NCBI GenBank assembly: GCA_003056245.1
Contig: MVDH01000001.1
Span: forward strand, 1,364,716 to 1,428,715
Direction: 5' to 3'
Source of the DNA: Cellvibrio sp. 79
GTDB taxonomy: Bacteria; Pseudomonadota; Gammaproteobacteria; Pseudomonadales; Cellvibrionaceae
DNA length: 64,000 nucleotides
In this document: positions 1 through 64,000 of the stretch, piece by piece
Layout: each line of letters opens with the position of its first letter
How positions within the stretch are numbered: the first letter of the stretch is position 1
Position numbers and translations under genes: made by a program
Notes under the pieces: generated by a model
The model's database searches: none
Seen by the model: only the letters and a program-made list of their open reading frames with translations
Told to the model about the DNA's origin: nothing

Positions 1-1999
1 ATGTAGTCGGCGCAAGTATTGCTACTTGTTTGCCACCATGGCTTGCAACAAATGCGGCACGCATCGCTACTTCGGTTTTACCAAAGCCTACATCGCCGCA
101 AACGAGACGATCCATTGGTTTATTCGAAAGCATATCGCTCACGACGGATTCAATTGCGCGTTGCTGGTCAGGTGTTTCTTCAAAGGGGAAGCTTGCAGAA
201 AATGCTTCGTAAGCGGTTTGTGGATCTGGAAACGCAAAACCTTTGCGCGCGGCGCGGCGTGCGTAAACTTCCAATAATTCTGCCGCGGTATCGCGAATTT
301 GTTCGGCGGCTTTTTTGCGCGCTTTTTGCCAGGACTCACTGCCTAATCTATGCAGCGGAGCGAGATCATCTTCAGCGCCGCTATAACGGCTGATTAAATG
401 CAGGTTGGTTACAGGCACATACAGCTTGGCTTCGTCCGCATATTCGAGTGTTAAAAATTCGTTGGTCTGGTTGTCAATGGTGATAGTTTCCAAACCGCGG
501 TAACGGCCAACACCATGATCGATATGTACAACAGCTGCACCGATTTTTAATTCGGTAAGGTTTTTCACCACCATATCCGCATTGTCTTGCGATTTCTGGC
601 GGCGACGCTGCTGCTGGATGCGCTCACCAAACAATTGGGATTCAGCAATCAATGTAAGCTTGGGTTCTATTTGCAATAAACCCTGATCCAATGGTGCAAC
701 GGTAATAGCCAGTTTTTCATTGCCCGTATCAAAATCTTCCCAGCTATCGACTGATGCAGGGCGAATACGGATTCGTCCCAATAATTCCAATAAGGTTTCG
801 CGGCGGCCGGCGGATTCTGCGCAAAATAAAACCCGGCCATCAAACTCCATCAAAAATGCCTGGATTGCCGCCAGAGGATTTTCATTCTGTGCACGAATAG
901 GAAGTGAAGGCGGTATATTGGTGTTGAAATTAATATTGCCTTCTTTTGTTTCCAACGTTGCTGAGCTAATAAAGGTGCGGCAATAATTTTTTAAATGGCC
1001 GAAGAGCTCATCAATTGCCAAATAAATATCGCGTGGTGCTAATAATGGCCGCAATGGGTCTACGCGGCGGCTTTCATAGCGACGCAATAATTCAACCCAG
1101 AAACTTTCTGCGGATTTTTCGATATCGCCAAGCGCATAAACTTGTGTGTTTTGCGGCAAATAATCAAATAAAGTACTGCAAGCATCAAAAAACAACGGCA
1201 AATAATATTCGATACCCGGCGGTGAAATGCCTGCGCTGATATCCTGAAACACCGGGCAAGCTTTATGGTTTACATCAAAACGTTCAAGCCACTGTTGTTT
1301 AAATAAATTAATACCCGCTTTATTCAACGGAAATTCTTTTGCGGGAAGCAACTGAATTTTATCGACCTTATCAATCGTTAATTGATTTTCCGGATCGAAG
1401 GTGCGCAGGCTTTCAATTTCATCATCGAACAAATCAATACGATAGGGTAGGTGACTGCCCATCGGATAAATATCCATCAACGAACCGCGCACCGCAAATT
1501 CGCCATGTTCATAAACGGTATCTACACAATGGTAACCAGCGCGCTCCAGGTTTTGGCGCAACTGATTGGTGTCAATTTGTTCACCGACCGACACCATCAG
1601 GCTGTTGCCTATTAAATAGGATTGCGGCATCAGGCGCTGCAACAGGGTTGTTATTGGCACAATTAAAATTCCCTGCTTGATGGAGGGCAATTTATAAAGT
1701 GTGCTGAGACGTTCGGAAATAATGTCCTGGTGCGGTGAAATGGTGTCGTAGGGAAGTGTTTCCCAATCGGCTAGATGCAGGACCGTAAGGTGTTCCTGAT
1801 TTTTTGCAAAAAATGATAATTCACTTTCCAGTCGAATAGCAGAGCTGGTATCTGCAGTCACTACCAGACTCAATCCTTTATAAGCCAATGCAGCATTAAT
1901 AATGGCAAGGGATTGTGCCGCGCCATGTAATTGGCCCCAATACTGCCGATTACCGGAGCGATTGGACACTGGAGGGGTTGCAAGCGAATGTAAAACCAT
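1..1999 (-). CDS. mfd: Transcription-repair coupling factor Mfd (N-terminal 666 codons, 3' end outside the window)
   Basis: Mfd is the DNA translocase that removes RNA polymerase stalled at lesions and recruits UvrA. On the minus strand an uninterrupted frame starts at ATG 1999 and runs off the window at base 1. It shows the UvrB-homology region first, then the RNA-polymerase-interaction segment (around VVHIDHGVGRYRG), then the start of the helicase part with Walker A motif GDVGFGKTE and motif Ia ending AILAPTT at the edge. The full protein should be about 1150 residues, so only the C-terminal helicase and UvrA-control part is missing. The start is set by the conserved N-terminus; upstream there is only a weak AGG. 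It is divergent from nuo and separated from it by 643 bp. Identification rests on direct translation and family recognition. Confidence 0.95.
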   Translation of the reverse strand, partial: MVLHSLATPPVSNRSGNRQYWGQLHGAAQSLAIINAALAYKGLSLVVTADTSSAIRLESELSFFAKNQEHLTVLHLADWETLPYDTISPHQDIISERLSTLYKLPSIKQGILIVPITTLLQRLMPQSYLIGNSLMVSVGEQIDTNQLRQNLERAGYHCVDTVYEHGEFAVRGSLMDIYPMGSHLPYRIDLFDDEIESLRTFDPENQLTIDKVDKIQLLPAKEFPLNKAGINLFKQQWLERFDVNHKACPVFQDISAGISPPGIEYYLPLFFDACSTLFDYLPQNTQVYALGDIEKSAESFWVELLRRYESRRVDPLRPLLAPRDIYLAIDELFGHLKNYCRTFISSATLETKEGNINFNTNIPPSLPIRAQNENPLAAIQAFLMEFDGRVLFCAESAGRRETLLELLGRIRIRPASVDSWEDFDTGNEKLAITVAPLDQGLLQIEPKLTLIAESQLFGERIQQQRRRQKSQDNADMVVKNLTELKIGAAVVHIDHGVGRYRGLETITIDNQTNEFLTLEYADEAKLYVPVTNLHLISRYSGAEDDLAPLHRLGSESWQKARKKAAEQIRDTAAELLEVYARRAARKGFAFPDPQTAYEAFSASFPFEETPDQQRAIESVVSDMLSNKPMDRLVCGDVGFGKTEVAMRAAFVASHGGKQVAILAPTT

Positions 2000-2642
2000 A
2001 GAAAACCTGGGTAGCAATTAAATAAAAAATTATCGGATAGTTGCCATTGCTATGAATGTGAGCATTCGAACAATGAAAATGTTCAAAGCGGCGTTATTTA
2101 ATCGATTGATTGTTGAAGTAGACGAGATTCATTTTCATCAACCCGATCTATGCTGATTTATCCGGCCAGCATTGTACCTGTATGAGGGTTGGTCTCTAGT
2201 GGGAAATCGAACAAATAAAATCAAAGCGGTTATTTATTAATCGCTTTTTCATTGCGAATCGAAATTTTTGCAGTAAGTGCTTCAAATACATGAAACTTTT
2301 TTGTCATCAAGGTTTGAGTCTGGTTATATAGTTGCTACAATGCGGTGCGTTTCGATAGGCGGTTTTCAAGCATCTTTGTATTACACAAGGTTACCCAGGC
2401 ATTTTTTGATCACGGAATGTTAATTTTTACGACGGAATTTACGCCTTTTTTGCACACCGTTTATTGATATCCATAGAGAATGCCGGCCGATTTTTCTTAA
2501 GCCTCAATTTTTATAAGTCTTTTGTCGAGCATCCTTTGCTCATTGGCAACATCATAGGCTTTGCATTCATCTATCGCAATAAGATTAATTATCATTTGCG
2601 TGTTATTTGCATTTTGCATGTTTCGCTGTGGGAGATTACCTG
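2000..2642. other. Long mfd-nuoA intergenic region with hairpins
   Basis: No convincing protein gene is seen in these 643 bp. The region is AT-rich and must carry the divergent mfd and nuo promoters. Two small adjacent stem-loops occur at 2054-2067 (GAATG/CATTC) and 2068-2084 (GAACA/TGTTC). A terminator-like hairpin lies at 2223-2249. I could not place -35/-10 boxes with confidence. No tRNA-like T-loop or acceptor stem was found on either strand. Confidence 0.5.
2223..2249 (+). terminator. Terminator-like hairpin with no known upstream gene
   Basis: Arms 2223-2232 and 2238-2247 pair over 10 bp with one G-T wobble around a 5-nt loop, and the stem runs into five T residues on the + strand. No + strand gene precedes it: mfd lies on the other strand and nuoA starts 400 bp downstream. 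It could end a small untranslated RNA starting after about 2040, or be a chance structure. Confidence 0.35.
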
Positions 2643-3089
2643 ATGTCAATTGACGCCATTGCGCACAACTGGTCCTTCGCTGTTTATATCTTCGGTGTTA
2701 TTTTTATTTGTGCATTCATGCTCGCCATTCCGGTTTTTATGGGTGGTCGCAGTAAAGGCAGGGCGAAAACCGAGCCCTTTGAATCCGGTATTGTTTCTGT
2801 AGGCGGTGCGCGCCTGCGTCTGTCGGCGAAATTTTATTTGATCGCCATGTTCTTTGTGATTTTCGATATTGAAGCGCTTTTCCTCTACGCCTGGTCGGTA
2901 TCCGTTCGCGAAAGCGGTTGGCCTGGTTTTATCGAAGTCTTTATTTTCGTTTCTGTTCTTCTCGTTGGTCTTATTTATATCTGGCGTCTTGGTGCCCTCG
3001 ACTGGTCATCGGAAACACGCCGTCGTCGCATTAGAGACGAAGCAAATGCAAAGACTGCAGCAGCTTCAGCAACTACAAATTCCAATTAA
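2643..3089 (+). CDS. nuoA: NADH-quinone oxidoreductase subunit A
   Basis: Membrane-arm subunit of proton-pumping complex I and first gene of the nuo operon. The 148-residue product has three hydrophobic segments (about 13-35, 65-85, 95-115) and the conserved ESG and [19 protein letters not shown]-type region with acidic residues in the second helix. The length matches the E. coli protein (147). I chose ATG 2643 rather than an in-frame ATG at 2607 because GGGAG sits 8 nt upstream and the shorter N-terminus matches the family. nuoB follows after 26 bp. Confidence 0.95.
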
Positions 3090-3115
3090 GTTTTAAGAAT
3101 CCTGAGGTTTTCCTG

Positions 3116-3790
3116 ATGGACTATACCCTAACGCGTATTGATTCCGACAATTCAGAAGTTCGCTACCCTGAGCAACCCCGGGAGCGGGTAAGTGATCCAA
3201 CGGAAGATCAGGTTCACAAAAATGTTTACATGGGCAAGCTGGAGGATATGATCCACGGCGCTGTTAACTGGGGACGTAAAAACTCTCTGTGGCCCTATAA
3301 CTTCGGTCTATCTTGCTGCTATGTGGAAATGGCCACTGCCTTTACTGCTCCCCATGACCTCGCGCGTTTCGGTGCAGAAGTAATTCGTGCATCGCCCCGT
3401 CAAGCAGACTTGATGGTGGTAGCGGGTACCTGCTTCATCAAAATGGCTCCGGTTGTGCAGCGTTTGTACGAACAAATGCTTGAACCAAAATGGGTTATCT
3501 CCATGGGTTCCTGTGCGAACTCTGGCGGCATGTACGACATTTATTCCGTTGTACAAGGCGTGGATAAATTCCTGCCGGTTGATCTTTACATTCCCGGTTG
3601 TCCTCCGCGCCCCGAAGCTTTCTTGCAAGGTTTGATGTTGCTACAAGAGTCAATTGGCAAAGAGCGTCGTCCGTTGACCTGGGTTGGCGGTGACCAGGGC
3701 GTATTCCGTCCGGTGATGCCCGCACAGCGCGATGTTAAACAGGCTGAGCGTATCCAGGTTGTGAACCTGCGCGAGCCAGATAGCATTTAA
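3116..3790 (+). CDS. nuoB: NADH-quinone oxidoreductase subunit B
   Basis: Peripheral-arm subunit of complex I that carries the terminal [4Fe-4S] cluster N2, which passes electrons to quinone. The 224-residue product has all four expected cysteine positions: the tandem pair in LSCCYVEM, then GTCF, GSCAN and PGCPPRPE. The length equals the usual gammaproteobacterial protein. The start ATG has GAGG 8 nt upstream. It lies between nuoA and the fused nuoCD in standard order. Nothing unusual is seen. Confidence 0.97.
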
Positions 3791-3859
3791 AACCCGGTGG
3801 TCAGGCCGCCGGGCTTGCGCCTATTCAAAAGAATTTTAATTTTAGTGACGAGCTGATAG

Positions 3860-5626
3860 ATGGCTGAAAACGCGACTCTAGATAATGCTTTGCCTCAGGT
3901 AGTAAGCGAACTGTTTGCCCAATTTGGTGAAGGGACCTTCGTGGTTCAACCCACCAAAGATGACGTTCCTACACTCTGGGTAACGCGCGATAAAGTGGTT
4001 GAGGTATTACGCTTTTTACGTAATGTGCCGAAGCCTTATTCAATGCTGTATGACCTGAGCGGAGTGGACGAGCGTTTGCGCACCCATCGCTACGGTTTAC
4101 CCGCAGCGGACTTTACCGTTTTCTACCATTTGCTCTCTATTGAGCGTAACAACGATGTGCGCATCAAAGTTGCTCTGTCATCTGACAGCCTGAGTGTCCC
4201 CAGTGTTATTAACATTTGGCCTAACGCTAACTGGTATGAGCGTGAGGTGTGGGATTTATTCGGTATCGTATTCGATGGTCACCCGTTACTGACCCGTATT
4301 ATGTTGCCGCCGACCTGGAAAGGTCACCCGCTGCGTAAGGATTATCCGGCGCGTGCGACAGAATTTGATCCATTCATGCTGAATGCGGCAAAGCAGGATT
4401 TTGAACAGGAAGGCCTGCGTTTTAACCCCGAAGAGTGGGGCATGAAACGCGGTACTGCCGATGAGGATTTCATGTTCCTCAACCTTGGCCCCAACCACCC
4501 GAGTGCGCACGGTGCGTTCCGTATCGTATTGCAACTGGATGGTGAAGAAATTCTCGATTGCGTACCGGATATTGGTTACCACCATCGCGGCGCCGAGAAA
4601 ATGGGCGAGCGCCAATCCTGGCACAGCTTTATTCCCTATACCGACCGTATCGATTACCTCGGCGGTGTAATGAACAACCTGCCGTATGTGCTTGCGGTAG
4701 AAAAACTGGCCGGTATTAAAGTGCCGTCGCGCGTTGAAACCATTCGCGTGATGATGGCTGAATTTTTCCGTATCACCAGTCACTTGTTGTTCCTCGGTAC
4801 TTACATCCAGGACGTTGGCGGTATGACGCCGATCTTCTTTATGTTTACTGACCGTATGAAAGCTTACGATGTGATTGAAGCCGTGACCGGTTTCCGTATG
4901 CATCCGGCCTGGTATCGCATCGGTGGTGTTGCCCACGATTTGCCAAAAGGCTGGCAAAAACTGGTGCAGGAATTTGTTGACTGGATGCCAAAGCGCCTCG
5001 TTGAATACGAAAAAGCCGCGATCAAAAACAGCGTATTGAAATCCCGTACCATCGGTGTTGCGCAATACAATTCCAAAGAAGCAATTGAGTGGGGCGTAAC
5101 AGGTCCAGGCCTGCGTGCTACCGGTATCGATTACGATCTGCGTAAAGCGCGTCCTTACTCTGGCTATCAGAATTTTGACTTTGATGTTCCGTTGGCTCAC
5201 AACGGCGATGCTTATGATCGTTGTCTGGTGCGTATCGAAGAAATGCGTCAGAGCTTGCGTATTATCAAGCAATGTCTGGATAACATGCCGGAAGGTCCAT
5301 ACAAAGCAGATCACCATTTAACTTGTCCTCCGCCGAAAGAGAAAACCTTGCAGCACATTGAGACCTTGATTACTCACTTCCTGAGTGTGTCATGGGGTCC
5401 AATCATGCCTGCTGGCGAAGCAAGTCAGATGATTGAAGCTACCAAAGGTATTAACAGTTATTACTTGACCAGCGATAACTCCACTATGAGTTACCGCACG
5501 CGTATCCGTACGCCGAGCTTCCCGCATTTGCAGCAGATTCCTGCAGTAATTCGCGGCAGCATGATTCCCGATTTGATTGCTTACCTGGCCAGTATCGACT
5601 TTGTAATGGCCGACGTTGACCGCTAA
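3860..5626 (+). CDS. nuoC: NADH-quinone oxidoreductase fused subunit C/D
   Basis: A single 588-residue chain combines the 30-kDa NuoC domain (about residues 1-180, with the [11 protein letters not shown] signature) and the 49-kDa NuoD domain (about 205-588, beginning at [10 protein letters not shown]). NuoD forms much of the quinone-binding cavity beside cluster N2. The C-D fusion is typical of Enterobacteria, pseudomonads and relatives, and fits the lineage call. The length is close to E. coli NuoCD (about 600). The open antisense frames over it are codon-bias shadows. Confidence 0.97.
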
Positions 5627-5665
5627 TCATCCAGTAAACCAATTTAATTATTTGTACTGACTATT

Positions 5666-6175
5666 ATGATTATTTGTACTGATAGCAACCGTCCCAATGT
5701 CGAGCCTTATATCCTGGCCGATGAAGACCGTGCTGAAATCGAGCACCACATTCATCACTATGATGATGCGCGCGCTGCATCGATTGATGCGTTGAAAGTA
5801 ATCCAGCGTCGCCACGGTTGGGTGCCTGATGGCGCTATTCAACCTGTTGCGGATCTGCTTGGAATTTCGGCGCCGGATCTCGAAGGTGTTGCGACATTTT
5901 ATAGCTTGATATTCCGCCGCCCCGTTGGCCGCAACGTGATTAAAGTGTGCGACAGCATTGCTTGCCATTTGATGGATTTTGAAGTGGTTCAGGACGCCAT
6001 CATCAAGCACATTAATGTTGGTCTTGGCGAAACGACAGCGGATGAGCGTTATACCTTGTTACCAATTTGCTGCCTGGGTACCTGCGATAAAGCGCCGGCC
6101 ATCATGATCAATGATGACACTCACACCAATTTGACTCCCGAGCAAATTCCCGCGTTGTTGGAGAAATACGTATGA
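5666..6175 (+). CDS. nuoE: NADH-quinone oxidoreductase subunit E
   Basis: Thioredoxin-like subunit of the NADH-dehydrogenase module that binds [2Fe-2S] cluster N1a. The four cluster ligands are visible as C95, C100, C136 and C140, the same spacing as in E. coli. The product is 169 residues. The N-terminus lines up with family members from ATG 5666, but there is no obvious Shine-Dalgarno: the start lies inside a 14-bp direct repeat (copies at 5647-5660 and 5669-5682). The stop overlaps the nuoF start by 4 bp (ATGA), suggesting translational coupling. Confidence 0.95.
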
Positions 6176-7482
6176 GCCTTCCCAGCAATAACCTCGGTGA
6201 AATCAAGCCACTGACATACCGTATTGTTGACAACAAGCCCATTGTTGATATCAACGAATACGAAGCACTGGACGGTTATTTGTCCGTGCGCAAAGCAATT
6301 CCCGCAATGTCTCCTGCCGATGTTCAGGCAGCGGTAAAAGATGCAAACCTGCGCGGCCGTGGCGGTGCAGGTTTCCCGGCAGGTATCAAGTGGGGCCTGA
6401 TCCCGATGGGGCCAGACGCCGGTGCAAAATATCTCGTTTGTAACGCGGACGAAATGGAGCCGGGCACATTCAAAGACCGCTTGTTAATGGAGTGTCTGCC
6501 GCACCAATTGGTGGAAGGCATGATCATCGCGGCGTACGCGATCCAGGCCAAACGCGCTTACATTTTCTTGCGCGGTGAATACGTTCTCGCGGCAAAACAT
6601 TTGAACGAAGCGATTGAGCAAGCCAATGCAAAAGGCTATCTCGGCGAAAATATTCTAGGTTCCGGCTGGAGTCTCGATATGCATGTGCATACCGGGGCAG
6701 GGCGTTATATCTGCGGTGAAGAAACCGCATTGATTAACTCGCTCGAAGGTCGTCGTGCCAATCCAAGAGCGAAACCACCATTCCCGCAAATCGCTGGTCT
6801 GTGGGGTCGCCCAACCATCGTTAACAACGTGGAAACCCTGAGCAATTTATCGCACGTTATTAACCGTGGTGCTGAATGGTTTAAAGGTTTATCGCAAGGC
6901 AAAAGCCCCGATGGCGGAACCAAAATTTACGGCGCTTCCGGCAAGGTGAAAAATCCTGGCTTGTGGGAGTTGCCAATCGGTACCACTGCACGTGAAATCA
7001 TTTATGAACACGCCGGTGGTATGCGCGATGGTCTGGAATTAAAAGCCTGGTTGCCGGGTGGTGCGTCTACTGACTTCCTGACGCCTGATCACCTTGATCT
7101 GGCGATGGACTTTGACACCATCATGAAAGCGGGCAGCCGTATGGGTACCGGCCTGGTGATGGTGGTTGACCACACCCAGAGCATGGTGTCAGCGGTGCGT
7201 AACCTCGAGCAATTCTTCGCGCGTGAATCTTGCGGCTGGTGTACGCCGTGCCGCGATGGTTTGCCATGGTCGGTGAAAATGCTGTTGGCAATTGAGCGCG
7301 GTGAAGGCAAACCGGAATATCTGGATATTTTGCAACAACTGACTCGCCAGCTTGGCCCCGGTAAAACGTTCTGTGCGCATGCACCGGGAGCGATGGAGCC
7401 ACTGCAAAGTGCATTGAAATATTTCCGTTCCGAATTTGAACAAGGCATAGCAGCTCCAGCAACCGCTGCGGCTATTGCGTAA
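6172..7482 (+). CDS. nuoF: NADH-quinone oxidoreductase subunit F
   Basis: NADH- and FMN-binding subunit of complex I and electron entry point. The 436-residue chain has the glycine-rich [17 protein letters not shown] motif near residue 60, the ICGEE segment, and the [4Fe-4S] N3 motif ESCGWCTPC with a distal cysteine in TFCAHAPG. The length is close to E. coli NuoF (445). Its ATG overlaps the nuoE stop, and GGAG lies 8 nt before the start inside nuoE. No defects are seen. Confidence 0.97.
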
Positions 7483-7496
7483 GGGCTATATAAGTC

Positions 7497-10223
7497 ATGG
7501 CTACGATTCACGTTGATGGTAAACAATTAGAAGTTAACGGCGCAGACAACCTGTTGCAGGCATGTTTGTCGTTGGGCCTCGATATTCCTTACTTCTGCTG
7601 GCACCCGGCGCTGGGCAGTGTTGGTGCTTGTCGCCAATGCGCGGTCAAGCAATACGCCAATGCCGATGATAAGCGCGGTCGTCTGGTAATGTCGTGTATG
7701 ACACCGGCGACGGACAACACTTTTATCTCGATTGAAGATGAAGAAGCGAAAGAATTTCGCGCGAGTGTTGTTGAATGGTTGATGACCAACCACCCGCACG
7801 ATTGCCCGGTGTGTGAAGAGGGCGGTCACTGTCATTTGCAAGATATGACAGTAATGACTGGCCATGATTCCCGTCGTTACGATTTCACTAAACGTACTCA
7901 CCTTAATCAGGAATTGGGTTCGTTTATCAGCCACGAAATGAACCGTTGTATCGCTTGTTATCGCTGCGTGCGTTACTACAACGATTACGCTGATGGTTCC
8001 GATCTGGGCGTATACGGTGCGCACGACAATGTGTATTTCGGTCGTGTTGAAAGCGGTACTTTGGAGAGCGAATTCTCTGGCAACCTGGTAGAAGTTTGCC
8101 CCACCGGCGTATTCACAGATAAAACCCACTCCGAGCGTTACAACCGTAAGTGGGATATGCAATTTGCCCCGAGCGTATGCCAGGGTTGTTCCGTTGGCTG
8201 CAACATCAGCCCCGGTGAGCGTTACGGTGAATTACGTCGTATCGAAAACCGTTACAACGGTTCGATCAACCATTACTTCCTGTGTGACAAAGGCCGTTTC
8301 GGTTACGGTTATGTCAACAACGAAGATCGTCCTCGCGTTCCATTTTTGCGTGCGGCTAATGGCCTGGGTGCAACCACCCTTGATGGTGCATTGGATTGGG
8401 CGATTGCCGCGCTTAAAAATTCCAAAAAAGTGGTGGGTATTGGTTCACCACGTGCAAGCATTGAAACCAACTACGCGTTGCGTTCATTAGTGGGTGCAGA
8501 AAATTTCAGCGCCGGTTTTGAAGCGGCTGAACAAAAGCGCGTTGAGCTGGTATTGGACATTCTGCAAAACAGCGGTCTGCACACTCCACCAGTACGCGAT
8601 CTTGAAAACAAAGATGCGGTATTTATTCTGGGTGAAGATCTAACCCAAACTGCTGCGCGTATTGCACTGGCATTGCGTCAGGCAGTGAAAGGCAAAGCTT
8701 ACGAAATGGCGGCGGAAAAACGCGTCTCCGAGTGGGCCGCTGAAGCGATTAAAAATATTGGCCAACACGCCAAGAGCCCATTGTTTATCGCCAGCTTCCA
8801 GGAAACTCGCCTCGACGATGCAGCGACTGAAACTTATCGCGCACCGGTAGAAAGTATTGCGCGTCTTGGTTTTGCGGTAGCGAATATCATTGATAGCAAT
8901 GCACCTGCTGCGAATGACCTGAGCGATGCAGAACGTGCACTTGCACAAACCATTGCTAATGCATTACTTGCTGCAAAAGCGCCGGTGGTTGTATCGGGTA
9001 CTTCCGTTGGTTCCGAAGCAGTCATCAAGGCAGCTGCAAACGTTGCGCTCGCATTAAAGTCGCGCGAAAAAGCAGTGGCAATTACTTTGGTTGTTCCAGA
9101 AGTAAATAGTTTGGGTGCGGCCTATTTGAGTGGTAAATCGGTAATTGAAACTCTGACTGCATTGAAAGATGGTGCAGCAGATACAGTCGTCATTGCTGAA
9201 AATGATTTGTATCGTCGTGCACCCAAAGAATTGGTTGATGCAGCATTATCTGCTGCGAAATCAGTGATTGTTCTTGATCATCAAGTCACTGCAGTGCAAG
9301 AGAAAGCGCATCTGGTTCTGTCGGGCGCAAGCTTCGCAGAAGCAGATGGTACCGTGATTAACTGTGAAGGCCGTGCACAACGTTTCTTCCAGGTTTACGA
9401 TCCAGCGTTCTACGATGCAAAAGTGCAAGTGAAAGAAGGCTGGCGCTGGTTGCACGCAATCCACACCGCCGTTGAAGACAAACCATTCTCATGGACTCAA
9501 CTGGATGAAGTGATCGATGCGGTTGTGACCGAGCTGCCAGCGCTCGCAGAAATTCGCGATGCAGCACCGAATGCCGATTTCCGTATTAAAGGTTTGAAAC
9601 TCGCGCGTGAGCCGCGTCGTTATTCCGGCCGTACCGCAATGCGCGCCAATATCAGCGTTCACGAGCCACGTGCATCGCAAGATAGCGACTCCGCATTGGC
9701 GCACTCGATGGAAGGTTATGTTGGTCCGGAAAATCCGGCGGCATTAACTTCATTCGCATGGGCACCGGGTTGGAACTCACCACAAGCCTGGAATAAATTC
9801 CAGGATGAAGTCGGTGGCCATTCACGTAAAGGTGATGCAGGTAAACGTTTGATCGAAGCGCGCGCTGATGCAAGCTTCAATTATTTCAGCGATGTTCCAG
9901 CGGCGTTTGTTCCATCTGACAGCAAGCTGCGTGTTGCGCCTCTCTACCACATGTTTGGTAGCGAAGAGATGACTTCAAAAGCGGCGGTGATTGCTGACCG
10001 AATTCCCGCGCCTTATGTAGCAATTTCTGTTGCAGATGCCGAGCGTATCGGTGTTAAAGATAACGCGACGGTGATTGTGCGTATCGTGAATAACAATCTG
10101 CGCTTGCCGGTAAAAGTCAGTTCAACACTCGCAACAGGCAGCCTCGGTTTACCGGTTGGCCTGAAGGGTATTCCAACATTTGTTGGTGAAACCTGGGCGC
10201 AAGTTATGCAGGAGGCTGTGTAA
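7497..10223 (+). CDS. nuoG: NADH-quinone oxidoreductase subunit G
   Basis: Large peripheral subunit that carries several iron-sulfur clusters. Visible ligands are C34/C45/C48/C67 ([2Fe-2S]), H101/C103/C106/C112, C151/C154/C157/C201, and the extra cluster set C228/C231/C235/C263 (N7 type), which only some bacteria keep. The rest is the molybdopterin-oxidoreductase-like body, catalytically inert in this family. It has 908 residues, full length. The stop codon shares one base with the nuoH ATG, and the nuoH Shine-Dalgarno AGGAGG lies inside its last codons. Confidence 0.97.
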
Positions 10224-11221
10224 TGTTTGATTGGGTAACGCCAGAGTTGGCTGAAATTTTCTTCACCGTTTTCCAGGCGGTTGTGATTTTGCTGGTGACT
10301 GTTTTGCTCGCCGCTTACCTCAGTTTGATCGAGCGTAAATTGCTGGCATGGTGGCAAGATCGTTATGGTCCTAACCGTGTTGGTCCATACGGTATGTTTC
10401 AAATTGTCGCCGACATGTTCAAGATGTTCTTCAAAGAAGATTGGACTCCACCCTTCGCCGATAAATTAACCTTCCGCCTAGCTCCTGCAATTGCGATGGG
10501 AACAATTCTGTTATCCATGGCAGTGATTCCGGTAACAGCAACCTGGGGTGTTATTGATTTAAATATCGGTCTGTTGTTCTTCTTCGGTATGGCTGGCCTT
10601 GCGGTTTATTCAGTGATGTTTGCTGCCTGGTCATCCAATAACAAATACTCACTGCTCGGTGGTTTGCGTGCTGCGGCACAAACTGTGAGCTACGAAGTAT
10701 TTATGGGTTTGGCGTTGATGGGCGTAGTGGTGCAGGCGGGCAGCTTTAACCTGCGTGACATCGTTGAAGCGCAATCCAATCTGTGGAATATCATTCCACA
10801 ATTCTTTGGTTTCTGTACGTTCATGATTGCCGGTATCGCGGTAACTCACCGTCATCCATTCGACCAACCGGAAGCGGAGCAAGAACTCGCCGACGGTTAT
10901 CACATTGAATATTCCGGTATGAAGTGGGGTATGTTTTTCGTTGCGGAATACATCGGTGTAGTGATGGTGTCGGCGATGATCGTGACCCTGTTCTTCGGTG
11001 GCTGGAAACCGCTGCCATATCTCGATTTCATTCCATCATTCGTTTGGTTCGCAGTAAAAACCGGCTTCTTCATTATGTTGTTCGTATTGGTGCGTGGTGC
11101 GTTGATGCGTCCACGTTATGACCACGTAATGAAATTCAGCTGGCTGGTTTGTTTACCACTGACGTTGGTGAACTTATTAGTTACTGCAGCGGTTGTGCTG
11201 CTGAATACTCCGGCAGCCTGA
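10223..11221 (+). CDS. nuoH: NADH-quinone oxidoreductase subunit H
   Basis: Membrane subunit that joins the peripheral and membrane arms and forms part of the quinone channel. The 332-residue product has about eight hydrophobic helices, the [20 protein letters not shown]-type loop near residue 40, and the acidic [16 protein letters not shown] loop near 215-235, both diagnostic. AGGAGG lies 7 nt before the ATG. Coupled to nuoG by a one-base overlap. Confidence 0.97.
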
Positions 11222-11232
11222 GGGTAGTAATT

Positions 11233-11781
11233 ATGGTAAAAAATATTGTTTCACTGGTTTCCGGCGCGGGTACCCAGATACGCAGTTTGTTGATGGTGTT
11301 TAGCCACGGTTTCCGCAAGCGCGATACCATCCAATATCCGGAAGAAAAAGTGTATTTGCCTCCACGCTATCGTGGTCGCATTGTGTTGACGCGCGATCCG
11401 GATGGTGAAGAGCGTTGCGTGGCTTGTAACCTCTGCGCTGTTGCTTGTCCTGTTGGTTGTATCTCCTTGCAGAAAGCAGAAACTGACGATGGCCGTTGGT
11501 ACCCCGAATTTTTCCGCATCAATTTCTCGCGTTGTATTTTCTGCGGGATGTGTGAAGAAGCTTGCCCGACTACTGCAATCCAATTGACTCCGGATTTCGA
11601 AATGGCGGAATACAACCGTCAGGATCTGGTGTATGAGAAAGAGCACTTGTTAATTTCTGGCCCGGGTAAAAATCCGGATTACAACTTTTATCGTGTTTCC
11701 GGTATGGCGATTGCGGGCAAGCCAAAAGGCGCTGCGCAAAACGAAGCCAAACCTATCGATGTAAAAAGTTTGTTGCCTTAA
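11233..11781 (+). CDS. nuoI: NADH-quinone oxidoreductase subunit I
   Basis: TYKY-type ferredoxin subunit with two [4Fe-4S] clusters (N6a/N6b). The ligand sets [12 protein letters not shown] and [12 protein letters not shown] are both intact. I start it at ATG 11233, giving 182 residues (E. coli 180), because GAGGG lies 8 nt upstream. An in-frame extension back to 11149 would overlap the end of nuoH and has no family support. Confidence 0.96.
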
Positions 11782-11811
11782 TTCCGGCCCGACAGAAGAG
11801 AAGAACATTCA

Positions 11812-12303
11812 ATGGAAATTGCATTCTACATTGCCTCCGCAATCGCGATTTACGCAACCTTGCGTGTTGTTACCAACACCAATCCGGTGCATGCGTTGTT
11901 AAGTCTGATTGTGTCGCTACTGGCTGTTGCAGCCATATTTTTTATGCTCGGTGCGCCTTTTGCCGGTGCGCTAGAAATCATTGTTTATGCCGGTGCCATT
12001 ATGGTGCTGTTCGTGTTCGTGGTGATGATGCTCAACATCGGCCCTGCAATCGTTATGCAAGAGCGCGCCTGGTTAACACCCAAAACCTGGGTTGTGCCGG
12101 CGATTCTGGCGGGTGTGTTGCTGGCGGAAATGTTGTATCTGCTGCGCGACGGAACCTGGAGCCAGGCTGGCCATACGCTGGTAGATGCGAAGCAAGTCGG
12201 CATCTCGCTGTTTGGTCCGTACCTGTTGGTCGTTGAGCTGGCATCACTGCTGTTGCTTGCGGCTTTGGTCGCAGCGTACCACTTGGGCAAACGCGAAGAC
12301 TGA
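11812..12303 (+). CDS. nuoJ: NADH-quinone oxidoreductase subunit J
   Basis: Membrane-arm subunit with five predicted helices, including the conserved GALEIIVYAGAIMVLFVFVVMM-type third helix (about residues 57-78), which carries the pi-bulge segment important for coupling. The 163-residue length and the short charged tail (HLGKRED) are like pseudomonad NuoJ and shorter than E. coli. The gap to nuoK is 103 bp, the only sizeable one between the membrane-arm genes, and holds a small open frame described separately. Confidence 0.95.
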   Translation: MEIAFYIASAIAIYATLRVVTNTNPVHALLSLIVSLLAVAAIFFMLGAPFAGALEIIVYAGAIMVLFVFVVMMLNIGPAIVMQERAWLTPKTWVVPAILAGVLLAEMLYLLRDGTWSQAGHTLVDAKQVGISLFGPYLLVVELASLLLLAALVAAYHLGKRED

Positions 12304-12350
12304 TTGCAGTCGAAAACAATTTAAAAACTAAGCTGTCCGGCATCCCCGTA

Positions 12351-12410
12351 ATGGAACCGGATGAATGGCAAAGCGCATTGCGCGTAATCGAAAAAGGTGT
12401 GCGTAAATGA
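12351..12410 (+). CDS. Possible 19-codon ORF coupled to nuoK
   Basis: An ATG at 12351 opens a 19-residue frame ([19 protein letters not shown]) whose TGA overlaps the nuoK ATG by 4 bp. The same frame stays open upstream to about 12270, inside nuoJ. No good Shine-Dalgarno precedes the ATG. It may be a coupling leader for nuoK, a decayed gene remnant, or chance. I know of no named product. Confidence 0.25.
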
Positions 12411-12715
12411 TAGCAATACCTATGGAGCAGGGCCTCGCAGTAGCGGGTGTGCTCTTTGTACTGGGGCTGGTTGGGGTGATGGTTCGCCGCAACATTCTAT
12501 TTTTGTTGATGTGCCTGGAAGTCATGATGAATGCAGCGGCGCTCGCATTCGTTGTTGCAGGTAGTCGCTGGGGTATGCCGGACGGACAAGTGATGTTCAT
12601 CCTGATCCTTACCCTGGCTGCAGCGGAAGCAAGTATCGGTTTGGCGATCGTATTGCAATTTTATCGTCGCCATCATTCCCTGGATATTGACGTTGCGAGT
12701 GAGATGCGCGGATGA
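12407..12715 (+). CDS. nuoK: NADH-quinone oxidoreductase subunit K
   Basis: MrpC-like membrane subunit of the proton-pumping arm, 102 residues with three helices. The conserved glutamates in [13 protein letters not shown] and [12 protein letters not shown] are present, and the C-terminal SEMRG matches E. coli. The start at 12407 gives the N-terminus [10 protein letters not shown], which aligns with MIPLQHGL. It overlaps the nuoL start by 4 bp (ATGA) at its 3' end. Confidence 0.96.
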
Positions 12716-14577
12716 ATTTTCTCTACTTAACATTCCTGTTCCCCGCAATCGGCTTTTTATTATTAGCCACATTGCGTACCCGTCTCTCTGAAAATGCCGC
12801 CGCCGTTATTGGTGTTGGATCTTTGGGGCTCTCAGCACTCACGACGGTTTATGTCGGTATCGATTTTCTAAATAACGTAGAGCAGGGCGGCAAATACGTT
12901 CAAACCCTGTGGACCTGGATGCATGTTGGCGATTTCAATGCGAGCTTCGGTCTGCATCTGGATGGTTTGTCATTGACGATGCTCGGTGTAATCACCGGTG
13001 TTGGTTTCTTCATTCATTTGTTTGCTTCCTGGTACATGCGCGGTGAAGCAGGCTATGAACGTTTCTTCTCCTACATGAACCTGTTCGTTGCCAGCATGGT
13101 GTTGCTGGTGTTGGGCGATAACCTCGGTCTCTTGTACTTAGGTTGGGAAGGTGTAGGCCTGTGTAGCTATCTGTTGATCGGTTTCTACTATTCTGATCGC
13201 GCCAATGGCGAAGCGGCTATCAAAGCATTTACCGTTACCCGTGTGGGCGACGTGTTTATGGCGATCGGTATTTTCATTATTTTTCAACAACTCGGCACGT
13301 TGGATATCCAGCAAATCCTGGTTTTGGCTCCGCAAAAATGGAGTGAAGGTGATCCGATGGTGGTTGCTGCTTCCTTGATGTTGTTGGGTGGTGCGGTAGG
13401 TAAGTCTGCGCAATTGCCACTCCAAACCTGGTTGGCGGATGCGATGGCTGGCCCAACCCCGGTTTCTGCATTGATCCACGCCGCAACCATGGTAACCGCA
13501 GGTGTGTACTTGATTGCCCGTACCCACACCGTATTTGAATTGGCTCCGGATGTATTGTTGCTGGTAGGTGTGGTTGGTGCAGTTACTTTGTTGATCGCCG
13601 GTTTCTCCGCACTGGTACAAACCGATATCAAACGTGTACTCGCTTACTCAACCATGAGTCAGATCGGCTACATGTTTCTCGCCTTGGGTGTTGGTGCCTG
13701 GGATGCGGCGATATTCCACCTGATGACCCACGCATTTTTTAAAGCGCTGCTGTTCCTGTCGGCGGGTGCGGTAATTATTGCCTGTCATCACGAGCAAAAT
13801 ATTTTCAAGATGGGTGGCCTGTGGAAAAAGATTCCATTCGTTTATGCGTGTTTCCTTGTCGGTGGCGGTGCGCTTGCAGCATTCCCATTCCTGACCGTCG
13901 GCTTCTTCAGTAAGGACGCAATCCTGCTGCAAGCTTACGCCAGCGGTCACACCAATTTGTTCTGGGCTGGTTTAGTGGGGGCGTTCTTCACCTCTATCTA
14001 TACCTTCCGTTTGATTTTCATCGTATTCCACGGTGAAGAGAAAACCCATGCCCACTCAATTCATGGCTTCTCTTACTGGTTGCCATTGGGCGTGTTGCTG
14101 GTGCTCTCAACCTTCGTTGGTGCATTCATTCATCAACCGCTTGAAGGTGTATTGCCGGCATTCACTTCGCCAACACTGGAAGAGTCCAAGCATTTTGTTG
14201 AGATCCTCGCTATTGCTACCGGCCTGATTGGCTTGGCTTTCGCGTTCGTATTCTTCTGGGGCGAGCGCCGCATTGCCAAATCAATTTCCGAAAGTGGTTT
14301 GGGCCGTTTGTTGTCACCAATCCTGCGCGATGGTTGTGGTTTCGATTGGTTGTACAACTGGTTGTTTGTAAAACCCTATTTGTTTATCGCGGCGATCAAC
14401 CGTCACGATGCAATCGCCAAATTGTTTGATTTGATCCCGTCTCTGGCAAAACTGGGTAACAGCGCGATGAGCGTGACCGAAAATGGTCGCGTGCGCTGGT
14501 ACGCCACCAGTATTGCGTTGGGTGCGGTGTTGGTGCTGGGCGCAGTCCTGGTTTTACAAGTTACATTTACTCATTAA
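12712..14577 (+). CDS. nuoL: NADH-quinone oxidoreductase subunit L
   Basis: Largest antiporter-like subunit, distal in the membrane arm; it pumps protons and carries the long lateral helix at its C-terminus. It has 621 residues, with the quinone oxidoreductase N-terminal segment (about 65-125), the proton-antiporter core ([32 protein letters not shown]-type stretch around 225-260) and the characteristic extended C-terminal region. The key lysine and glutamate positions in that core appear conserved. Translationally coupled to nuoK. Confidence 0.97.
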
Positions 14578-14594
14578 GAAGGATAGGCCAGACC

Positions 14595-16154
14595 ATGACT
14601 CTTTCGGCACTGATCCTGATCCCGTTTATTGGCGGCCTTTTGTGCTGGCTAAGCGAGCGATTGGGCGCAGGCGTCCCGCGGTGGATTGCCCTTATTACTA
14701 TGTCTCTTGTTCTCGCCATCGGTGTAAACCTATGGCTTACCGGTGATTATTCCAGCGTTGCCGGTACCGGCGGCCTTAACTGGCAAGTTGAAGAACAATA
14801 TTCCTGGATTCCTTTGCTCGGTGTGAATATTCATTTCGGCATCGATGGCCTGTCACTGGTAATGGTGTTGCTCACCGGTTTGCTGGGTGTTGTTGCGGTT
14901 GGTTGTTCCTGGAAAGAAATCAACAAAAACGTTGGCGCTTTCCACATGAACCTGTTGTGGAGCCTCGCCGGTGTCCTGGGTGTGTTCCTTGCGCTCGATA
15001 TGATGTTGTTTTTCTTCTTCTGGGAAATGATGCTGATTCCGGTTTATTTCCTGATTGCGCTGTGGGGTAGTTCAGCCCATAACGGCGCAGTGCGTGTGAA
15101 AGCGGCCACGAAGTTCTTTATCTACACCCAGGTGGGTGGTCTGATAATGCTGGTTGGCATCCTCGCGCTGGTAGTTGTTAATTTCAAAGCGACCGGGCAA
15201 ATCAGTTTCGCTTACGAAACCCTGTTGAATACCCATACGCTGATGAGCAAAGAATTGCAGTTCATTTTGATGCTGTGTTTCTTTATCGGTTTTGCGGTTA
15301 AGTTGCCTATCGTTCCTGTGCATTCATGGTTGCCGGATGCTCACGCTGAAGCACCAACAGCGGGTAGTGTGGACCTCGCCGGTATCCTGTTGAAAACCGC
15401 TGGTTACGGTATGTTGCGTTTCACCCTGCCGTTCTTCCCGGATGCATCACAAGAATTTGCTAACACAGCGATGCTGCTCGGTGTATTCGGTATTTTCTAC
15501 GGTGCGTTCCTGGCATTCGTGCAAACCGATATCAAACGCCTGATTGCCTACACCAGTATTTCCCATATGGGCTTTGTGCTGATCGGAATTTACTCCGGTA
15601 ACTTATTAACCCTGCAAGGTCTGGCAATTCAAATGTTGGCCCACGGTTTGTGTGCCGGTGGTTTGTTTATCCTTGCCGGTCAGTTGTACGAGCGTCTCGG
15701 TACTCGCGATATGCGTGAGATGGGTGGCCTTTGGGCACGTTTCACTTACTTGCCGCCGTTGCTGATGTTCTTCGCTGCTGCGCTGCTGGGTATTCCCGGT
15801 ACTGCGAACTTTATCGGCGAGTTCCTGATTTTGTTGGGCGCGTTCAAAGTGGTTCCGGTGATCACAATTATCGCTACAGCAAGTCTGGTATTGGCGGGTG
15901 TTTACTCGCTGATCCTGATTCATCGCACTTTGTTTGGTCAGCCAACGTCAGAACAAAAACTTGCAGATCTTTCTGCACGAGAGATCAGCCTTGTAGTGTC
16001 TCTTGCGGTGATTCTGTTGGTAATTGGTTTCTATCCTCAGCCACTGCTGAATGTGTCTGTCGATGCAATGACCTTTATCCAACAAACCTATGCACCGGCA
16101 GATGTGTCTGTTCCTCTGCCAATTGGGGGCGCTGCGTCCCCAGTCGCTCCATGA
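14595..16154 (+). CDS. nuoM: NADH-quinone oxidoreductase subunit M
   Basis: Second antiporter-like, proton-pumping membrane subunit. The 519-residue product has the FFWEMMLIPVYFLI glutamate-bearing helix (around residue 144) and the KLPIVPVHSWLPDAHAEAPT-type core near 236-255. The length is close to E. coli NuoM (509). AAGGA precedes the ATG. nuoN follows after 7 bp. Confidence 0.97.
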   Translation: MTLSALILIPFIGGLLCWLSERLGAGVPRWIALITMSLVLAIGVNLWLTGDYSSVAGTGGLNWQVEEQYSWIPLLGVNIHFGIDGLSLVMVLLTGLLGVVAVGCSWKEINKNVGAFHMNLLWSLAGVLGVFLALDMMLFFFFWEMMLIPVYFLIALWGSSAHNGAVRVKAATKFFIYTQVGGLIMLVGILALVVVNFKATGQISFAYETLLNTHTLMSKELQFILMLCFFIGFAVKLPIVPVHSWLPDAHAEAPTAGSVDLAGILLKTAGYGMLRFTLPFFPDASQEFANTAMLLGVFGIFYGAFLAFVQTDIKRLIAYTSISHMGFVLIGIYSGNLLTLQGLAIQMLAHGLCAGGLFILAGQLYERLGTRDMREMGGLWARFTYLPPLLMFFAAALLGIPGTANFIGEFLILLGAFKVVPVITIIATASLVLAGVYSLILIHRTLFGQPTSEQKLADLSAREISLVVSLAVILLVIGFYPQPLLNVSVDAMTFIQQTYAPADVSVPLPIGGAASPVAP

Positions 16155-16161
16155 GGTCACT

Positions 16162-17601
16162 ATGAATTTATCATTCGAAACTTTTTTACCTTTTGCGCCG
16201 GTTATCTTACTGAGCCTCACTGCGGTATTGGTGATGCTGGCGGTATCTATCAAGCGTAACCATTGCGTTAGCTACTGGATCACTATTGCGGGTCAAGTGG
16301 CGGCATTGATTTCTATTTTTTCATTGGATGGTTTTGCTGCGGATCGCGTTGCAACACCGGTTACCGATTTAATCCTGATTGATGGCCATGCTTACTTCTA
16401 CAGTGCATTGGTGATATTCGCCTCGTTGGTTTGCACCGTGTTTTTGCGCAACTTCATCGAGAGCTACGGCAACAACAAAGAAGAAGTGTATATGTTGTTG
16501 TTGATTGCAGCCGTCGGCGGTGTGGTATTGGTTTCCAGCAGCCATATGGCCGGTTTCTTTATCGGTCTGGAATTATTGTCTGTGCCTGTGTACGGTTTGG
16601 TTGCTTACACCCACGAGCGCAGCCGTTCACTGGAAGCGGGGGTTAAGTACCTGATCCTGTCTGCTGCTGCTTCAGCATTCCTGCTGTTTGGTATGGCTCT
16701 GGTGTATGCACAAACCGGCACTATGTTATTCGCTGACCTTGCGGACAAACTTGCCGAGCACGGTGGTTATTTAGCGGGCTTTGGTATTGCGATGATTGTT
16801 ATCGCCATGTGCTTCAAGTTGTCGCTGGCGCCATTCCACTTGTGGACTCCCGATGTGTATCAAGGTGCACCAGCTCCGGTTGGCGCTTTGCTGGCGACAG
16901 CGAGCAAACTGGCGATTATCGCCATCCTGATTCGTTTCATGGGTCATATAACAAGCGATCTGACAGCGGTACTGCAACCGGTGTTGGCGGTAATTGCGAT
17001 TGTGTCCATCGCAGTAGGTAACTTCCTCGCGCTGACCCAAACCAACCTGAAACGTATGCTGGCTTACTCATCCATCGCGCACATGGGTTATTTACTGATT
17101 GCGTTGATTGCCGGTAATTCAGTGGATGTTGTCAGTGCGAACGTTTACCTGTTGACCTACGTTGTAACCAGCCTTGCAGCCTTCGGTGCGATTAGCGCGC
17201 TGTCACACGGTGGCAATGCACTGGATGCAGAAGAAGTTAATCACTATCGTGGTTTGTTCTATCGCAGCCCGGCACTCGCCGTTGCATTGACCCTGGTGAT
17301 GTTGTCATTGGCCGGCATTCCGCTGACTGCCGGCTTTATCGGTAAGTTCTATATCTTTATGACTGGCGTAACTACAAGTAGCTGGATTTTGTTGGCTGCG
17401 TTGATCATCGGTAGTGGTTTGGGACTTTATTATTATCTGCGTGTGATGGTTGCCTTGTACGATCGCACTGGAAATTCCCAAGCTGATAATGTTCCCGCAG
17501 CTCGTGCGAGTGTCGTTATCGTAATGTTGTTGGTGGCTCTGGTGTTGTGGTTAGGTGTGTATCCTCAACCCGCACTGGAATTTATCAATACCCTGCATTA
17601 A
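16162..17601 (+). CDS. nuoN: NADH-quinone oxidoreductase subunit N
   Basis: Third antiporter-like membrane subunit and last gene of the operon. The 479-residue product (E. coli 485) has the GLELLSVPVYGLVA helix and the KLSLAPFHLWTPDVYQGAP core. I chose ATG 16162 because GAGG lies 5 nt upstream; an in-frame ATG at 16090 falls inside nuoM and would add 24 residues with no family counterpart. The operon ends just downstream at a strong hairpin. Confidence 0.97.
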   Translation: MNLSFETFLPFAPVILLSLTAVLVMLAVSIKRNHCVSYWITIAGQVAALISIFSLDGFAADRVATPVTDLILIDGHAYFYSALVIFASLVCTVFLRNFIESYGNNKEEVYMLLLIAAVGGVVLVSSSHMAGFFIGLELLSVPVYGLVAYTHERSRSLEAGVKYLILSAAASAFLLFGMALVYAQTGTMLFADLADKLAEHGGYLAGFGIAMIVIAMCFKLSLAPFHLWTPDVYQGAPAPVGALLATASKLAIIAILIRFMGHITSDLTAVLQPVLAVIAIVSIAVGNFLALTQTNLKRMLAYSSIAHMGYLLIALIAGNSVDVVSANVYLLTYVVTSLAAFGAISALSHGGNALDAEEVNHYRGLFYRSPALAVALTLVMLSLAGIPLTAGFIGKFYIFMTGVTTSSWILLAALIIGSGLGLYYYLRVMVALYDRTGNSQADNVPAARASVVIVMLLVALVLWLGVYPQPALEFINTLH

Positions 17602-17609
17602 TTGCGCTA

Positions 17610-17640
17610 AACAGGCTCCTAACGGAGCCTGTTTTGTTTT
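17610..17640 (+). terminator. Intrinsic terminator of the nuo operon
   Basis: A perfect 10-bp stem (AACAGGCTCC / GGAGCCTGTT) with a TAAC loop starts 8 bp after the nuoN stop and is followed by TTGTTTT. It is canonical for Rho-independent termination. Confidence 0.92.
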
Positions 17641-17753
17641 AGCTGCCTGATTTTCTGCCGTCTATAATTTGTATTCTATTTAGATTCAAATCTTTCATTA
17701 TTGCTGGTTTTCGGTTGTTGCCAGCTCCGGATCATTCGTTGAATTTAATCCAG

Positions 17754-17810
17754 AAATTTACTGCGTCTTTTATAAATTTACTGCGCCTTTTTTAAATTTA
17801 CTACGTAAAG
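17754..17810. repeat. 20-bp tandem repeat in the sthA upstream region
   Basis: Copies begin at 17754, 17774 and 17794, exactly 20 bp apart. Each starts AAATTTACTGCG or AAATTTACTACG. The first two are full 20-mers and the third diverges after 12 bases. The block ends 57 bp before the sthA start, so it covers the likely promoter. Two turns of helix between copies would place any bound proteins on the same face. Confidence 0.85.
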
Positions 17811-17867
17811 GGAATGCTTGTTGCTAAACTAAACAGGCGCCAACATTGATAAGTAAGGGGAAATAAA

Positions 17868-19283
17868 TTGACTGGTCGTAAAAAATCGGCAGATCACAGC
17901 TACGATCTTTTGGTAATCGGTTCAGGGCCTTCCGGCGAGAGTGCCGCTATCTCTGCGTCAAAAGTCGGTAAACGTGTGGCGGTGATAGAGAACAGGGCAC
18001 TGGTGGGTGGTAGTTGTGCACACAAAGGTACAATTCCTTCCAAATCCCTGCGTCATGTAGTCAAACAAATTATTCAATTCAAAAGCAATAGCCTATTTCG
18101 CGAAATCGGCGATAGCCGCCGCCTTACATTCCCTCGCGTGTTGCAATCCGCCGCGAAAGTTATTCCCAAACAAGTTGAGATGCACACTAATTTTTATGTG
18201 CGCAATCGTGTGAACGTGCACATTGGCCAAGCTTCATTTATCGATGCGAATACCGTCAGCCTTTCGCTGTTGGATGGTGGTGTTGAAAGTATCCACGCTG
18301 AAAAAATTGTCATTGCGACCGGCTCCAGTCCTTATCGCCCGGCGGATGTAGATTTCAATCACCCACGTATTTATGACAGTGACACTATTCTGGAAATGGA
18401 ACATACACCGCGTCATATTATTGTTTATGGTGCGGGTGTCATTGGTTGCGAATACGCGTCGATCTTTTCCGGTCTGGGCATGCGCGTTGATTTAATTAAT
18501 AACCGCGATCGCCTGTTGTCATTTCTGGATGATGAAATTTCCGATGCATTGAGTTATCACCTGCGTGACAGCGGCGTTACTGTTCGTCACGGTGAAGAAT
18601 TTGAAGCGATTGAAGCGAGTGATTGTAGCGTTACGTTGTTTTTAAAATCCGGAAAACGGTTAAGAGCAGATGCAATTCTATGGTGCAACGGCCGCAGTGG
18701 TAATACTGATAGTTTGAATTTGAGTGCAGCGGGCTTGCAGGCCGATCATCGCGGTAATTTAAAAGTCGACGATTGTTATCGCACTCAGGTAGAAAATATC
18801 TATGCGGTCGGCGATGTGATTGGCTGGCCCAGTTTGGCGAGTGCGTCTTACGGTCAGGGGCGTGCGGTAACTGGCGGTATTTTTGGCGATCAATGCCAGT
18901 TAGTACATGATGTTCCCACTGGAATTTACACGCTACCTGAAATCAGTTCAGTGGGCAAAACCGAAACAGAATTAACCCAGGCAAAAGTGCCTTATGAAGT
19001 GGGTCGTGCATTGTTTAAGAATACGGCGCGCGGTCAAATCAGCAGCGAAGATGTCGGCATGTTAAAAATTCTTTTCCATGTCGATACCCTGGAAATTCTC
19101 GGTGTTCATTGTTTCGGTGCTGAAGCAGCAGAAATTGTTCATATCGGTCAGGCAATTATGAAGCAGTCGGGCGAGGGCAATACAATCCATTATTTCCTCA
19201 ACAATATTTTCAATTATCCGACCATGGCAGAAGCGTATCGCATCGCAGCGCTAGATGGCGTAAACCGCATCAGCCGCCGTTAA
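17868..19283 (+). CDS. sthA: Soluble pyridine nucleotide transhydrogenase
   Basis: Cytosolic FAD enzyme that re-oxidises NADPH with NAD+ and so balances the two cofactor pools. The 471-residue product belongs to the dihydrolipoamide-dehydrogenase fold: FAD motif [10 protein letters not shown] (18-27), [13 protein letters not shown] (47-59), NAD(P)-binding [13 protein letters not shown], and a C-terminal dimer domain. The redox-disulfide position keeps only one cysteine (C50), as is typical for SthA and unlike the oxidoreductases with CxxxxC. The start is TTG with GGGG 7 nt upstream; no in-frame ATG fits the family N-terminus. Preceded by a tandem repeat and followed by its own terminator. Confidence 0.95.
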
Positions 19284-19301
19284 CCTAAAACATCTTCGTA
19301 G

Positions 19302-19329
19302 GGGCGCGATTTATCGCGCCCTTTTTTTT
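19302..19329 (+). terminator. Intrinsic terminator after sthA
   Basis: An 8-bp GC-rich stem (GGGCGCGA / TCGCGCCC) with a 4-nt loop runs into nine T residues, 19 bp after the sthA stop. Confidence 0.93.
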
Positions 19330-19359
19330 GCATTTAGATTTCTGTTCCCGATGTTTTTT

Positions 19360-19734
19360 TTACTGCGCAAGATTTTCACTGCTATTTTCTATTGATGGTG
19401 CTTCCGCTGGTTGTGGTTCTACAGATTCCGCTTTCGGATGAAAATTCCTCACACAATGAATAACGGTATTACTATCAAAATAAACCGTAAACTCCTGATA
19501 CTTCCATCGTGAGATCGGTGGTTGTCCTTTTGCCGGAACTTCTTCCAACGGTTCACCAAATAAACTTTTAACCCGCTCTTTACTCATGCCTTTTGCTGGC
19601 ATATCTACAGCAGGTTGGGTTTTGGCTTGCTCGCCAACAGGTATGCGAATTTCTTCGGCAATCGAGTTATCAACTGGAATTATTGCTGCTGAAAGTAACA
19701 GTAGGGAACCGCTGAGAAATTTGAGTCGAAACAT
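19360..19734 (-). CDS. Small exported protein with BamE/SmpA-like core
   Basis: A 124-residue protein with a cleavable signal peptide (hydrophobic 8-20, probable cleavage after SIA near residue 26). A short core (about 47-92) contains MSKERVKSLFGEP and ISRWKYQEFTVYF. That pattern of a helix, a glycine-containing turn and a WxYxxFxVYF strand resembles the BamE/SmpA fold, known for outer-membrane-associated small proteins. No lipobox cysteine is visible at the cleavage site, so it is probably soluble in the periplasm. The tail is Pro/Glu-rich. The function is unknown; the neighbouring PilZ and lol genes suggest an envelope role but do not prove it. Confidence 0.8.
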   Translation of the reverse strand: MFRLKFLSGSLLLLSAAIIPVDNSIAEEIRIPVGEQAKTQPAVDMPAKGMSKERVKSLFGEPLEEVPAKGQPPISRWKYQEFTVYFDSNTVIHCVRNFHPKAESVEPQPAEAPSIENSSENLAQ

Positions 19735-19793
19735 AATTGCCCCGGAGAATTACCGCCCCGAGCGTCATGGTTGCATGGGGCTTTTATCGATTG

Positions 19794-20366
19794 TTATTGC
19801 AGGTACTGCTGGCTCTTCCTGCGTTCAGCCATCTGCGCACGCATGATTTGCTGGCCAATTAATTGTTGTTGGCCGTCGCTGACACGATGGAATTTTGCCG
19901 CAATCTGGAATTCGCCGGTGTTACTCGGTTCACAGCGAATAATTTTAGCAAACAGTACCAGGCCGGCATTGCTGGGTAAAAAAATCAATCGTAAGGCGAT
20001 ATGGCTATTGGCTTCGACTGCGCGGGAACTACCAAATGCAATCCCGCCTTCGCTCAGGTTAACTTGCTTAATGGTTTTGGAGGGAGGAAGAGGCCTCGAA
20101 TCCGTCATTAGTTGCTGACTGATAATGTCAATCTTACGATTCAGGTTATGCAGATATTCCCCTAAAGCGCGGCTGGTTTCCTTGATTTGATGAAACAGGT
20201 GGGCGTTGTCATTATCGATTTTGCGCAATTCGGCAAACAGCTTGAGAGATGCGGTATTGGGAAACTGTAATTCCGCAGCGGCGGTGTTCGCCGTTATTTC
20301 ATCGACTTCTTTAAACTCAATGGCGATACTTTCATCAATACGAAAGTAACTACGGCGTTCACTCAT
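19794..20366 (-). CDS. PilZ-domain protein (c-di-GMP receptor type)
   Basis: A 190-residue cytoplasmic protein. RRSYFRID lies near the N-terminus and NLSEGGIAF about residue 105, with roughly 90 residues of helical sequence between them. These match the RxxxR and (D/N)xSxxG halves of a PilZ c-di-GMP site. A similar PilZ protein lies next to the lol genes in Pseudomonas aeruginosa. I start at ATG 20366 (MSERRSYF) because the longer frame to 20441 adds an N-terminus without family support. Divergent from lolC. Direct c-di-GMP binding is an inference from the motifs. Confidence 0.85.
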   Translation of the reverse strand: MSERRSYFRIDESIAIEFKEVDEITANTAAAELQFPNTASLKLFAELRKIDNDNAHLFHQIKETSRALGEYLHNLNRKIDIISQQLMTDSRPLPPSKTIKQVNLSEGGIAFGSSRAVEANSHIALRLIFLPSNAGLVLFAKIIRCEPSNTGEFQIAAKFHRVSDGQQQLIGQQIMRAQMAERRKSQQYLQ

Positions 20367-20525
20367 GACCTGGATCTTCCAAAAACTGTGATGCAGTAAA
20401 CATAGCACAAGCTGCGCTTGTTGTTCAGGATTTACCGGCATCTGCTTTTTAACAGCGATCAGATTTTATTGCGCGACACTCTGGTTTTACTTGAGCAAAC
20501 AGGGCCAATTGGGTTTAATGCGTCC

Positions 20526-21764
20526 ATGCTGAAAAATATCCCTCTTTACATAGGCTTGCGCTACACCCGCGCCAAGCGCCGCAACCAGTTTATTTCCTTT
20601 ATCAGTGCTTTTTCCCTGATTGGCATGGCTTTGGGTGTGATGGCCCTGATCATTGTACTTTCGGTGATGAATGGTTTTGATCGGGAAATGAAAGAGCGCA
20701 TCCTCAATGTGATTCCCCATGGTTTTATTGATCAACAGCCTATGGTCGATGATTGGCAAGCGTTAGCTGCAAAAGTTGATATCCAGCCGGGTGTTGTCGC
20801 CTCGGCTCCGTATATACAGAGCTCTGCAATGGTTACCTATGATGGCGGTGTTGAAGCCATTGAGTTACATGGCATAGATCCAACTGTTGAAGCGAAAGTA
20901 TCGGTAGTTGACCAACACATGATCGTAGGTGATATGGCCCAACTGCAACCCGGTGAATACGGAATTGTGATGGGGCGAATTCTTGCCAGTCGGTTAATGC
21001 TCGCGCCGGGCGATAAAATTCGTGTGACCTCGCCGGAAATTAATATCACCCCGATGGGTGTATTTACTCGTTCACGCAACTTTGTTCTGGTTGGTGTGTT
21101 CGAAGTGGGCGCGCAGGTGGATAGTACACTGGCATTAATTCATTTAACCGATGCGCAAAAGTTTTTGCGGCAAACCGGCGTGCAAGGTCTGCATGTTAAA
21201 ACCGACGATTTATATTCTGCCGGTCCAATTATGAATCAGGTTCGCGCAAACCTGGGCGATGAATTTCGTGTGCGCGATTGGAGCCAAACCCAAGGCAGTT
21301 TATTCCAGGCAGTCAAAATGGAAAAAATCGTTGTCGGCTCTTTGTTGATGATTATTATCGCTGTTGCTGCATTTAATATTGTTTCCAGCCTGGTGTTGAT
21401 GGTTGCGGATAAACGCTCCGATATTGCTGTGTTGAGAACCCTTGGGTTAAGCGCGCGGCAAGTAATGGCGATATTTATTGTGCAGGGTAGTGCAGTGGGA
21501 TTTATCGGTACTTTTATTGGCGCAATTCTTGGGTGCATCGTTGCATTCACCTTAACCTCCATCATGACTGCACTGGAATCGTTACTGGGTTTACAGGTAT
21601 TTGATCCCGATGTGTATTTTATTGCCCAATTGCCATCAGTATTGTTATGGCAGGATGTTGCTGTGATTTGCGGCATTGCCCTTGGCCTAAGTTTTCTCGC
21701 CACACTTTATCCTGCATATCGCGCCGCACAAATCGAGCCGGCAGAAGCATTGCGCTATGAATAA
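20526..21764 (+). CDS. lolC: Lipoprotein-releasing ABC transporter permease LolC
   Basis: Inner-membrane subunit of the LolCDE complex, which releases outer-membrane lipoproteins to the chaperone LolA. The 412-residue product has one N-terminal helix (about 24-46), a large periplasmic domain, and three C-terminal helices (FtsX-like permease). The motif [13 protein letters not shown] follows the first helix. I start at ATG 20526 ([19 protein letters not shown]); a longer frame from 20418 lacks support. There is no clear Shine-Dalgarno. lolC and lolE are both present, as in E. coli; which copy binds LolA cannot be decided by eye. Confidence 0.92.
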
Positions 21765-21790
21765 ATTATTTTTTGTTGATGGTTACTGTT

Positions 21791-22498
21791 ATGAATAACA
21801 CCAATCCTGTACTTGAATGCCAGCGAGTCAGCAAACATTACGGTCAGGGTGCGCTGTCGGTCAGTGTGCTGAGCAATGTTAATTTGCAAATACGTCCCGG
21901 CGAGCGAGTCGCGATTGTCGGTGCGTCGGGTTCGGGTAAATCGACTTTGCTAAATATTCTCGGTGGTCTGGATGTACCTGATAGCGGCGATGTATCGGTT
22001 GCCAGTCAAAATCTTTCGCGCTTGAATGCAGATGAACGTGGTCGTTTGCGCAATCGCAGTCTGGGTTTTGTTTATCAATTTCATCATTTATTGCCGGAAT
22101 TTACTGCGCTGGAAAATGTGTCCATGCCGTTATTAATTGGCAAATATTCCATTGCAGAATCCAAAGAACGTGCATTGAAATTGTTGGAACGTGTTGGACT
22201 TGCAAAACGTGTTAATCACAAGCCTTCCGAACTTTCCGGCGGTGAGCGTCAGCGTGTTGCAATTGCGCGTGCGTTGGTGAACAATCCTGCTTGCGTGCTA
22301 ATGGATGAACCCACTGGCAACCTGGATACCCATGCGGCGGAATCTATCCAATCACTCATGCTGGAATTAAATCGTTCGATAGGCACCAGCTTTGTAGTGG
22401 TCACACACGATCCGCGTTTGGCGGCGCGTATGGATCGTACGCTTACGCTAACAGAAGGCGAATTGCGCGAAGGTAATTTGCTGGCGACTGGAAATTAA
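21791..22498 (+). CDS. lolD: Lipoprotein-releasing ABC transporter ATPase LolD
   Basis: ATPase of the LolCDE lipoprotein exporter. Walker [10 protein letters not shown], signature [15 protein letters not shown] and Walker [12 protein letters not shown] are all intact, and the H-loop histidine is in VVTHD. From ATG 21791 it has 235 residues, like E. coli LolD (233). In-frame TTG 21773 and ATG 21779 are possible alternative starts, but family alignment favours MNNTNPVLE. lolE begins one base after the stop. Confidence 0.94.
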
Positions 22499-22499
22499 T

Positions 22500-23729
22500 A
22501 TGTTTAAACGCTACATATTTTTAGTTGGCACTCGCTACGGAATTTCCCGCCGCCACAGTCATTTGGTGTCTTTTATTTCGCGCTTATCGACCGCTGGTTT
22601 GGTCATTGGTGTTGCCCTGCTAATTCTGGTGATGTCGATCATGAACGGATTTGATCGTGAGTTGCGTGAAAATATTTTAGGTGTGATGCCGCAGGCCAGT
22701 GTGTTGCATCGTCAGGCAATCAGTGATCCTGAATCGTTAATCACACAGGTTAAACAACATCCGCGGGTTATTGCTGCAACACCATTTGTACAGTTGCAAG
22801 GATTGCTCAGCCAGAATAAAGCAGTCGCACCAACGCAAATTTTTGGAATAGATCCTGCGCAAGAACACACAACTTCCAAGCTACCGGAATTTTTACCCGC
22901 CGGTACTTTGGACTCACTTGCCACGACTTCGGGCGCAATTGTGCTTGGACGTGGGGTTGCAGAAAAAATTAATGCAGAAGTCGGGCAGAGTTTGAGTTTA
23001 ATTATTCCTGCTGAAGGCGGTGCTGCCCCGCGTGTAAAAGTTGTTCATGTGATCGCGATTTTAAATACCCATACCGATATCGATAATGGCCTTGCGTTGA
23101 TGGAACTGCACCAGGCTGCGGAAATCGCAGGCTTTCCCGGACAGGTTTCAGGTGTGCGCTTGAAAGTGGATGATCTATTTGCTGCACCACAAGTTGTGCG
23201 CGACATTATGCAAACGCTGCCAGCGGATTATTACGGATCGAGCTGGATGCGTACTCATGGTGGTGTTTATCAATCGATTCAAATGTCCAAAAATATGGTG
23301 GGGATGCTGTTGTTTTTAATTATCGCCATTGCAGCGTTCAACCTGGTTTCAACGTTGATCATGGTGGTTGTTGATAAGCAAGGTGATATCGCCATCTTGC
23401 GCACCATGGGCGCTTCCACTCCGGAAATCATGGGTATTTTTATGGTGCAGGGAGGTTTGATCGGTTTAATTGGGACCAGTATTGGTTTGGTGATTGGGAT
23501 AGTCCTTTCCTATTTTGTAACGACAATTGTGCAGGGAATTGAAAAACTATTTGGTATCCAGTTTTTGCATTCGGATGTTTACCCGACGACTTATTTACCG
23601 TCGGAAATTGTGGCAGTGGATGTAATTAAAGTTGTCGCGACTGCATTGCTAATCAGTTTTTTTGTTACGCTTTATCCCGCCTGGCGGGCAAGTAGAATAC
23701 AACCCGCTGATGCACTGCGTTATGAATAA
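22500..23729 (+). CDS. lolE: Lipoprotein-releasing ABC transporter permease LolE
   Basis: Second FtsX-like permease of the Lol complex, 409 residues. It shares the layout of LolC: first helix about 23-48 followed by MNGFDRELRENILG, a periplasmic domain, and three C-terminal helices ending in ADALRYE. It lies directly after lolD with no gap, so the three genes are one operon. A hairpin separates it from the convergent bat operon. Confidence 0.92.
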   Translation: MFKRYIFLVGTRYGISRRHSHLVSFISRLSTAGLVIGVALLILVMSIMNGFDRELRENILGVMPQASVLHRQAISDPESLITQVKQHPRVIAATPFVQLQGLLSQNKAVAPTQIFGIDPAQEHTTSKLPEFLPAGTLDSLATTSGAIVLGRGVAEKINAEVGQSLSLIIPAEGGAAPRVKVVHVIAILNTHTDIDNGLALMELHQAAEIAGFPGQVSGVRLKVDDLFAAPQVVRDIMQTLPADYYGSSWMRTHGGVYQSIQMSKNMVGMLLFLIIAIAAFNLVSTLIMVVVDKQGDIAILRTMGASTPEIMGIFMVQGGLIGLIGTSIGLVIGIVLSYFVTTIVQGIEKLFGIQFLHSDVYPTTYLPSEIVAVDVIKVVATALLISFFVTLYPAWRASRIQPADALRYE

Positions 23730-23735
23730 ATTATT

Positions 23736-23756
23736 ACCCCGGTTATTAACCGGGGT
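23736..23756. terminator. Possible terminator hairpin between lolE and batD
   Basis: ACCCCGGT (23736-23743) pairs perfectly with ACCGGGGT (23749-23756) around TATTA. No good T-tract follows on either strand. The batD stop codon (23746-23748) lies in the loop and its last codons form one arm. It probably contributes to termination between the convergent operons. Confidence 0.45.
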
Positions 23757-25512
23757 AGAGGGATTTTAACGTAAGGCCTTCACCTGTATTTTTGGGTTTT
23801 TCCCGCCGCAAATTAGCCAGGATTTGCAGTAGTTTATCAAGGTCGGGAACTGCATTCTGGTTACTAAAAATCGCTTCATCCAACTTGCGTAATTCATCGG
23901 CCAGTTCGGTATTCCCTGCTCGTTCCGCTACTGTTTTCAATCCATTTATCTCCGGCGCTCGCCAGTAAATCCTGCCCCAATCAATAACCGCTTTGCGTAA
24001 GCCGGTCAATGATTTGTCAGCGAGTTGGCGTTTTACCTCACCCCATGCATGGGTTTCAGTCTCCTGCTGCGCCTGCTGAATATGATGGTGAGCATTTTTG
24101 TTTGATTCATTTACTCGCCGTTGTTGCAAGAATTTAAATGCAAAAAAAGCAGCAATCAACAATGAAATTAAATTGGTGATATATAGCCACACCGGAGTTT
24201 TTTCTATTTGCTGGATTTGGAGTTGATTAGTGTTTGCACCAGTAGTCACTGGAGTGTTTTCAGGTTCTTCAATAATATTTTCATCGACGCCCGCAATAGC
24301 ATTCGATGCTGTTGCTGGCTGACTTGCTACGCCGCTACCGACTTTCAAGGTTACTGCATTTAAATAAGCGGTCTCCATCATCTGGCTATGAGTATTCCAC
24401 CAGCGAACTTCGGTTTGGGGAAGGGTAAACGTGCCTTCTTTAGTCGGTACAATTGCAATTGTTTCTGTGCGCGTGCCAACAACTCCCTCTGGTGACTTTT
24501 GATCATCGGTTTGCGCTTGGTCCTTATAAAAAGTAACACCGTCAATATTGCTAACATCCAGTGGTGTAATTTGCCCGGCAGTTAAGCCATCTGTTTTGAT
24601 CGTGATGGTGCGGGTAACAGGCTCGCCAACTTTCAGCGTACTAATATCAGTGCTCCAGTGTTCACTTAACTCCAATTTTTTTGCGGGCATCCAGCTATTA
24701 CCAGCCGCTGATGCCGGAGCAGCGAGCACATTGATGCGCTGTTCATCAGTGCGTAACCGCAGAACATTATTGCGGTTGTTGCCGTAGAATCTATCCCAAA
24801 TATCGCGCCCGCCCTGATTAACGGAAACCTGGTAAAGCATGCTGGGAATAATCAGCTCGCCGCTCTGTTGCGGGAAAACGGCGTAACGTGTTTCGACAAC
24901 AGCACCGGGACGATTGTTAATTTTGGTTTGGTATTGTTTTTCATCTAACTGCACAGCCAGTGCATCTTTAACTTGCATGGGTTGCAACTCAATACCGGAA
25001 AGGCCAACGGTGGTGTATAAACGCAAGGTAACGATGACTTGTTGTTGTACATAAGCAGCATCAGCACTGGTTTCTATTTCCACGCTGACATTGTTATCAC
25101 TATCTTTGGGTGTGCGGCTTTTGCCTTCCACTGTAATTTCAATTGCATCACTGACCGCTCCATCAATATTGAACGATGGAATTAATAATTTGCCGATCCG
25201 TTTTGGTGCCAATGCAATTTTCCACTCGGTGGACGCTTCCATGCTGCCATTGATAATGCTCATTTGTGTACCACTTTGGGTATTCAGAATGTCAAAATCT
25301 TTTTGCAGCAATTCGTAATCAGGCGATGCATTAATCTGTTCATCATAACGCAACACCAGGGTGAAGGTTTCCTCCAAACCCAATGTATCCCGGTCCACAC
25401 TGGCGGTAAGGTTGCCGGCAAATACATTGAGCCCGGTTACCATTAACAGGAAACCCACACAACGGCTCAACCATAATTTAATTTTTGAATCTGTCAGTTT
25501 CATAGTTGCCAT
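23746..25512 (-). CDS. batD: BatD family protein
   Basis: Large periplasm-exposed protein of the Bat (Bacteroides aerotolerance-type) cluster, last gene of the moxR-bat operon. It has 588 residues: N-terminal hydrophobic signal/anchor (about 13-31, ending VFAG), a long beta-rich BatD region (30-430), one transmembrane helix (TPVWLYITNLISLLIAAFFAF, about 444-464) and a cytosolic helical tail. BatD proteins are assumed to act with VWA proteins BatA/BatB at the membrane; their biochemical role is not established. The start at 25512 is uncertain, since a second in-frame ATG lies 9 bp downstream and neither has a good Shine-Dalgarno. Confidence 0.88.
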   Translation of the reverse strand: MATMKLTDSKIKLWLSRCVGFLLMVTGLNVFAGNLTASVDRDTLGLEETFTLVLRYDEQINASPDYELLQKDFDILNTQSGTQMSIINGSMEASTEWKIALAPKRIGKLLIPSFNIDGAVSDAIEITVEGKSRTPKDSDNNVSVEIETSADAAYVQQQVIVTLRLYTTVGLSGIELQPMQVKDALAVQLDEKQYQTKINNRPGAVVETRYAVFPQQSGELIIPSMLYQVSVNQGGRDIWDRFYGNNRNNVLRLRTDEQRINVLAAPASAAGNSWMPAKKLELSEHWSTDISTLKVGEPVTRTITIKTDGLTAGQITPLDVSNIDGVTFYKDQAQTDDQKSPEGVVGTRTETIAIVPTKEGTFTLPQTEVRWWNTHSQMMETAYLNAVTLKVGSGVASQPATASNAIAGVDENIIEEPENTPVTTGANTNQLQIQQIEKTPVWLYITNLISLLIAAFFAFKFLQQRRVNESNKNAHHHIQQAQQETETHAWGEVKRQLADKSLTGLRKAVIDWGRIYWRAPEINGLKTVAERAGNTELADELRKLDEAIFSNQNAVPDLDKLLQILANLRREKPKNTGEGLTLKSLYPG

Positions 25513-25576
25513 CGAATTGTTGTCACCGAAATAAATAATTACTATCGAAATAAATAGCTACTACCACAATAAATAC

Positions 25577-27592
25577 TCACCACCGATTCTCCGCACCGTT
25601 TTCAGGAGCAGACCACTCGCCATTCAATATTTCCTGATTGCGCTTGTAGTGTTCATAATTAAATTTATTGCGTAATAATCCACCCGGATCATCGGGTACG
25701 CGGCGTAACCACTGTTCCATTGCCTGACGCTCTTCATCCGTTAACCCGTCGTCCTTAGGTGTAACTGCCTGCATTTGCTGCTGTTCGGCTTGTTCCTGCT
25801 TGTCTTCATTTTCTTTGGCTGCCTGGGCGGCTTTTTCCTGTTCGTTTTTTTCTTCAGAATCTTGCTGTTGTTCAGCGGATTGTTGATCCTGGTTTTGTTG
25901 CTGGTCTTGTTCCTGCTGCTGATCCTTTTGCGCCTGGTTTTTCATATCCTGTTTTTGTTGTCCCTGATTTTGCTTGTCCTGGTTTTGCTGTGATTGGCTT
26001 TGATCATCCTGGTTGTTTTGATTGTTGCTGTCCTGGTTCTGATCATTGGAATCCTGATTCTGTTGATCATTCTGTTCCTTGTTTTGCTGATCTTGTTGGG
26101 ATTGATCCTGCTTGTCTTTATCTTGTTGCTGATCCTGTTTGTCTTGCTCGTCTTTATTTTGATCGGAATGTTGGTCCTGATTCTGTTGATCCTGGTTTTG
26201 TTCTTTTTGTTGTTTAATCAAATTCTCAACAATTTGGCGATTCTTTTTTGCATCTGCCATATCCGGTTGCAGCTTTAATGCTTCATCATACGCCTTGAGT
26301 GCTTCCGGTAATTTTTTGGCTTTCGTCAACGCGTTACCGCGGTTGTAATGCGCATCGGCGGTATCAAGTTGGGAGTAGGTTTGTGCTGCGTTGGCATAAT
26401 CACCCGCGCGGTATTGTGCGCCGGCTTTCCATTCCGGGTCTGTGAAATTTTGCGCCGCCTCGGTAGAATTGTGTTGTTGTAATTGTTCGTAGGCTTGCTG
26501 GTTTTTATTTTTCCATAAATCATCCCACCCAAATGCATAACTTTTTGTTGGTGTTAAACCAAGGGCAGGCAATAGCAACAGGCTCAACAATACACCGCGC
26601 CGGAAACAATAAAGCACGATGGGTAACAGCAACAATACCAGCCAATGGCCGCGGTCATACCAGCTGTCAAATTCGCGATCTACTGTTTGGGTTTCCTGTT
26701 TTTCCGGTGCCGGTAAATCCATTAAATAATCTATATCGCTGCTATTGTTAGTGAGTGTGCGATAACGACCGTGAGTTTGTCTGGCAAAACTTTGTAATTC
26801 GCTGGCATCAAGTTGCGTGGTAACAATATTGCGCTTGCCATCGCGCACAAAACCGCCTTTAGTGCTGGGAATCGGTGTGGGTTCCGCACCGCCAACGCCC
26901 ATGACTGATAAACGATAGAGGTTGTTTTGATTCATGGTTTCGATAATGCGTGATTGGGCGGCAGCAATTACTCCATCAGTAATTAACAGCAAATCGCCTT
27001 GGGAAATTCCCGCATCTTTTAATAATTTTAAACCGCGATCTACTGCTGCTTCGGTGTTGCTACCTTCTGCCGGCATTACATTGGGATGCAAGGCGGGAAT
27101 AATATTGATGATAGTTTCCACATCATCCGTCAGTGGTGTTACCACATGCACATCGCCGGCGTAAACCAGCAGTGCAGTTTGGCCATCTTTGCGTTCGCGC
27201 AATAAATCAATCATTTTTAAACGTGCGCGAACGAGGCGTGAAGGTTTTAAATCTTCACTCATCATGGATGGGGAAAGGTCCAGCATTATCACCAGCGCTT
27301 GCTGGTTTTTTTCTACGGAGACCGGCAGCTTTTCCCAGGCTGGGCCAGCCAGTGCGACACAACCAATAATCCAGCTAAATAACAACGCAATTAATTGCCA
27401 GGGTTTGATGCGTGTGGTTTGTCCATCTAATAAATATTTTAATAACTCAGGTGCAACCATTTGCTGCCATTGGCGCGCGTTGTGTTTTTGATACCACAAT
27501 AATAGTGCGAGCACTACGACAGGAATCAGCGCCAACAACCAGTGCGGACGCAAAAAATGAAACTGGCTACTGATTAAATCCAGGCTATCCAT
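25577..27592 (-). CDS. BatB/BatC fusion: membrane VWA domain plus TPR and Gln/Asn/Asp-rich region
   Basis: A 671-residue protein. Two N-terminal helices (17-34, 62-83) precede a von Willebrand A domain with an intact MIDAS start DLSPS (105-109) and LLITDG. Two more helices near 305-345 follow, then TPR repeats (about 385-450; NRGNALTKAKKLPEALKAYDEAL is typical). A strongly biased Gln/Asn/Asp/Lys tract (about 455-610) precedes a short conserved C-terminus. This combines BatB (VWA) and BatC (TPR). The stop of upstream batA overlaps its ATG region (both at 27592). The low-complexity tract is probably disordered. The hydrophobic frames on the other strand are its antisense image. Confidence 0.88.
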   Translation of the reverse strand: MDSLDLISSQFHFLRPHWLLALIPVVVLALLLWYQKHNARQWQQMVAPELLKYLLDGQTTRIKPWQLIALLFSWIIGCVALAGPAWEKLPVSVEKNQQALVIMLDLSPSMMSEDLKPSRLVRARLKMIDLLRERKDGQTALLVYAGDVHVVTPLTDDVETIINIIPALHPNVMPAEGSNTEAAVDRGLKLLKDAGISQGDLLLITDGVIAAAQSRIIETMNQNNLYRLSVMGVGGAEPTPIPSTKGGFVRDGKRNIVTTQLDASELQSFARQTHGRYRTLTNNSSDIDYLMDLPAPEKQETQTVDREFDSWYDRGHWLVLLLLPIVLYCFRRGVLLSLLLLPALGLTPTKSYAFGWDDLWKNKNQQAYEQLQQHNSTEAAQNFTDPEWKAGAQYRAGDYANAAQTYSQLDTADAHYNRGNALTKAKKLPEALKAYDEALKLQPDMADAKKNRQIVENLIKQQKEQNQDQQNQDQHSDQNKDEQDKQDQQQDKDKQDQSQQDQQNKEQNDQQNQDSNDQNQDSNNQNNQDDQSQSQQNQDKQNQGQQKQDMKNQAQKDQQQEQDQQQNQDQQSAEQQQDSEEKNEQEKAAQAAKENEDKQEQAEQQQMQAVTPKDDGLTDEERQAMEQWLRRVPDDPGGLLRNKFNYEHYKRNQEILNGEWSAPENGAENRW

Positions 27593-28626
27593 TAATTAGC
27601 CTCCGCATTGTTCGGACGGACATTATTCGTGATCTGGCCGGTGATTCGACCTTGCCACCAATGCAGGGCTGCAATTATCAGACTCAACAAAAATGCCACT
27701 GCCAATGGCCAATAAAATAATGTTTGTACGGGGCGAAATTTTTCCGCTTCAATTTCGATGGGCTCAAGTTTATCCAGCTCATGATGGATCTGGTCCAATT
27801 CTTCCAGGTTGCGCGCACGGAAATATTTACCACCGGTTTTTTCAGCAATCGCAATCATTGTTGGCTCATCCAGGTCGCGCGATGGATTAATAGTGCGCGA
27901 GCCGAATAATCCGGGAACCTCCATGGATTCAGCACCGAACGCAATCGTATAAATTTTTATGTTGGCTTTCTGTGCAAGCTCGGTAGCTTTATCGGGCGCA
28001 AGCACACCGGCAGTGTTGGCGCCATCGGTAAGTACAATTAAAACGCGGCTCGCATTGGGACGATCACGCAACCGTTTCACGGCGAGCGCAATAGCATCAC
28101 CAATTGCGGTTTCCCTACCAGCGAAACCAATTTGTGCTTCCTGCAACAATTCTTTCACGGTTTGGCGATCATAAGTGAGTGGCGCTTGTAAGTAAGCCTG
28201 GGCACCAAACAAAATCAAACCGAGGCGATCTGCATTGCGGCGTTCTACAAAATCGCCAATCACTTTTTTCACAGCCATCAAACGATTGATACGTTGACCA
28301 TGCAACGCCATATCCATTTGTTCCATACTGCCGGAAATATCCACCGCCATTAATAAATCGCGGCCGCTGGAAGGCATGCTCATAGGTTCACCAACCCATT
28401 TCGGGTTGGTGGCTGCAAATAAACAGCTTAACCAGATAGCCCAGAGCGCAAATAATTTTGCCGGGCGCCTGCCGATGCTTAAACGGTTGTGCCGTTCCAG
28501 TTGGCTGGCATGTTGATAAAAAGGTACTCGCAAAGCGGCTTCAACACGCTTTTTCGGTGCGATAAATTTCATGACCAACGGTAAAGGTGCAAGCAACAAT
28601 AAATAAGGCCATTGCATTTCAAACAT
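27592..28626 (-). CDS. batA: BatA-type membrane VWA protein
   Basis: A 344-residue membrane protein with N-terminal helices, a VWA domain with complete MIDAS DISGS (96-100), a conserved threonine region and LTDGAN, and a C-terminal helix (about 305-325). MIDAS proteins bind a divalent cation and a partner protein. The order moxR - DUF58 - DUF4381 - batA - batB/C - batD is the classic MoxR/Bat cluster, where a MoxR AAA ATPase is thought to remodel or activate VWA partners. It overlaps the upstream DUF4381 gene by 8 bp. Confidence 0.9.
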   Translation of the reverse strand: MFEMQWPYLLLLAPLPLVMKFIAPKKRVEAALRVPFYQHASQLERHNRLSIGRRPAKLFALWAIWLSCLFAATNPKWVGEPMSMPSSGRDLLMAVDISGSMEQMDMALHGQRINRLMAVKKVIGDFVERRNADRLGLILFGAQAYLQAPLTYDRQTVKELLQEAQIGFAGRETAIGDAIALAVKRLRDRPNASRVLIVLTDGANTAGVLAPDKATELAQKANIKIYTIAFGAESMEVPGLFGSRTINPSRDLDEPTMIAIAEKTGGKYFRARNLEELDQIHHELDKLEPIEIEAEKFRPVQTLFYWPLAVAFLLSLIIAALHWWQGRITGQITNNVRPNNAEAN

Positions 28627-29158
28627 GGCTGGCCTCCGCTGTTTTTAGCGGTTTACGTGCAGGCAATTTTTGACGGTAATTGCGATGTTGCGACAACCAG
28701 TTGCGGCACAGATGATAGAGTGCGGTTGCCTCTATCTGCGGATTTTTTTGATAGCTTGCGGTTAATAATTGCTGGCCAATCGCTGAGTTAAATTGCATTG
28801 CTGGATTGACATATACGCGATCCAACCACTCCAGCCATGCCTGGCCTTTAATACTGGCATTAAAGCTTTTCGGGTATGCCGTTAGGGCAGTGCGACGTAA
28901 TAACACACTAATTTCATGTAAGAACGCAGTAGCATTTTGTGTGTTTTGATAGTTTGAATAAATGGTGTCCAGTTCCTGTTGCGCCAGTTTACGATAGCGA
29001 TTTTGTTTGAGATGACGGCGCCATAAAAAGACAGCAACAAGTGCGAGTATCAACAAGGCAAGGATCGCCCACCAACCGGGTGCTAAAGGCCACCAGCTGA
29101 CAGAATCCGGTAAATGAATATCAGCGAGCTGATCAAGTGGTGATTGGTTAGGTTGCAT
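28619..29158 (-). CDS. DUF4381 family membrane protein
   Basis: A 179-residue protein with one transmembrane helix near the N-terminus (WWAILALLILALVAVFLW, about 29-46) and a cytosolic helical domain containing LLRRTALTAYPK. This matches DUF4381 proteins, found almost only in MoxR/Bat clusters between the DUF58 and VWA genes. The biochemical function is not known. It overlaps batA by 8 bp, so co-translation is likely. Confidence 0.85.
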   Translation of the reverse strand: MQPNQSPLDQLADIHLPDSVSWWPLAPGWWAILALLILALVAVFLWRRHLKQNRYRKLAQQELDTIYSNYQNTQNATAFLHEISVLLRRTALTAYPKSFNASIKGQAWLEWLDRVYVNPAMQFNSAIGQQLLTASYQKNPQIEATALYHLCRNWLSQHRNYRQKLPARKPLKTAEASHV

Positions 29159-29183
29159 AATTATTTGTGCATCCGCAATTCAA

Positions 29184-30137
29184 TTATTTTTTTCGGCCAA
29201 AGGCTTTGCGCAAGCCATCCTGGATATCTTCATCCGTTGCGTAACTCAGCAATGGAATACGCAAACGTTTGCACACTTGTGCCAGTGCATCCAGGTGTTG
29301 GTCGAATTGGAGTTTATAGGCCTGTTGAAACGTTTTTTCGTTGGCAGCTAACTGCAAGCGCTCGCGACCATTACTAATGGTTAAAGGAGCATTGCTGATT
29401 AATTGGCGTTCAAGTGGATCATAAATATGAATGAGTGTGACATCAGTATGGCGTGCAAGCTCAAATAGTTGTTGTTCGCACGCCGCGTCTGCATCATGGA
29501 AATCACTGATAATAAAAAGCGCGCAACCCGGTTTGGCAATACGACGCGCATCAGCCAGGATCTTATGCAATTGGTTCGCACGTTGATTGGTAGTTGGTTC
29601 CGGTGCGATGGGGGATTTCAAACGGTGATTGTAATCCTGCAATTGGTGCATCAATTCCAATACTGCATGTTTGCTGCGGCGCGGGCGTATATCGCGCTGG
29701 TCGTAATCGCCAAATACCAACGCACCTAATCGATCACCATTGGCGAGCGCAGCCCAACCCAATAATGTTGCAATGTGTGCACCCAATACCGATTTAAAAC
29801 AGCGATGGCTGCCAAAAAATAAGGGCGAGCGTTGGTCCACTAACATAAATACCGGACGCTCACGTTCTTCATGGAAAACTTTGGTGTGGGTAACTTGTGT
29901 GCGCGCAGTAACTCGCCAATCGATGGAGCGAATATCATCGCCCGGTTGATAAAGGCGCACTTGTTCAAAATCCATCCCGCGCCCGCGAAAGCGAGTGCGA
30001 TCACTACCGGATAACATGCTGCGTGCCGCTTGATGGGCAAAGAGTTTTAAATCCTGCGCGGCAAAACGACAACGCAAGAGTGCACTCAAATCGGTGTAGG
30101 CTCCACGTGGATTTAAATCCTGCTGCAATTCATTCAT
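29184..30137 (-). CDS. DUF58 domain protein of the moxR-bat operon
   Basis: A 317-residue protein with the DUF58 signature around YQPGDDIRSIDWRVTART and a degenerate VWA-like fold after it. Members are paired with MoxR ATPases, but their role is unproven. I start at ATG 30137 (MNELQQDLNP), with GAG 9 nt upstream; an in-frame start at 30164 would add nine residues without support. It lies between moxR and the DUF4381 gene. Confidence 0.87.
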   Translation of the reverse strand: MNELQQDLNPRGAYTDLSALLRCRFAAQDLKLFAHQAARSMLSGSDRTRFRGRGMDFEQVRLYQPGDDIRSIDWRVTARTQVTHTKVFHEERERPVFMLVDQRSPLFFGSHRCFKSVLGAHIATLLGWAALANGDRLGALVFGDYDQRDIRPRRSKHAVLELMHQLQDYNHRLKSPIAPEPTTNQRANQLHKILADARRIAKPGCALFIISDFHDADAACEQQLFELARHTDVTLIHIYDPLERQLISNAPLTISNGRERLQLAANEKTFQQAYKLQFDQHLDALAQVCKRLRIPLLSYATDEDIQDGLRKAFGRKK

Positions 30138-30191
30138 AGCTATTTGCTCGCCCTTCATGTGCAATTGAATGGGAAATCAGCATCAATCAAA

Positions 30192-31151
30192 TTAACTTAA
30201 AGGAACTGCTGCCAATAATTTATCAATTGCATGATTGGGGGTAGTGCCAGTCGCTTCTGCTTCAAAACTTAAAATCAAACGGTGACGTAAAACATCATGC
30301 GCAACGGCTTGCACATCGTCGGGGCTAACAAAGTCGCGGCCGTTCAACCATGCATGGGCGCGGGCGCAACGATCCAGCGCGATGGTTGCGCGTGGACTTG
30401 CGCCATATTCGATCAGTTGATCGAGATCTTCGGAATATTGGCCAGGGCGGCGGGTGGCGTTAATTAAATGGACGATATAGTCCTCAACGGATTCGGCCAT
30501 GTGAATTGCAAGAATTTCTTTACGCGCGGTGTCGATAGTTGTCTGGCTGATCACATCGGGTTTGCTCACTGCAATTGCCGCTGCTTCATTGCGTGCGAGT
30601 TGCAGGATGCGGCGTTCAGCATCAAGGCTTGGATAATCCACAATCACATGCAACAAGAAGCGGTCGAGCTGTGCTTCCGGCAATGGATAGGTACCTTCCT
30701 GTTCAATCGGGTTCTGGGTTGCCATCACCATAAATAAACCGGGCAGGGGATACGTCTTGCTGCCCACGCTCACTTGCCGCTCGGCCATGGCTTCCAGCAA
30801 TGCCGATTGCACTTTGGCCGGGGCGCGGTTGATTTCGTCGGCTAATACCAGGTTGTGAAAAATCGGGCCGGGCTGGAATTCAAAACGGTTTTGTTCGGGG
30901 CGATAAATATCGGTACCAGTCACATCGGAAGGTAAAAGGTCCGGCGTGAATTGAATGCGATGGAAATTGCCTTCGATAGCTTGCGATAGTGTTTTGATCG
31001 CTTTGGTCTTGGCCAGGCCGGGAGCACCTTCTACCAGCAAATGGCCATCGGCGAGCAGGGCGATCAACAGGCGTTGGATCAAATGCTCCTGGCCGATAAT
31101 TTGATCGTTAAGCCAGGTGTTAAGCGATTGAATTTGTTGATAAGCCTGCAT
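30192..31151 (-). CDS. moxR: MoxR family AAA+ ATPase
   Basis: A 319-residue AAA+ ATPase and first gene of the bat operon. Walker A GAPGLAKTK, Walker B LVLADEINRAP, sensor 1 MATQNP and a sensor-2 region (GASPRATIAL) are intact. MoxR ATPases act as chaperone-like factors for VWA-domain proteins, which matches the three VWA-type proteins encoded downstream. I start at ATG 31151 behind AAGGGG; the frame to 31187 would add 12 residues that do not fit the family. The upstream region faces gdhB, so the 270-bp gap must hold divergent promoters. Confidence 0.9.
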   Translation of the reverse strand: MQAYQQIQSLNTWLNDQIIGQEHLIQRLLIALLADGHLLVEGAPGLAKTKAIKTLSQAIEGNFHRIQFTPDLLPSDVTGTDIYRPEQNRFEFQPGPIFHNLVLADEINRAPAKVQSALLEAMAERQVSVGSKTYPLPGLFMVMATQNPIEQEGTYPLPEAQLDRFLLHVIVDYPSLDAERRILQLARNEAAAIAVSKPDVISQTTIDTARKEILAIHMAESVEDYIVHLINATRRPGQYSEDLDQLIEYGASPRATIALDRCARAHAWLNGRDFVSPDDVQAVAHDVLRHRLILSFEAEATGTTPNHAIDKLLAAVPLS

Positions 31152-31421
31152 ATTCGCGCAATTCCCCTTTAGCTGATAAACCGGCACTGAATTGAATTGG
31201 CCGGGCGGTGTCTTGAATTATTGGTACTGAACCCGTCGCTGTGCATCTACTTGTTGTTGTGCATCACGCATGGCGCCTAACCTGACATCGGTAGTGCGCT
31301 GGATAGACTGCCCAATCTGGAGTCAGTTCCTTGTGATTTCAACTGTTTAGCAGAAATTTTCGACTAATCTTTAAAGCAGTTCCCACGAACAAGCGTTTCT
31401 GTTCCCTAAGGAGACAAGGCG

Positions 31422-34400
31422 ATGAATAGCCCTCTGGTCAGCCAGCACAAACTGGCTGAATTTTTGGATGAATTCCACAGCTATGCCGCACAAAAATTAT
31501 CCGCGTTGGAGTTGGAGCAAGTGCAAAACCTGGCCCGCCGGTTTTTTAATCATTATCCGTTGGAAGAGTTAATCGGGCGGCGCTTGAGCGATGTATTTGG
31601 CGGGCTCTATCAATGGTGGCAATTTATCCAGAATTACGATGCACAGGAGCCAAAATTACGCTTGTTCAATCCTTCACTGGCGGAAGATTCATGGGTATGT
31701 CCGCATACTGTGTTAGTGGTACTGCAAAAAGATATGCCATTTCTGGTTGACTCGATTCGCATTGAATTAAACCGGCGCAATATCGCCATCTACAGTATCA
31801 AAAGTACTGTATTGACCTTGGCGCGTGATGCTAGCCATCAATTAATTGAATTGGGTAATGGTGATAAAGGCGTCGAACTGGAGGCAGCGCAAGCCGCGCG
31901 CAAAGAAGCGTTGATTGTTATGGAGATTGGCGCGCACACCAATCCGCAAGAGTTGGCAGCTATCAGTACCAGTTTGCGGGGAATTTTACGCGAGGTAGAA
32001 CGCGTGGTTGCGGATTACCAGCCGATGCGCGCGGCGGCGTTGGCAGCCGAGCAAAATCTGAATAATGCCGCTCATGCGCCAGCCGCGGCAACTGTCCAGG
32101 AAAGTAAAACATTTCTGCATTGGCTCACGGAAAATAATTTTACCTTTCTCGGTTATTCCGAATACGAGTTCCGTGAAATTGATGGCAAAAAAACCTTGTT
32201 TGAAATTCCCGCGCACCGCTTGGGAATTTTCGCCCTGCGCACCAGTTCGGCCCCAAAATTAGCGGCGGAATTTTTTAACGAAGGGATGGCGCGCTTTCAT
32301 CTGGTCCCGCAGGTTATTACCTTTTCCAAGTCTTCCAATCGCGCACGTGTCCATCGTTATGCGTATTCCGATTATGTCATTGTCAAACGTTTCAATCCGG
32401 CAGGCGAAGTAATAGGCGAGGCGCGTTTTCTCGGGCTTTATACCTCGGCTGTTTATTTGATGAATACCAGCGACATTCCGTTGATTTCAACCAAGGTGGC
32501 CAATGTCTTTGCGCGTACCGGTCTGGATGAGAATAGTCATGACGGGAAAAATTTTCGCCAATTGCTGGAAACCTTTCCGCGCAACGAATTATTTTTAAGT
32601 AACGGTGCCGAGCTTTATGAAACGCTGGTCGGTGCAGCAAGCATCAATGAGCGTTCCATGGTTAGACTGTTTATGCGGCGCGATCCATTTGGAAAATTTA
32701 TCAATTTTATTATCTACGTCCCGCGCGATTATTTTTCTACCAAAGTGCGTTTGCAGGTCCAGAAATTAATTGGGGATGCTATTGGTTCCCACGAATGTGA
32801 GTTCACTACCTATTTTTCGGAATCGATTCTTGCGCGGGTGTATCTGGTATTTAAAATCGATGGTGCTATGCCATCGCAGATCGATGTGGAAACCTTGCAG
32901 GCGGGGATCGTCAACATCACCCGTTCGTGGGAAGATTATTTGCATACTGCCATGCTGGAAGCCCATGGGGAAGAAGTTAGCTCACAATTGTTGCGCGATT
33001 ATCGCGAAGCATTTTCCCCTTCTTACCAGGAAAAATACGATGCGCGCACGGCAGTGCAGGATATTCACTCCATTGCCGAATTATCTGAACGGCAATCGAT
33101 AGCATTAAGTGTTTACCATTCGCTGGCGAATGAGAAAGCATCATTTATCCAGTTTAAAATTTTTCACCACGAACACACGCTTGCATTATCCGATGTGATT
33201 CCGGTTTTGGAAAACCTTGGTTTCAGGGTTGTCAGTGAAAGTGCTTACGATATTCGCACTAAAAAAGGCGTTGTTATCTGGTTGCATGATTTTAAACTTC
33301 TGCATCAGTTTTCCAGCAGCATTGATTTGCATGCAATTAAAAACCAGTTTATGAGCGCATTCGCTGCTATCTGGAATGGCAATGCCGATAGTGATGCATT
33401 TAATGCCTTGATTACCACTGCGGGCCTGGATTGGCGCGAAGTGGTTATGCTGCGCGCTTACGCCGGATATATGCATCAAACGTTGTTCCCGTTTAGTGCA
33501 GGTTATATGGCAGTGGCACTCACGAACCAGGCTGCGCTTACGCATAAGCTGGTGGAATTGTTTGGACTTAAATTTGATCCTGAATTGGTTGATGACTCTA
33601 CATCAGATCGAATCGAAAAATTGCGTGCCGATATTGTGCAACGCCTGGATGCGGTAGTTAACCTGAATGATGACAGGATTATTCGCCGCTTTCTGGCGTT
33701 GATCGACAATACTTTGCGTACAAATTTTTATCAGCCGGATTCTAATGGGCAAGCAAAATCCTATTTGTCCCTCAAGTTTTCGCCGCGCCAATTAAATGAA
33801 ATACCGGCACCGCGCCCGCTGTTTGAAATTTTTGTTTATTCGCCGCGAATGGAAGGTGTGCATCTGCGCACCAGTAAAGTGGCGCGCGGTGGTTTGCGCT
33901 GGTCAGATCGCTTGCAGGATTATCGCACTGAAGTGTTGGGGTTAGTGAAAGCCCAGCAAGTAAAAAATGCGGTGATAGTTCCGAGTGGCGCCAAAGGGGG
34001 ATTTGTTTGTAAAAAAATGCCGGCAAATGCGACGCGCGAACAACAGCAAGCGGAAGGTGTTGCGTGTTATCAATTATTTATTCGCGGCCTATTAGATTTA
34101 ACGGATAACCTGATTGATGGCAGCATTCGTGCACCGGAAAGCGTAGTGCGCTATGACGATAATGATCCTTACCTTGTTGTCGCTGCTGATAAAGGCACGG
34201 CGAGTTTTTCCGATATCGCTAATACCATCTCCGCGGAATATAACCATTGGTTGGGTGATGCATTTGCATCGGGCGGAAGCCAGGGCTACGACCACAAAGG
34301 CATGGGCATTACCGCGCGTGGTGGATGGATTTCGGTGCAGCGTCATTTTCGTGAAAAAGATATTGATGTACAAACCCAATCCATTTCGGTATTGGGAATT

Positions 34401-36317
34401 GGCGATATGGCAGGCGATGTATTTGGCAATGGCATGTTGCTGTCCAATGCAATTCAAATGGTCGCTGCATTTAATCATCAGCATATTTTTATTGATCCCA
34501 ATCCCGATCCGGTTGCCAGTTTTGCTGAGCGGCAGCGGCTATTTAAATTACCCAAATCAACCTGGGATGATTACGATAAATCGTTAATCAGTGAAGGTGG
34601 TGGTGTATTTAGTCGCAACGCCAAGTCAATCGTTCTTACTCCGCAAATGCGCACGCGCTTTGTGCTGGATGCAGCCAGCTTGACGCCTACCGAATTAATT
34701 AATGAATTACTAAAATCACCGGTCGATTTAATCTGGAATGGTGGTATAGGCACTTATGTAAAATCCAGCACTGAAACCAATTCTGACGTGGGTGATAAGG
34801 CCAACGATGGGTTGCGTGTTAATGGTAATGAATTGCGCTGCAAAGTATTCGGTGAAGGTGGGAACCTGGGGATGACCCAGCGCGGCCGCATTGAATATTG
34901 TTTGAATGGCGGCGCTTGCAATACGGATTTTATTGATAATGCCGGTGGTGTGGATTGTTCAGATCACGAAGTCAATGTCAAAATTTTATTGAATGAAATT
35001 GTCGCTAATGGCGATCTCACCCAAAAACAGCGCAACCAGTTATTATTCGACATGACAGACAACGTAGCGCAATTGGTGCTGCACAATAATTTGCGGCAAA
35101 CCCAGGCCATTAGCGTGGCGCAATCTGAAGCATTAAAACGCAGTGCAGAATATCGGCGCTTTATGAATGCATTGCAATCGACAGGGCGATTGGATCGCAA
35201 GCTGGAATTTTTGCCTAATGATGATGTATTGCTGGAGCGACAAACCCATAATAAAGGTCTGACTCGGCCGGAATTGGCAATTTTAATTTCTTACGCTAAA
35301 GCAGTCTTGAAAGAAGATTTGACCAACTCCGATCTGGTCGATGATGAATATATGGTGAGTTTTATTGAAACCGCCTTTCCCCACAAAATCGCACAATTAT
35401 TTCCCCTTGCGCTGCGCAATCACCGTTTGCGCCGTGAAATTGTCGCCACGCAAATTGCCAATGATATGGTGAATACCATGGGCATCAGTTTCGCGCAGCG
35501 CTTGATGGAATCCACGGGGGCCAGCGCGGCTGATGTTGCCAAAGCCTATGTCATCGCGCGCGATATTTATGCGATGCCTGCATTTTTAGGTGCATTGGAT
35601 GACGCTACCCGCATTCCCGGTGAATTACAGTTGCAATTAATCAACGACATGATGCGCAAAATCCGGCGCGCTACGCGCTGGTTTTTGCGTAATCGTCGCA
35701 GCTATTTAAACCCGGCGAGTGAAGTGGAATTATTTGCACCGGGCATGCGCCATATCAATGAGCATTTACCCCAATTATTGGTGGGCGATGCGCTAGAAGA
35801 ATGGCAAGCGAGCTCACAAAAATTGCGCAATCTGGGTTTGCCTGATGAACTGATAAAACGTGTGGCCCATCCTGCTGATTTATATTCCGGTTTGAGCGTG
35901 GTGGAAGCAGCGCGTATAGCCAATCAGGATATAAACCAGCTCGCGCAAATTTATTTTGCACTGGGTAATTATTTGAGCTTGCCCTGGTTTGCAAATCAAA
36001 TTTCCAATTTACCCGTGGATAATTTCTGGCAAGCGATGGCACGCGAAACTTATCTTGGTGATCTGGAATCGCAATTGCGTAGCTTGAGTGTGTCGTTGAT
36101 CCGTTTTAAAGAGGAGGCTCTGAATCTGGACGAGTTAATCCAGCGTTGGAGCGAACAGCATAAATTGTTAATCGCGCGCTGGAAATCCATGGTCAATGAA
36201 CTGCAAGCGGTTAATGGCACTGACTTCGCAATGATTGCGGTTGCCTTGCGCGATTTGCTGGATCTTGCGCAAGCGAGCCAGCATTGCGAGGGGTTGGATT
36301 TTTGTCCGGTAGATTGA
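31422..36317 (+). CDS. gdhB: NAD-specific glutamate dehydrogenase, 180-kDa class
   Basis: Large catabolic enzyme that converts glutamate to 2-oxoglutarate and ammonia with NAD+. The 1631-residue length is typical of this class (P. aeruginosa about 1620). An N-terminal regulatory region with ACT-like segments (1-700) is followed by the catalytic core (about 780-1230), where GGLRWSDR...KAQQVKNAVIVPSGAKGGFV contains the catalytic lysine. The NAD-binding part (IGDMAGDVFGNGML) and a helical C-terminal domain follow. A strong Shine-Dalgarno AAGGAG precedes the ATG. It is transcribed alone or with the small DUF2835 gene and pyrD. Confidence 0.96.
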   Translation: MNSPLVSQHKLAEFLDEFHSYAAQKLSALELEQVQNLARRFFNHYPLEELIGRRLSDVFGGLYQWWQFIQNYDAQEPKLRLFNPSLAEDSWVCPHTVLVVLQKDMPFLVDSIRIELNRRNIAIYSIKSTVLTLARDASHQLIELGNGDKGVELEAAQAARKEALIVMEIGAHTNPQELAAISTSLRGILREVERVVADYQPMRAAALAAEQNLNNAAHAPAAATVQESKTFLHWLTENNFTFLGYSEYEFREIDGKKTLFEIPAHRLGIFALRTSSAPKLAAEFFNEGMARFHLVPQVITFSKSSNRARVHRYAYSDYVIVKRFNPAGEVIGEARFLGLYTSAVYLMNTSDIPLISTKVANVFARTGLDENSHDGKNFRQLLETFPRNELFLSNGAELYETLVGAASINERSMVRLFMRRDPFGKFINFIIYVPRDYFSTKVRLQVQKLIGDAIGSHECEFTTYFSESILARVYLVFKIDGAMPSQIDVETLQAGIVNITRSWEDYLHTAMLEAHGEEVSSQLLRDYREAFSPSYQEKYDARTAVQDIHSIAELSERQSIALSVYHSLANEKASFIQFKIFHHEHTLALSDVIPVLENLGFRVVSESAYDIRTKKGVVIWLHDFKLLHQFSSSIDLHAIKNQFMSAFAAIWNGNADSDAFNALITTAGLDWREVVMLRAYAGYMHQTLFPFSAGYMAVALTNQAALTHKLVELFGLKFDPELVDDSTSDRIEKLRADIVQRLDAVVNLNDDRIIRRFLALIDNTLRTNFYQPDSNGQAKSYLSLKFSPRQLNEIPAPRPLFEIFVYSPRMEGVHLRTSKVARGGLRWSDRLQDYRTEVLGLVKAQQVKNAVIVPSGAKGGFVCKKMPANATREQQQAEGVACYQLFIRGLLDLTDNLIDGSIRAPESVVRYDDNDPYLVVAADKGTASFSDIANTISAEYNHWLGDAFASGGSQGYDHKGMGITARGGWISVQRHFREKDIDVQTQSISVLGIGDMAGDVFGNGMLLSNAIQMVAAFNHQHIFIDPNPDPVASFAERQRLFKLPKSTWDDYDKSLISEGGGVFSRNAKSIVLTPQMRTRFVLDAASLTPTELINELLKSPVDLIWNGGIGTYVKSSTETNSDVGDKANDGLRVNGNELRCKVFGEGGNLGMTQRGRIEYCLNGGACNTDFIDNAGGVDCSDHEVNVKILLNEIVANGDLTQKQRNQLLFDMTDNVAQLVLHNNLRQTQAISVAQSEALKRSAEYRRFMNALQSTGRLDRKLEFLPNDDVLLERQTHNKGLTRPELAILISYAKAVLKEDLTNSDLVDDEYMVSFIETAFPHKIAQLFPLALRNHRLRREIVATQIANDMVNTMGISFAQRLMESTGASAADVAKAYVIARDIYAMPAFLGALDDATRIPGELQLQLINDMMRKIRRATRWFLRNRRSYLNPASEVELFAPGMRHINEHLPQLLVGDALEEWQASSQKLRNLGLPDELIKRVAHPADLYSGLSVVEAARIANQDINQLAQIYFALGNYLSLPWFANQISNLPVDNFWQAMARETYLGDLESQLRSLSVSLIRFKEEALNLDELIQRWSEQHKLLIARWKSMVNELQAVNGTDFAMIAVALRDLLDLAQASQHCEGLDFCPVD

Positions 36318-36419
36318 TTAATCGTCACTGGGATAAATGGATTCTTATTGAGCTTGCTGTGGCAGGCAAAAAAATGTTGAAATTAAAACCAGATACCCAA
36401 TTGTCGTGGATGTGAATTT

Positions 36420-36641
36420 TTGAAAAGCATTATTGTAAACATCGCTATATCTGCTGAAGAATTCCAGCGTTTATATGAGGGCAATGTGAAAACGGTTTTT
36501 GCGCATAGCATTGATGGTCGCAGCATTCGCTTTCCTGCAGGAATCTTGCGGCCGTTTGTATTGCACACCGGCGTGCGCGGAACCTTTGAAATTGAATTTG
36601 ATGAAGAGAATCGTTTTAAAACCATTAAACGTTTGGGGTGA
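36420..36641 (+). CDS. DUF2835 family small protein
   Basis: A 73-residue cytosolic protein. The ISAEEFQRLYEGNVKTVFA and RSIRFPAGILRPFV segments match DUF2835, a small all-beta family of gammaproteobacteria with no known function. The start is TTG 36420, with GGA 9 nt upstream; no ATG is available in frame. It sits between gdhB and pyrD, as in related genomes. Confidence 0.82.
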   Translation: MKSIIVNIAISAEEFQRLYEGNVKTVFAHSIDGRSIRFPAGILRPFVLHTGVRGTFEIEFDEENRFKTIKRLG

Positions 36642-36714
36642 TTTGATGGCGCTAATCCAGTAAACTTGCGCCCTGAAATTTTTTGATCGTTATGACTGAC
36701 CGCAAGGGCCTTCC

Positions 36715-37743
36715 ATGTATCACCATATTCGCGATTTATTATTCCGCCTGGATGCTGAAACCTCCCATGAACTGAGTCTGGATATGCTAGGGGCCGCTGA
36801 GCGCCTGCATCTGCTTGGCTTGTTTACCAAACCAGTTCCCAGCAATCCCGTGAACCTTTGGGGTCTGACGTTTGATAACCCGGTAGGTCTTGCCGCTGGT
36901 CTGGATAAAAACGGTGATTACTTCAATGCATTGGGTGCACTGGGGTTTGGTTTTGTCGAGATAGGAACTATCACACCGCGTCCGCAACCGGGTAATCCAC
37001 AACCGCGATTGTTTCGCATCCCTGAAGCACAGGGCATCATTAACCGTATGGGATTTAACAATAAGGGTGTGGATCATCTGGTGGCGCAGGTTAAAAAGCG
37101 CCGTTTCAACGGTGTGCTTGGAATCAATATCGGCAAGAATGCGACTACCCCGGTAGAAAATGCCGTCGACGATTATCTGATCTGTTTGCGCAAGGTTTAT
37201 GAGCACGCGGATTACATCACTGTAAATATTTCTTCCCCCAATACTCCTGGCCTGCGCAACCTGCAGTTTGGTGATTCGCTGTCACAGCTGCTGGCTCCAT
37301 TGAAAAAAGAGCAGGGCATATTGCAGCAGGCGACCGGCAAGCAAGTGCCGTTGTTGGTGAAAATCGCTCCGGATATGGACGAAAGCGAAGTTGCACAGGT
37401 TGCCGGTATTTTGATTCAGGAAGGAATGGATGGGGTCATCGCCACTAACACGACCATCAGCCGTGCGTGTGTTGAAGAGTACGAAAATGGTAACGAGACC
37501 GGTGGGCTGAGTGGTTTACCGGTGCGCGATAAGAGTACTTGGGTAATTCGTACCCTTAATTCCTGTCTGGGCGGGAAATTGCCGATTATCGGTGTGGGCG
37601 GTATTTTCGATGCAGCCAGTGCCGCCGATAAAATCCGTGCCGGCGCCAGCCTTGTGCAGGTGTACAGCGGGTTTATTTATGAGGGGCCGGCATTGGTTCA
37701 TGCCGCTGCCCAAGGTGTTGCCAGTTACCAAAAAGGCATCTGA
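36715..37743 (+). CDS. pyrD: Dihydroorotate dehydrogenase (quinone), class 2
   Basis: Membrane-associated FMN enzyme that oxidises dihydroorotate to orotate with quinone in de novo pyrimidine synthesis. It has 342 residues (E. coli 336). The N-terminal amphipathic membrane-binding segment (about 1-40) marks class 2. The FMN barrel has [18 protein letters not shown] and [14 protein letters not shown] with the catalytic serine of class 2 enzymes, and GVGGI near the C-terminus. AAGGG precedes the ATG. A terminator follows, and rmf is convergent, an order conserved in gammaproteobacteria. Confidence 0.96.
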
Positions 37744-37767
37744 TTTTTAACGGTATAAAGAATGACG

Positions 37768-37793
37768 AAGCCCGCATTAGCGGGCTTATTTCA
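37768..37793 (+). terminator. Intrinsic terminator after pyrD
   Basis: A perfect 8-bp stem AAGCCCGC / GCGGGCTT with an ATTA loop is followed by ATTTCATT. The T-tract is interrupted, so efficiency may be moderate. It lies between convergent pyrD and rmf. Confidence 0.75.
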
Positions 37794-37839
37794 TTCAAAA
37801 TGATGATGTAAAAAAGGAATTCTGTTGGTCTTTCGGAAA

Positions 37840-38064
37840 TTAGCCACTCATCGTCATGGGGCTAAAGTTGCTGATTTTTTGAACCTGAGCCAAACGGCTG
37901 TAGCCATCCCACTGATCCATGCGCGATTCGCGCCAGCCATTGAGCCATTGCTGGCGAGCCTGGCCGGACTCATGGGGGCAAAGGCTTTTAGAACGCCCAT
38001 CAATACCTGCTTGATACCCTTTAACAAATGCGCGTTCTGTTTGGTCACGTTTTTGACGTTTCAT
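37840..38064 (-). CDS. rmf: Ribosome modulation factor
   Basis: Small basic protein that dimerises 70S ribosomes into inactive 100S particles in stationary phase. The 74-residue product begins MKRQKRDQTERAF and has GYQAGIDGRSKSLCP and WLNGWRE, nearly the E. coli pattern. It is longer than E. coli RMF (55) at the C-terminus, as in pseudomonads (about 70). AGAGGTG lies 9-10 nt before the ATG. The leader carries a second, stronger Shine-Dalgarno-like motif 55 bp farther upstream (see findings). It lies between pyrD and rlmKL. Confidence 0.95.
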   Translation of the reverse strand: MKRQKRDQTERAFVKGYQAGIDGRSKSLCPHESGQARQQWLNGWRESRMDQWDGYSRLAQVQKISNFSPMTMSG

Positions 38065-38312
38065 CAGTTATTGCACCTCTAGTTTGTGGATTATCGTTGA
38101 AGCGGTCTTGCGATGGTTTTAGGTGTTGCACCTCCTTCTCTTAGGGGACGGGTTTTGGGAGTACACCAGATTTAACCGGTGCCGTGAACGATTAAATTCT
38201 TATACCCAAGCCATTCTATATGGCATATCGGCCTAGCAGCTTTATTTGACAATATTATGAACGTCACCTTGTTTAGTCAGACGCCATTCATGAAAGTTCA
38301 CTTGGAATAGAA

Positions 38313-40568
38313 ATGATTCAACAATACTTTGCGACTTGTCCAAAAGGGCTGGAAGGCCTGCTCAATACTGAACTCCAGCAATTGGGAGGCGATGATATTC
38401 GCGAAACCGTAGCCGGCGTTTACTTTTCTGGCGATATAAAAATGGCTTATCGCGCTTGCTTGTGGTCTCGGCTGGCCAACAAAATTCTATTGCCTCTGGC
38501 GAGCTTTGAGGCCGAGTCCCAGGAGGCGCTTTACGACGGCGTACGCGAAATTCGCTGGGAAGAACATCTGAGCCCAAATGGCAGTTTGCTGGTGGATTTT
38601 ATCGGCACCAACGACACCATCCGTAATACCCAATTCGGTGCCCTGAAAGTAAAAGACGCGATTGTAGATTGTCTGCGCGACTTTAGTGGTGAGCGGCCTT
38701 CAGTCGCAAAGCGCGACCCTGATTTGCGCGTGAACGTGCGTCTTGCCAAAAATAAAGCGATCGTTAGTATCGATCTCTCGGGAGATAGTCTCCATCGTCG
38801 CGGCTATCGCGTAAAACAGGGTAGTGCGCCGATGAAAGAAAATCTGGCCGCAGGAATTTTGATTCGTGCGGGCTGGCCTGAAATTGCTGCGGAGGGCGGT
38901 GCACTGCTAGACCCGATGTGTGGTTCGGGGACGATTCTGGTAGAGGCTGCATTGATTGCCGCAGATATTGCGCCTGGTTTAATGCGTGGGAGTTTTGGTT
39001 TCGAGCGCTGGTTAAACCATCGCAACGATATTTGGCTGGAATTGCGTGAAGAGGCGTTTGCGCGTAAAAAAGCAGGATTGGAACGAGAAAATCTACCTGA
39101 GGTACGCGGTTATGATGCCGATGTAAAAGTGATTCGGGCAGCGGAAGAAAATATTGTTAGCGCAGAATTGGATCACTGGTTGCGCGTCAGTCGCAAAGAA
39201 TTAAAAGATTTTGTAAAGCCTACGCATAAAACTATGGATTATGGTTTGGTCATCAGCAACCCGCCTTATGGTGAGCGTCTGGGTGAAATTGAATCGCTGA
39301 AATTATTGTATGCCCATATGGGCGAGCGTTTGCGTAACGAATTCCAGGGGTGGCGCGCAGGTGTGTTTACCGGCAACCCTGAACTTGGAAAACAAATGGG
39401 GTTGCGTACAGATAAAAAATATAAATTTTTTAACGGTACCATCGCCAGCGAATTATTGATGTTCAGTATCAGCAGCGACGCATTTGTGCAAAGCCGCGTT
39501 GAGCAAGATGCGCGCTTTAGTAAAGATGATGAAGAACGTAAAGCCGCTGAGCAAAAAGTAAAAATAGAAAATAAAAAAGAGCGGGAAGCTGCATTAAGCA
39601 ATGGTGCGCAGATGCTAGTAAACCGCCTGCAAAAAAATCTTAAACAATTGGAAAAATGGGCGAAGAAAAACGAGATCAGTTGCTATCGTTTATACGATGC
39701 GGATATGCCGGAATACTCTGCTGCAATTGATATTTATCGCGGCCAAACCCAATCTAATCGTGCGCCACAACTGTATGCCCATGTGCAGGAATATGCGGCA
39801 CCAAAATCGGTTGATGAAGAACGTGCAGCAGCGCGTTTCGCCGAAATCGAACAAGCAGTGCCGTTTGCACTGGATATTCCCGATGCAAATATCAGCTACA
39901 AACAACGCCGCCGCAATAAAGGTAGCAGCCAATACGAAAAATTGAGCGAGCGTCCAACCGGTGATTTATTCAGTGTGCAAGAAGGCTTGGCCAAATTGCA
40001 TATTAATATGTGGCAGTATCTGGATACCGGTTTATTTTTGGATCATCGCCCGGTGCGCTTGATGATTGCAGAAATGGCAAAAGACAAACGCTTCCTGAAT
40101 TTATTTTGTTACTCAGCCACTGCAAGTGTGCACGCTGCAATGGCGGGTGCGCGTTATACGGTGAGTGTGGATATGTCCAACACCTACCTGAATTGGGCGC
40201 GTAAAAACTTTGCATTAAATGGTTTGAGCGAATCGCGTAACCGTTTGGAACAAGCGGATTGTTTGAAATGGTTAGAGGCAAATGACCAGCAATATGATTT
40301 GATTTTGCTCGACCCTCCCAGCTTCTCCAATTCCAAGCGCATGGAAGATGTGTTGGATGTGCAGCGTGATCATGTAGGCATGATCCATAATGCCATGCGT
40401 TCGCTTGCGGAAGACGGCACGCTGATTTTCTCCAATAACTTACGTAGCTTTAAACTGGATAATGAAGCACTTAGTGCTTATACCATTAAAGATATCAGTG
40501 GGCGCACTATTGATGAGGATTTCAAGCGTAATCCAAAGATTCATCAATGTTGGTTAATTACTCACTAA
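38313..40568 (+). CDS. rlmL: Bifunctional 23S rRNA methyltransferase RlmKL
   Basis: Makes m2G2445 (RlmL part) and m7G2069 (RlmK part) in 23S rRNA. The 751-residue product has an N-terminal THUMP domain (about 45-155) and a first methyltransferase domain with LLDPMCGSGTILVEAALIA near 195 and catalytic SNPPYGER near 310. A second SAM domain follows, with LNLFCYSATASVHAAMAGA near 595 and LDPPSFSNSKRM near 670. It is longer than E. coli RlmL (702), mainly through a charged linker around 400-450. It lies divergently from rmf. Confidence 0.95.
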   Translation: MIQQYFATCPKGLEGLLNTELQQLGGDDIRETVAGVYFSGDIKMAYRACLWSRLANKILLPLASFEAESQEALYDGVREIRWEEHLSPNGSLLVDFIGTNDTIRNTQFGALKVKDAIVDCLRDFSGERPSVAKRDPDLRVNVRLAKNKAIVSIDLSGDSLHRRGYRVKQGSAPMKENLAAGILIRAGWPEIAAEGGALLDPMCGSGTILVEAALIAADIAPGLMRGSFGFERWLNHRNDIWLELREEAFARKKAGLERENLPEVRGYDADVKVIRAAEENIVSAELDHWLRVSRKELKDFVKPTHKTMDYGLVISNPPYGERLGEIESLKLLYAHMGERLRNEFQGWRAGVFTGNPELGKQMGLRTDKKYKFFNGTIASELLMFSISSDAFVQSRVEQDARFSKDDEERKAAEQKVKIENKKEREAALSNGAQMLVNRLQKNLKQLEKWAKKNEISCYRLYDADMPEYSAAIDIYRGQTQSNRAPQLYAHVQEYAAPKSVDEERAAARFAEIEQAVPFALDIPDANISYKQRRRNKGSSQYEKLSERPTGDLFSVQEGLAKLHINMWQYLDTGLFLDHRPVRLMIAEMAKDKRFLNLFCYSATASVHAAMAGARYTVSVDMSNTYLNWARKNFALNGLSESRNRLEQADCLKWLEANDQQYDLILLDPPSFSNSKRMEDVLDVQRDHVGMIHNAMRSLAEDGTLIFSNNLRSFKLDNEALSAYTIKDISGRTIDEDFKRNPKIHQCWLITH

Positions 40569-40585
40569 TTTTATGAGATAGCATA

Positions 40586-41440
40586 ATGCGCTTTTTTCGC
40601 CTGTATTTGTTTGGTTTACTGATGGCGACAAGTAGCGCTTATGCTGATCAATTCTGCTTTGCTTTAGCAGAAACCTACTACGAACAAGTTTATTGTCAAT
40701 TACAAGCAAAAGCGCAAACCAAAAACTTACCCTCGTTTAATCAATTCAAAAAAAATAATGAACAAGTGCAAGCATCGTTGTTAAAACGGCCAGCTGAAAG
40801 AAATGGTATTAAATTACCCTTGTCATTGAAAAAACCTCCCGTAGTACTAGAAACCAAATTAGCAGTTGTAGACACCAGCGTAATCCAAAAAGCCAATCCT
40901 GCTACTGCGAAAAAATCATCCGCTCAAATAAGTAGAGCTGAACCAATAGCTGCTATTTCACCTGCTGTTCCAAAAGTAGAAAATATTTTTGGTTGCGAGT
41001 TGATTTCCAAACAGTTGAAGTGCAGTAATGGCGTTTTCACATTGATAGGCAATAAATCAAATCAGCGTCTCGCCAAATCCGCATTGGTCGCTGAGAACAA
41101 AATGGATTTACCTGCATATAAAGATGGTGCAACCAACCAGTATCTAACGCGCGCTTACCAGCAATATATTGTCAAAATGTGTGAGATAGGTTTGTGCGGA
41201 GTTACTATGACTTATGGAAAATTTACCTATCTTTATCAGGATATTAACAGCAAGGGTCTGGACTTTTCCCAGCGTTTTGAAACTATGTATGGCTTCCTGA
41301 AAAAGGATAAGGCCAGCATGGGTGTGAGTGAGTCGACTGCAACACCGCAAGGGTTGGTTGCCAGTGATTGTAGCCCCTTAGGTGATAGTTATTATGTTTG
41401 TGAAAAACAGGGGCGAAATTTTATTTTTGCCCGGCAGTAA
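40586..41440 (+). CDS. Unknown exported protein
   Basis: A 284-residue protein not recognised as any family. Residues 1-21 form a signal peptide ending SSAYA. The mature part starts with a cysteine-containing segment (FCFALAETYYEQVYCQLQAKA). A low-complexity Lys/Pro/Ala linker follows (about 90-135), then a C-terminal region (about 136-284) with several cysteines (GCELISKQLKCSNG, CEIGLCGVTM, DCSPLGDSYYVC). The paired cysteines suggest disulfides in the periplasm. It lies 18 bp after rlmKL and 56 bp before msrP, so it may be co-transcribed with either. Confidence 0.75.
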   Translation: MRFFRLYLFGLLMATSSAYADQFCFALAETYYEQVYCQLQAKAQTKNLPSFNQFKKNNEQVQASLLKRPAERNGIKLPLSLKKPPVVLETKLAVVDTSVIQKANPATAKKSSAQISRAEPIAAISPAVPKVENIFGCELISKQLKCSNGVFTLIGNKSNQRLAKSALVAENKMDLPAYKDGATNQYLTRAYQQYIVKMCEIGLCGVTMTYGKFTYLYQDINSKGLDFSQRFETMYGFLKKDKASMGVSESTATPQGLVASDCSPLGDSYYVCEKQGRNFIFARQ

Positions 41441-41496
41441 CAAAATTCATCGGGCTGAGTCTATAGCTCATCTTGTTAGCACAATGTGAGGCCATC

Positions 41497-42504
41497 ATGC
41501 TAATTAAAAGATCCTCCGATATACCTTCTTCAGAAATAACCCCGGAAAATATCTACAATACCCGCCGTGAATTTATGCGCGGTACTATGAGTGCTGCTGC
41601 ATTGGGAATTGGTATGACGACCACTGCGGGTTTAATGGCAGCACCAAGTCAAATAGTGGACAAAGATTTGCCGGGCCCTGATTGGCTAAAACAACAAATT
41701 GCTGCAGCTAAAACCAACTCGGAAAAAATCAGCGAAAATCTCACACCCTATGAGCACGTCACTGGCTATAACAATTTTTACGAATATGGTTACGATAAAA
41801 CTGATCCTGCTGCTAAATCCCATGTGCTGAAACCGCATCCCTGGTCGGTTGAAATTGCGGGTGAGGTTGCAAAACCTGGCACTTATACGCTGGAGGATTT
41901 GTTGAAAGGTGTAAATCTGGAGGAGCGTATTTATCGGCTGCGTTGTGTTGAGGCCTGGTCCATGGTTGTGCCCTGGGTTGGTTTTCCGTTAGCGGATTTA
42001 ATTAAGCGTTTTGAACCAACCGGTAGTGCAAAATTTGTTTCCTTTACAACGTTGAAACGACCTTCAGAAATGCCAGGCCAAAAAAGTTCATTTAGCACAA
42101 TTGATTGGCCATACCGCGAAGGTTTGCGTATGGATGAAGCGATGCACCCGTTAACCATTCTCGCAGTGGGTCTGTACGGAAAAGTTTTACCTAATCAAAA
42201 CGGCGCGCCCTTGCGTTTGGTAGTGCCCTGGAAATACGGTTTCAAATATATTAAATCCATTGTGAGAATCGAGTTTACCGAAAAGCAGCCCAAAACTACC
42301 TGGAGCATGATTGCACCGGATGAATACGGTTTTTATGCCAATGTAAATCCAAAAGTTAGCCATCCGCGCTGGAGCCAAGCGGAAGAGCGACGTTTACCGA
42401 GTGGTTTGTTAAGGCCCAATATTGTTCCTACGCAAATGTTTAATGGCTATGCAGACCAGGTTGCGCATCTTTATAAAGATATGGATTTGCGTAAATACTA
42501 TTAA
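41497..42504 (+). CDS. msrP: Periplasmic methionine sulfoxide reductase, molybdopterin subunit MsrP
   Basis: Periplasmic molybdoenzyme that repairs oxidised methionines in envelope proteins, using electrons from MsrQ. It has 335 residues (E. coli MsrP 334). The twin-arginine signal has RR at 23-24 ([16 protein letters not shown]). C150 in [14 protein letters not shown] is the molybdenum ligand. I start at ATG 41497, with GAGG 6-7 nt upstream; a TTG start at 41473 is unlikely. The msrQ gene follows. Confidence 0.95.
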
Positions 42505-42567
42505 TGCCGAGCAATGCGGATATGTTAAAGAATATCCGCTGCCATTTCATTTGCTGGATGACATACC

Positions 42568-43164
42568 ATGCCTGTTCTTTGGCGAAGAGTCCTGATTTTC
42601 TTTCTCGCGTTAATTCCACTGGTTTTTATAGTTTATAAAACCATCTCCAACCAATTGGGCGCTGATCCTGCAAAAACTATTGTTCTGTTTACCGGTGAAT
42701 GGGCGATTTATTTTTTATTTATCACTCTTGCAGTTACGCCTTTACGTCGATTGATCAATGCGGGTGGATTTCATTTTCGCTGGTTGCAAGCGCATCGCCG
42801 TATGCTGGGTTTGTTCACATTGTTTTATGCGCTTCTGCACATGGCTGCATTTCTGGTATTTATTTTGGGGCTCGATTTAACTCGCTTTGGTAAAGAATTG
42901 GTTGAACGGCCTTACATTCTTGTCACTATTCCAGCAATAATTTTGCTGATCATTTTAGGAGTAACATCGACTAAATCGATGATGCGCCGTTTGGGAAAAA
43001 ACTGGAGCAGGTTGCACAAAAGTATTTATTTGATCGCTATATTGGCGTGGCTTCACGTATTTATGCAGGTAAGGTCGAGTTATTTTGAAGCAGTAATTTT
43101 GGGCGGTATTTTATTGTGGCTTCTGGGAATTCGGGTGTATTGGTATTTCCAGAAGTCAAAATAA
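42568..43164 (+). CDS. msrQ: Heme-binding membrane subunit MsrQ
   Basis: Inner-membrane b-type heme protein that passes electrons from the quinone pool or flavin reductase to MsrP. The 198-residue product has six hydrophobic helices and the histidines expected for heme (in AHRRMLG, YALLHMAA, RLHKSIY and AWLHVFMQ). It belongs to the ferric-reductase-like family. It follows msrP by 63 bp. Confidence 0.94.
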   Translation: MPVLWRRVLIFFLALIPLVFIVYKTISNQLGADPAKTIVLFTGEWAIYFLFITLAVTPLRRLINAGGFHFRWLQAHRRMLGLFTLFYALLHMAAFLVFILGLDLTRFGKELVERPYILVTIPAIILLIILGVTSTKSMMRRLGKNWSRLHKSIYLIAILAWLHVFMQVRSSYFEAVILGGILLWLLGIRVYWYFQKSK

Positions 43165-43305
43165 TCGAGGAGCAGCGCCGCTTTTTATAACGTCATTGGG
43201 TTGATGCGGTAATCTGTTCCAGCGTGGTTCATATATAGCGCCCTTAGAAAACCGGTTTTAGGTTTTTTAGCCAGTCAATGGAATTAAGGGTGATAAATCT
43301 TTTAA

Positions 43306-44019
43306 TTAAATGCTTAGTAAGTTTTTCAGGTCTATCGCTTGCCGTCTTGATACTTCAATTTCGTACCCGTTATCCAGGGTCAGGACAAAACCATCATGAA
43401 CAGCTTCGTCAATCGAACGAATGGCTTGCAGGTTAACAATATATTGTCGATTGGCCCGGAAGAAAAATTTGCGGGGCAAACGTTCCTCGATATTGTTCAG
43501 TGATTTTTTTATAAATGTTGATTTATCATCAAAAAAAATCCGCACATGGTTTTTACAGCTTTCAAAATAGCGAATTGATTCCAGGGTAATCAGATGGCAG
43601 TGATCGCCATCTTTTACGAATACCTTATGGTTCATCTCTAGTGGCTGCCTGGATTCAATTTCCTGTTTCTCGGTGGAGAGTTGTAGTTTGGCAATAGCCT
43701 GGTCCAGTCGCTCGTGGCTAATTGGTTTAAGCAGGTAGTCAATGGTGTGATAGTCAAAGGATTTGATGGCATATTCTGAATACGCAGTAGTGAAAATAAT
43801 CCGGGGGTTATAATCCAGTTTTTCCAATAAATCGAAACCGGTTGCTCCAGGCATATGAATATCCAGAAAAATGACATCAGGCCGTGTTTGTTCAATTAAC
43901 AATAATGCGCTGGCTGGATGGTCGGCTGCTCCAATAACGTCCAGTTCCGGATGGTTTTCCAGCATACGTACCAAACCCTCACGCGCGATACGAGAGTCTT
44001 CAACAACTAACGCTTTCAT
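43306..44019 (-). CDS. LytTR-family response regulator
   Basis: A 237-residue two-component regulator. A receiver domain (about 1-115) has phosphoacceptor D53 in FLDIHMPG and the lysine in LLKPIS. A LytTR DNA-binding domain follows (about 140-237; FFRANRQYIVNLQAI is typical). I start at ATG 44019 (MKALVVEDSR), 4 bp after the kinase stop, with AAGGA about 11 nt upstream; a start at 44031 would overlap the kinase and have AAGG directly against the ATG. Partner of the upstream kinase. Confidence 0.9.
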   Translation of the reverse strand: MKALVVEDSRIAREGLVRMLENHPELDVIGAADHPASALLLIEQTRPDVIFLDIHMPGATGFDLLEKLDYNPRIIFTTAYSEYAIKSFDYHTIDYLLKPISHERLDQAIAKLQLSTEKQEIESRQPLEMNHKVFVKDGDHCHLITLESIRYFESCKNHVRIFFDDKSTFIKKSLNNIEERLPRKFFFRANRQYIVNLQAIRSIDEAVHDGFVLTLDNGYEIEVSRRQAIDLKNLLSI

Positions 44020-44023
44020 AAAG

Positions 44024-45118
44024 TTATTCATCCTTTTCGCAAGGAATAGTTAAATGGACAGAAAACTCACTATCCTGGTGTTTTATATGGAAACTGGCTG
44101 CATCGCCATACAGCAGCGCTAGACGTTGTTCAATGTTTTTTAAACCAATACCCATAGTGTGCACCGATTTTCCTTTATTTTCCGGCGCACTATTGGCGAT
44201 GTAGAAGTGTAATTTCTGGTGGATATTTTCTGCTTTTACGGTAACGGCACCGCCTGCGCGCAGATGATCTATGCCATGTTTTATCGCGTTCTCAATAAGC
44301 AGTTGAAGCAACATTGGTGGTATCAAGCAGTTATGTAATTGCGCTGAAATTTCCAGCTTAAATGTCAAACGCTTTTCCATTTGTATCTTGATGATATCAA
44401 TGTAGCGATTAACTATTGCAAGTTCTTGCTCAAGCCGAACTTTAGGGCGTTGGCTACTTTCCAATGAATAGCGTAATACATCTGCCAATGCGGTCAACAT
44501 CAAATCGGCTTTATGTTGGTCTTCATAAATTATGAAACGAATATTATTAAGCGCATTAAATAAAAAATGTGGATTAAGTTGATTGGTAAGATTTGAAAGT
44601 TCCGCTTCTTTCAAGCTGTTTTGCAAGCGCAAGTTGGTCAATTCGGTTTCAACAATTCTCTGTTTTGTGGTGATGCTGATATAAATAAAAATCCAGCCAC
44701 TTATGAATATTTGGGTTTGCAAGCTGTTGCCAATAATGTGTTGAACGGTGATCTCAGTCAGCGTTGCTTGTTGTTTAACAACTTCCTCAAGTTGTTTAAC
44801 TTCATCCCAGAAAAAAGGAAAGGTACAACCAATCATTAATAGCGTGACTAAAAAACTACTGGCTGTACTGTATAGCAAAACGATCAAAATATTTTTACTG
44901 GTGCCCAGTTGATTCCAATGACGATGTTTGTACAAGTAACGATAATAGAGCGTAGCAAGGGTAAATAGTGGCAGCCAGAGTAGACCTGCCACTGCATTAA
45001 ACATTACGGATTCCCGCCAAAGCATAATCACTGCTGCTTGCACGATACTCAATAATAACAATACGGATCCATGGTAAATCCAGAATGTCTTATTGCGCGG
45101 GAAAAAATAAAAACTCAT
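44024..45118 (-). CDS. LytS-type sensor histidine kinase
   Basis: A 364-residue membrane kinase. Four hydrophobic segments lie in the first ~155 residues, with no recognisable extracytoplasmic ligand domain. A His_kinase domain follows, with phosphoacceptor NPHFLFNALNNIR, and then an ATPase domain whose ATP-lid glycine is in GIGLKNIEQRL. This is the usual layout of kinases paired with LytTR regulators. The signal sensed is unknown. Its start is 3 bp from the serine hydrolase stop, so hydrolase, kinase and regulator form one operon. Confidence 0.9.
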   Translation of the reverse strand: MSFYFFPRNKTFWIYHGSVLLLLSIVQAAVIMLWRESVMFNAVAGLLWLPLFTLATLYYRYLYKHRHWNQLGTSKNILIVLLYSTASSFLVTLLMIGCTFPFFWDEVKQLEEVVKQQATLTEITVQHIIGNSLQTQIFISGWIFIYISITTKQRIVETELTNLRLQNSLKEAELSNLTNQLNPHFLFNALNNIRFIIYEDQHKADLMLTALADVLRYSLESSQRPKVRLEQELAIVNRYIDIIKIQMEKRLTFKLEISAQLHNCLIPPMLLQLLIENAIKHGIDHLRAGGAVTVKAENIHQKLHFYIANSAPENKGKSVHTMGIGLKNIEQRLALLYGDAASFHIKHQDSEFSVHLTIPCEKDE

Positions 45119-45121
45119 ACG

Positions 45122-47011
45122 TTATGCCCAGGTTTTTAGTGCAAACAATCCATAGTAAGCCAAATGAACTGCCATCAATAGATGTAAGCTGGTATAAAAA
45201 GATGCATACCAGTATATCCATTTCGATATTGCTTGTTGCCGATATTTGATTAAAACCCGAATACAGTCTGCAACACTCAGCGGGTAGAGGATGCTGAGTG
45301 CGAACACTGATATTGAAAGTATTGAAACAGTTCCTGCCGCCTGGATAAATAAGCCGCTAACTGATGTGGTGATTATAAAACCAAAAAACACCAAGCTGGC
45401 AATGAGCGGCCACAGTCGAATCCCCACGCTGGGATCAACAGGTACTTTTTTTATCATTCGGCGCAAGCCCCAAACGAGCGCTGCGAGTAGGCTACCTAAA
45501 CTGAGGATAATTAATGAGCCGTATAGGCCCAGTAAACCAAATACTTGTAAGGGGGAGACGGCCTGGAATAAGTCCATATTGATTTGCACTGCCTTTCCTG
45601 CGATTGGATCATCAACTACTGCAATTGCAGGCAACCCTGTTGAATTATCAATCAGGTTATTATTAAACGAGTTGCTATTGTTTATCGCATAACCTTTGCC
45701 GGGTGGTTCCATTCCGCCGAGTAAAGGTTGGTGATAAAAGTAGATATCATCACTGTGAAATTTCATCACACCAAAAACAGTAGTTGTGGAGCGTGCAATA
45801 TGTTGGCGATGATTAATGGGTACGTAATAACCTGAAATATTTTTAAATTGCTCAGGCAGGGCGATCGGTTCAGGATTTTTTATTTGATGATCTTTTAATA
45901 AATATGCGCGAATGGTTTTGGATATTTTATCGAATGCCGGCCAATTGCCAGCGTTGATCATAAATACATAGCCCGTTCCCAATTTGGTGCTGTAACTTAA
46001 TTCAGCAAGGCCCCCAAACAAACCGCCATTGTGACCATGAAATACAACGTGAGAATCTTTAAAACCGCTGGTGTAATTTGCCAGGCCATAACCTGTTTTA
46101 ATACCTGATGAAGACCCCAACGTTGTTTCAGAAATTTCCATGCGATCAATAGCGGTGCCCGGAACTAATTGTGCGGAGGATGTTGCGCCTCGCTGCAATA
46201 AAAGTTGCACAAGGTTTGCCATGTCTTTGGGGGATGAGTTGATTGAGCCTGCTGCTCTATGAAGGATATGCCAGTATTGTTCGGCTTTAGCATCGGTATA
46301 AAGCGTTGCGCCTTTTTGTTGGTAAAGATCAGATTGGAAGTAACTTGTTGATGACATTCCCATTGGTTGGAAAAAATGTTGGTCGATATAATCTTCGTAT
46401 TTTTTACCGGAAATTTTTTCGATGATATAAGCAGCGACTCCTGCACCTGCATTGCAATACGCATGGCGAGTGCCGGGAACCCAACGGGATTTGCGCGAAT
46501 CAGGGTGGTAGTCCAATCCTTGTTTTGTTGTCATCGTATCTGGTGCTGAATACGCATACTCCGCGAGATGAATATCGTCCCATCCTGTGGTGTGTTCCAG
46601 CAGGTGAACAATTCTTACCGGATTTGTTGCTTCCCATGGGTTTTCAAATTCAATTTCAGGTGCAAGATCGCGTACTTTGTCATTGAGATTAAGTTTGCCT
46701 TCTTCCTGTAATTTTAAAATTGCAAAAGCGGCAAACATTTTGGAGATGGAGCCGATACGAAACAGCGTGTTTTCATCGGCAGGTGTATGTGTTTCTGTAT
46801 TGGCCTCACCGAGCCCGGCAATCCAATAGGGACCTTCCTTATTAACCAATGCAATACCAATGGCTGGAGTGTTGGTTTCTATGCGGATTTTTTCAATCGC
46901 CGCTTTCAACTCATCCAGTGTTTGCGGCGTGGTTTCCGGTTCAGGTGATTGCGCGATTGCCAATGCGGGAAAACATACTAATCCAATCAATAGTCTGATT
47001 ATTACATGCAT
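45122..47011 (-). CDS. Membrane-anchored class C beta-lactamase-like serine hydrolase
   Basis: A 629-residue exported protein. A signal peptide (1-21, ending ALAIAQ) precedes a beta-lactamase/DD-peptidase-type domain (about 30-375). SxxK is at S88-K91 (SISK), YxN at Y185-N187 (YCN), and HGHNGG replaces the KTG box. The C-terminal part (about 480-629) has four or five transmembrane helices, so the catalytic domain faces the periplasm. Such proteins may act on peptidoglycan, D-amino-acid peptides or esters; the substrate cannot be read from sequence. The start ATG lies directly against a 13-bp hairpin that includes the Shine-Dalgarno. Confidence 0.9.
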   Translation of the reverse strand: MHVIIRLLIGLVCFPALAIAQSPEPETTPQTLDELKAAIEKIRIETNTPAIGIALVNKEGPYWIAGLGEANTETHTPADENTLFRIGSISKMFAAFAILKLQEEGKLNLNDKVRDLAPEIEFENPWEATNPVRIVHLLEHTTGWDDIHLAEYAYSAPDTMTTKQGLDYHPDSRKSRWVPGTRHAYCNAGAGVAAYIIEKISGKKYEDYIDQHFFQPMGMSSTSYFQSDLYQQKGATLYTDAKAEQYWHILHRAAGSINSSPKDMANLVQLLLQRGATSSAQLVPGTAIDRMEISETTLGSSSGIKTGYGLANYTSGFKDSHVVFHGHNGGLFGGLAELSYSTKLGTGYVFMINAGNWPAFDKISKTIRAYLLKDHQIKNPEPIALPEQFKNISGYYVPINHRQHIARSTTTVFGVMKFHSDDIYFYHQPLLGGMEPPGKGYAINNSNSFNNNLIDNSTGLPAIAVVDDPIAGKAVQINMDLFQAVSPLQVFGLLGLYGSLIILSLGSLLAALVWGLRRMIKKVPVDPSVGIRLWPLIASLVFFGFIITTSVSGLFIQAAGTVSILSISVFALSILYPLSVADCIRVLIKYRQQAISKWIYWYASFYTSLHLLMAVHLAYYGLFALKTWA

Positions 47012-47043
47012 AAAATAGCTCCTTTGTGTTAAGGAGCTATTTT
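47012..47043 (-). promoter_or_regulatory. Perfect hairpin burying the Shine-Dalgarno of the serine hydrolase gene
   Basis: On the minus strand, AAAATAGCTCCTT (47043-47031) pairs perfectly over 13 bp with AAGGAGCTATTTT (47024-47012), around the loop AACACA. The ATG starts at 47011, the next base. The ideal Shine-Dalgarno AAGGAG, 7 nt from the ATG, is the first half of the 3' arm, and its partner CTCCTT mimics 16S anti-SD. The structure should block initiation when folded, or act as an intergenic terminator/attenuator after the SnoaL gene. Confidence 0.75.
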
Positions 47044-47140
47044 TGCCCAGGTTTTTTTGCTGCCGGATTTTTTGGTGCTGAGCGGCCTTGTTTGACTATA
47101 AACGGTTGTTGTAAAGCATTGAGAGCATCAGGTTTGTTAA

Positions 47141-47629
47141 TTATTGTCGGGTCGCCGGGTCCCAGTGTTCTGCAATTTTGCCATTTTCAATGCGAAATTG
47201 GTCGAACCAACTGGTGGTGTATTTTTGAGTAGGGTTTTTGGGGTCAGTGTGTTCTTTTGAAAAAGTGAGGATTACCATATCACCTTCAGCAACTATCGAA
47301 ACCAGTGGGCTTTCGATTCGTTCGGCAATCGGTTTAGGTTGTTTAAATTTTGAAAAGAAATCGACAAATGCTTTGCGGCCAGTGGCAACGTTCGGGTTGT
47401 TCTGGATGTATGTTTCCGTCATATATTTCGGGGTGAGATCCAAATGGCCTGCCTCAAATACTTCGCGCCAGAAATCGTAAACCAGTTTTTTATTCGCCGC
47501 TAATTTTGGATCAGCACTCGCCAGCATTTTAGCGTGATCTTTATTCGCTACCACGGGTTCCTGTGCGTGACTGAGCGCACAACAAAGTGATAGTAGAACT
47601 CCAACTGTGATTAAATATTTTTTAAACAT
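47141..47629 (-). CDS. Exported SnoaL/NTF2-like protein
   Basis: A 162-residue protein with a signal peptide (about 1-22, ending LSHAQ) and a SnoaL-like cone-shaped fold. The pattern ...VYDFWREVFEAGHLDLTPKYMTETYIQNNP and DQFRIENGKIAEHWD is typical of the family. These domains bind small molecules or act as isomerase-like enzymes; the ligand is unknown. I start at ATG 47629 behind CAGGAG rather than at 47677. It lies between the frameshifted exported protein (53 bp) and the serine hydrolase (129 bp). Confidence 0.85.
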   Translation of the reverse strand: MFKKYLITVGVLLSLCCALSHAQEPVVANKDHAKMLASADPKLAANKKLVYDFWREVFEAGHLDLTPKYMTETYIQNNPNVATGRKAFVDFFSKFKQPKPIAERIESPLVSIVAEGDMVILTFSKEHTDPKNPTQKYTTSWFDQFRIENGKIAEHWDPATRQ

Positions 47630-47681
47630 GGGCGCTCCTGTTTTATTAACAATAGTGTTCATTAGTATCATCTTCAAAAAT

Positions 47682-48454
47682 CTAGTTTAAGAGTGTGAGT
47701 GTTGCTTTGATGTCTTCATTGTTATTCATACCGGCACCGCTACTGCCTGATGTTGACGTTAGCTTGTTAACCAATAAGCGTTCACCGCTTTTGATATAGG
47801 TTTTCTGCACATCAAAATGAAATTCAAATCCAATGACTAACGCTACGCGGCCAGAACCTTTACCTTTTGCATGGCTGGCGAGAGGCGTACCTTGTTCATC
47901 GATCCAGAGTTGGTATTCCGTTTCATATTTTTTTAGATTTTTACGTTCCTCTTCACCAAGTTTTTCCAAGGGGATTTCAAAGTGCAGCAGCCGAGCCGCT
48001 TTACCTTCGTAAGTAGTTGCTTCCTCTTTGATGAAATTGGCTTTATGTAAGTCGTCTTCTATATCCCTCACCGGATTTAACAGAATAGTAAATTCGGTGT
48101 AATTAAAGCGATTCATTGCCAGAATGGTGGGTGTGGGCGCTTGGGAGTTCTGCTTTTTAGCCCGGGTTTCTTTATCGATGCTCGCCAATAATTCAGGTGC
48201 GTAGCGAATTGCTAAACCAGATGGGCTTTGCTCAATAAAAAAATAAGCTGCACCATCAGCCGTTTTCTGGTCATCATCTTCTTTGTTAAGGTTTTTTATG
48301 CTGGCATTCACTTTTGCCGAAAAAGGCGCAGATTGCTGATAGCGGGCAAGGGCTTGTTTTACATCATCCAGACCGTTGCCGTGGGCAAAGGGATGCAGCA
48401 AATGATTGATAAAGCGAAGGCTGTTAACACTGTAAAAAAATGGGGACGTTGCAT
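47682..48454 (-). pseudogene. Exported protein of unknown function with a -1 frame break after the signal peptide
   Basis: ATG 48454 has a good Shine-Dalgarno (CAGGAAACCTT) and encodes a typical signal peptide (MQRPHFFTVLTAFALSIICC, then IPLPTA), but this frame stops after 31 codons. The body of the protein (from GNGLDDVKQALARYQ to LTLLN) continues in the -1 frame to TAG 47682. Joining the frames at the shared sequence CCCTTTG (48392-48386 on the minus strand) gives a 257-residue exported protein. The body frame's own first start is a weak TTG at 48482 that gives no signal peptide. The cause is a one-base loss in a C run, a sequencing error, or true -1 frameshifting. I do not recognise the mature protein (charged, several Lys/Glu-rich helices, Ser/Gly-rich near the end). 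Confidence 0.75.
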
Positions 48455-48685
48455 AAGGTTTCCTGCTATCAATGCGAATCAAAAATCCGTGGTGTAAGGG
48501 AGATAAAAAGTGGGGTGCTACAAAGCAGATAGTAGAAATCGCGCAGCGCTATTAGTTCACCGCGATGCAGGAAAAGTGTGTAGCAGATTGTATTGCAGCG
48601 AAAAGTAAAACCGGAGACTAGCGTGAGGAAGGAGCCCAGCGATACTGCGTTTAATCGCATGTACCGCTGGTAAAGCGATTCAGTC

Positions 48686-49246
48686 TTATGCGCGCGACTT
48701 GTATTCGCCGGTACGAGCGTCGATGATGATCTTCTGGCCGATCTCAACGAAAGCAGCAACTTGCAATTCAGTGCCGTTTTTGAGTTTGGCAGTCTTCATT
48801 ACTTTGCCTGAAGTATCGCCACGAACGGCTGGTTCAGTGTAAGCAACTTCGCGGGTGATAGCGTTAGGTGGAGTTACAGAAATTACTTTACCTTCGTAGA
48901 ATACTGCATCACACACGTCTTCCATGCCGTCTTCGATCCATGGAAGCAGGTCGCCAAGCTCTTCACCAGTTACTTCGTATTGGTTGAACTCAGGGTCCAT
49001 AAATACGTACATCGGGTCAGCGTAGTAAGAGTAAGTTACTTCTTTACGATCCAATTGGATGTCTTCGAACTTGTCATCAGCGCGGTATACGGTTTCGGTG
49101 TTGATACCGTTGAGCAGGTTTTTCAACTTCATTTTTACAACAGCTGAGTTACGACCGGATTTGTTGTATTCCGCTTTTTGAACAACCCAGGGTGAGCCGT
49201 CGATCATCAGAACGTTGCCAGCGCGGCATTCTTGAGCATTTTTCAT
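48686..49246 (-). CDS. efp: Elongation factor P (Arg32 type)
   Basis: Translation factor that relieves ribosome stalling at polyproline. It has 186 residues in three beta domains. The tip of the first-domain loop reads NKSGRNS, with arginine at position 32 rather than the lysine of E. coli. Arg32 EF-P is activated by rhamnosylation by EarP, encoded just upstream. The C-terminus ([11 protein letters not shown]) is normal. The 120-bp upstream gap carries a possible promoter and a folded leader. Confidence 0.97.
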
Positions 49247-49300
49247 GGTAAATCCCAGTTTGCAATGGTTAACGAATAAAGAGGGAAGCCTTGGTTCGCA

Positions 49301-49359
49301 TAGCGCGCGGGCTTAAAAGCCCCCAGGAGTCCCGGGTTTGAAATCGGCGCGCTACTATA
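49301..49359 (-). promoter_or_regulatory. Possible efp promoter and structured leader
   Basis: On the minus strand TATAGT (49359-49354) resembles a -10 box. Directly after it TAGCGCGC (49354-49347) can pair with GCGCGCTA (49308-49301), enclosing a further GGGCTT/AAGCCC palindrome (49309-49322). No convincing -35 hexamer and no U-tract were found. The transcript would start in or near the stem. Confidence 0.4.
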
Positions 49360-49366
49360 CAGTTGT

Positions 49367-50533
49367 TTATGGCTTTTCTGTAGTGGTTTTTTGAGGGGCA
49401 TATCCAGCTCCCAACGCTACTAACTGACACGCCAAATCAGGCTGCTGCACTAAATCCTGGCACCAATCACCAGTAGCAACTTGCCATTCGGGCAACTGTT
49501 CCAGCATTTTTTCCCAGCTCTCACCCGTGTTTTCAAATTCATTCCAGTTGTGCCAGAGGCGGTGTAATTTATCGGAAAACTCTGCGCCTTTCCCTGCCAG
49601 AAACAACGAGAGGAACGCATCCATTTTGATCATATGGGCTTGTTCATCCTGCGGGTAAATGTGCCAGACAAAGGGTTTTCCCGCCCATTGCGCTCGTATG
49701 AATGAATCTTCGCCACGCACAAAGTTGATATCGCAAGTCCAAAGCAACAGGTCATAGTCAGCTTGTGTGAGAAAAGGAATTGCATCAATGGATAGATTTC
49801 CCTGTTGCCAGTGCTGCCCGGTTTCCAGCTCAGTGCCGAGCACTTGATTGATGCTGGTAAGTATTTTTCCGTTGGGAACCAGGCAGTGAATGGGAGTAGG
49901 TGAGTTAATCCAGGCTGATAATAAAGAAGCAGTAGCCGGATTTTCGTAAGCAAAGAGCGATACTAATAAGGAACCGCTTTTTTGTTGGACCTCGATTTGC
50001 TCTAAAAACAAGTGCTTATCGATACTATCTCGATTGGATAGTAAGTCCCGCTCACGCAACAAACCGCCGGTTTTTGGTGTGAATCCGGGAAAAAAGAATG
50101 TTTTACGCAAACCGGTAGCCGGGTGGACCGAGGTCATTCCGTGGCAATCTTCCACCCATTTTTCGGCGCTCAGGTATTCCAGATTGATCCATACCGGTGG
50201 CTGCCCCGCACACTTTTGTGCTGCCATTTCCTGCAGGTAGGGATCAGGAATATCACAAGCAAAACCTTCAATGATGACTTGGGCCACATTAATCTTTGCC
50301 GGAAAGGGTTCTGCCCAATGGCGGATTTCAACGCCTGCGCATTGTTGCTGTCCGGTGTTTTGCACATCCGGCCAGATTCGGATCAACGAATTCAGATCAT
50401 CAACCCATAGCCGCACTTGTTGGTGATGTTCATTGGCGAGTTGCCGCGCCAGGCGCCAGCAAACGCCGATATCACCATAGTTATCGATGACACGGCAAAA
50501 AATATCCCAGGACTTTGTTTCGGTGGTAGGCAT
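49367..50533 (-). CDS. earP: EF-P arginine rhamnosyltransferase EarP
   Basis: GT-B glycosyltransferase that transfers rhamnose from dTDP-rhamnose to Arg32 of EF-P. From ATG 50533 it has 388 residues, near the usual 375-385. The N-terminal IFCRVIDNYGDIGVCWRLARQLA, with its two aspartates, is diagnostic. The C-terminal part has RGEDSFIRAQWAGKPFVWHIYPQ. I chose MPTTETKSW as the start; no clear Shine-Dalgarno is seen, and the ATG lies at the end of a 12-bp direct repeat. It directly precedes efp. Confidence 0.95.
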   Translation of the reverse strand: MPTTETKSWDIFCRVIDNYGDIGVCWRLARQLANEHHQQVRLWVDDLNSLIRIWPDVQNTGQQQCAGVEIRHWAEPFPAKINVAQVIIEGFACDIPDPYLQEMAAQKCAGQPPVWINLEYLSAEKWVEDCHGMTSVHPATGLRKTFFFPGFTPKTGGLLRERDLLSNRDSIDKHLFLEQIEVQQKSGSLLVSLFAYENPATASLLSAWINSPTPIHCLVPNGKILTSINQVLGTELETGQHWQQGNLSIDAIPFLTQADYDLLLWTCDINFVRGEDSFIRAQWAGKPFVWHIYPQDEQAHMIKMDAFLSLFLAGKGAEFSDKLHRLWHNWNEFENTGESWEKMLEQLPEWQVATGDWCQDLVQQPDLACQLVALGAGYAPQKTTTEKP

Positions 50534-50641
50534 AAATGGATCGGCACGCAGGTATAAATGGATCGAAATGGAGTTCAAGCCGCGCATCATAATATGTGTG
50601 AAGTAACCGGCTGAAGTGTTATCGAGTGTAGAGTCGAAATG

Positions 50642-50670
50642 AAAAAGGGGATCGATCAAATCGATCCCCT
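50642..50670 (-). terminator. Intrinsic terminator after the MBL hydrolase gene
   Basis: AGGGGATCGAT (50670-50660 on the minus strand) pairs perfectly with ATCGATCCCCT (50656-50646) around a 3-nt loop and is followed by TTTTT on the minus strand. It lies 28 bp after the stop of the metallo-hydrolase gene. Confidence 0.88.
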
Positions 50671-50697
50671 GTGGTTTAGCGCAGTTGAAGCAGGCGA

Positions 50698-51672
50698 TTA
50701 ACGCAGTTGGGTAAAGTTCACCGGAATCCACTCATAGGAATTGCCTTCTTTACGTAAATGGCCAAGGCCAGGGAATTGGATATGCGCTGCGCCCACCAGA
50801 ATTCCTTCCTTCGCCGCCTGGGTGAAAATTCTATCGCGCTCGGCAGCGGCTTTTTTCTGATCACTATCAAAGGCGATGGTTATTTCAGGGTGATCCAGTT
50901 GTACTGCGGCAACGTGAATCAAATCGCCAATCAACCACAGTTTTTGCCCTTGGCTCTCCACTTCATAAACGCTGTGACCGGCGGTATGGCCATAAGTAGA
51001 AACGGCTTTGATTCCGGGAGTTAATTGGGTTTTATGATTAAACGGTGCGAATTTTTTAGCTGTTTTATAGGGCGTTAACATGGCCACCGCATTGGTATAA
51101 AAACCTTTAGCATCGGCCGGTGCTTTCTCGAGGTTGGCTTTGCTCAACCAGAAATCCGCATCTTTTTTATCGACATGGACTACGGCGTTGGGAAAGGCCA
51201 GCGCATTGTTGCTCACCAGGCCACCGATGTGATCCGAGTGGAGGTGGGTGATGTAGATATCATCGATTTGGGTAGGCTCGTACCCGGATGCGCGCAAGTT
51301 GGCGACGAATTTACCCAGGGTTGGGCCAAAGAGTGCGCCGGCACCAGCATCGATTAATACCAATTTTTCGCCGGTATTAATCAGATAAGCATTCACCGAG
51401 GTTTCCAATGGTGCCTTTAAAAAAACGCTGGCCAGTGCTGCATTCGTGTTGGGTTCGGGATTCGTAAGTAGCTTATCTACCGGCAACTCCACAGTGCCAT
51501 CGTTGATTGCCGTTACTTCAAAAGAGCCCACCATCAAGCGGAAATATCCCGGAGCAGACGTTTTTACCATAGGCGCAGCGGCCATGGCGAGTTGGCTACT
51601 CAGGCCAGTAATAAATGTTGCTGAAGCCAGTGCAGCTGCAAGCGCCAGTTTTTTCATTGAGAACACAGACAT
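50698..51672 (-). CDS. Exported metallo-beta-lactamase-fold hydrolase
   Basis: A 324-residue protein with a signal peptide (about 1-31, ending LAMAAA) and an MBL fold. The zinc motif THLHSDHIGGL is complete, and further histidines occur in YGHTAGHS and DLIH. It resembles the lactonase/quorum-quenching-like group in layout, but the substrate cannot be inferred. I start at ATG 51672 with AAGGA upstream; the longer frame to 51798 lacks support. Divergent from a LysR regulator, which probably controls it. Confidence 0.9.
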   Translation of the reverse strand: MSVFSMKKLALAAALASATFITGLSSQLAMAAAPMVKTSAPGYFRLMVGSFEVTAINDGTVELPVDKLLTNPEPNTNAALASVFLKAPLETSVNAYLINTGEKLVLIDAGAGALFGPTLGKFVANLRASGYEPTQIDDIYITHLHSDHIGGLVSNNALAFPNAVVHVDKKDADFWLSKANLEKAPADAKGFYTNAVAMLTPYKTAKKFAPFNHKTQLTPGIKAVSTYGHTAGHSVYEVESQGQKLWLIGDLIHVAAVQLDHPEITIAFDSDQKKAAAERDRIFTQAAKEGILVGAAHIQFPGLGHLRKEGNSYEWIPVNFTQLR

Positions 51673-51783
51673 ATAAATTCCTTGGGGATTTAACCCGTCA
51701 GCACAGATGAAGTAGACCGAACACGTGGTGCCGTGTGCTTGGTGAAAAAATTGTATTTGTTTGCGTAAAATCGCACAATGATG

Positions 51784-51810
51784 AAAATCGCAAACCATCT
51801 TTGCGATTTT
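51784..51810. promoter_or_regulatory. 27-bp perfect palindrome, probable LysR operator
   Basis: AAAATCGCAAA (51784-51794) and TTTGCGATTTT (51800-51810) are perfect inverted 11-bp arms around CCATC. An extra AAAATCGCA half-site lies at 51767-51775. The palindrome is 34 bp before the LysR start and 112 bp from the MBL start, suited to dual control. The arms are longer and farther apart than a minimal T-N11-A LysR box. Confidence 0.8.
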
Positions 51811-51843
51811 TGCAAAGAAGCCATAGCGGGTTTGAATTCTGGA

Positions 51844-52794
51844 ATGTTAGACGCCATTCGTTTATTTATCGCCGTTGCCGACACCGGTAACTTGTCGAAA
51901 GTTGCCAAAGCCCAGGCGATGGCGGTCTCTTCCGTCTCGCGCAAAATCGATGCACTGGAGACAGAGTTAGGCTTTCAATTGTTTCATCGCACTTCGCGGG
52001 TCATTTTGTTGACTGACTCCGGTGCCGAGTTTTTGCCGCGTGCGCGCCTTATTCTGGAGGAGCTGGATGAGGCAAAAACGGCAATATCGGCGCGCAATGC
52101 CGATCCACAAGGACTGCTGACGATCACTGCACCCTCAGTGTTTGGTCGCATCCATCTGGCGCCGGCGGTGATGAGTTTTTTGCAGCGGTATCCATTGATG
52201 GAAATTGACATGAATGTCAGCGATGAGATTCTGGATCTTTCGGTACATCGAGTAGATGTGGCCATTCGCATTGGCAAATTGCCGGACAGCGATTTGGTGG
52301 CAACGCAGCTGGCGCCGTTCCAACGGCTGGTCTGTGCCAGCCCGCGTTATCTTGAAAAGTACGGAATACCACTCTCGCCGCTTGATTTGGTAAACCATAA
52401 TTGCTTGACCGTGAAGGGTAAAGGCACAACGGTCCCTGGTCTTTGGGGATTTGCCGGTGTTAATCGCAATCAGCCGCTCGCGGTGAAAGGAAGTTTTTGC
52501 AGTAACGACATTAATTTTTTAGTGCAGGCCGCGCTGGATAGCGTGGGCATTGTGCATCTCGCCAGTTGGTTGGTTAGCGATGCAATTGTGCGTGGGCAAT
52601 TGGTGTGTTTATTCCCCGACGTGCCGGATATTCCGGCAAAAATCCAGCCCGGTATTCATGCGGTGCGTATGCCGGGGCGTTCTCACGCTGCGAAAGCACA
52701 GTTGTTCATCACGCACTTGCGCAAAACCTTTGGTGAGCCGGCTTATTGGGATAGAGCCATTACCGATGCGGTGAAAAATAGCCTTCATCCATAG
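51844..52794 (+). CDS. LysR family transcriptional regulator
   Basis: A 316-residue regulator. The N-terminal winged helix-turn-helix (about 1-60; FIAVADTGNLSKVAKAQAMAVSSVSRKIDALE) is followed by a LysR substrate-binding domain (about 85-300). I start at ATG 51844 (MLDAIRLF) because LysR proteins begin only a few residues before the HTH; in-frame ATGs at 51778 and 51781 lie within or beside the palindrome and would add 21-22 residues. It probably controls the divergent MBL hydrolase gene and itself. The inducer is unknown. Confidence 0.92.
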   Translation: MLDAIRLFIAVADTGNLSKVAKAQAMAVSSVSRKIDALETELGFQLFHRTSRVILLTDSGAEFLPRARLILEELDEAKTAISARNADPQGLLTITAPSVFGRIHLAPAVMSFLQRYPLMEIDMNVSDEILDLSVHRVDVAIRIGKLPDSDLVATQLAPFQRLVCASPRYLEKYGIPLSPLDLVNHNCLTVKGKGTTVPGLWGFAGVNRNQPLAVKGSFCSNDINFLVQAALDSVGIVHLASWLVSDAIVRGQLVCLFPDVPDIPAKIQPGIHAVRMPGRSHAAKAQLFITHLRKTFGEPAYWDRAITDAVKNSLHP

Positions 52795-52913
52795 GTCAAA
52801 TGTATGATGGCAACCTGATAAAACCACGGCGATGTGATCGCGTACAATTGATGACCGGGTATCTCCCGCTGTCATCTTATCGATAACGAATATACGTTTT
52901 ATAGAGAATCACC

Positions 52914-53459
52914 ATGGCCTCCTTACAAGATCAACTGTTAAAAGCGGGTTTAATCGACGCAAAAAAAGCCAAGCAGGCGAATAAGGAAAAGCGTAAAGAA
53001 ACCAATGTAGCGCGCCGCTCCAACGAAGAAGTGGTCGATGAAATCAAGCAATCGGCTGAGCAGGCGCGTCAGGAAAAAGCTGATCGCGACCGCGAATTAA
53101 ATCGCCAACGCGACCAGGAATTGCAGCAAAAAGCGATTGCTGCGCAAATCAAACAATTGATTGAAAACCATCGCCAATCCAAAGGAGCAGGCGAGGGTGA
53201 TGTGGAATATAACTTTAGCGACGGCAAACTGATTAAAAAAATCCGTGTTTCCAAACAGGTTCAGGAACAAGTTGTACGCGGCGTTTTGGCGGTTGTGAAA
53301 TTGGGTGAAGGTTATGAAGTCGTGCCACGCATTGTGGCTGACAAAATTGCCCAGCGCGATGAAAAGTTTGTCATCGTGGCTAACACCAAAACCCAACAAC
53401 AAGCGGATGAAGACGATCCCTATAAAGACTATGTAATTCCTGACGATTTGATGTGGTAA
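52914..53459 (+). CDS. DUF2058 (YaiL-like) protein
   Basis: A 181-residue, highly charged protein. The N-terminal SLQDQLLKAGLIDAKKAKQANKEKRK motif and the C-terminal DDPYKDYVIPDDLMW are the family hallmarks. Residues 35-90 are predicted to be coiled coil (Glu/Lys/Arg/Gln-rich). YaiL-type proteins are annotated as nucleic-acid-associated, but the function is not proven. Convergent with the ABC transporter gene across a shared terminator. Confidence 0.9.
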   Translation: MASLQDQLLKAGLIDAKKAKQANKEKRKETNVARRSNEEVVDEIKQSAEQARQEKADRDRELNRQRDQELQQKAIAAQIKQLIENHRQSKGAGEGDVEYNFSDGKLIKKIRVSKQVQEQVVRGVLAVVKLGEGYEVVPRIVADKIAQRDEKFVIVANTKTQQQADEDDPYKDYVIPDDLMW

Positions 53460-53514
53460 CGTTGAACGTTCACAAGCAGGGCGAGACATCGCTCGATTAA
53501 GTGAAATAGCAATA

Positions 53515-53553
53515 AAAAAGCGGCGAGTGGCTAAATCCATCTCGCCGCTTTTT
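53515..53553. terminator. Bidirectional intrinsic terminator
   Basis: AAAAAGCGGCGAG (53515-53527) pairs perfectly over 13 bp with CTCGCCGCTTTTT (53541-53553) around a 13-nt loop. T-tracts follow on both strands. It serves the convergent DUF2058 and ABC transporter genes. Confidence 0.93.
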
Positions 53554-53562
53554 ATGCTGCTA

Positions 53563-55392
53563 TTAAAACTCTCCCAGGAATCCCCCTGACTGCCGCGCCC
53601 ACAAATGCGCATAAACGCCATTTTTTGCTAGCAATTCATTATGGGTACCCTGTTCAATTATTTGACCGTTATCCAGCACAATCAAACGATCCAGTGCTGC
53701 GATAGTAGACAATCGGTGTGCAATCGCGATAACTGTTTTGCCTTGCATCAACGAATTCAAATTAGTTTGAATTGCTGCTTCCACTTCTGAATCCAGTGCA
53801 GAGGTTGCTTCATCCATAATTAAAATCGGCGCATTTTTAATTAGCACCCGTGCAATCGCAATACGTTGGCGTTGGCCGCCCGATAGTTTTACGCCACGTT
53901 CACCGACATGGGCGTCATAACCGGTGCGGCCTTCGTTATCCACTAAACCCAGAATAAATTCATGTGCTTCTGCTTGTTGTGCGGCGTGAATCATTTCTTC
54001 TTCAGTGGCATTGGGTTTACCGTAAAGCAAGTTATCGCGAATGGAACGATGCAATAACGAGGTGTCTTGCGTAACCATGCCGATATGAGCGCGCAAGCTT
54101 TCTTGCTTGATGTCGACAATGTTTTGGCTATCAATCAGAATCGAGCCCGAATCTACATCGTAGAAGCGCATCAGCAAATTGACGAGTGTGGATTTACCTG
54201 CACCGGAACGTCCTACCAAACCAATTTTTTCGCCGGCGTTGATGTGCAAATTAAAATCCTGCAATAAACCGGATTCTTTGCCGTAGTTAAAATCTACCGC
54301 TTTAAAATCAATCGCGCTGTTGGTGATATTTATTTCCGGTGCATCGGTTTTATCTTGCACTTCGCGAGGAATGGATAAGGTGTTCAATCCGTCGCGCGCG
54401 GTACCCATATTTTCGAACAGCGCCGATACTTCCCACATAATCCACTGCGCCATACCGTTTAAACGCAACACCAAACCGACAGCGGCAGCGATTGCACCGG
54501 TAGTAATGGCTGCGCTCGACCATAGCCAAAGCGACATTGCGGCTATAGCGAAAATCAGCAGGACATTGATGATCCACACTGCGGTACCCAGCAATGTGGC
54601 CAAGCGCATTTGCGGGTGAACGGTCGACAGGAAATATTCCATCCCTTTTTTGGCGTAATCCGCCTCGCGGTTGGAATGCGAAAAAAGTTTTACTGTGGAA
54701 ATATTGGTGTAGGTATCAACTAAACGTCCGGTCATATCCGAACGCGCATGGGCTTGTTGGGTAGAAATTTTGGACAAGCGTGGCAGGAAGTAATAGAGCA
54801 ATCCGCCATAAGCAAGGAACCAGGCGATTAGAGGTAATGCAAGTCGCCAATCGAGTGAAACAGCAAGCACCAAAATACTGCTGAAATACACCATCACATA
54901 TAGCATCACATCCAGCAGTTTCATTATGGTTTCGCGTACCGCAAGCGCGGTTTGCATTACTTTGGTAGCGATACGGCCTGCAAATTCATTCTGGTAAAAC
55001 TGATAGCTTTGGCCCAGCAAATAGCGATGCGCCTGCCAGCGAATCCGCATAGGGAAATTGCCGAGTAATGTTTGATGCATTAATAACGAATGGAGTAAAA
55101 CCGACACCGGCAAACCAACCAGCAGGATAAATGCCATCCAGATTAATTCACGGCGGGATGCGGTCCAGAAAGTGGCTGGTGAATGCTGGTTTAATGAATC
55201 GACCAGATTGCCCAGGAAGCCAAAGAGCGACACCTCCATTACCGCAATTAATCCGGTAAATATCGCCATGCCAATCAGATAGGCTTCGGCGCCTCTGCTG
55301 TAATGTCTGCAAAAAGCGTAGAGGGTTTTTGGTGGGGCTGAGGGTTCCTGCGGCGGAAATGGCTTTATCAGGCTTTCAAAAAAACGAAACAT
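53563..55392 (-). CDS. ABC exporter, fused permease and ATPase (MsbA/MdlB-like)
   Basis: A 609-residue half-transporter. Six transmembrane helices lie in about residues 35-330, then an ATPase domain: Walker A GRSGAGKST, signature LSGGQRQRIAIARVL, Walker B ILIMDEATSALD and H-loop AHRLS. It should work as a homodimer exporting lipids, peptides or drugs; the substrate is unknown. I start at ATG 55392 (MFRFFESL); an in-frame GTG at 55404 would add four residues. Monocistronic. Confidence 0.9.
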   Translation of the reverse strand: MFRFFESLIKPFPPQEPSAPPKTLYAFCRHYSRGAEAYLIGMAIFTGLIAVMEVSLFGFLGNLVDSLNQHSPATFWTASRRELIWMAFILLVGLPVSVLLHSLLMHQTLLGNFPMRIRWQAHRYLLGQSYQFYQNEFAGRIATKVMQTALAVRETIMKLLDVMLYVMVYFSSILVLAVSLDWRLALPLIAWFLAYGGLLYYFLPRLSKISTQQAHARSDMTGRLVDTYTNISTVKLFSHSNREADYAKKGMEYFLSTVHPQMRLATLLGTAVWIINVLLIFAIAAMSLWLWSSAAITTGAIAAAVGLVLRLNGMAQWIMWEVSALFENMGTARDGLNTLSIPREVQDKTDAPEINITNSAIDFKAVDFNYGKESGLLQDFNLHINAGEKIGLVGRSGAGKSTLVNLLMRFYDVDSGSILIDSQNIVDIKQESLRAHIGMVTQDTSLLHRSIRDNLLYGKPNATEEEMIHAAQQAEAHEFILGLVDNEGRTGYDAHVGERGVKLSGGQRQRIAIARVLIKNAPILIMDEATSALDSEVEAAIQTNLNSLMQGKTVIAIAHRLSTIAALDRLIVLDNGQIIEQGTHNELLAKNGVYAHLWARQSGGFLGEF

Positions 55393-55559
55393 AATGAATA
55401 TCACTGGCTAAAAACTGAACCGGTATTGTAGCAGTTCACACTGCCGACTTCGTGTAACCAAGTGTTAATTTGTGATGCTACACTGTCGCCCATTATTGAA
55501 GGCGCTAGTGTCAGCGATTGACAGTAGCTAGTGATCAGTATTTGCGCGAGTCGGTGTTT

Positions 55560-55949
55560 ATGAAAAATGCATTAACTGTTTTTGGTGCGGGTTGCCTGGG
55601 TGGGTTAGTGATGTGCGTAGTGATGTGGTTATTTAGTCGCTACGGCATTACCCAGTCCCTGAACGTAAATTTGCCGGGTTCTGTATCGCCTCATTGGATG
55701 TATCCCCGTATTGTTTGGGGTGGTTTGTGGGGATTTTTATTTTTACTACCTATCTTTGCCAGTAGCTTATTTGCCCGTAGTTTTGTGATTGCGCTTATCC
55801 CGACGTTAATCCAATTGTTTGTGTTTTATCCATTCTATGAAGGAAAGGGCGTTGCAGGTTTATCCCTGGGGATATTGACCCCTTTTCTGGTGTTCTTTTT
55901 CTTTTGGGTTTGGTCTTTTACTACTGCGGTTACATTGCGAGTTTCTTAA
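55560..55949 (+). CDS. Small integral membrane protein, unknown
   Basis: A 129-residue protein with four predicted transmembrane helices and almost no soluble part; I do not recognise a family. The starting MKNALTVFGAGCLGGLVMC has a small-residue-rich first helix. I chose ATG 55560; an in-frame TTG at 55518 would add 14 polar residues. The next gene starts 18 bp after the stop, so the two are probably co-transcribed. Confidence 0.75.
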   Translation: MKNALTVFGAGCLGGLVMCVVMWLFSRYGITQSLNVNLPGSVSPHWMYPRIVWGGLWGFLFLLPIFASSLFARSFVIALIPTLIQLFVFYPFYEGKGVAGLSLGILTPFLVFFFFWVWSFTTAVTLRVS

Positions 55950-55967
55950 GTGCGGGGCATTTTTGTT

Positions 55968-56489
55968 ATGAAAAGAACGTTTGTTTTTTCATGGTGTTTT
56001 TTTCTGCTGGTTGCTAGTGGGATATTGAATGCACAGTTGTTACCCAATGGTTCATTGAATGCCCAATCAGTACAGCGTTGGATGCAAACCAATCGCGATA
56101 TCGCCCCGATTATGCAAGCAATAGATACAATGAATGACACGGATGCGAAGATTAAAGCATTTGATACCATGCCAGCTGCAGAGCAGGATAAAAAAATCGA
56201 TGCGCTGTTAAAATCTAAAAATTTGCAGGAGCTGGCAAAAAACATTACGCAAAAACATGGCTGGAAATCGGTCGGCGAATATATGCGGTTAAGCACTAGA
56301 TTGGGCAATGCAATAGCTGCGTATTTTTTATTTGGCGATATGGAAAAAGTGACCGAAGAGCAAGCAGCACAATTGAAAGGAAAAGCAGATCCTGCGGTAT
56401 TAGCAGTGCCGCGTAGCGATATTGAATTTGTAAAACGCAACGAAAAAACTTTGCAGCATTATATCCAGGCTTATGGGGCAGGGCGATGA
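55968..56489 (+). CDS. Exported helical protein, unknown
   Basis: A 173-residue protein with a signal peptide (about 1-22, ending GILNAQ) and a mature part rich in Lys/Asp/Glu/Gln helices. No known family was recognised. It contains two methionine-rich helix pairs (AIDTMNDTDAKIKAFDTM). It shares a likely transcript with the preceding membrane protein and is convergent with the unusual 56588-58895 operon. Confidence 0.72.
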   Translation: MKRTFVFSWCFFLLVASGILNAQLLPNGSLNAQSVQRWMQTNRDIAPIMQAIDTMNDTDAKIKAFDTMPAAEQDKKIDALLKSKNLQELAKNITQKHGWKSVGEYMRLSTRLGNAIAAYFLFGDMEKVTEEQAAQLKGKADPAVLAVPRSDIEFVKRNEKTLQHYIQAYGAGR

Positions 56490-56551
56490 ATGCGCGCAGT
56501 AGTTCCATAAGTTATCCGTTGGTGAGATTGGCTTACGGAGTCTAGGGATGG

Positions 56552-56580
56552 CTCGCTATCAACGCAAAGTTGATAGCGAG
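56552..56580. other. 12-bp perfect inverted repeat between convergent genes
   Basis: CTCGCTATCAAC (56552-56563) and GTTGATAGCGAG (56569-56580) pair perfectly around GCAAA. A run of six A follows on the + strand, so on the minus strand T6 precedes rather than follows the hairpin. It is not a canonical intrinsic terminator on either strand, though it may still stop transcription. Confidence 0.7.
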
Positions 56581-56587
56581 AAAAAAG

Positions 56588-57616
56588 CTAGCGTGAACCA
56601 CCGCTTAAGTTCAGGTAAACCAGGGTTTGATTGAGTAGCTGGTAAGCCACTTCACCAAATGTGATTGGGCCAGTTAAATCGCGAGTCTTTTTGCCTTCCA
56701 GTTCTGAATACAAGTAATTCAAAATACAGTTGCAGGAAAACGAAATATTTTCACTGGCTGAAGCAGATAATTCTTTATTGAAGCTTTCGATGTAATTATC
56801 TACCGGTTGGGCAAAGCGGTAACTGATATCGCTAAAGACCGGCGCATACAGATCCACCTTTTGATTGGCTTCATCGATTTGCTGGATACTTACGTTAATC
56901 ATTACGCCGGAATAGTTAGCCACTAACGGCAGGCGAGTATCAATTTTTGCGTATTTAATGTAATCGGCCAGGTTTGCCGGTTCACCATTAATTGTGCAGT
57001 CACTGACGGAAAAGCCGGTGCTTTTGAATTTAATCTCGGGCCCCTGGCCCTGGTTAAATAAATTCACAATGTTGATATTGGCCAATTGATTGCCGGGTAA
57101 TGGAATATGCATCGCGACCGCTTGCTGATCAAACAACATCCCGCGCGCAGGACCAAAGCCAACCTTCGCATTGCGATTGCCGATATCATCCAGGTGGACG
57201 CCCGAGATCCAGCCAATAATGGGCGAAAAATACATGTTTGGATAATCCGGCGCATTTTGCGCATACGATAAATGCACTTCTGACATCGCCGGAAGAATTA
57301 CTACAGTGAAGCCATGTTCAGGCGCTTCTTGTGCAATGCGTGAAATGGAGTTTGCATCATAGAGCGTGATGCGTGGAGCATTGCTGGGTTGAACACCTTC
57401 AATAGTATTAACAAAAATATGTTCGCGATCCGATTTCCCACCTTCACTGGTCATAAAATAAGGGATTGTTCCTGCAATCCAGTTACCCGAAGGTAATCCG
57501 TCCAATACGGTTTCATCTGCAGCAATAACGAGATACTCGCCGCGATTAATTTTTTCCACGACCTGGTCGCGCGTTACCAATGCGCTACGAATGCGGATAT
57601 CAGTATCTTGTGCCAT
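56588..57616 (-). CDS. FIST-like protein (probably DUF6976), operon partner of the repeat protein
   Basis: A 342-residue soluble protein without signal peptide or membrane segment. The N-terminal part contains GLPSGNWIAGTIPYFM (about 40-55). The C-terminal part contains FSCNCILNYLYSE (around 293-305) and ITFGEVAYQLLNQTLVYL (about 318-335). These match the look of the FIST C-terminal sensor domain (SCN..., TFGE...). I believe the family is catalogued as DUF6976, but this is from memory. FIST domains are thought to bind small ligands such as amino acids. AGGAG precedes the ATG. It follows the 57639-58895 gene by 22 bp, so the two form an operon. Confidence 0.7.
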   Translation of the reverse strand: MAQDTDIRIRSALVTRDQVVEKINRGEYLVIAADETVLDGLPSGNWIAGTIPYFMTSEGGKSDREHIFVNTIEGVQPSNAPRITLYDANSISRIAQEAPEHGFTVVILPAMSEVHLSYAQNAPDYPNMYFSPIIGWISGVHLDDIGNRNAKVGFGPARGMLFDQQAVAMHIPLPGNQLANINIVNLFNQGQGPEIKFKSTGFSVSDCTINGEPANLADYIKYAKIDTRLPLVANYSGVMINVSIQQIDEANQKVDLYAPVFSDISYRFAQPVDNYIESFNKELSASASENISFSCNCILNYLYSELEGKKTRDLTGPITFGEVAYQLLNQTLVYLNLSGGSR

Positions 57617-57638
57617 ACAAGCTCTCCTGGCAGTTTAC

Positions 57639-58895
57639 TTAGTGTGAATAACCGTTGCTCATTACCATGCGAAGTTCTTGCTGCATAAATCGCTGGTTAT
57701 GTTTTATAAAATCTCTTACGCGTCTTACCGCATTTAATTCCACTACCGGGTCCGGATTCATAAGAATTTGCGAACGTAAATTAGACAGTAATAATTTATA
57801 GGCAATATGTGAACTAGGGATGAAAGTATCGTCTTTTAAAATTCGCTTCCAAATATCGTTACGCTCATCAGGAAGGCTAATTTGATGCTCTTCCGGATCA
57901 TTCATAATTTTATTAATCAGGATTAATTCCTGTTTCAAATTACGCGCATTTTTACGGAAAAATTCGCGTAACTGATTAAGGATATCAACGCGAACATTGT
58001 TGTCCTGCGTATTCTGGAAAGCGTGGCGCAATCTCACCAGAAACAAATTCAATGGCATATTGTTGGAGCCGAGATCAATCTTGGCACTGATCAATTTCAA
58101 CCAGATACTGTTTTTAAGTGATGGAAGCACCAATTTGGTGACGGTGCTGCGACGCTCTTCAACGGATTGCTTCTTGGTTGATAACGCGCAAATTTGGCTG
58201 AGTTCAGCATCAAGGGAGTTTGCATGCGAGATGAAAAACTTGCGTAATTCATTGACTGAATCACCGAGTTTCGTTTCGACTTTAGGGTCGATCATCGTGA
58301 GCTTGAGTTTCGATAATAAAAGTTTTAGCGAAAACAGCTGGGTTCTCAAATGAAACTTGTCGTAAATCATGCTTTCCCAGATGGGGTCTGATTCCATCGG
58401 TAAGCATGTTGCCAATCGATAGGATTCGGGGGTTTTTTCTACATCACTAATAATTTCTTCCACTGCTTGTTGCTCAATGCGCAATGTATTGGCAATAGCG
58501 TCCGGTGCAATACTGCGAAAATGCAACAGCGACACTTGCTGGCGTAGCTCGTGTGTGTAGTTACGGTTTGCATCACCGAGGAAACCTGGTTGCAGTAGGG
58601 AATCTTTGCCAATTCCGGAACCGCTGATGGTCTGGTCATAAAAATTGGAAACTATGTGGCAGCTATAGTTACCAAAGCCTGTATGTAACCAGCGTTTGGA
58701 AAAACCCGCGTCGGCAATTTTATTATTATTGGCTTCCTGGCTTTTGGAGAAAAATGAAAAACGCGATTTCTCAACCAGATAAGCAAGCTCAACGTGAATA
58801 ATTCTGCTTTTTTCGTCGATCGAAACATCCTGTACTGACCAAGGCGCATTTATTCCCAGTATGGCCTCAAAGTAATGCTTGGGTTGTTTAACCAC
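57639..58895 (-). CDS. Unusual protein: ISL3-transposase-like N-terminus fused to three ~71-residue helical repeats
   Basis: A 418-residue protein read from a GTG start (58895) with AAAGGAG 6 nt upstream. Residues about 7-50 (FEAILGINAPWSVQDVSID...RIIHVEL) and 66-85 (SKRWLHTGFGNYSCHIVSNF) resemble the start of ISL3-family transposases, and 113-155 resemble their following helix-turn-helix. The zinc-ligand cysteines of that family are absent, and no DDE nuclease domain follows. Instead, residues about 165-236, 257-327 and 341-411 are three diverged copies of one unit: LP....IW..., an L.L.L..LR helix, a V..LR.FF helix, and ...EL..I/V. No signal peptide is present. The function is unknown. Its operon partner is FIST-like. 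Confidence 0.8.
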   Translation of the reverse strand: MVKQPKHYFEAILGINAPWSVQDVSIDEKSRIIHVELAYLVEKSRFSFFSKSQEANNNKIADAGFSKRWLHTGFGNYSCHIVSNFYDQTISGSGIGKDSLLQPGFLGDANRNYTHELRQQVSLLHFRSIAPDAIANTLRIEQQAVEEIISDVEKTPESYRLATCLPMESDPIWESMIYDKFHLRTQLFSLKLLLSKLKLTMIDPKVETKLGDSVNELRKFFISHANSLDAELSQICALSTKKQSVEERRSTVTKLVLPSLKNSIWLKLISAKIDLGSNNMPLNLFLVRLRHAFQNTQDNNVRVDILNQLREFFRKNARNLKQELILINKIMNDPEEHQISLPDERNDIWKRILKDDTFIPSSHIAYKLLLSNLRSQILMNPDPVVELNAVRRVRDFIKHNQRFMQQELRMVMSNGYSH

Positions 58896-59472
58896 TTGCT
58901 ACTCCTTTGGATGTCAGTTGTCAAAAATTACTTTTTACTTCGACAAAACCTCAGATCAAAGTAGTTTTTTGGCTTCTACCGTCATGTGGTATGGGATAGA
59001 TGTTAGAAAACATGGATTTCTGTGTTTTAACATTCACTGATGGATATCAATCAATATAAACAGCAACACATATATGAAGATTCTTTTGAAGGCGCGCGAT
59101 TATGGCGATCCATTCGCATTATTAATAGATGTATTTTTATAGATGCTAAAAATTTGTCGCCTAAGTTTCTATTAATGTAAAAGTGGATTATTTTTGTGTG
59201 CTGTCGCTTAACTTACCAAAAGAGTATTTTTGGAATTTATTTTCGTCTAAATCATTAATCTTATTTTCTGTGTGACTAGTTGAAAAACAAAGAGGACCCT
59301 AAGTTCTAGCAATAAAAAAAACAGTTGTAATTTAAAATTTCTTTTATGAGAGCTGGTTCGCGAAAATTAATTTCCGTTATTTTCATGCCTAAATGATTAT
59401 GAAATCTTTGAACTGCATTCTTTCCCACCGACCAAAAAATCGGTTAATGAGATAATTTTCAAGGATTAAATT
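58896..59472. other. AT-rich divergent intergenic region
   Basis: No gene is supported in these 577 bp. It must carry promoters for the minus-strand repeat-protein operon and the plus-strand aldehyde dehydrogenase. The only structure noticed is a weak ACCGA/TCGGT inverted repeat (59427-59431 and 59440-59444), 28 bp before the dehydrogenase start, and ATAGATG occurring three times. The base composition is clearly more AT-rich than the flanking genes. Confidence 0.5.
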
Positions 59473-60465
59473 ATGCAGTTCATTAAAGCTCTATTGAGTG
59501 GTGATTTTTTCAAACCCAGTGTGTTTAAAAACAATCAACAAAATGACAAAGTTCGTGTGGGAATTATCGGCACTGGAAAAATTGGTGCTGATTTGCTGGC
59601 CAAAGTACAACGATCTCCTTTTATGGAATGTGTACTTTTCGCAGGAAGGAATCTCGATTCGGCAGGGATGATTTACGCTGCTAAATTGGGCGTCAAAATT
59701 TCAGATAAAGGCATTAATGCTTTTCTCGATCAAAGCAATCGTTGCGACATTGTTTTTGATGCTACTTCTGCTGCATACCACAAAGAACACGCCAAGCTTT
59801 TTGAAGAGTTAGGCATATTGGCGATTGATATGACTCCCTCCCAGATAGGTGAATGTTGTGTACCTGCATTAGGTATGCAGGAGGCTGTGCAGCATCGTAA
59901 TATCAGTATGATTTCATGTGGTGGGCAGTCATCTATTCCTGTTGCGCATATATTGGCTAAATATATTCCCGACGTTAAAAAAATTTCTGTCTCCTCAGTT
60001 GTTTCTGCTAATTCTATCGGACCGGGAACACTGGCTAATATTGATGAGTATTATCGCAATACCAAAGCGGGCTTAAATAAATATACCGGTGTAAACGACT
60101 TTGATGTTGAGCTTCATGTGGATGATGTCAATCTGGAGACCCGGATGTTTACCAGTGTAACCGCCTGGTGTGACGCGGCGGATTTGGATGCGTTGCATGG
60201 TCCATTGAATGAAATGCTGATGCGAATTCAACGATACGTGCCGGGCTATCGCCTGGAATCAAGTCCATTGGTTATTGACGGTGGTATCCGTGTGGATTTG
60301 AGCGTGGAAGGTTTGGGGGACTACCTGCCTAAATATGCAGGTAACCTCGATATTATTAATTGCGCTGCAATTGCTGTTGCAGAGCACTATGCAAAATGTT
60401 TGTTGGATGAGCGTCATGCGCAACAAGTGCCAACAATCAAAACCGGGTTACAAATGGAATATTGA
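59473..60465 (+). CDS. Acylating acetaldehyde dehydrogenase-like protein (MhpF/DmpF family), orphan
   Basis: A 330-residue enzyme of the MhpF/DmpF family, which oxidises an aldehyde to the acyl-CoA with NAD+. NAD-binding IIGTGKIGADLL (about 31-42), catalytic C149 in MISCGGQSSIP, and SIGPGTLANIDEYY are present, as is the C-terminal YLPKYAGNLDI. It carries about 25 extra N-terminal residues (MQFIKALLSGDFFKPSVFKN...). The family normally works in a channelling complex with 4-hydroxy-2-oxovalerate aldolase, but no aldolase gene is nearby. AAGGA precedes the ATG. The true substrate is open. Confidence 0.85.
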   Translation: MQFIKALLSGDFFKPSVFKNNQQNDKVRVGIIGTGKIGADLLAKVQRSPFMECVLFAGRNLDSAGMIYAAKLGVKISDKGINAFLDQSNRCDIVFDATSAAYHKEHAKLFEELGILAIDMTPSQIGECCVPALGMQEAVQHRNISMISCGGQSSIPVAHILAKYIPDVKKISVSSVVSANSIGPGTLANIDEYYRNTKAGLNKYTGVNDFDVELHVDDVNLETRMFTSVTAWCDAADLDALHGPLNEMLMRIQRYVPGYRLESSPLVIDGGIRVDLSVEGLGDYLPKYAGNLDIINCAAIAVAEHYAKCLLDERHAQQVPTIKTGLQMEY

Positions 60466-60564
60466 TCGATTACACGAACCACAAGGATGTGGTATTTAAC
60501 TCACACCCTTATGATGTCTTTTCTCTTCCTGTTTTCAGCTTACCCCTTTCTACTTACTTCCCGT

Positions 60565-61209
60565 TTATTGAGTCTCTTGTAAAGGCTGTGTCGCTGATTG
60601 TTCTGCTTCTTTTGGAGTGTCAGTGCGAGTGTGCATTGAATGTTTTATTTGCACGGGTATTTGGGACGCTTTTGAGAAATACCATAAACATTGGCAAGCG
60701 ATTATAAATACCATCAAAAATGTTCCTGCATATATAGACATCACATCCATATATGTCATTGAAAAATTCCAATGCCTGGCTATACCAAGGTAGCTCGCAT
60801 AGAGCCAGGATGTTGTTGAAAGGCTGCCTGAAAATGCCAGAAGTATTTTGTCGGTATTGGCTAAATCATTAATGCCATGTGGCTTGCATAAGCGTGGAAA
60901 GCAAAAGCTGTGTAAAAGGCATCCGTTGATCGTTAACACCACCACCACGCTTAATTTGGCCCATAACTTCGGGTTGATTACATAGTCCGGGTTGCCAACA
61001 TATCCCTTAATTACAATTGCTATTCCGGTTACCCATAATAAGAGTAATGCTACAAATACCCTTCTCGCATTTAAATGCAGCTCGGTGATTTCCTGCGCGG
61101 TCAATCTCCTGCCATTGGTTTGAAAGAGTGCATAATCCTGTATTAATAAAATTCCTATCGCAACACATGCAGCGAGTAAATGAATATAAACCAGAAGAGA
61201 GTTCATCAT
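60565..61209 (-). CDS. Multi-pass membrane protein, unknown
   Basis: A 214-residue protein with five predicted helices (about 6-26, 44-66, 85-105, 128-146, 159-180) and a polar, Thr/Gln-rich C-terminal tail of about 25 residues. I do not recognise a characterised family. ATG 61209 has AGG 8 nt upstream; an in-frame GTG at 61218 would add three residues. Convergent with the aldehyde dehydrogenase. Confidence 0.72.
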   Translation of the reverse strand: MMNSLLVYIHLLAACVAIGILLIQDYALFQTNGRRLTAQEITELHLNARRVFVALLLLWVTGIAIVIKGYVGNPDYVINPKLWAKLSVVVVLTINGCLLHSFCFPRLCKPHGINDLANTDKILLAFSGSLSTTSWLYASYLGIARHWNFSMTYMDVMSIYAGTFLMVFIIACQCLWYFSKASQIPVQIKHSMHTRTDTPKEAEQSATQPLQETQ

Positions 61210-61923
61210 ATATTTCACCTGCCAAACAAGGGCGCTATCGAGACTGTTAAAAATTTACAAGTGCAAACACGACATATTTTTTGTGTTTGGGTTTGTATTT
61301 GTTGAGCGCTCTTATCGCACTGGCAGGTGTGCCAGTGGTTATGCAGGGAGTGGTGGTGGTTAATTTATATTTCAGGAATTTTTATGTTTACACGTTTCCT
61401 GTTTTGGTAAGTCTATTGGTAGAAGAGCATCTTTATCAATAGGCTTGTTGTTATGCATCTCAGGTCAAATTAAGGGCATTAAAATTTTTATTGCACCAAT
61501 TAATTGCATTGACTTCCGCAGGTTAAAAAAATTCCAAAATAAAACCAGATATTCGATGACAATCGAGCAATTAAATGCTGTAAAAATTTCCAAGGTTAGA
61601 TTTTGGAGCATTTTTTACTTTCCTTGTTTTTTGGGCAACTGTTTGGTGCGCATGCATCACTTTAAATGCCCATTAAAATTTTTATATTTGGTGACAAATA
61701 AAGTTAATAGACGCAGTAATTGATCGGTTATTTAGATGTCGATTTATGCAGTTTATTACGGTTCCAGGTTCTCATCTTTCAGTCGGCATGCACTAACAAA
61801 TGACATTTTAATGACTAACCTATGTGTAAAGTGGCGACAATATCGTCGAACATTTTTACAATGCTGGACTATACTCACCAAAACTCTCCAGGTCCTAGCC
61901 ATTAATTTGCCGGAACAACAAGA
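61210..61923. other. AT-rich intergenic region, no supported gene
   Basis: These 714 bp contain short open frames (61445-61723 and 61736-61927), but neither has a ribosome-binding site or a recognisable protein, and both are lysine/phenylalanine-rich as expected from AT-rich non-coding DNA. A 15-bp sequence, CATTAAAATTTTTAT, occurs at about 61477 and at 61671-61685. Nothing else was found. Confidence 0.5.
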
Positions 61924-63093
61924 ATGAAATACGACATCGTCGTGATAGGAGCGGGTATCCAGGGTGCAGGTATTGCCCAGGCAGCTGCTGCTGCAGGTTA
62001 TTCAGTTTTAGTTGTAGAAAAAACTGCACCGGCGGCGGGCACCTCCAGTAAATCGTCCAAGTTGATTCATGGTGGTTTGCGTTATCTGGAATCAGCACAA
62101 TTTGGTTTGGTGCGTGAAAGTTTGTATGAGCGCGAACTGTTATTAAGGTTGGCTCCCGAACTGGTAAAGCTGAAACCTCTGCATATTCCGGTATATGAAG
62201 ATTCCACTCGCTCATCACTGACCATTAGGACTGGTTTAAGTTTGTACGCCATTTTAGCGGGGTTAAATAAAGATTCTTTATTTAAACAGCTTTCCCGACG
62301 GGAATGGTCTGGTTTAACCGGGTTGCGTCAGGATCGGCTGGCGGCGGTATTCCGTTACCATGAGGCCCAAACCGATGACGCAGCGCTAACCCGCGCGGTA
62401 CTGCAATCGGCTGTATTGCTTGGGGCAGATTTAATGATGCCTGCCCGTTTCGTGGCCGCTGAGCGCAATGGCCAATGTTGCAAGGTCGATATTGAAACGG
62501 AGCGAGGGCACGAATCGGTAAGTTGCAGGGTGCTGGTTAATTGCGCAGGCCCTTGGGCGCGTGAGGTATTAAGCCAGATTACCCCGGCATTGCCGCTACC
62601 GGAGATCGAGCTTGTACAAGGTAGCCATCTGTTACTGCCTCCTTTATTAGATCAATACTTTTATCTGGAAGCGCCGGTTGATAAGCGGGCAGTCTTTGTA
62701 TTGCCGTGGGAAGGACGTTTATTGGTGGGTACCACTGAAAAAGTCCATGAAAATACGCCGGATAAAGCGATGTGCTCGGACGCGGAGCGGGAATACTTAT
62801 TGAATACATTGCGACATTATTTTCCTCAGTTAGCGATTCCAACGGAGCAGATTGAAACCTTTGCGGGTCTGCGAGTGCTGCCAAAGAGCGACAAGCGGGC
62901 ATTTTCCCGGCCACGCGAGGTTATGTTTGCTGTTGATGATGAGGCCCGGCCGAGAGTTTTATCCGTAATGGGGGGTAAGCTGACTACTTATCGCGCAACT
63001 GCCGAACAAGCGATGCAGCGCCTTATGCCATCATTACCAACGAAAGAACGACGTGCAGATACGGCTCTGGTATCACTTATTCCTGTGCATTAA
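61924..63093 (+). CDS. GlpD-like FAD-dependent oxidoreductase, short form
   Basis: A 389-residue flavoprotein of the DAO superfamily. FAD motif GAGIQGAGIAQAAAAAGYSV (9-28), SKLIHGGLRYLE (about 46-57), and GTTEKVHENTPDK plus GGKLTTYR near the C-terminus are the pattern of glycerol-3-phosphate dehydrogenases. It lacks the ~110-residue C-terminal domain of E. coli GlpD (501 residues), so the natural acceptor and substrate may differ. It is transcribed alone, 135 bp upstream of pyrB. Confidence 0.85.
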   Translation: MKYDIVVIGAGIQGAGIAQAAAAAGYSVLVVEKTAPAAGTSSKSSKLIHGGLRYLESAQFGLVRESLYERELLLRLAPELVKLKPLHIPVYEDSTRSSLTIRTGLSLYAILAGLNKDSLFKQLSRREWSGLTGLRQDRLAAVFRYHEAQTDDAALTRAVLQSAVLLGADLMMPARFVAAERNGQCCKVDIETERGHESVSCRVLVNCAGPWAREVLSQITPALPLPEIELVQGSHLLLPPLLDQYFYLEAPVDKRAVFVLPWEGRLLVGTTEKVHENTPDKAMCSDAEREYLLNTLRHYFPQLAIPTEQIETFAGLRVLPKSDKRAFSRPREVMFAVDDEARPRVLSVMGGKLTTYRATAEQAMQRLMPSLPTKERRADTALVSLIPVH

Positions 63094-63228
63094 ACCGGCA
63101 AGTCGATCCCTGCACGCATAAGTCTGCGGATATTTTTGCCAATGCCGTTGGTCTTAACGATGTCAACCGCTAGAATGGCGCCCGATTTCCAGTCACCCCA
63201 ACCAGCGGTCTCCGCTAAGGATTCTCCT

Positions 63229-64000
63229 GTGAACTTCACCGGTGCCCATATTCTTTCCATTACCCAATTTGAACGTGCTGACATCCAGCGTATTTTTGAT
63301 GTAGCCGATGCAATGGAACCCTACGCCTTACGCCGTAAAGTGACGCGCGTATTAGAAGGCGCAATTCTCGGTAATATGTTTTTTGAACCCAGCACCCGTA
63401 CTCGGGTCAGTTTCGGTGCCGCGTTTAATTTGCTCGGCGGCAATGTACGCGAAACCACGGGGTTTGAAAGTTCGTCGCTCACTAAAGGTGAATCTTTATT
63501 TGATACGGCGCGCGTACTTTCAGGTTACAGCGATGTGATTTGTATGCGCCATCCACAAGCCGGTTCAGTAGCTGAGTTTGCCGAAGGAAGTCGCGTTCCT
63601 GTAATCAATGGTGGCGATGGCCCTAACGAACATCCCACACAAGCGTTATTGGATTTATACACAATTCGTAAAGAATTGCGCTCCAAAGGCCGTGATCTGG
63701 ATGGTTTGCGAATCGCGATCATTGGTGATTTAAAACACGGCCGCACTGTGCATTCACTGTGTAAATTATTATGTATTTTCGACAAGGTCAGCGTAACGCT
63801 CGTATCACCCAAAGAATTGGCAATGCCGGAATATATTGTGGAAGAGCTGCGTAAAGCGGGTCATACAGTTCAGATTACAGATGATTTGCCCACCAGCATT
63901 ACCCACATCGACATCGCCTACTCAACCCGCATTCAGGAAGAGCGTTTCGCGAGTAAAGAAGAAGCGGATCAATACCGCGGCCGTTTCCGTTTGAATCAAT
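63229..64000 (+). CDS. pyrB: Aspartate carbamoyltransferase (N-terminal 257 residues)
   Basis: Catalyses carbamoyl phosphate + aspartate to N-carbamoylaspartate in pyrimidine synthesis. The start is GTG 63229 (MNFTGAHILSITQF) with AAGG 8 nt upstream; an in-frame ATG at 63175 is possible but adds 18 residues not seen in relatives. Carbamoyl-phosphate motif PSTRTR is at 54-59; SLTKGES, GGDGPNEHPTQALLDL and a loop with HIDIAYSTRIQEER follow. The gene runs off the end of the window. Confidence 0.93.
   Translation, partial: MNFTGAHILSITQFERADIQRIFDVADAMEPYALRRKVTRVLEGAILGNMFFEPSTRTRVSFGAAFNLLGGNVRETTGFESSSLTKGESLFDTARVLSGYSDVICMRHPQAGSVAEFAEGSRVPVINGGDGPNEHPTQALLDLYTIRKELRSKGRDLDGLRIAIIGDLKHGRTVHSLCKLLCIFDKVSVTLVSPKELAMPEYIVEELRKAGHTVQITDDLPTSITHIDIAYSTRIQEERFASKEEADQYRGRFRLNQ

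Follow-up and report, generated by a model that had tools for sequence, protein, structure and literature searches.

A two-gene locus in Cellvibrio

The window, the whole 64,000-nucleotide stretch of the Cellvibrio sp. 79 genome that was analyzed, carries two adjacent genes, A and B, on its reverse strand (Table 1). A GGAG ribosome-binding site precedes each start codon, at a distance of 6 nt for A and 7 nt for B. The downstream neighbor (55950-56489, + strand) is convergent with the pair, and the upstream neighbor (59473-60465, + strand), 577 bp away, is divergent. The original prediction had described a two-gene unit, its members 22 bp apart and provided with good ribosome-binding sites, that is isolated from its surroundings by convergent or divergent genes, and the open reading frames and their flanks agree with that description. 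The divergent gene encodes an acetaldehyde-dehydrogenase-like protein and is found near A in 12 loci, from Cellvibrio and related gammaproteobacteria; it is a possible regulatory target.

Table 1. Features of the A-B locus, in window coordinates
Feature	Positions	Strand	Description
28-bp ultra-conserved element	58936..58963	-	Inverted arms TACTTTGA/TCGAAGTA; 40 bp before A start
Gene A	57639..58895	-	ORF, 418 aa, GTG start
Head of A, residues 1-157	58425..58895	-	Homology to zinc-ribbon + HTH unit of ISL3-family transposase N-termini
Repeat 1 of A, residues 164-238	58182..58406	-	Single-repeat-partner profile, i-E 3.1e-15
Repeat 2 of A, residues 256-333	57897..58130	-	Single-repeat-partner profile, i-E 4.1e-11
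Repeat 3 of A, residues 340-416	57648..57878	-	Single-repeat-partner profile, i-E 9.5e-12
A-B gap, 22 bp	57617..57638	-	GGAG before B start
Gene B	56588..57616	-	ORF, 342 aa, ATG start; Pfam DUF6976 (PF22396); predicted FIST/chorismatase fold

Compared with a related locus (L032), dN/dS is about 0.01 for both genes (0.008/0.795 for A and 0.010/0.888 for B), which points to strong purifying selection on A and on B. Against the more distant loci L026 and L031, dS is saturated or nearly so for the two genes.

The 28-bp element before A is identical at 27 to 28 of its 28 positions in seven of the eight other loci aligned, and at 4 of 28 in L031. In five of the seven loci that keep the element, no more than 45-50% of the remaining intergenic sequence is identical. 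In the genome, the element is single-copy at up to 3 mismatches. It matched no Rfam family, and the sequence around it folds only slightly better than shuffled versions (z -1.03). Scans for promoters and terminators returned fewer sites than the average shuffle. A natural guess is that the element is a candidate operator bound by the head of A; a leader element is also possible.

The head and repeats of A and the fold of B

Protein A, which matches no Pfam family, is composed of a head and three copies of a helical repeat of about 75 amino acids. The repeats were located with a profile of 13 single-repeat partners of B, taken from lineages other than that of the window. The predicted model of A is only moderate (pLDDT 73.8, pTM 0.47). 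A fold search with this model gave no match at E up to 0.001, with HTH folds among the weak rows, and a search for solved relatives by sequence returned four rows at chance level (E 0.13 or worse). Pfam matched no catalytic transposase domain in A, which beyond its head consists of repeats.

Profile comparisons indicate that the head is a DNA-binding-type domain homologous to the N-terminus of ISL3 transposases. Against four such transposases, hhalign gave E 5.8e-13 for heads of the window's lineage (best of 60 column shuffles, 0.025) and E 1.2e-19 for beta/gamma heads (A6; best of 60 shuffles, 0.04), a comparison biased towards a match because the four reference proteins came from the head matches of L083 and L089. 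L135, an ISL3 protein of another subgroup chosen without head matches, gave no match to the heads. The unselected evidence is of two kinds. The heads of L083 and L094, which are close relatives of each other, have CxxC and CxC motifs and score 27.7 and 28.0 bits with the Pfam model of the ISL3 zinc ribbon, above its cut-off of 25.5. In addition, a tblastn search of plasmids with the L083 head, which matched 1491 records at E up to 1, showed ISL3 transposases among the 15 matches listed, including one of Salinivibrio at E 5e-11 (31% over 133 aa). With the L089 head, ISL3 proteins came up in 4 plasmid records only, all at E 0.1 or worse. In the heads of L089 and L129, a zinc ribbon followed by an ISL3 HTH was matched, both under the Pfam cut-off.

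The zinc-binding cysteines are kept in the heads of L083, L094, L129 and L089. The A of the window has cysteines at residues 79, 164 and 236 only, and therefore no zinc ribbon; the zinc ligands of the head have been lost in this lineage. The window's own head matches the head profile at i-E 4.8e-40, being itself a member of that profile, and heads of its lineage match other A heads, some of them zinc-bearing, at E 3.4e-18 in hhalign. With its zinc ligands gone, the head could now bind protein.

Protein B matches DUF6976 with 474 bits (cut-off 27), over positions 2-320 of the 321 in the Pfam model. Its nearest relatives are found in Cellvibrio and related MAGs, for instance in C. mixtus J3-8 (97%) and a gammaproteobacterial MAG (98%). 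There is no match of B to Pfam FIST (PF08495) or FIST_C (PF10442), even at E up to 1, and the FIST_C profile matched nothing in the window's genome. The AlphaFold model of B (pLDDT 94) shows the FIST/chorismatase/cyanuric-acid-hydrolase fold. A profile of B matched FIST proteins at E 2.8e-4 in its C-terminal part, and none of 60 shuffles did as well. C297, E322 and N329 of B align with the invariant Cys, Glu and Asn of FIST; of the C-terminal Cys/Arg, GE and N-x-T motif, the Cys, the GE and the N are kept, and the Arg is replaced by Asn. Foldseek alone stayed below significance with B (best E 5e-3), and the search for solved relatives by sequence gave one chance-level row (E 0.5). On the predicted model, B is a protein with a FIST fold. 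The FIST-like second protein of the original prediction is thus supported by the fold and by the profile comparison, although its Pfam name is DUF6976 and not FIST.

Given the fold, B might be an enzyme, for which A would serve as an assembly or regulatory scaffold. The overall fold of B is shared by chorismatases and cyanuric acid hydrolases, but these score lower and an enzymatic function of B is not indicated; we consider such an enzyme improbable.

Pairing across genomes and chemosensory neighbors

Among genome contigs, 542 stretches encode DUF6976 relatives, a number in which one gene may count twice because two patterns were used to find them. The original prediction had proposed a gene-neighborhood survey as a check on co-occurrence, and we carried it out on the 80 closest loci (81 B genes) of these 542 stretches. 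Directly upstream of 79 of the 81 B genes lies an ORF that matches a profile of nine A proteins from the order sample (E up to 5.2e-4); among these 79 partner matches, 4 are at least 95% and 11 at least 70% identical to a member of the profile. The count is quoted from the nine-protein profile because the repeat profile was itself built with 13 of the 79 partners, whose match to it is thus guaranteed. The pairing of A and B is near-invariable, and the pair is conserved as the survey would have it. One of the two unpaired B genes, that of L092, begins at base 33 of its contig; for the other, in L104, no repeat partner was found. L104:6443-9998 is the only internal locus without a repeat partner, and the end of a Ser/Thr protein kinase gene lies 3 bp upstream of its B.

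Gaps between A and B range from -35 to +170 bp in the 79 relatives, with an overlap of 4 bp in eight. Among the 81 B frames, none is fused to A in a single ORF. The whole pair is tandemly duplicated in L008/L011/L018/L022 (genome G084) and in L045:6237-10973, and L045 and G084 have identical A proteins.

The 79 partners carry one repeat in 49 cases, two in 2, three in 25 and four in 3 (i-E <0.01, because of which one repeat was missed in the first copy of L045). Outside this set, L129 has a partner (L129:8647-10509) with five repeats and a head whose zinc ribbon looks intact. A head was called in 63 of the 79 partners, with a profile that includes heads from several of the loci so counted; the 16 others include L041 and L048, which lie at contig starts and cannot be judged. 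In 14 of the 79, a single repeat is present and no head was detected. The records with headless partners are labeled as Bacillota, Spirochaetota, Holophagales (Holophagae), Deltaproteobacteria, Solimonas, Thiotrichaceae, a Heimdallarchaeota MAG and others, with taxon labels that may be wrong for the MAG records.

In records labeled as other phyla, the partner is a headless single repeat, and we take the repeat and DUF6976 to be the core. The headless partners in Bacillota, Spirochaetota, Holophagae and other records show DNA binding not to be the core function, and since these single-repeat partners lack the head, the repeat and B must have a role independent of it. From its distribution, the head looks like a later addition to the pair. 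The original prediction had given the first protein a DNA-binding-like head; this is strengthened by the homology to ISL3 transposase N-termini. The loss of the zinc ligands and the 14 headless partners speak against a simple DNA-binding regulator.

In the order sample, DUF6976 occurs in 10 of 293 genomes. One of them (G093) has it degenerate, in pieces, and was not counted as intact. A partner lies beside 10 of the 10 intact B genes (9 genomes); eight genomes have the A type, and G007 has a single repeat of 75 aa. In G274, DUF6976 was not matched, and a fragment resembling A lies at the end of a contig. The family was found in 5 of 369 genomes of the class sample and, over the cut-off, in 3 of 398 genomes of the phylum sample. 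Plasmids hold three copies of B, annotated as hypothetical proteins, and a repeat partner accompanies all three.

A mobile-element, defense or toxin-antitoxin module would be consistent with the transposase-derived head, with the patchy spread in the order and class samples and with the plasmid copies, one of which adjoins a ccd toxin-antitoxin pair on the other strand. However, A has no catalytic transposase domain, dN/dS is about 0.01, and several Cellvibrio loci have flanking genes in common. PADLOC gave no match for the four proteins checked, no copy was found in phages, and none was confirmed among 63 pattern matches in viral contigs. With these searches negative and only three plasmid records, we rejected a defense or mobile module, which we regard as very unlikely. 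It is likewise very unlikely that the pair has no joint function and is kept together by chance or selfish co-transfer. No experiment links the two proteins, but the pairing of 79 of 81 B genes, in records of several phyla and with divergent flanks, speaks for a joint function, as do the eight 4-bp overlaps and the strong purifying selection.

No other true gene cluster is present in as many of the 80 loci as A; the rest are found in fewer loci or in close relatives. Neighbor clusters 2 and 3, which contain A itself and frames that overlap A or B on other frames, were set aside. ABC transporters, the next commonest true family, occur in 20 of 80 loci, without a fixed position or strand. Their genes are found no more than 7 kb from the pair in Cellvibrio, including the window (53563-55404), in Methyloversatilis and in others.

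Chemosensory genes directly follow B on the same strand in five of the 80 loci (L059, L083, L089, L094 and L095). First after B comes a gene for an N-extended receiver protein, then CheW, MCP and CheA-type genes; three of the five loci also encode a CheY-like receiver, and two a periplasmic-binding-type protein. These calls rest on Pfam for L059, L083, L089 and partly L095, and on similarity for the remainder. L129 has a like order up to the MCP, with no CheA within the stretch covered. The partner in L132 (genome G407) is of the single-repeat kind, and the genes after B there encode CheR and CheB. In L129:4155-10509 and in the five loci, the first ~150 residues of the N-extended receiver match no Pfam family. 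Counted with a query set drawn partly from the chemosensory loci themselves, signaling genes account for 28 of the 350 genes in positions +1 to +5 (the five loci contribute 21 of these), against 10/367, 9/227 and 15/214 in the other position bins, with 4-7% in those further out. The chemosensory link is therefore lineage-specific. Beside the window's pair, which is an orphan there, no che or pil genes were found.

The main alternative to a DNA-bound complex is an adaptor for chemosensory systems or kinases that would not bind DNA. In this scenario, the pair would be an input module of chemosensory or phosphorelay systems generally, the head would now be a protein-protein domain, B would modulate a kinase or receptor in the way that NosP acts on NosK, and in Cellvibrio the pair would act in trans on a system encoded elsewhere. 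The pair does head operons with a receiver, CheW and MCP in the five loci and L129 (with CheA in all but L129), it precedes CheR-CheB in L132, the window's head has no zinc ligands, and NosP, in passages of PMC12570481, offers a precedent. However, the operon is present in only 5 of 80 loci, which supply most of the signaling genes counted next to B. Moreover, the N-extended receiver has no relative in the window's genome; in the window's order, weak matches (E 2e-4 to 4e-4) occur in 3 of 286 genomes, none of them B-bearing. We find the adaptor possible but doubtful.

A putative signaling complex and its relation to known systems

Our preferred reading, which we put forward tentatively and with somewhat less than even confidence, is that A and B form one undescribed signaling complex, in which a FIST-fold sensor sits on the repeats of A and, in Cellvibrio, is held on DNA. 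B would be the soluble protein that receives the signal, either a small ligand or a partner protein, and would dock onto the helical repeats of A. The number of these repeats, one to five across relatives, may set the number of B molecules per A. The DNA-binding-type head, apparently of ISL3 transposase origin, is an additional part of A in many proteobacteria. It is most likely what keeps the A-B complex on DNA in Cellvibrio, where its likeliest, autoregulatory site would be the conserved 28-bp element. The state of B could then alter the expression of A and B, perhaps also that of the divergent neighbor. In some gammaproteobacteria, the pair is probably wired to a chemosensory array. The original prediction had proposed a small sensor-regulator module; that outline is retained here, and the chemosensory operons of several gammaproteobacteria add an output that it had not foreseen.

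A broader and rather speculative proposal is that the pair represents a class of split sensors. Here a domesticated ISL3 head and an array of docking repeats would load one to five FIST-fold sensors, serving in some cases as a regulator on DNA and in others as the input of a chemosensory array, and the headless single-repeat pair would be the ancient core.

A literature search on DUF6976 found no description of the family, and searches on FIST with chemosensory or ISL3 terms, judged from listings, returned nothing that describes such a module. Each part is of a kind already known. What appears to be undescribed is their combination, the repeat partner and the presence in it of a transposase-derived head, in keeping with the earlier claim of novelty. 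DUF6976 is encoded in 542 stretches of sequenced genomes, yet we found neither an assigned function nor a paper for it. Because of the FIST fold and the fixed partner, this orphan family becomes a testable two-protein system. Protein A illustrates the recruitment of a transposase DNA-binding unit into a cellular protein, and its varying repeat number provides a natural series for tests of stoichiometry.

From the perspective of known systems, three comparisons are of interest. The chemosensory operons after B, which we take to be of the Pil-Chp type, place a receiver, CheW, MCP and mostly CheA after the pair in several gammaproteobacteria, whereas the window's pair has no such neighbors. ISL3 transposases of the ISCfr12 type have a zinc ribbon and an HTH in the same order as in the first ~135-150 residues of A. 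Unlike them, A has no catalytic domain, carries repeats after the head and has a fixed partner in B, and in the window's lineage its zinc ligands are lost. Finally, FIST proteins serve different ends in other organisms. According to passages of PMC12570481 and PMC8846402, NosP is a FIST protein that acts as a detached sensor of a kinase, and in passages of PMC11185555 the FIST of FBXO22 is described as a protein-recognition domain with no obvious ligand pocket. B differs from both in its lack of a Pfam FIST or FIST_C match and in the Asn at the position of the motif Arg, and it differs from the NosP-NosK system in that its partner is a helical-repeat protein rather than a histidine kinase.
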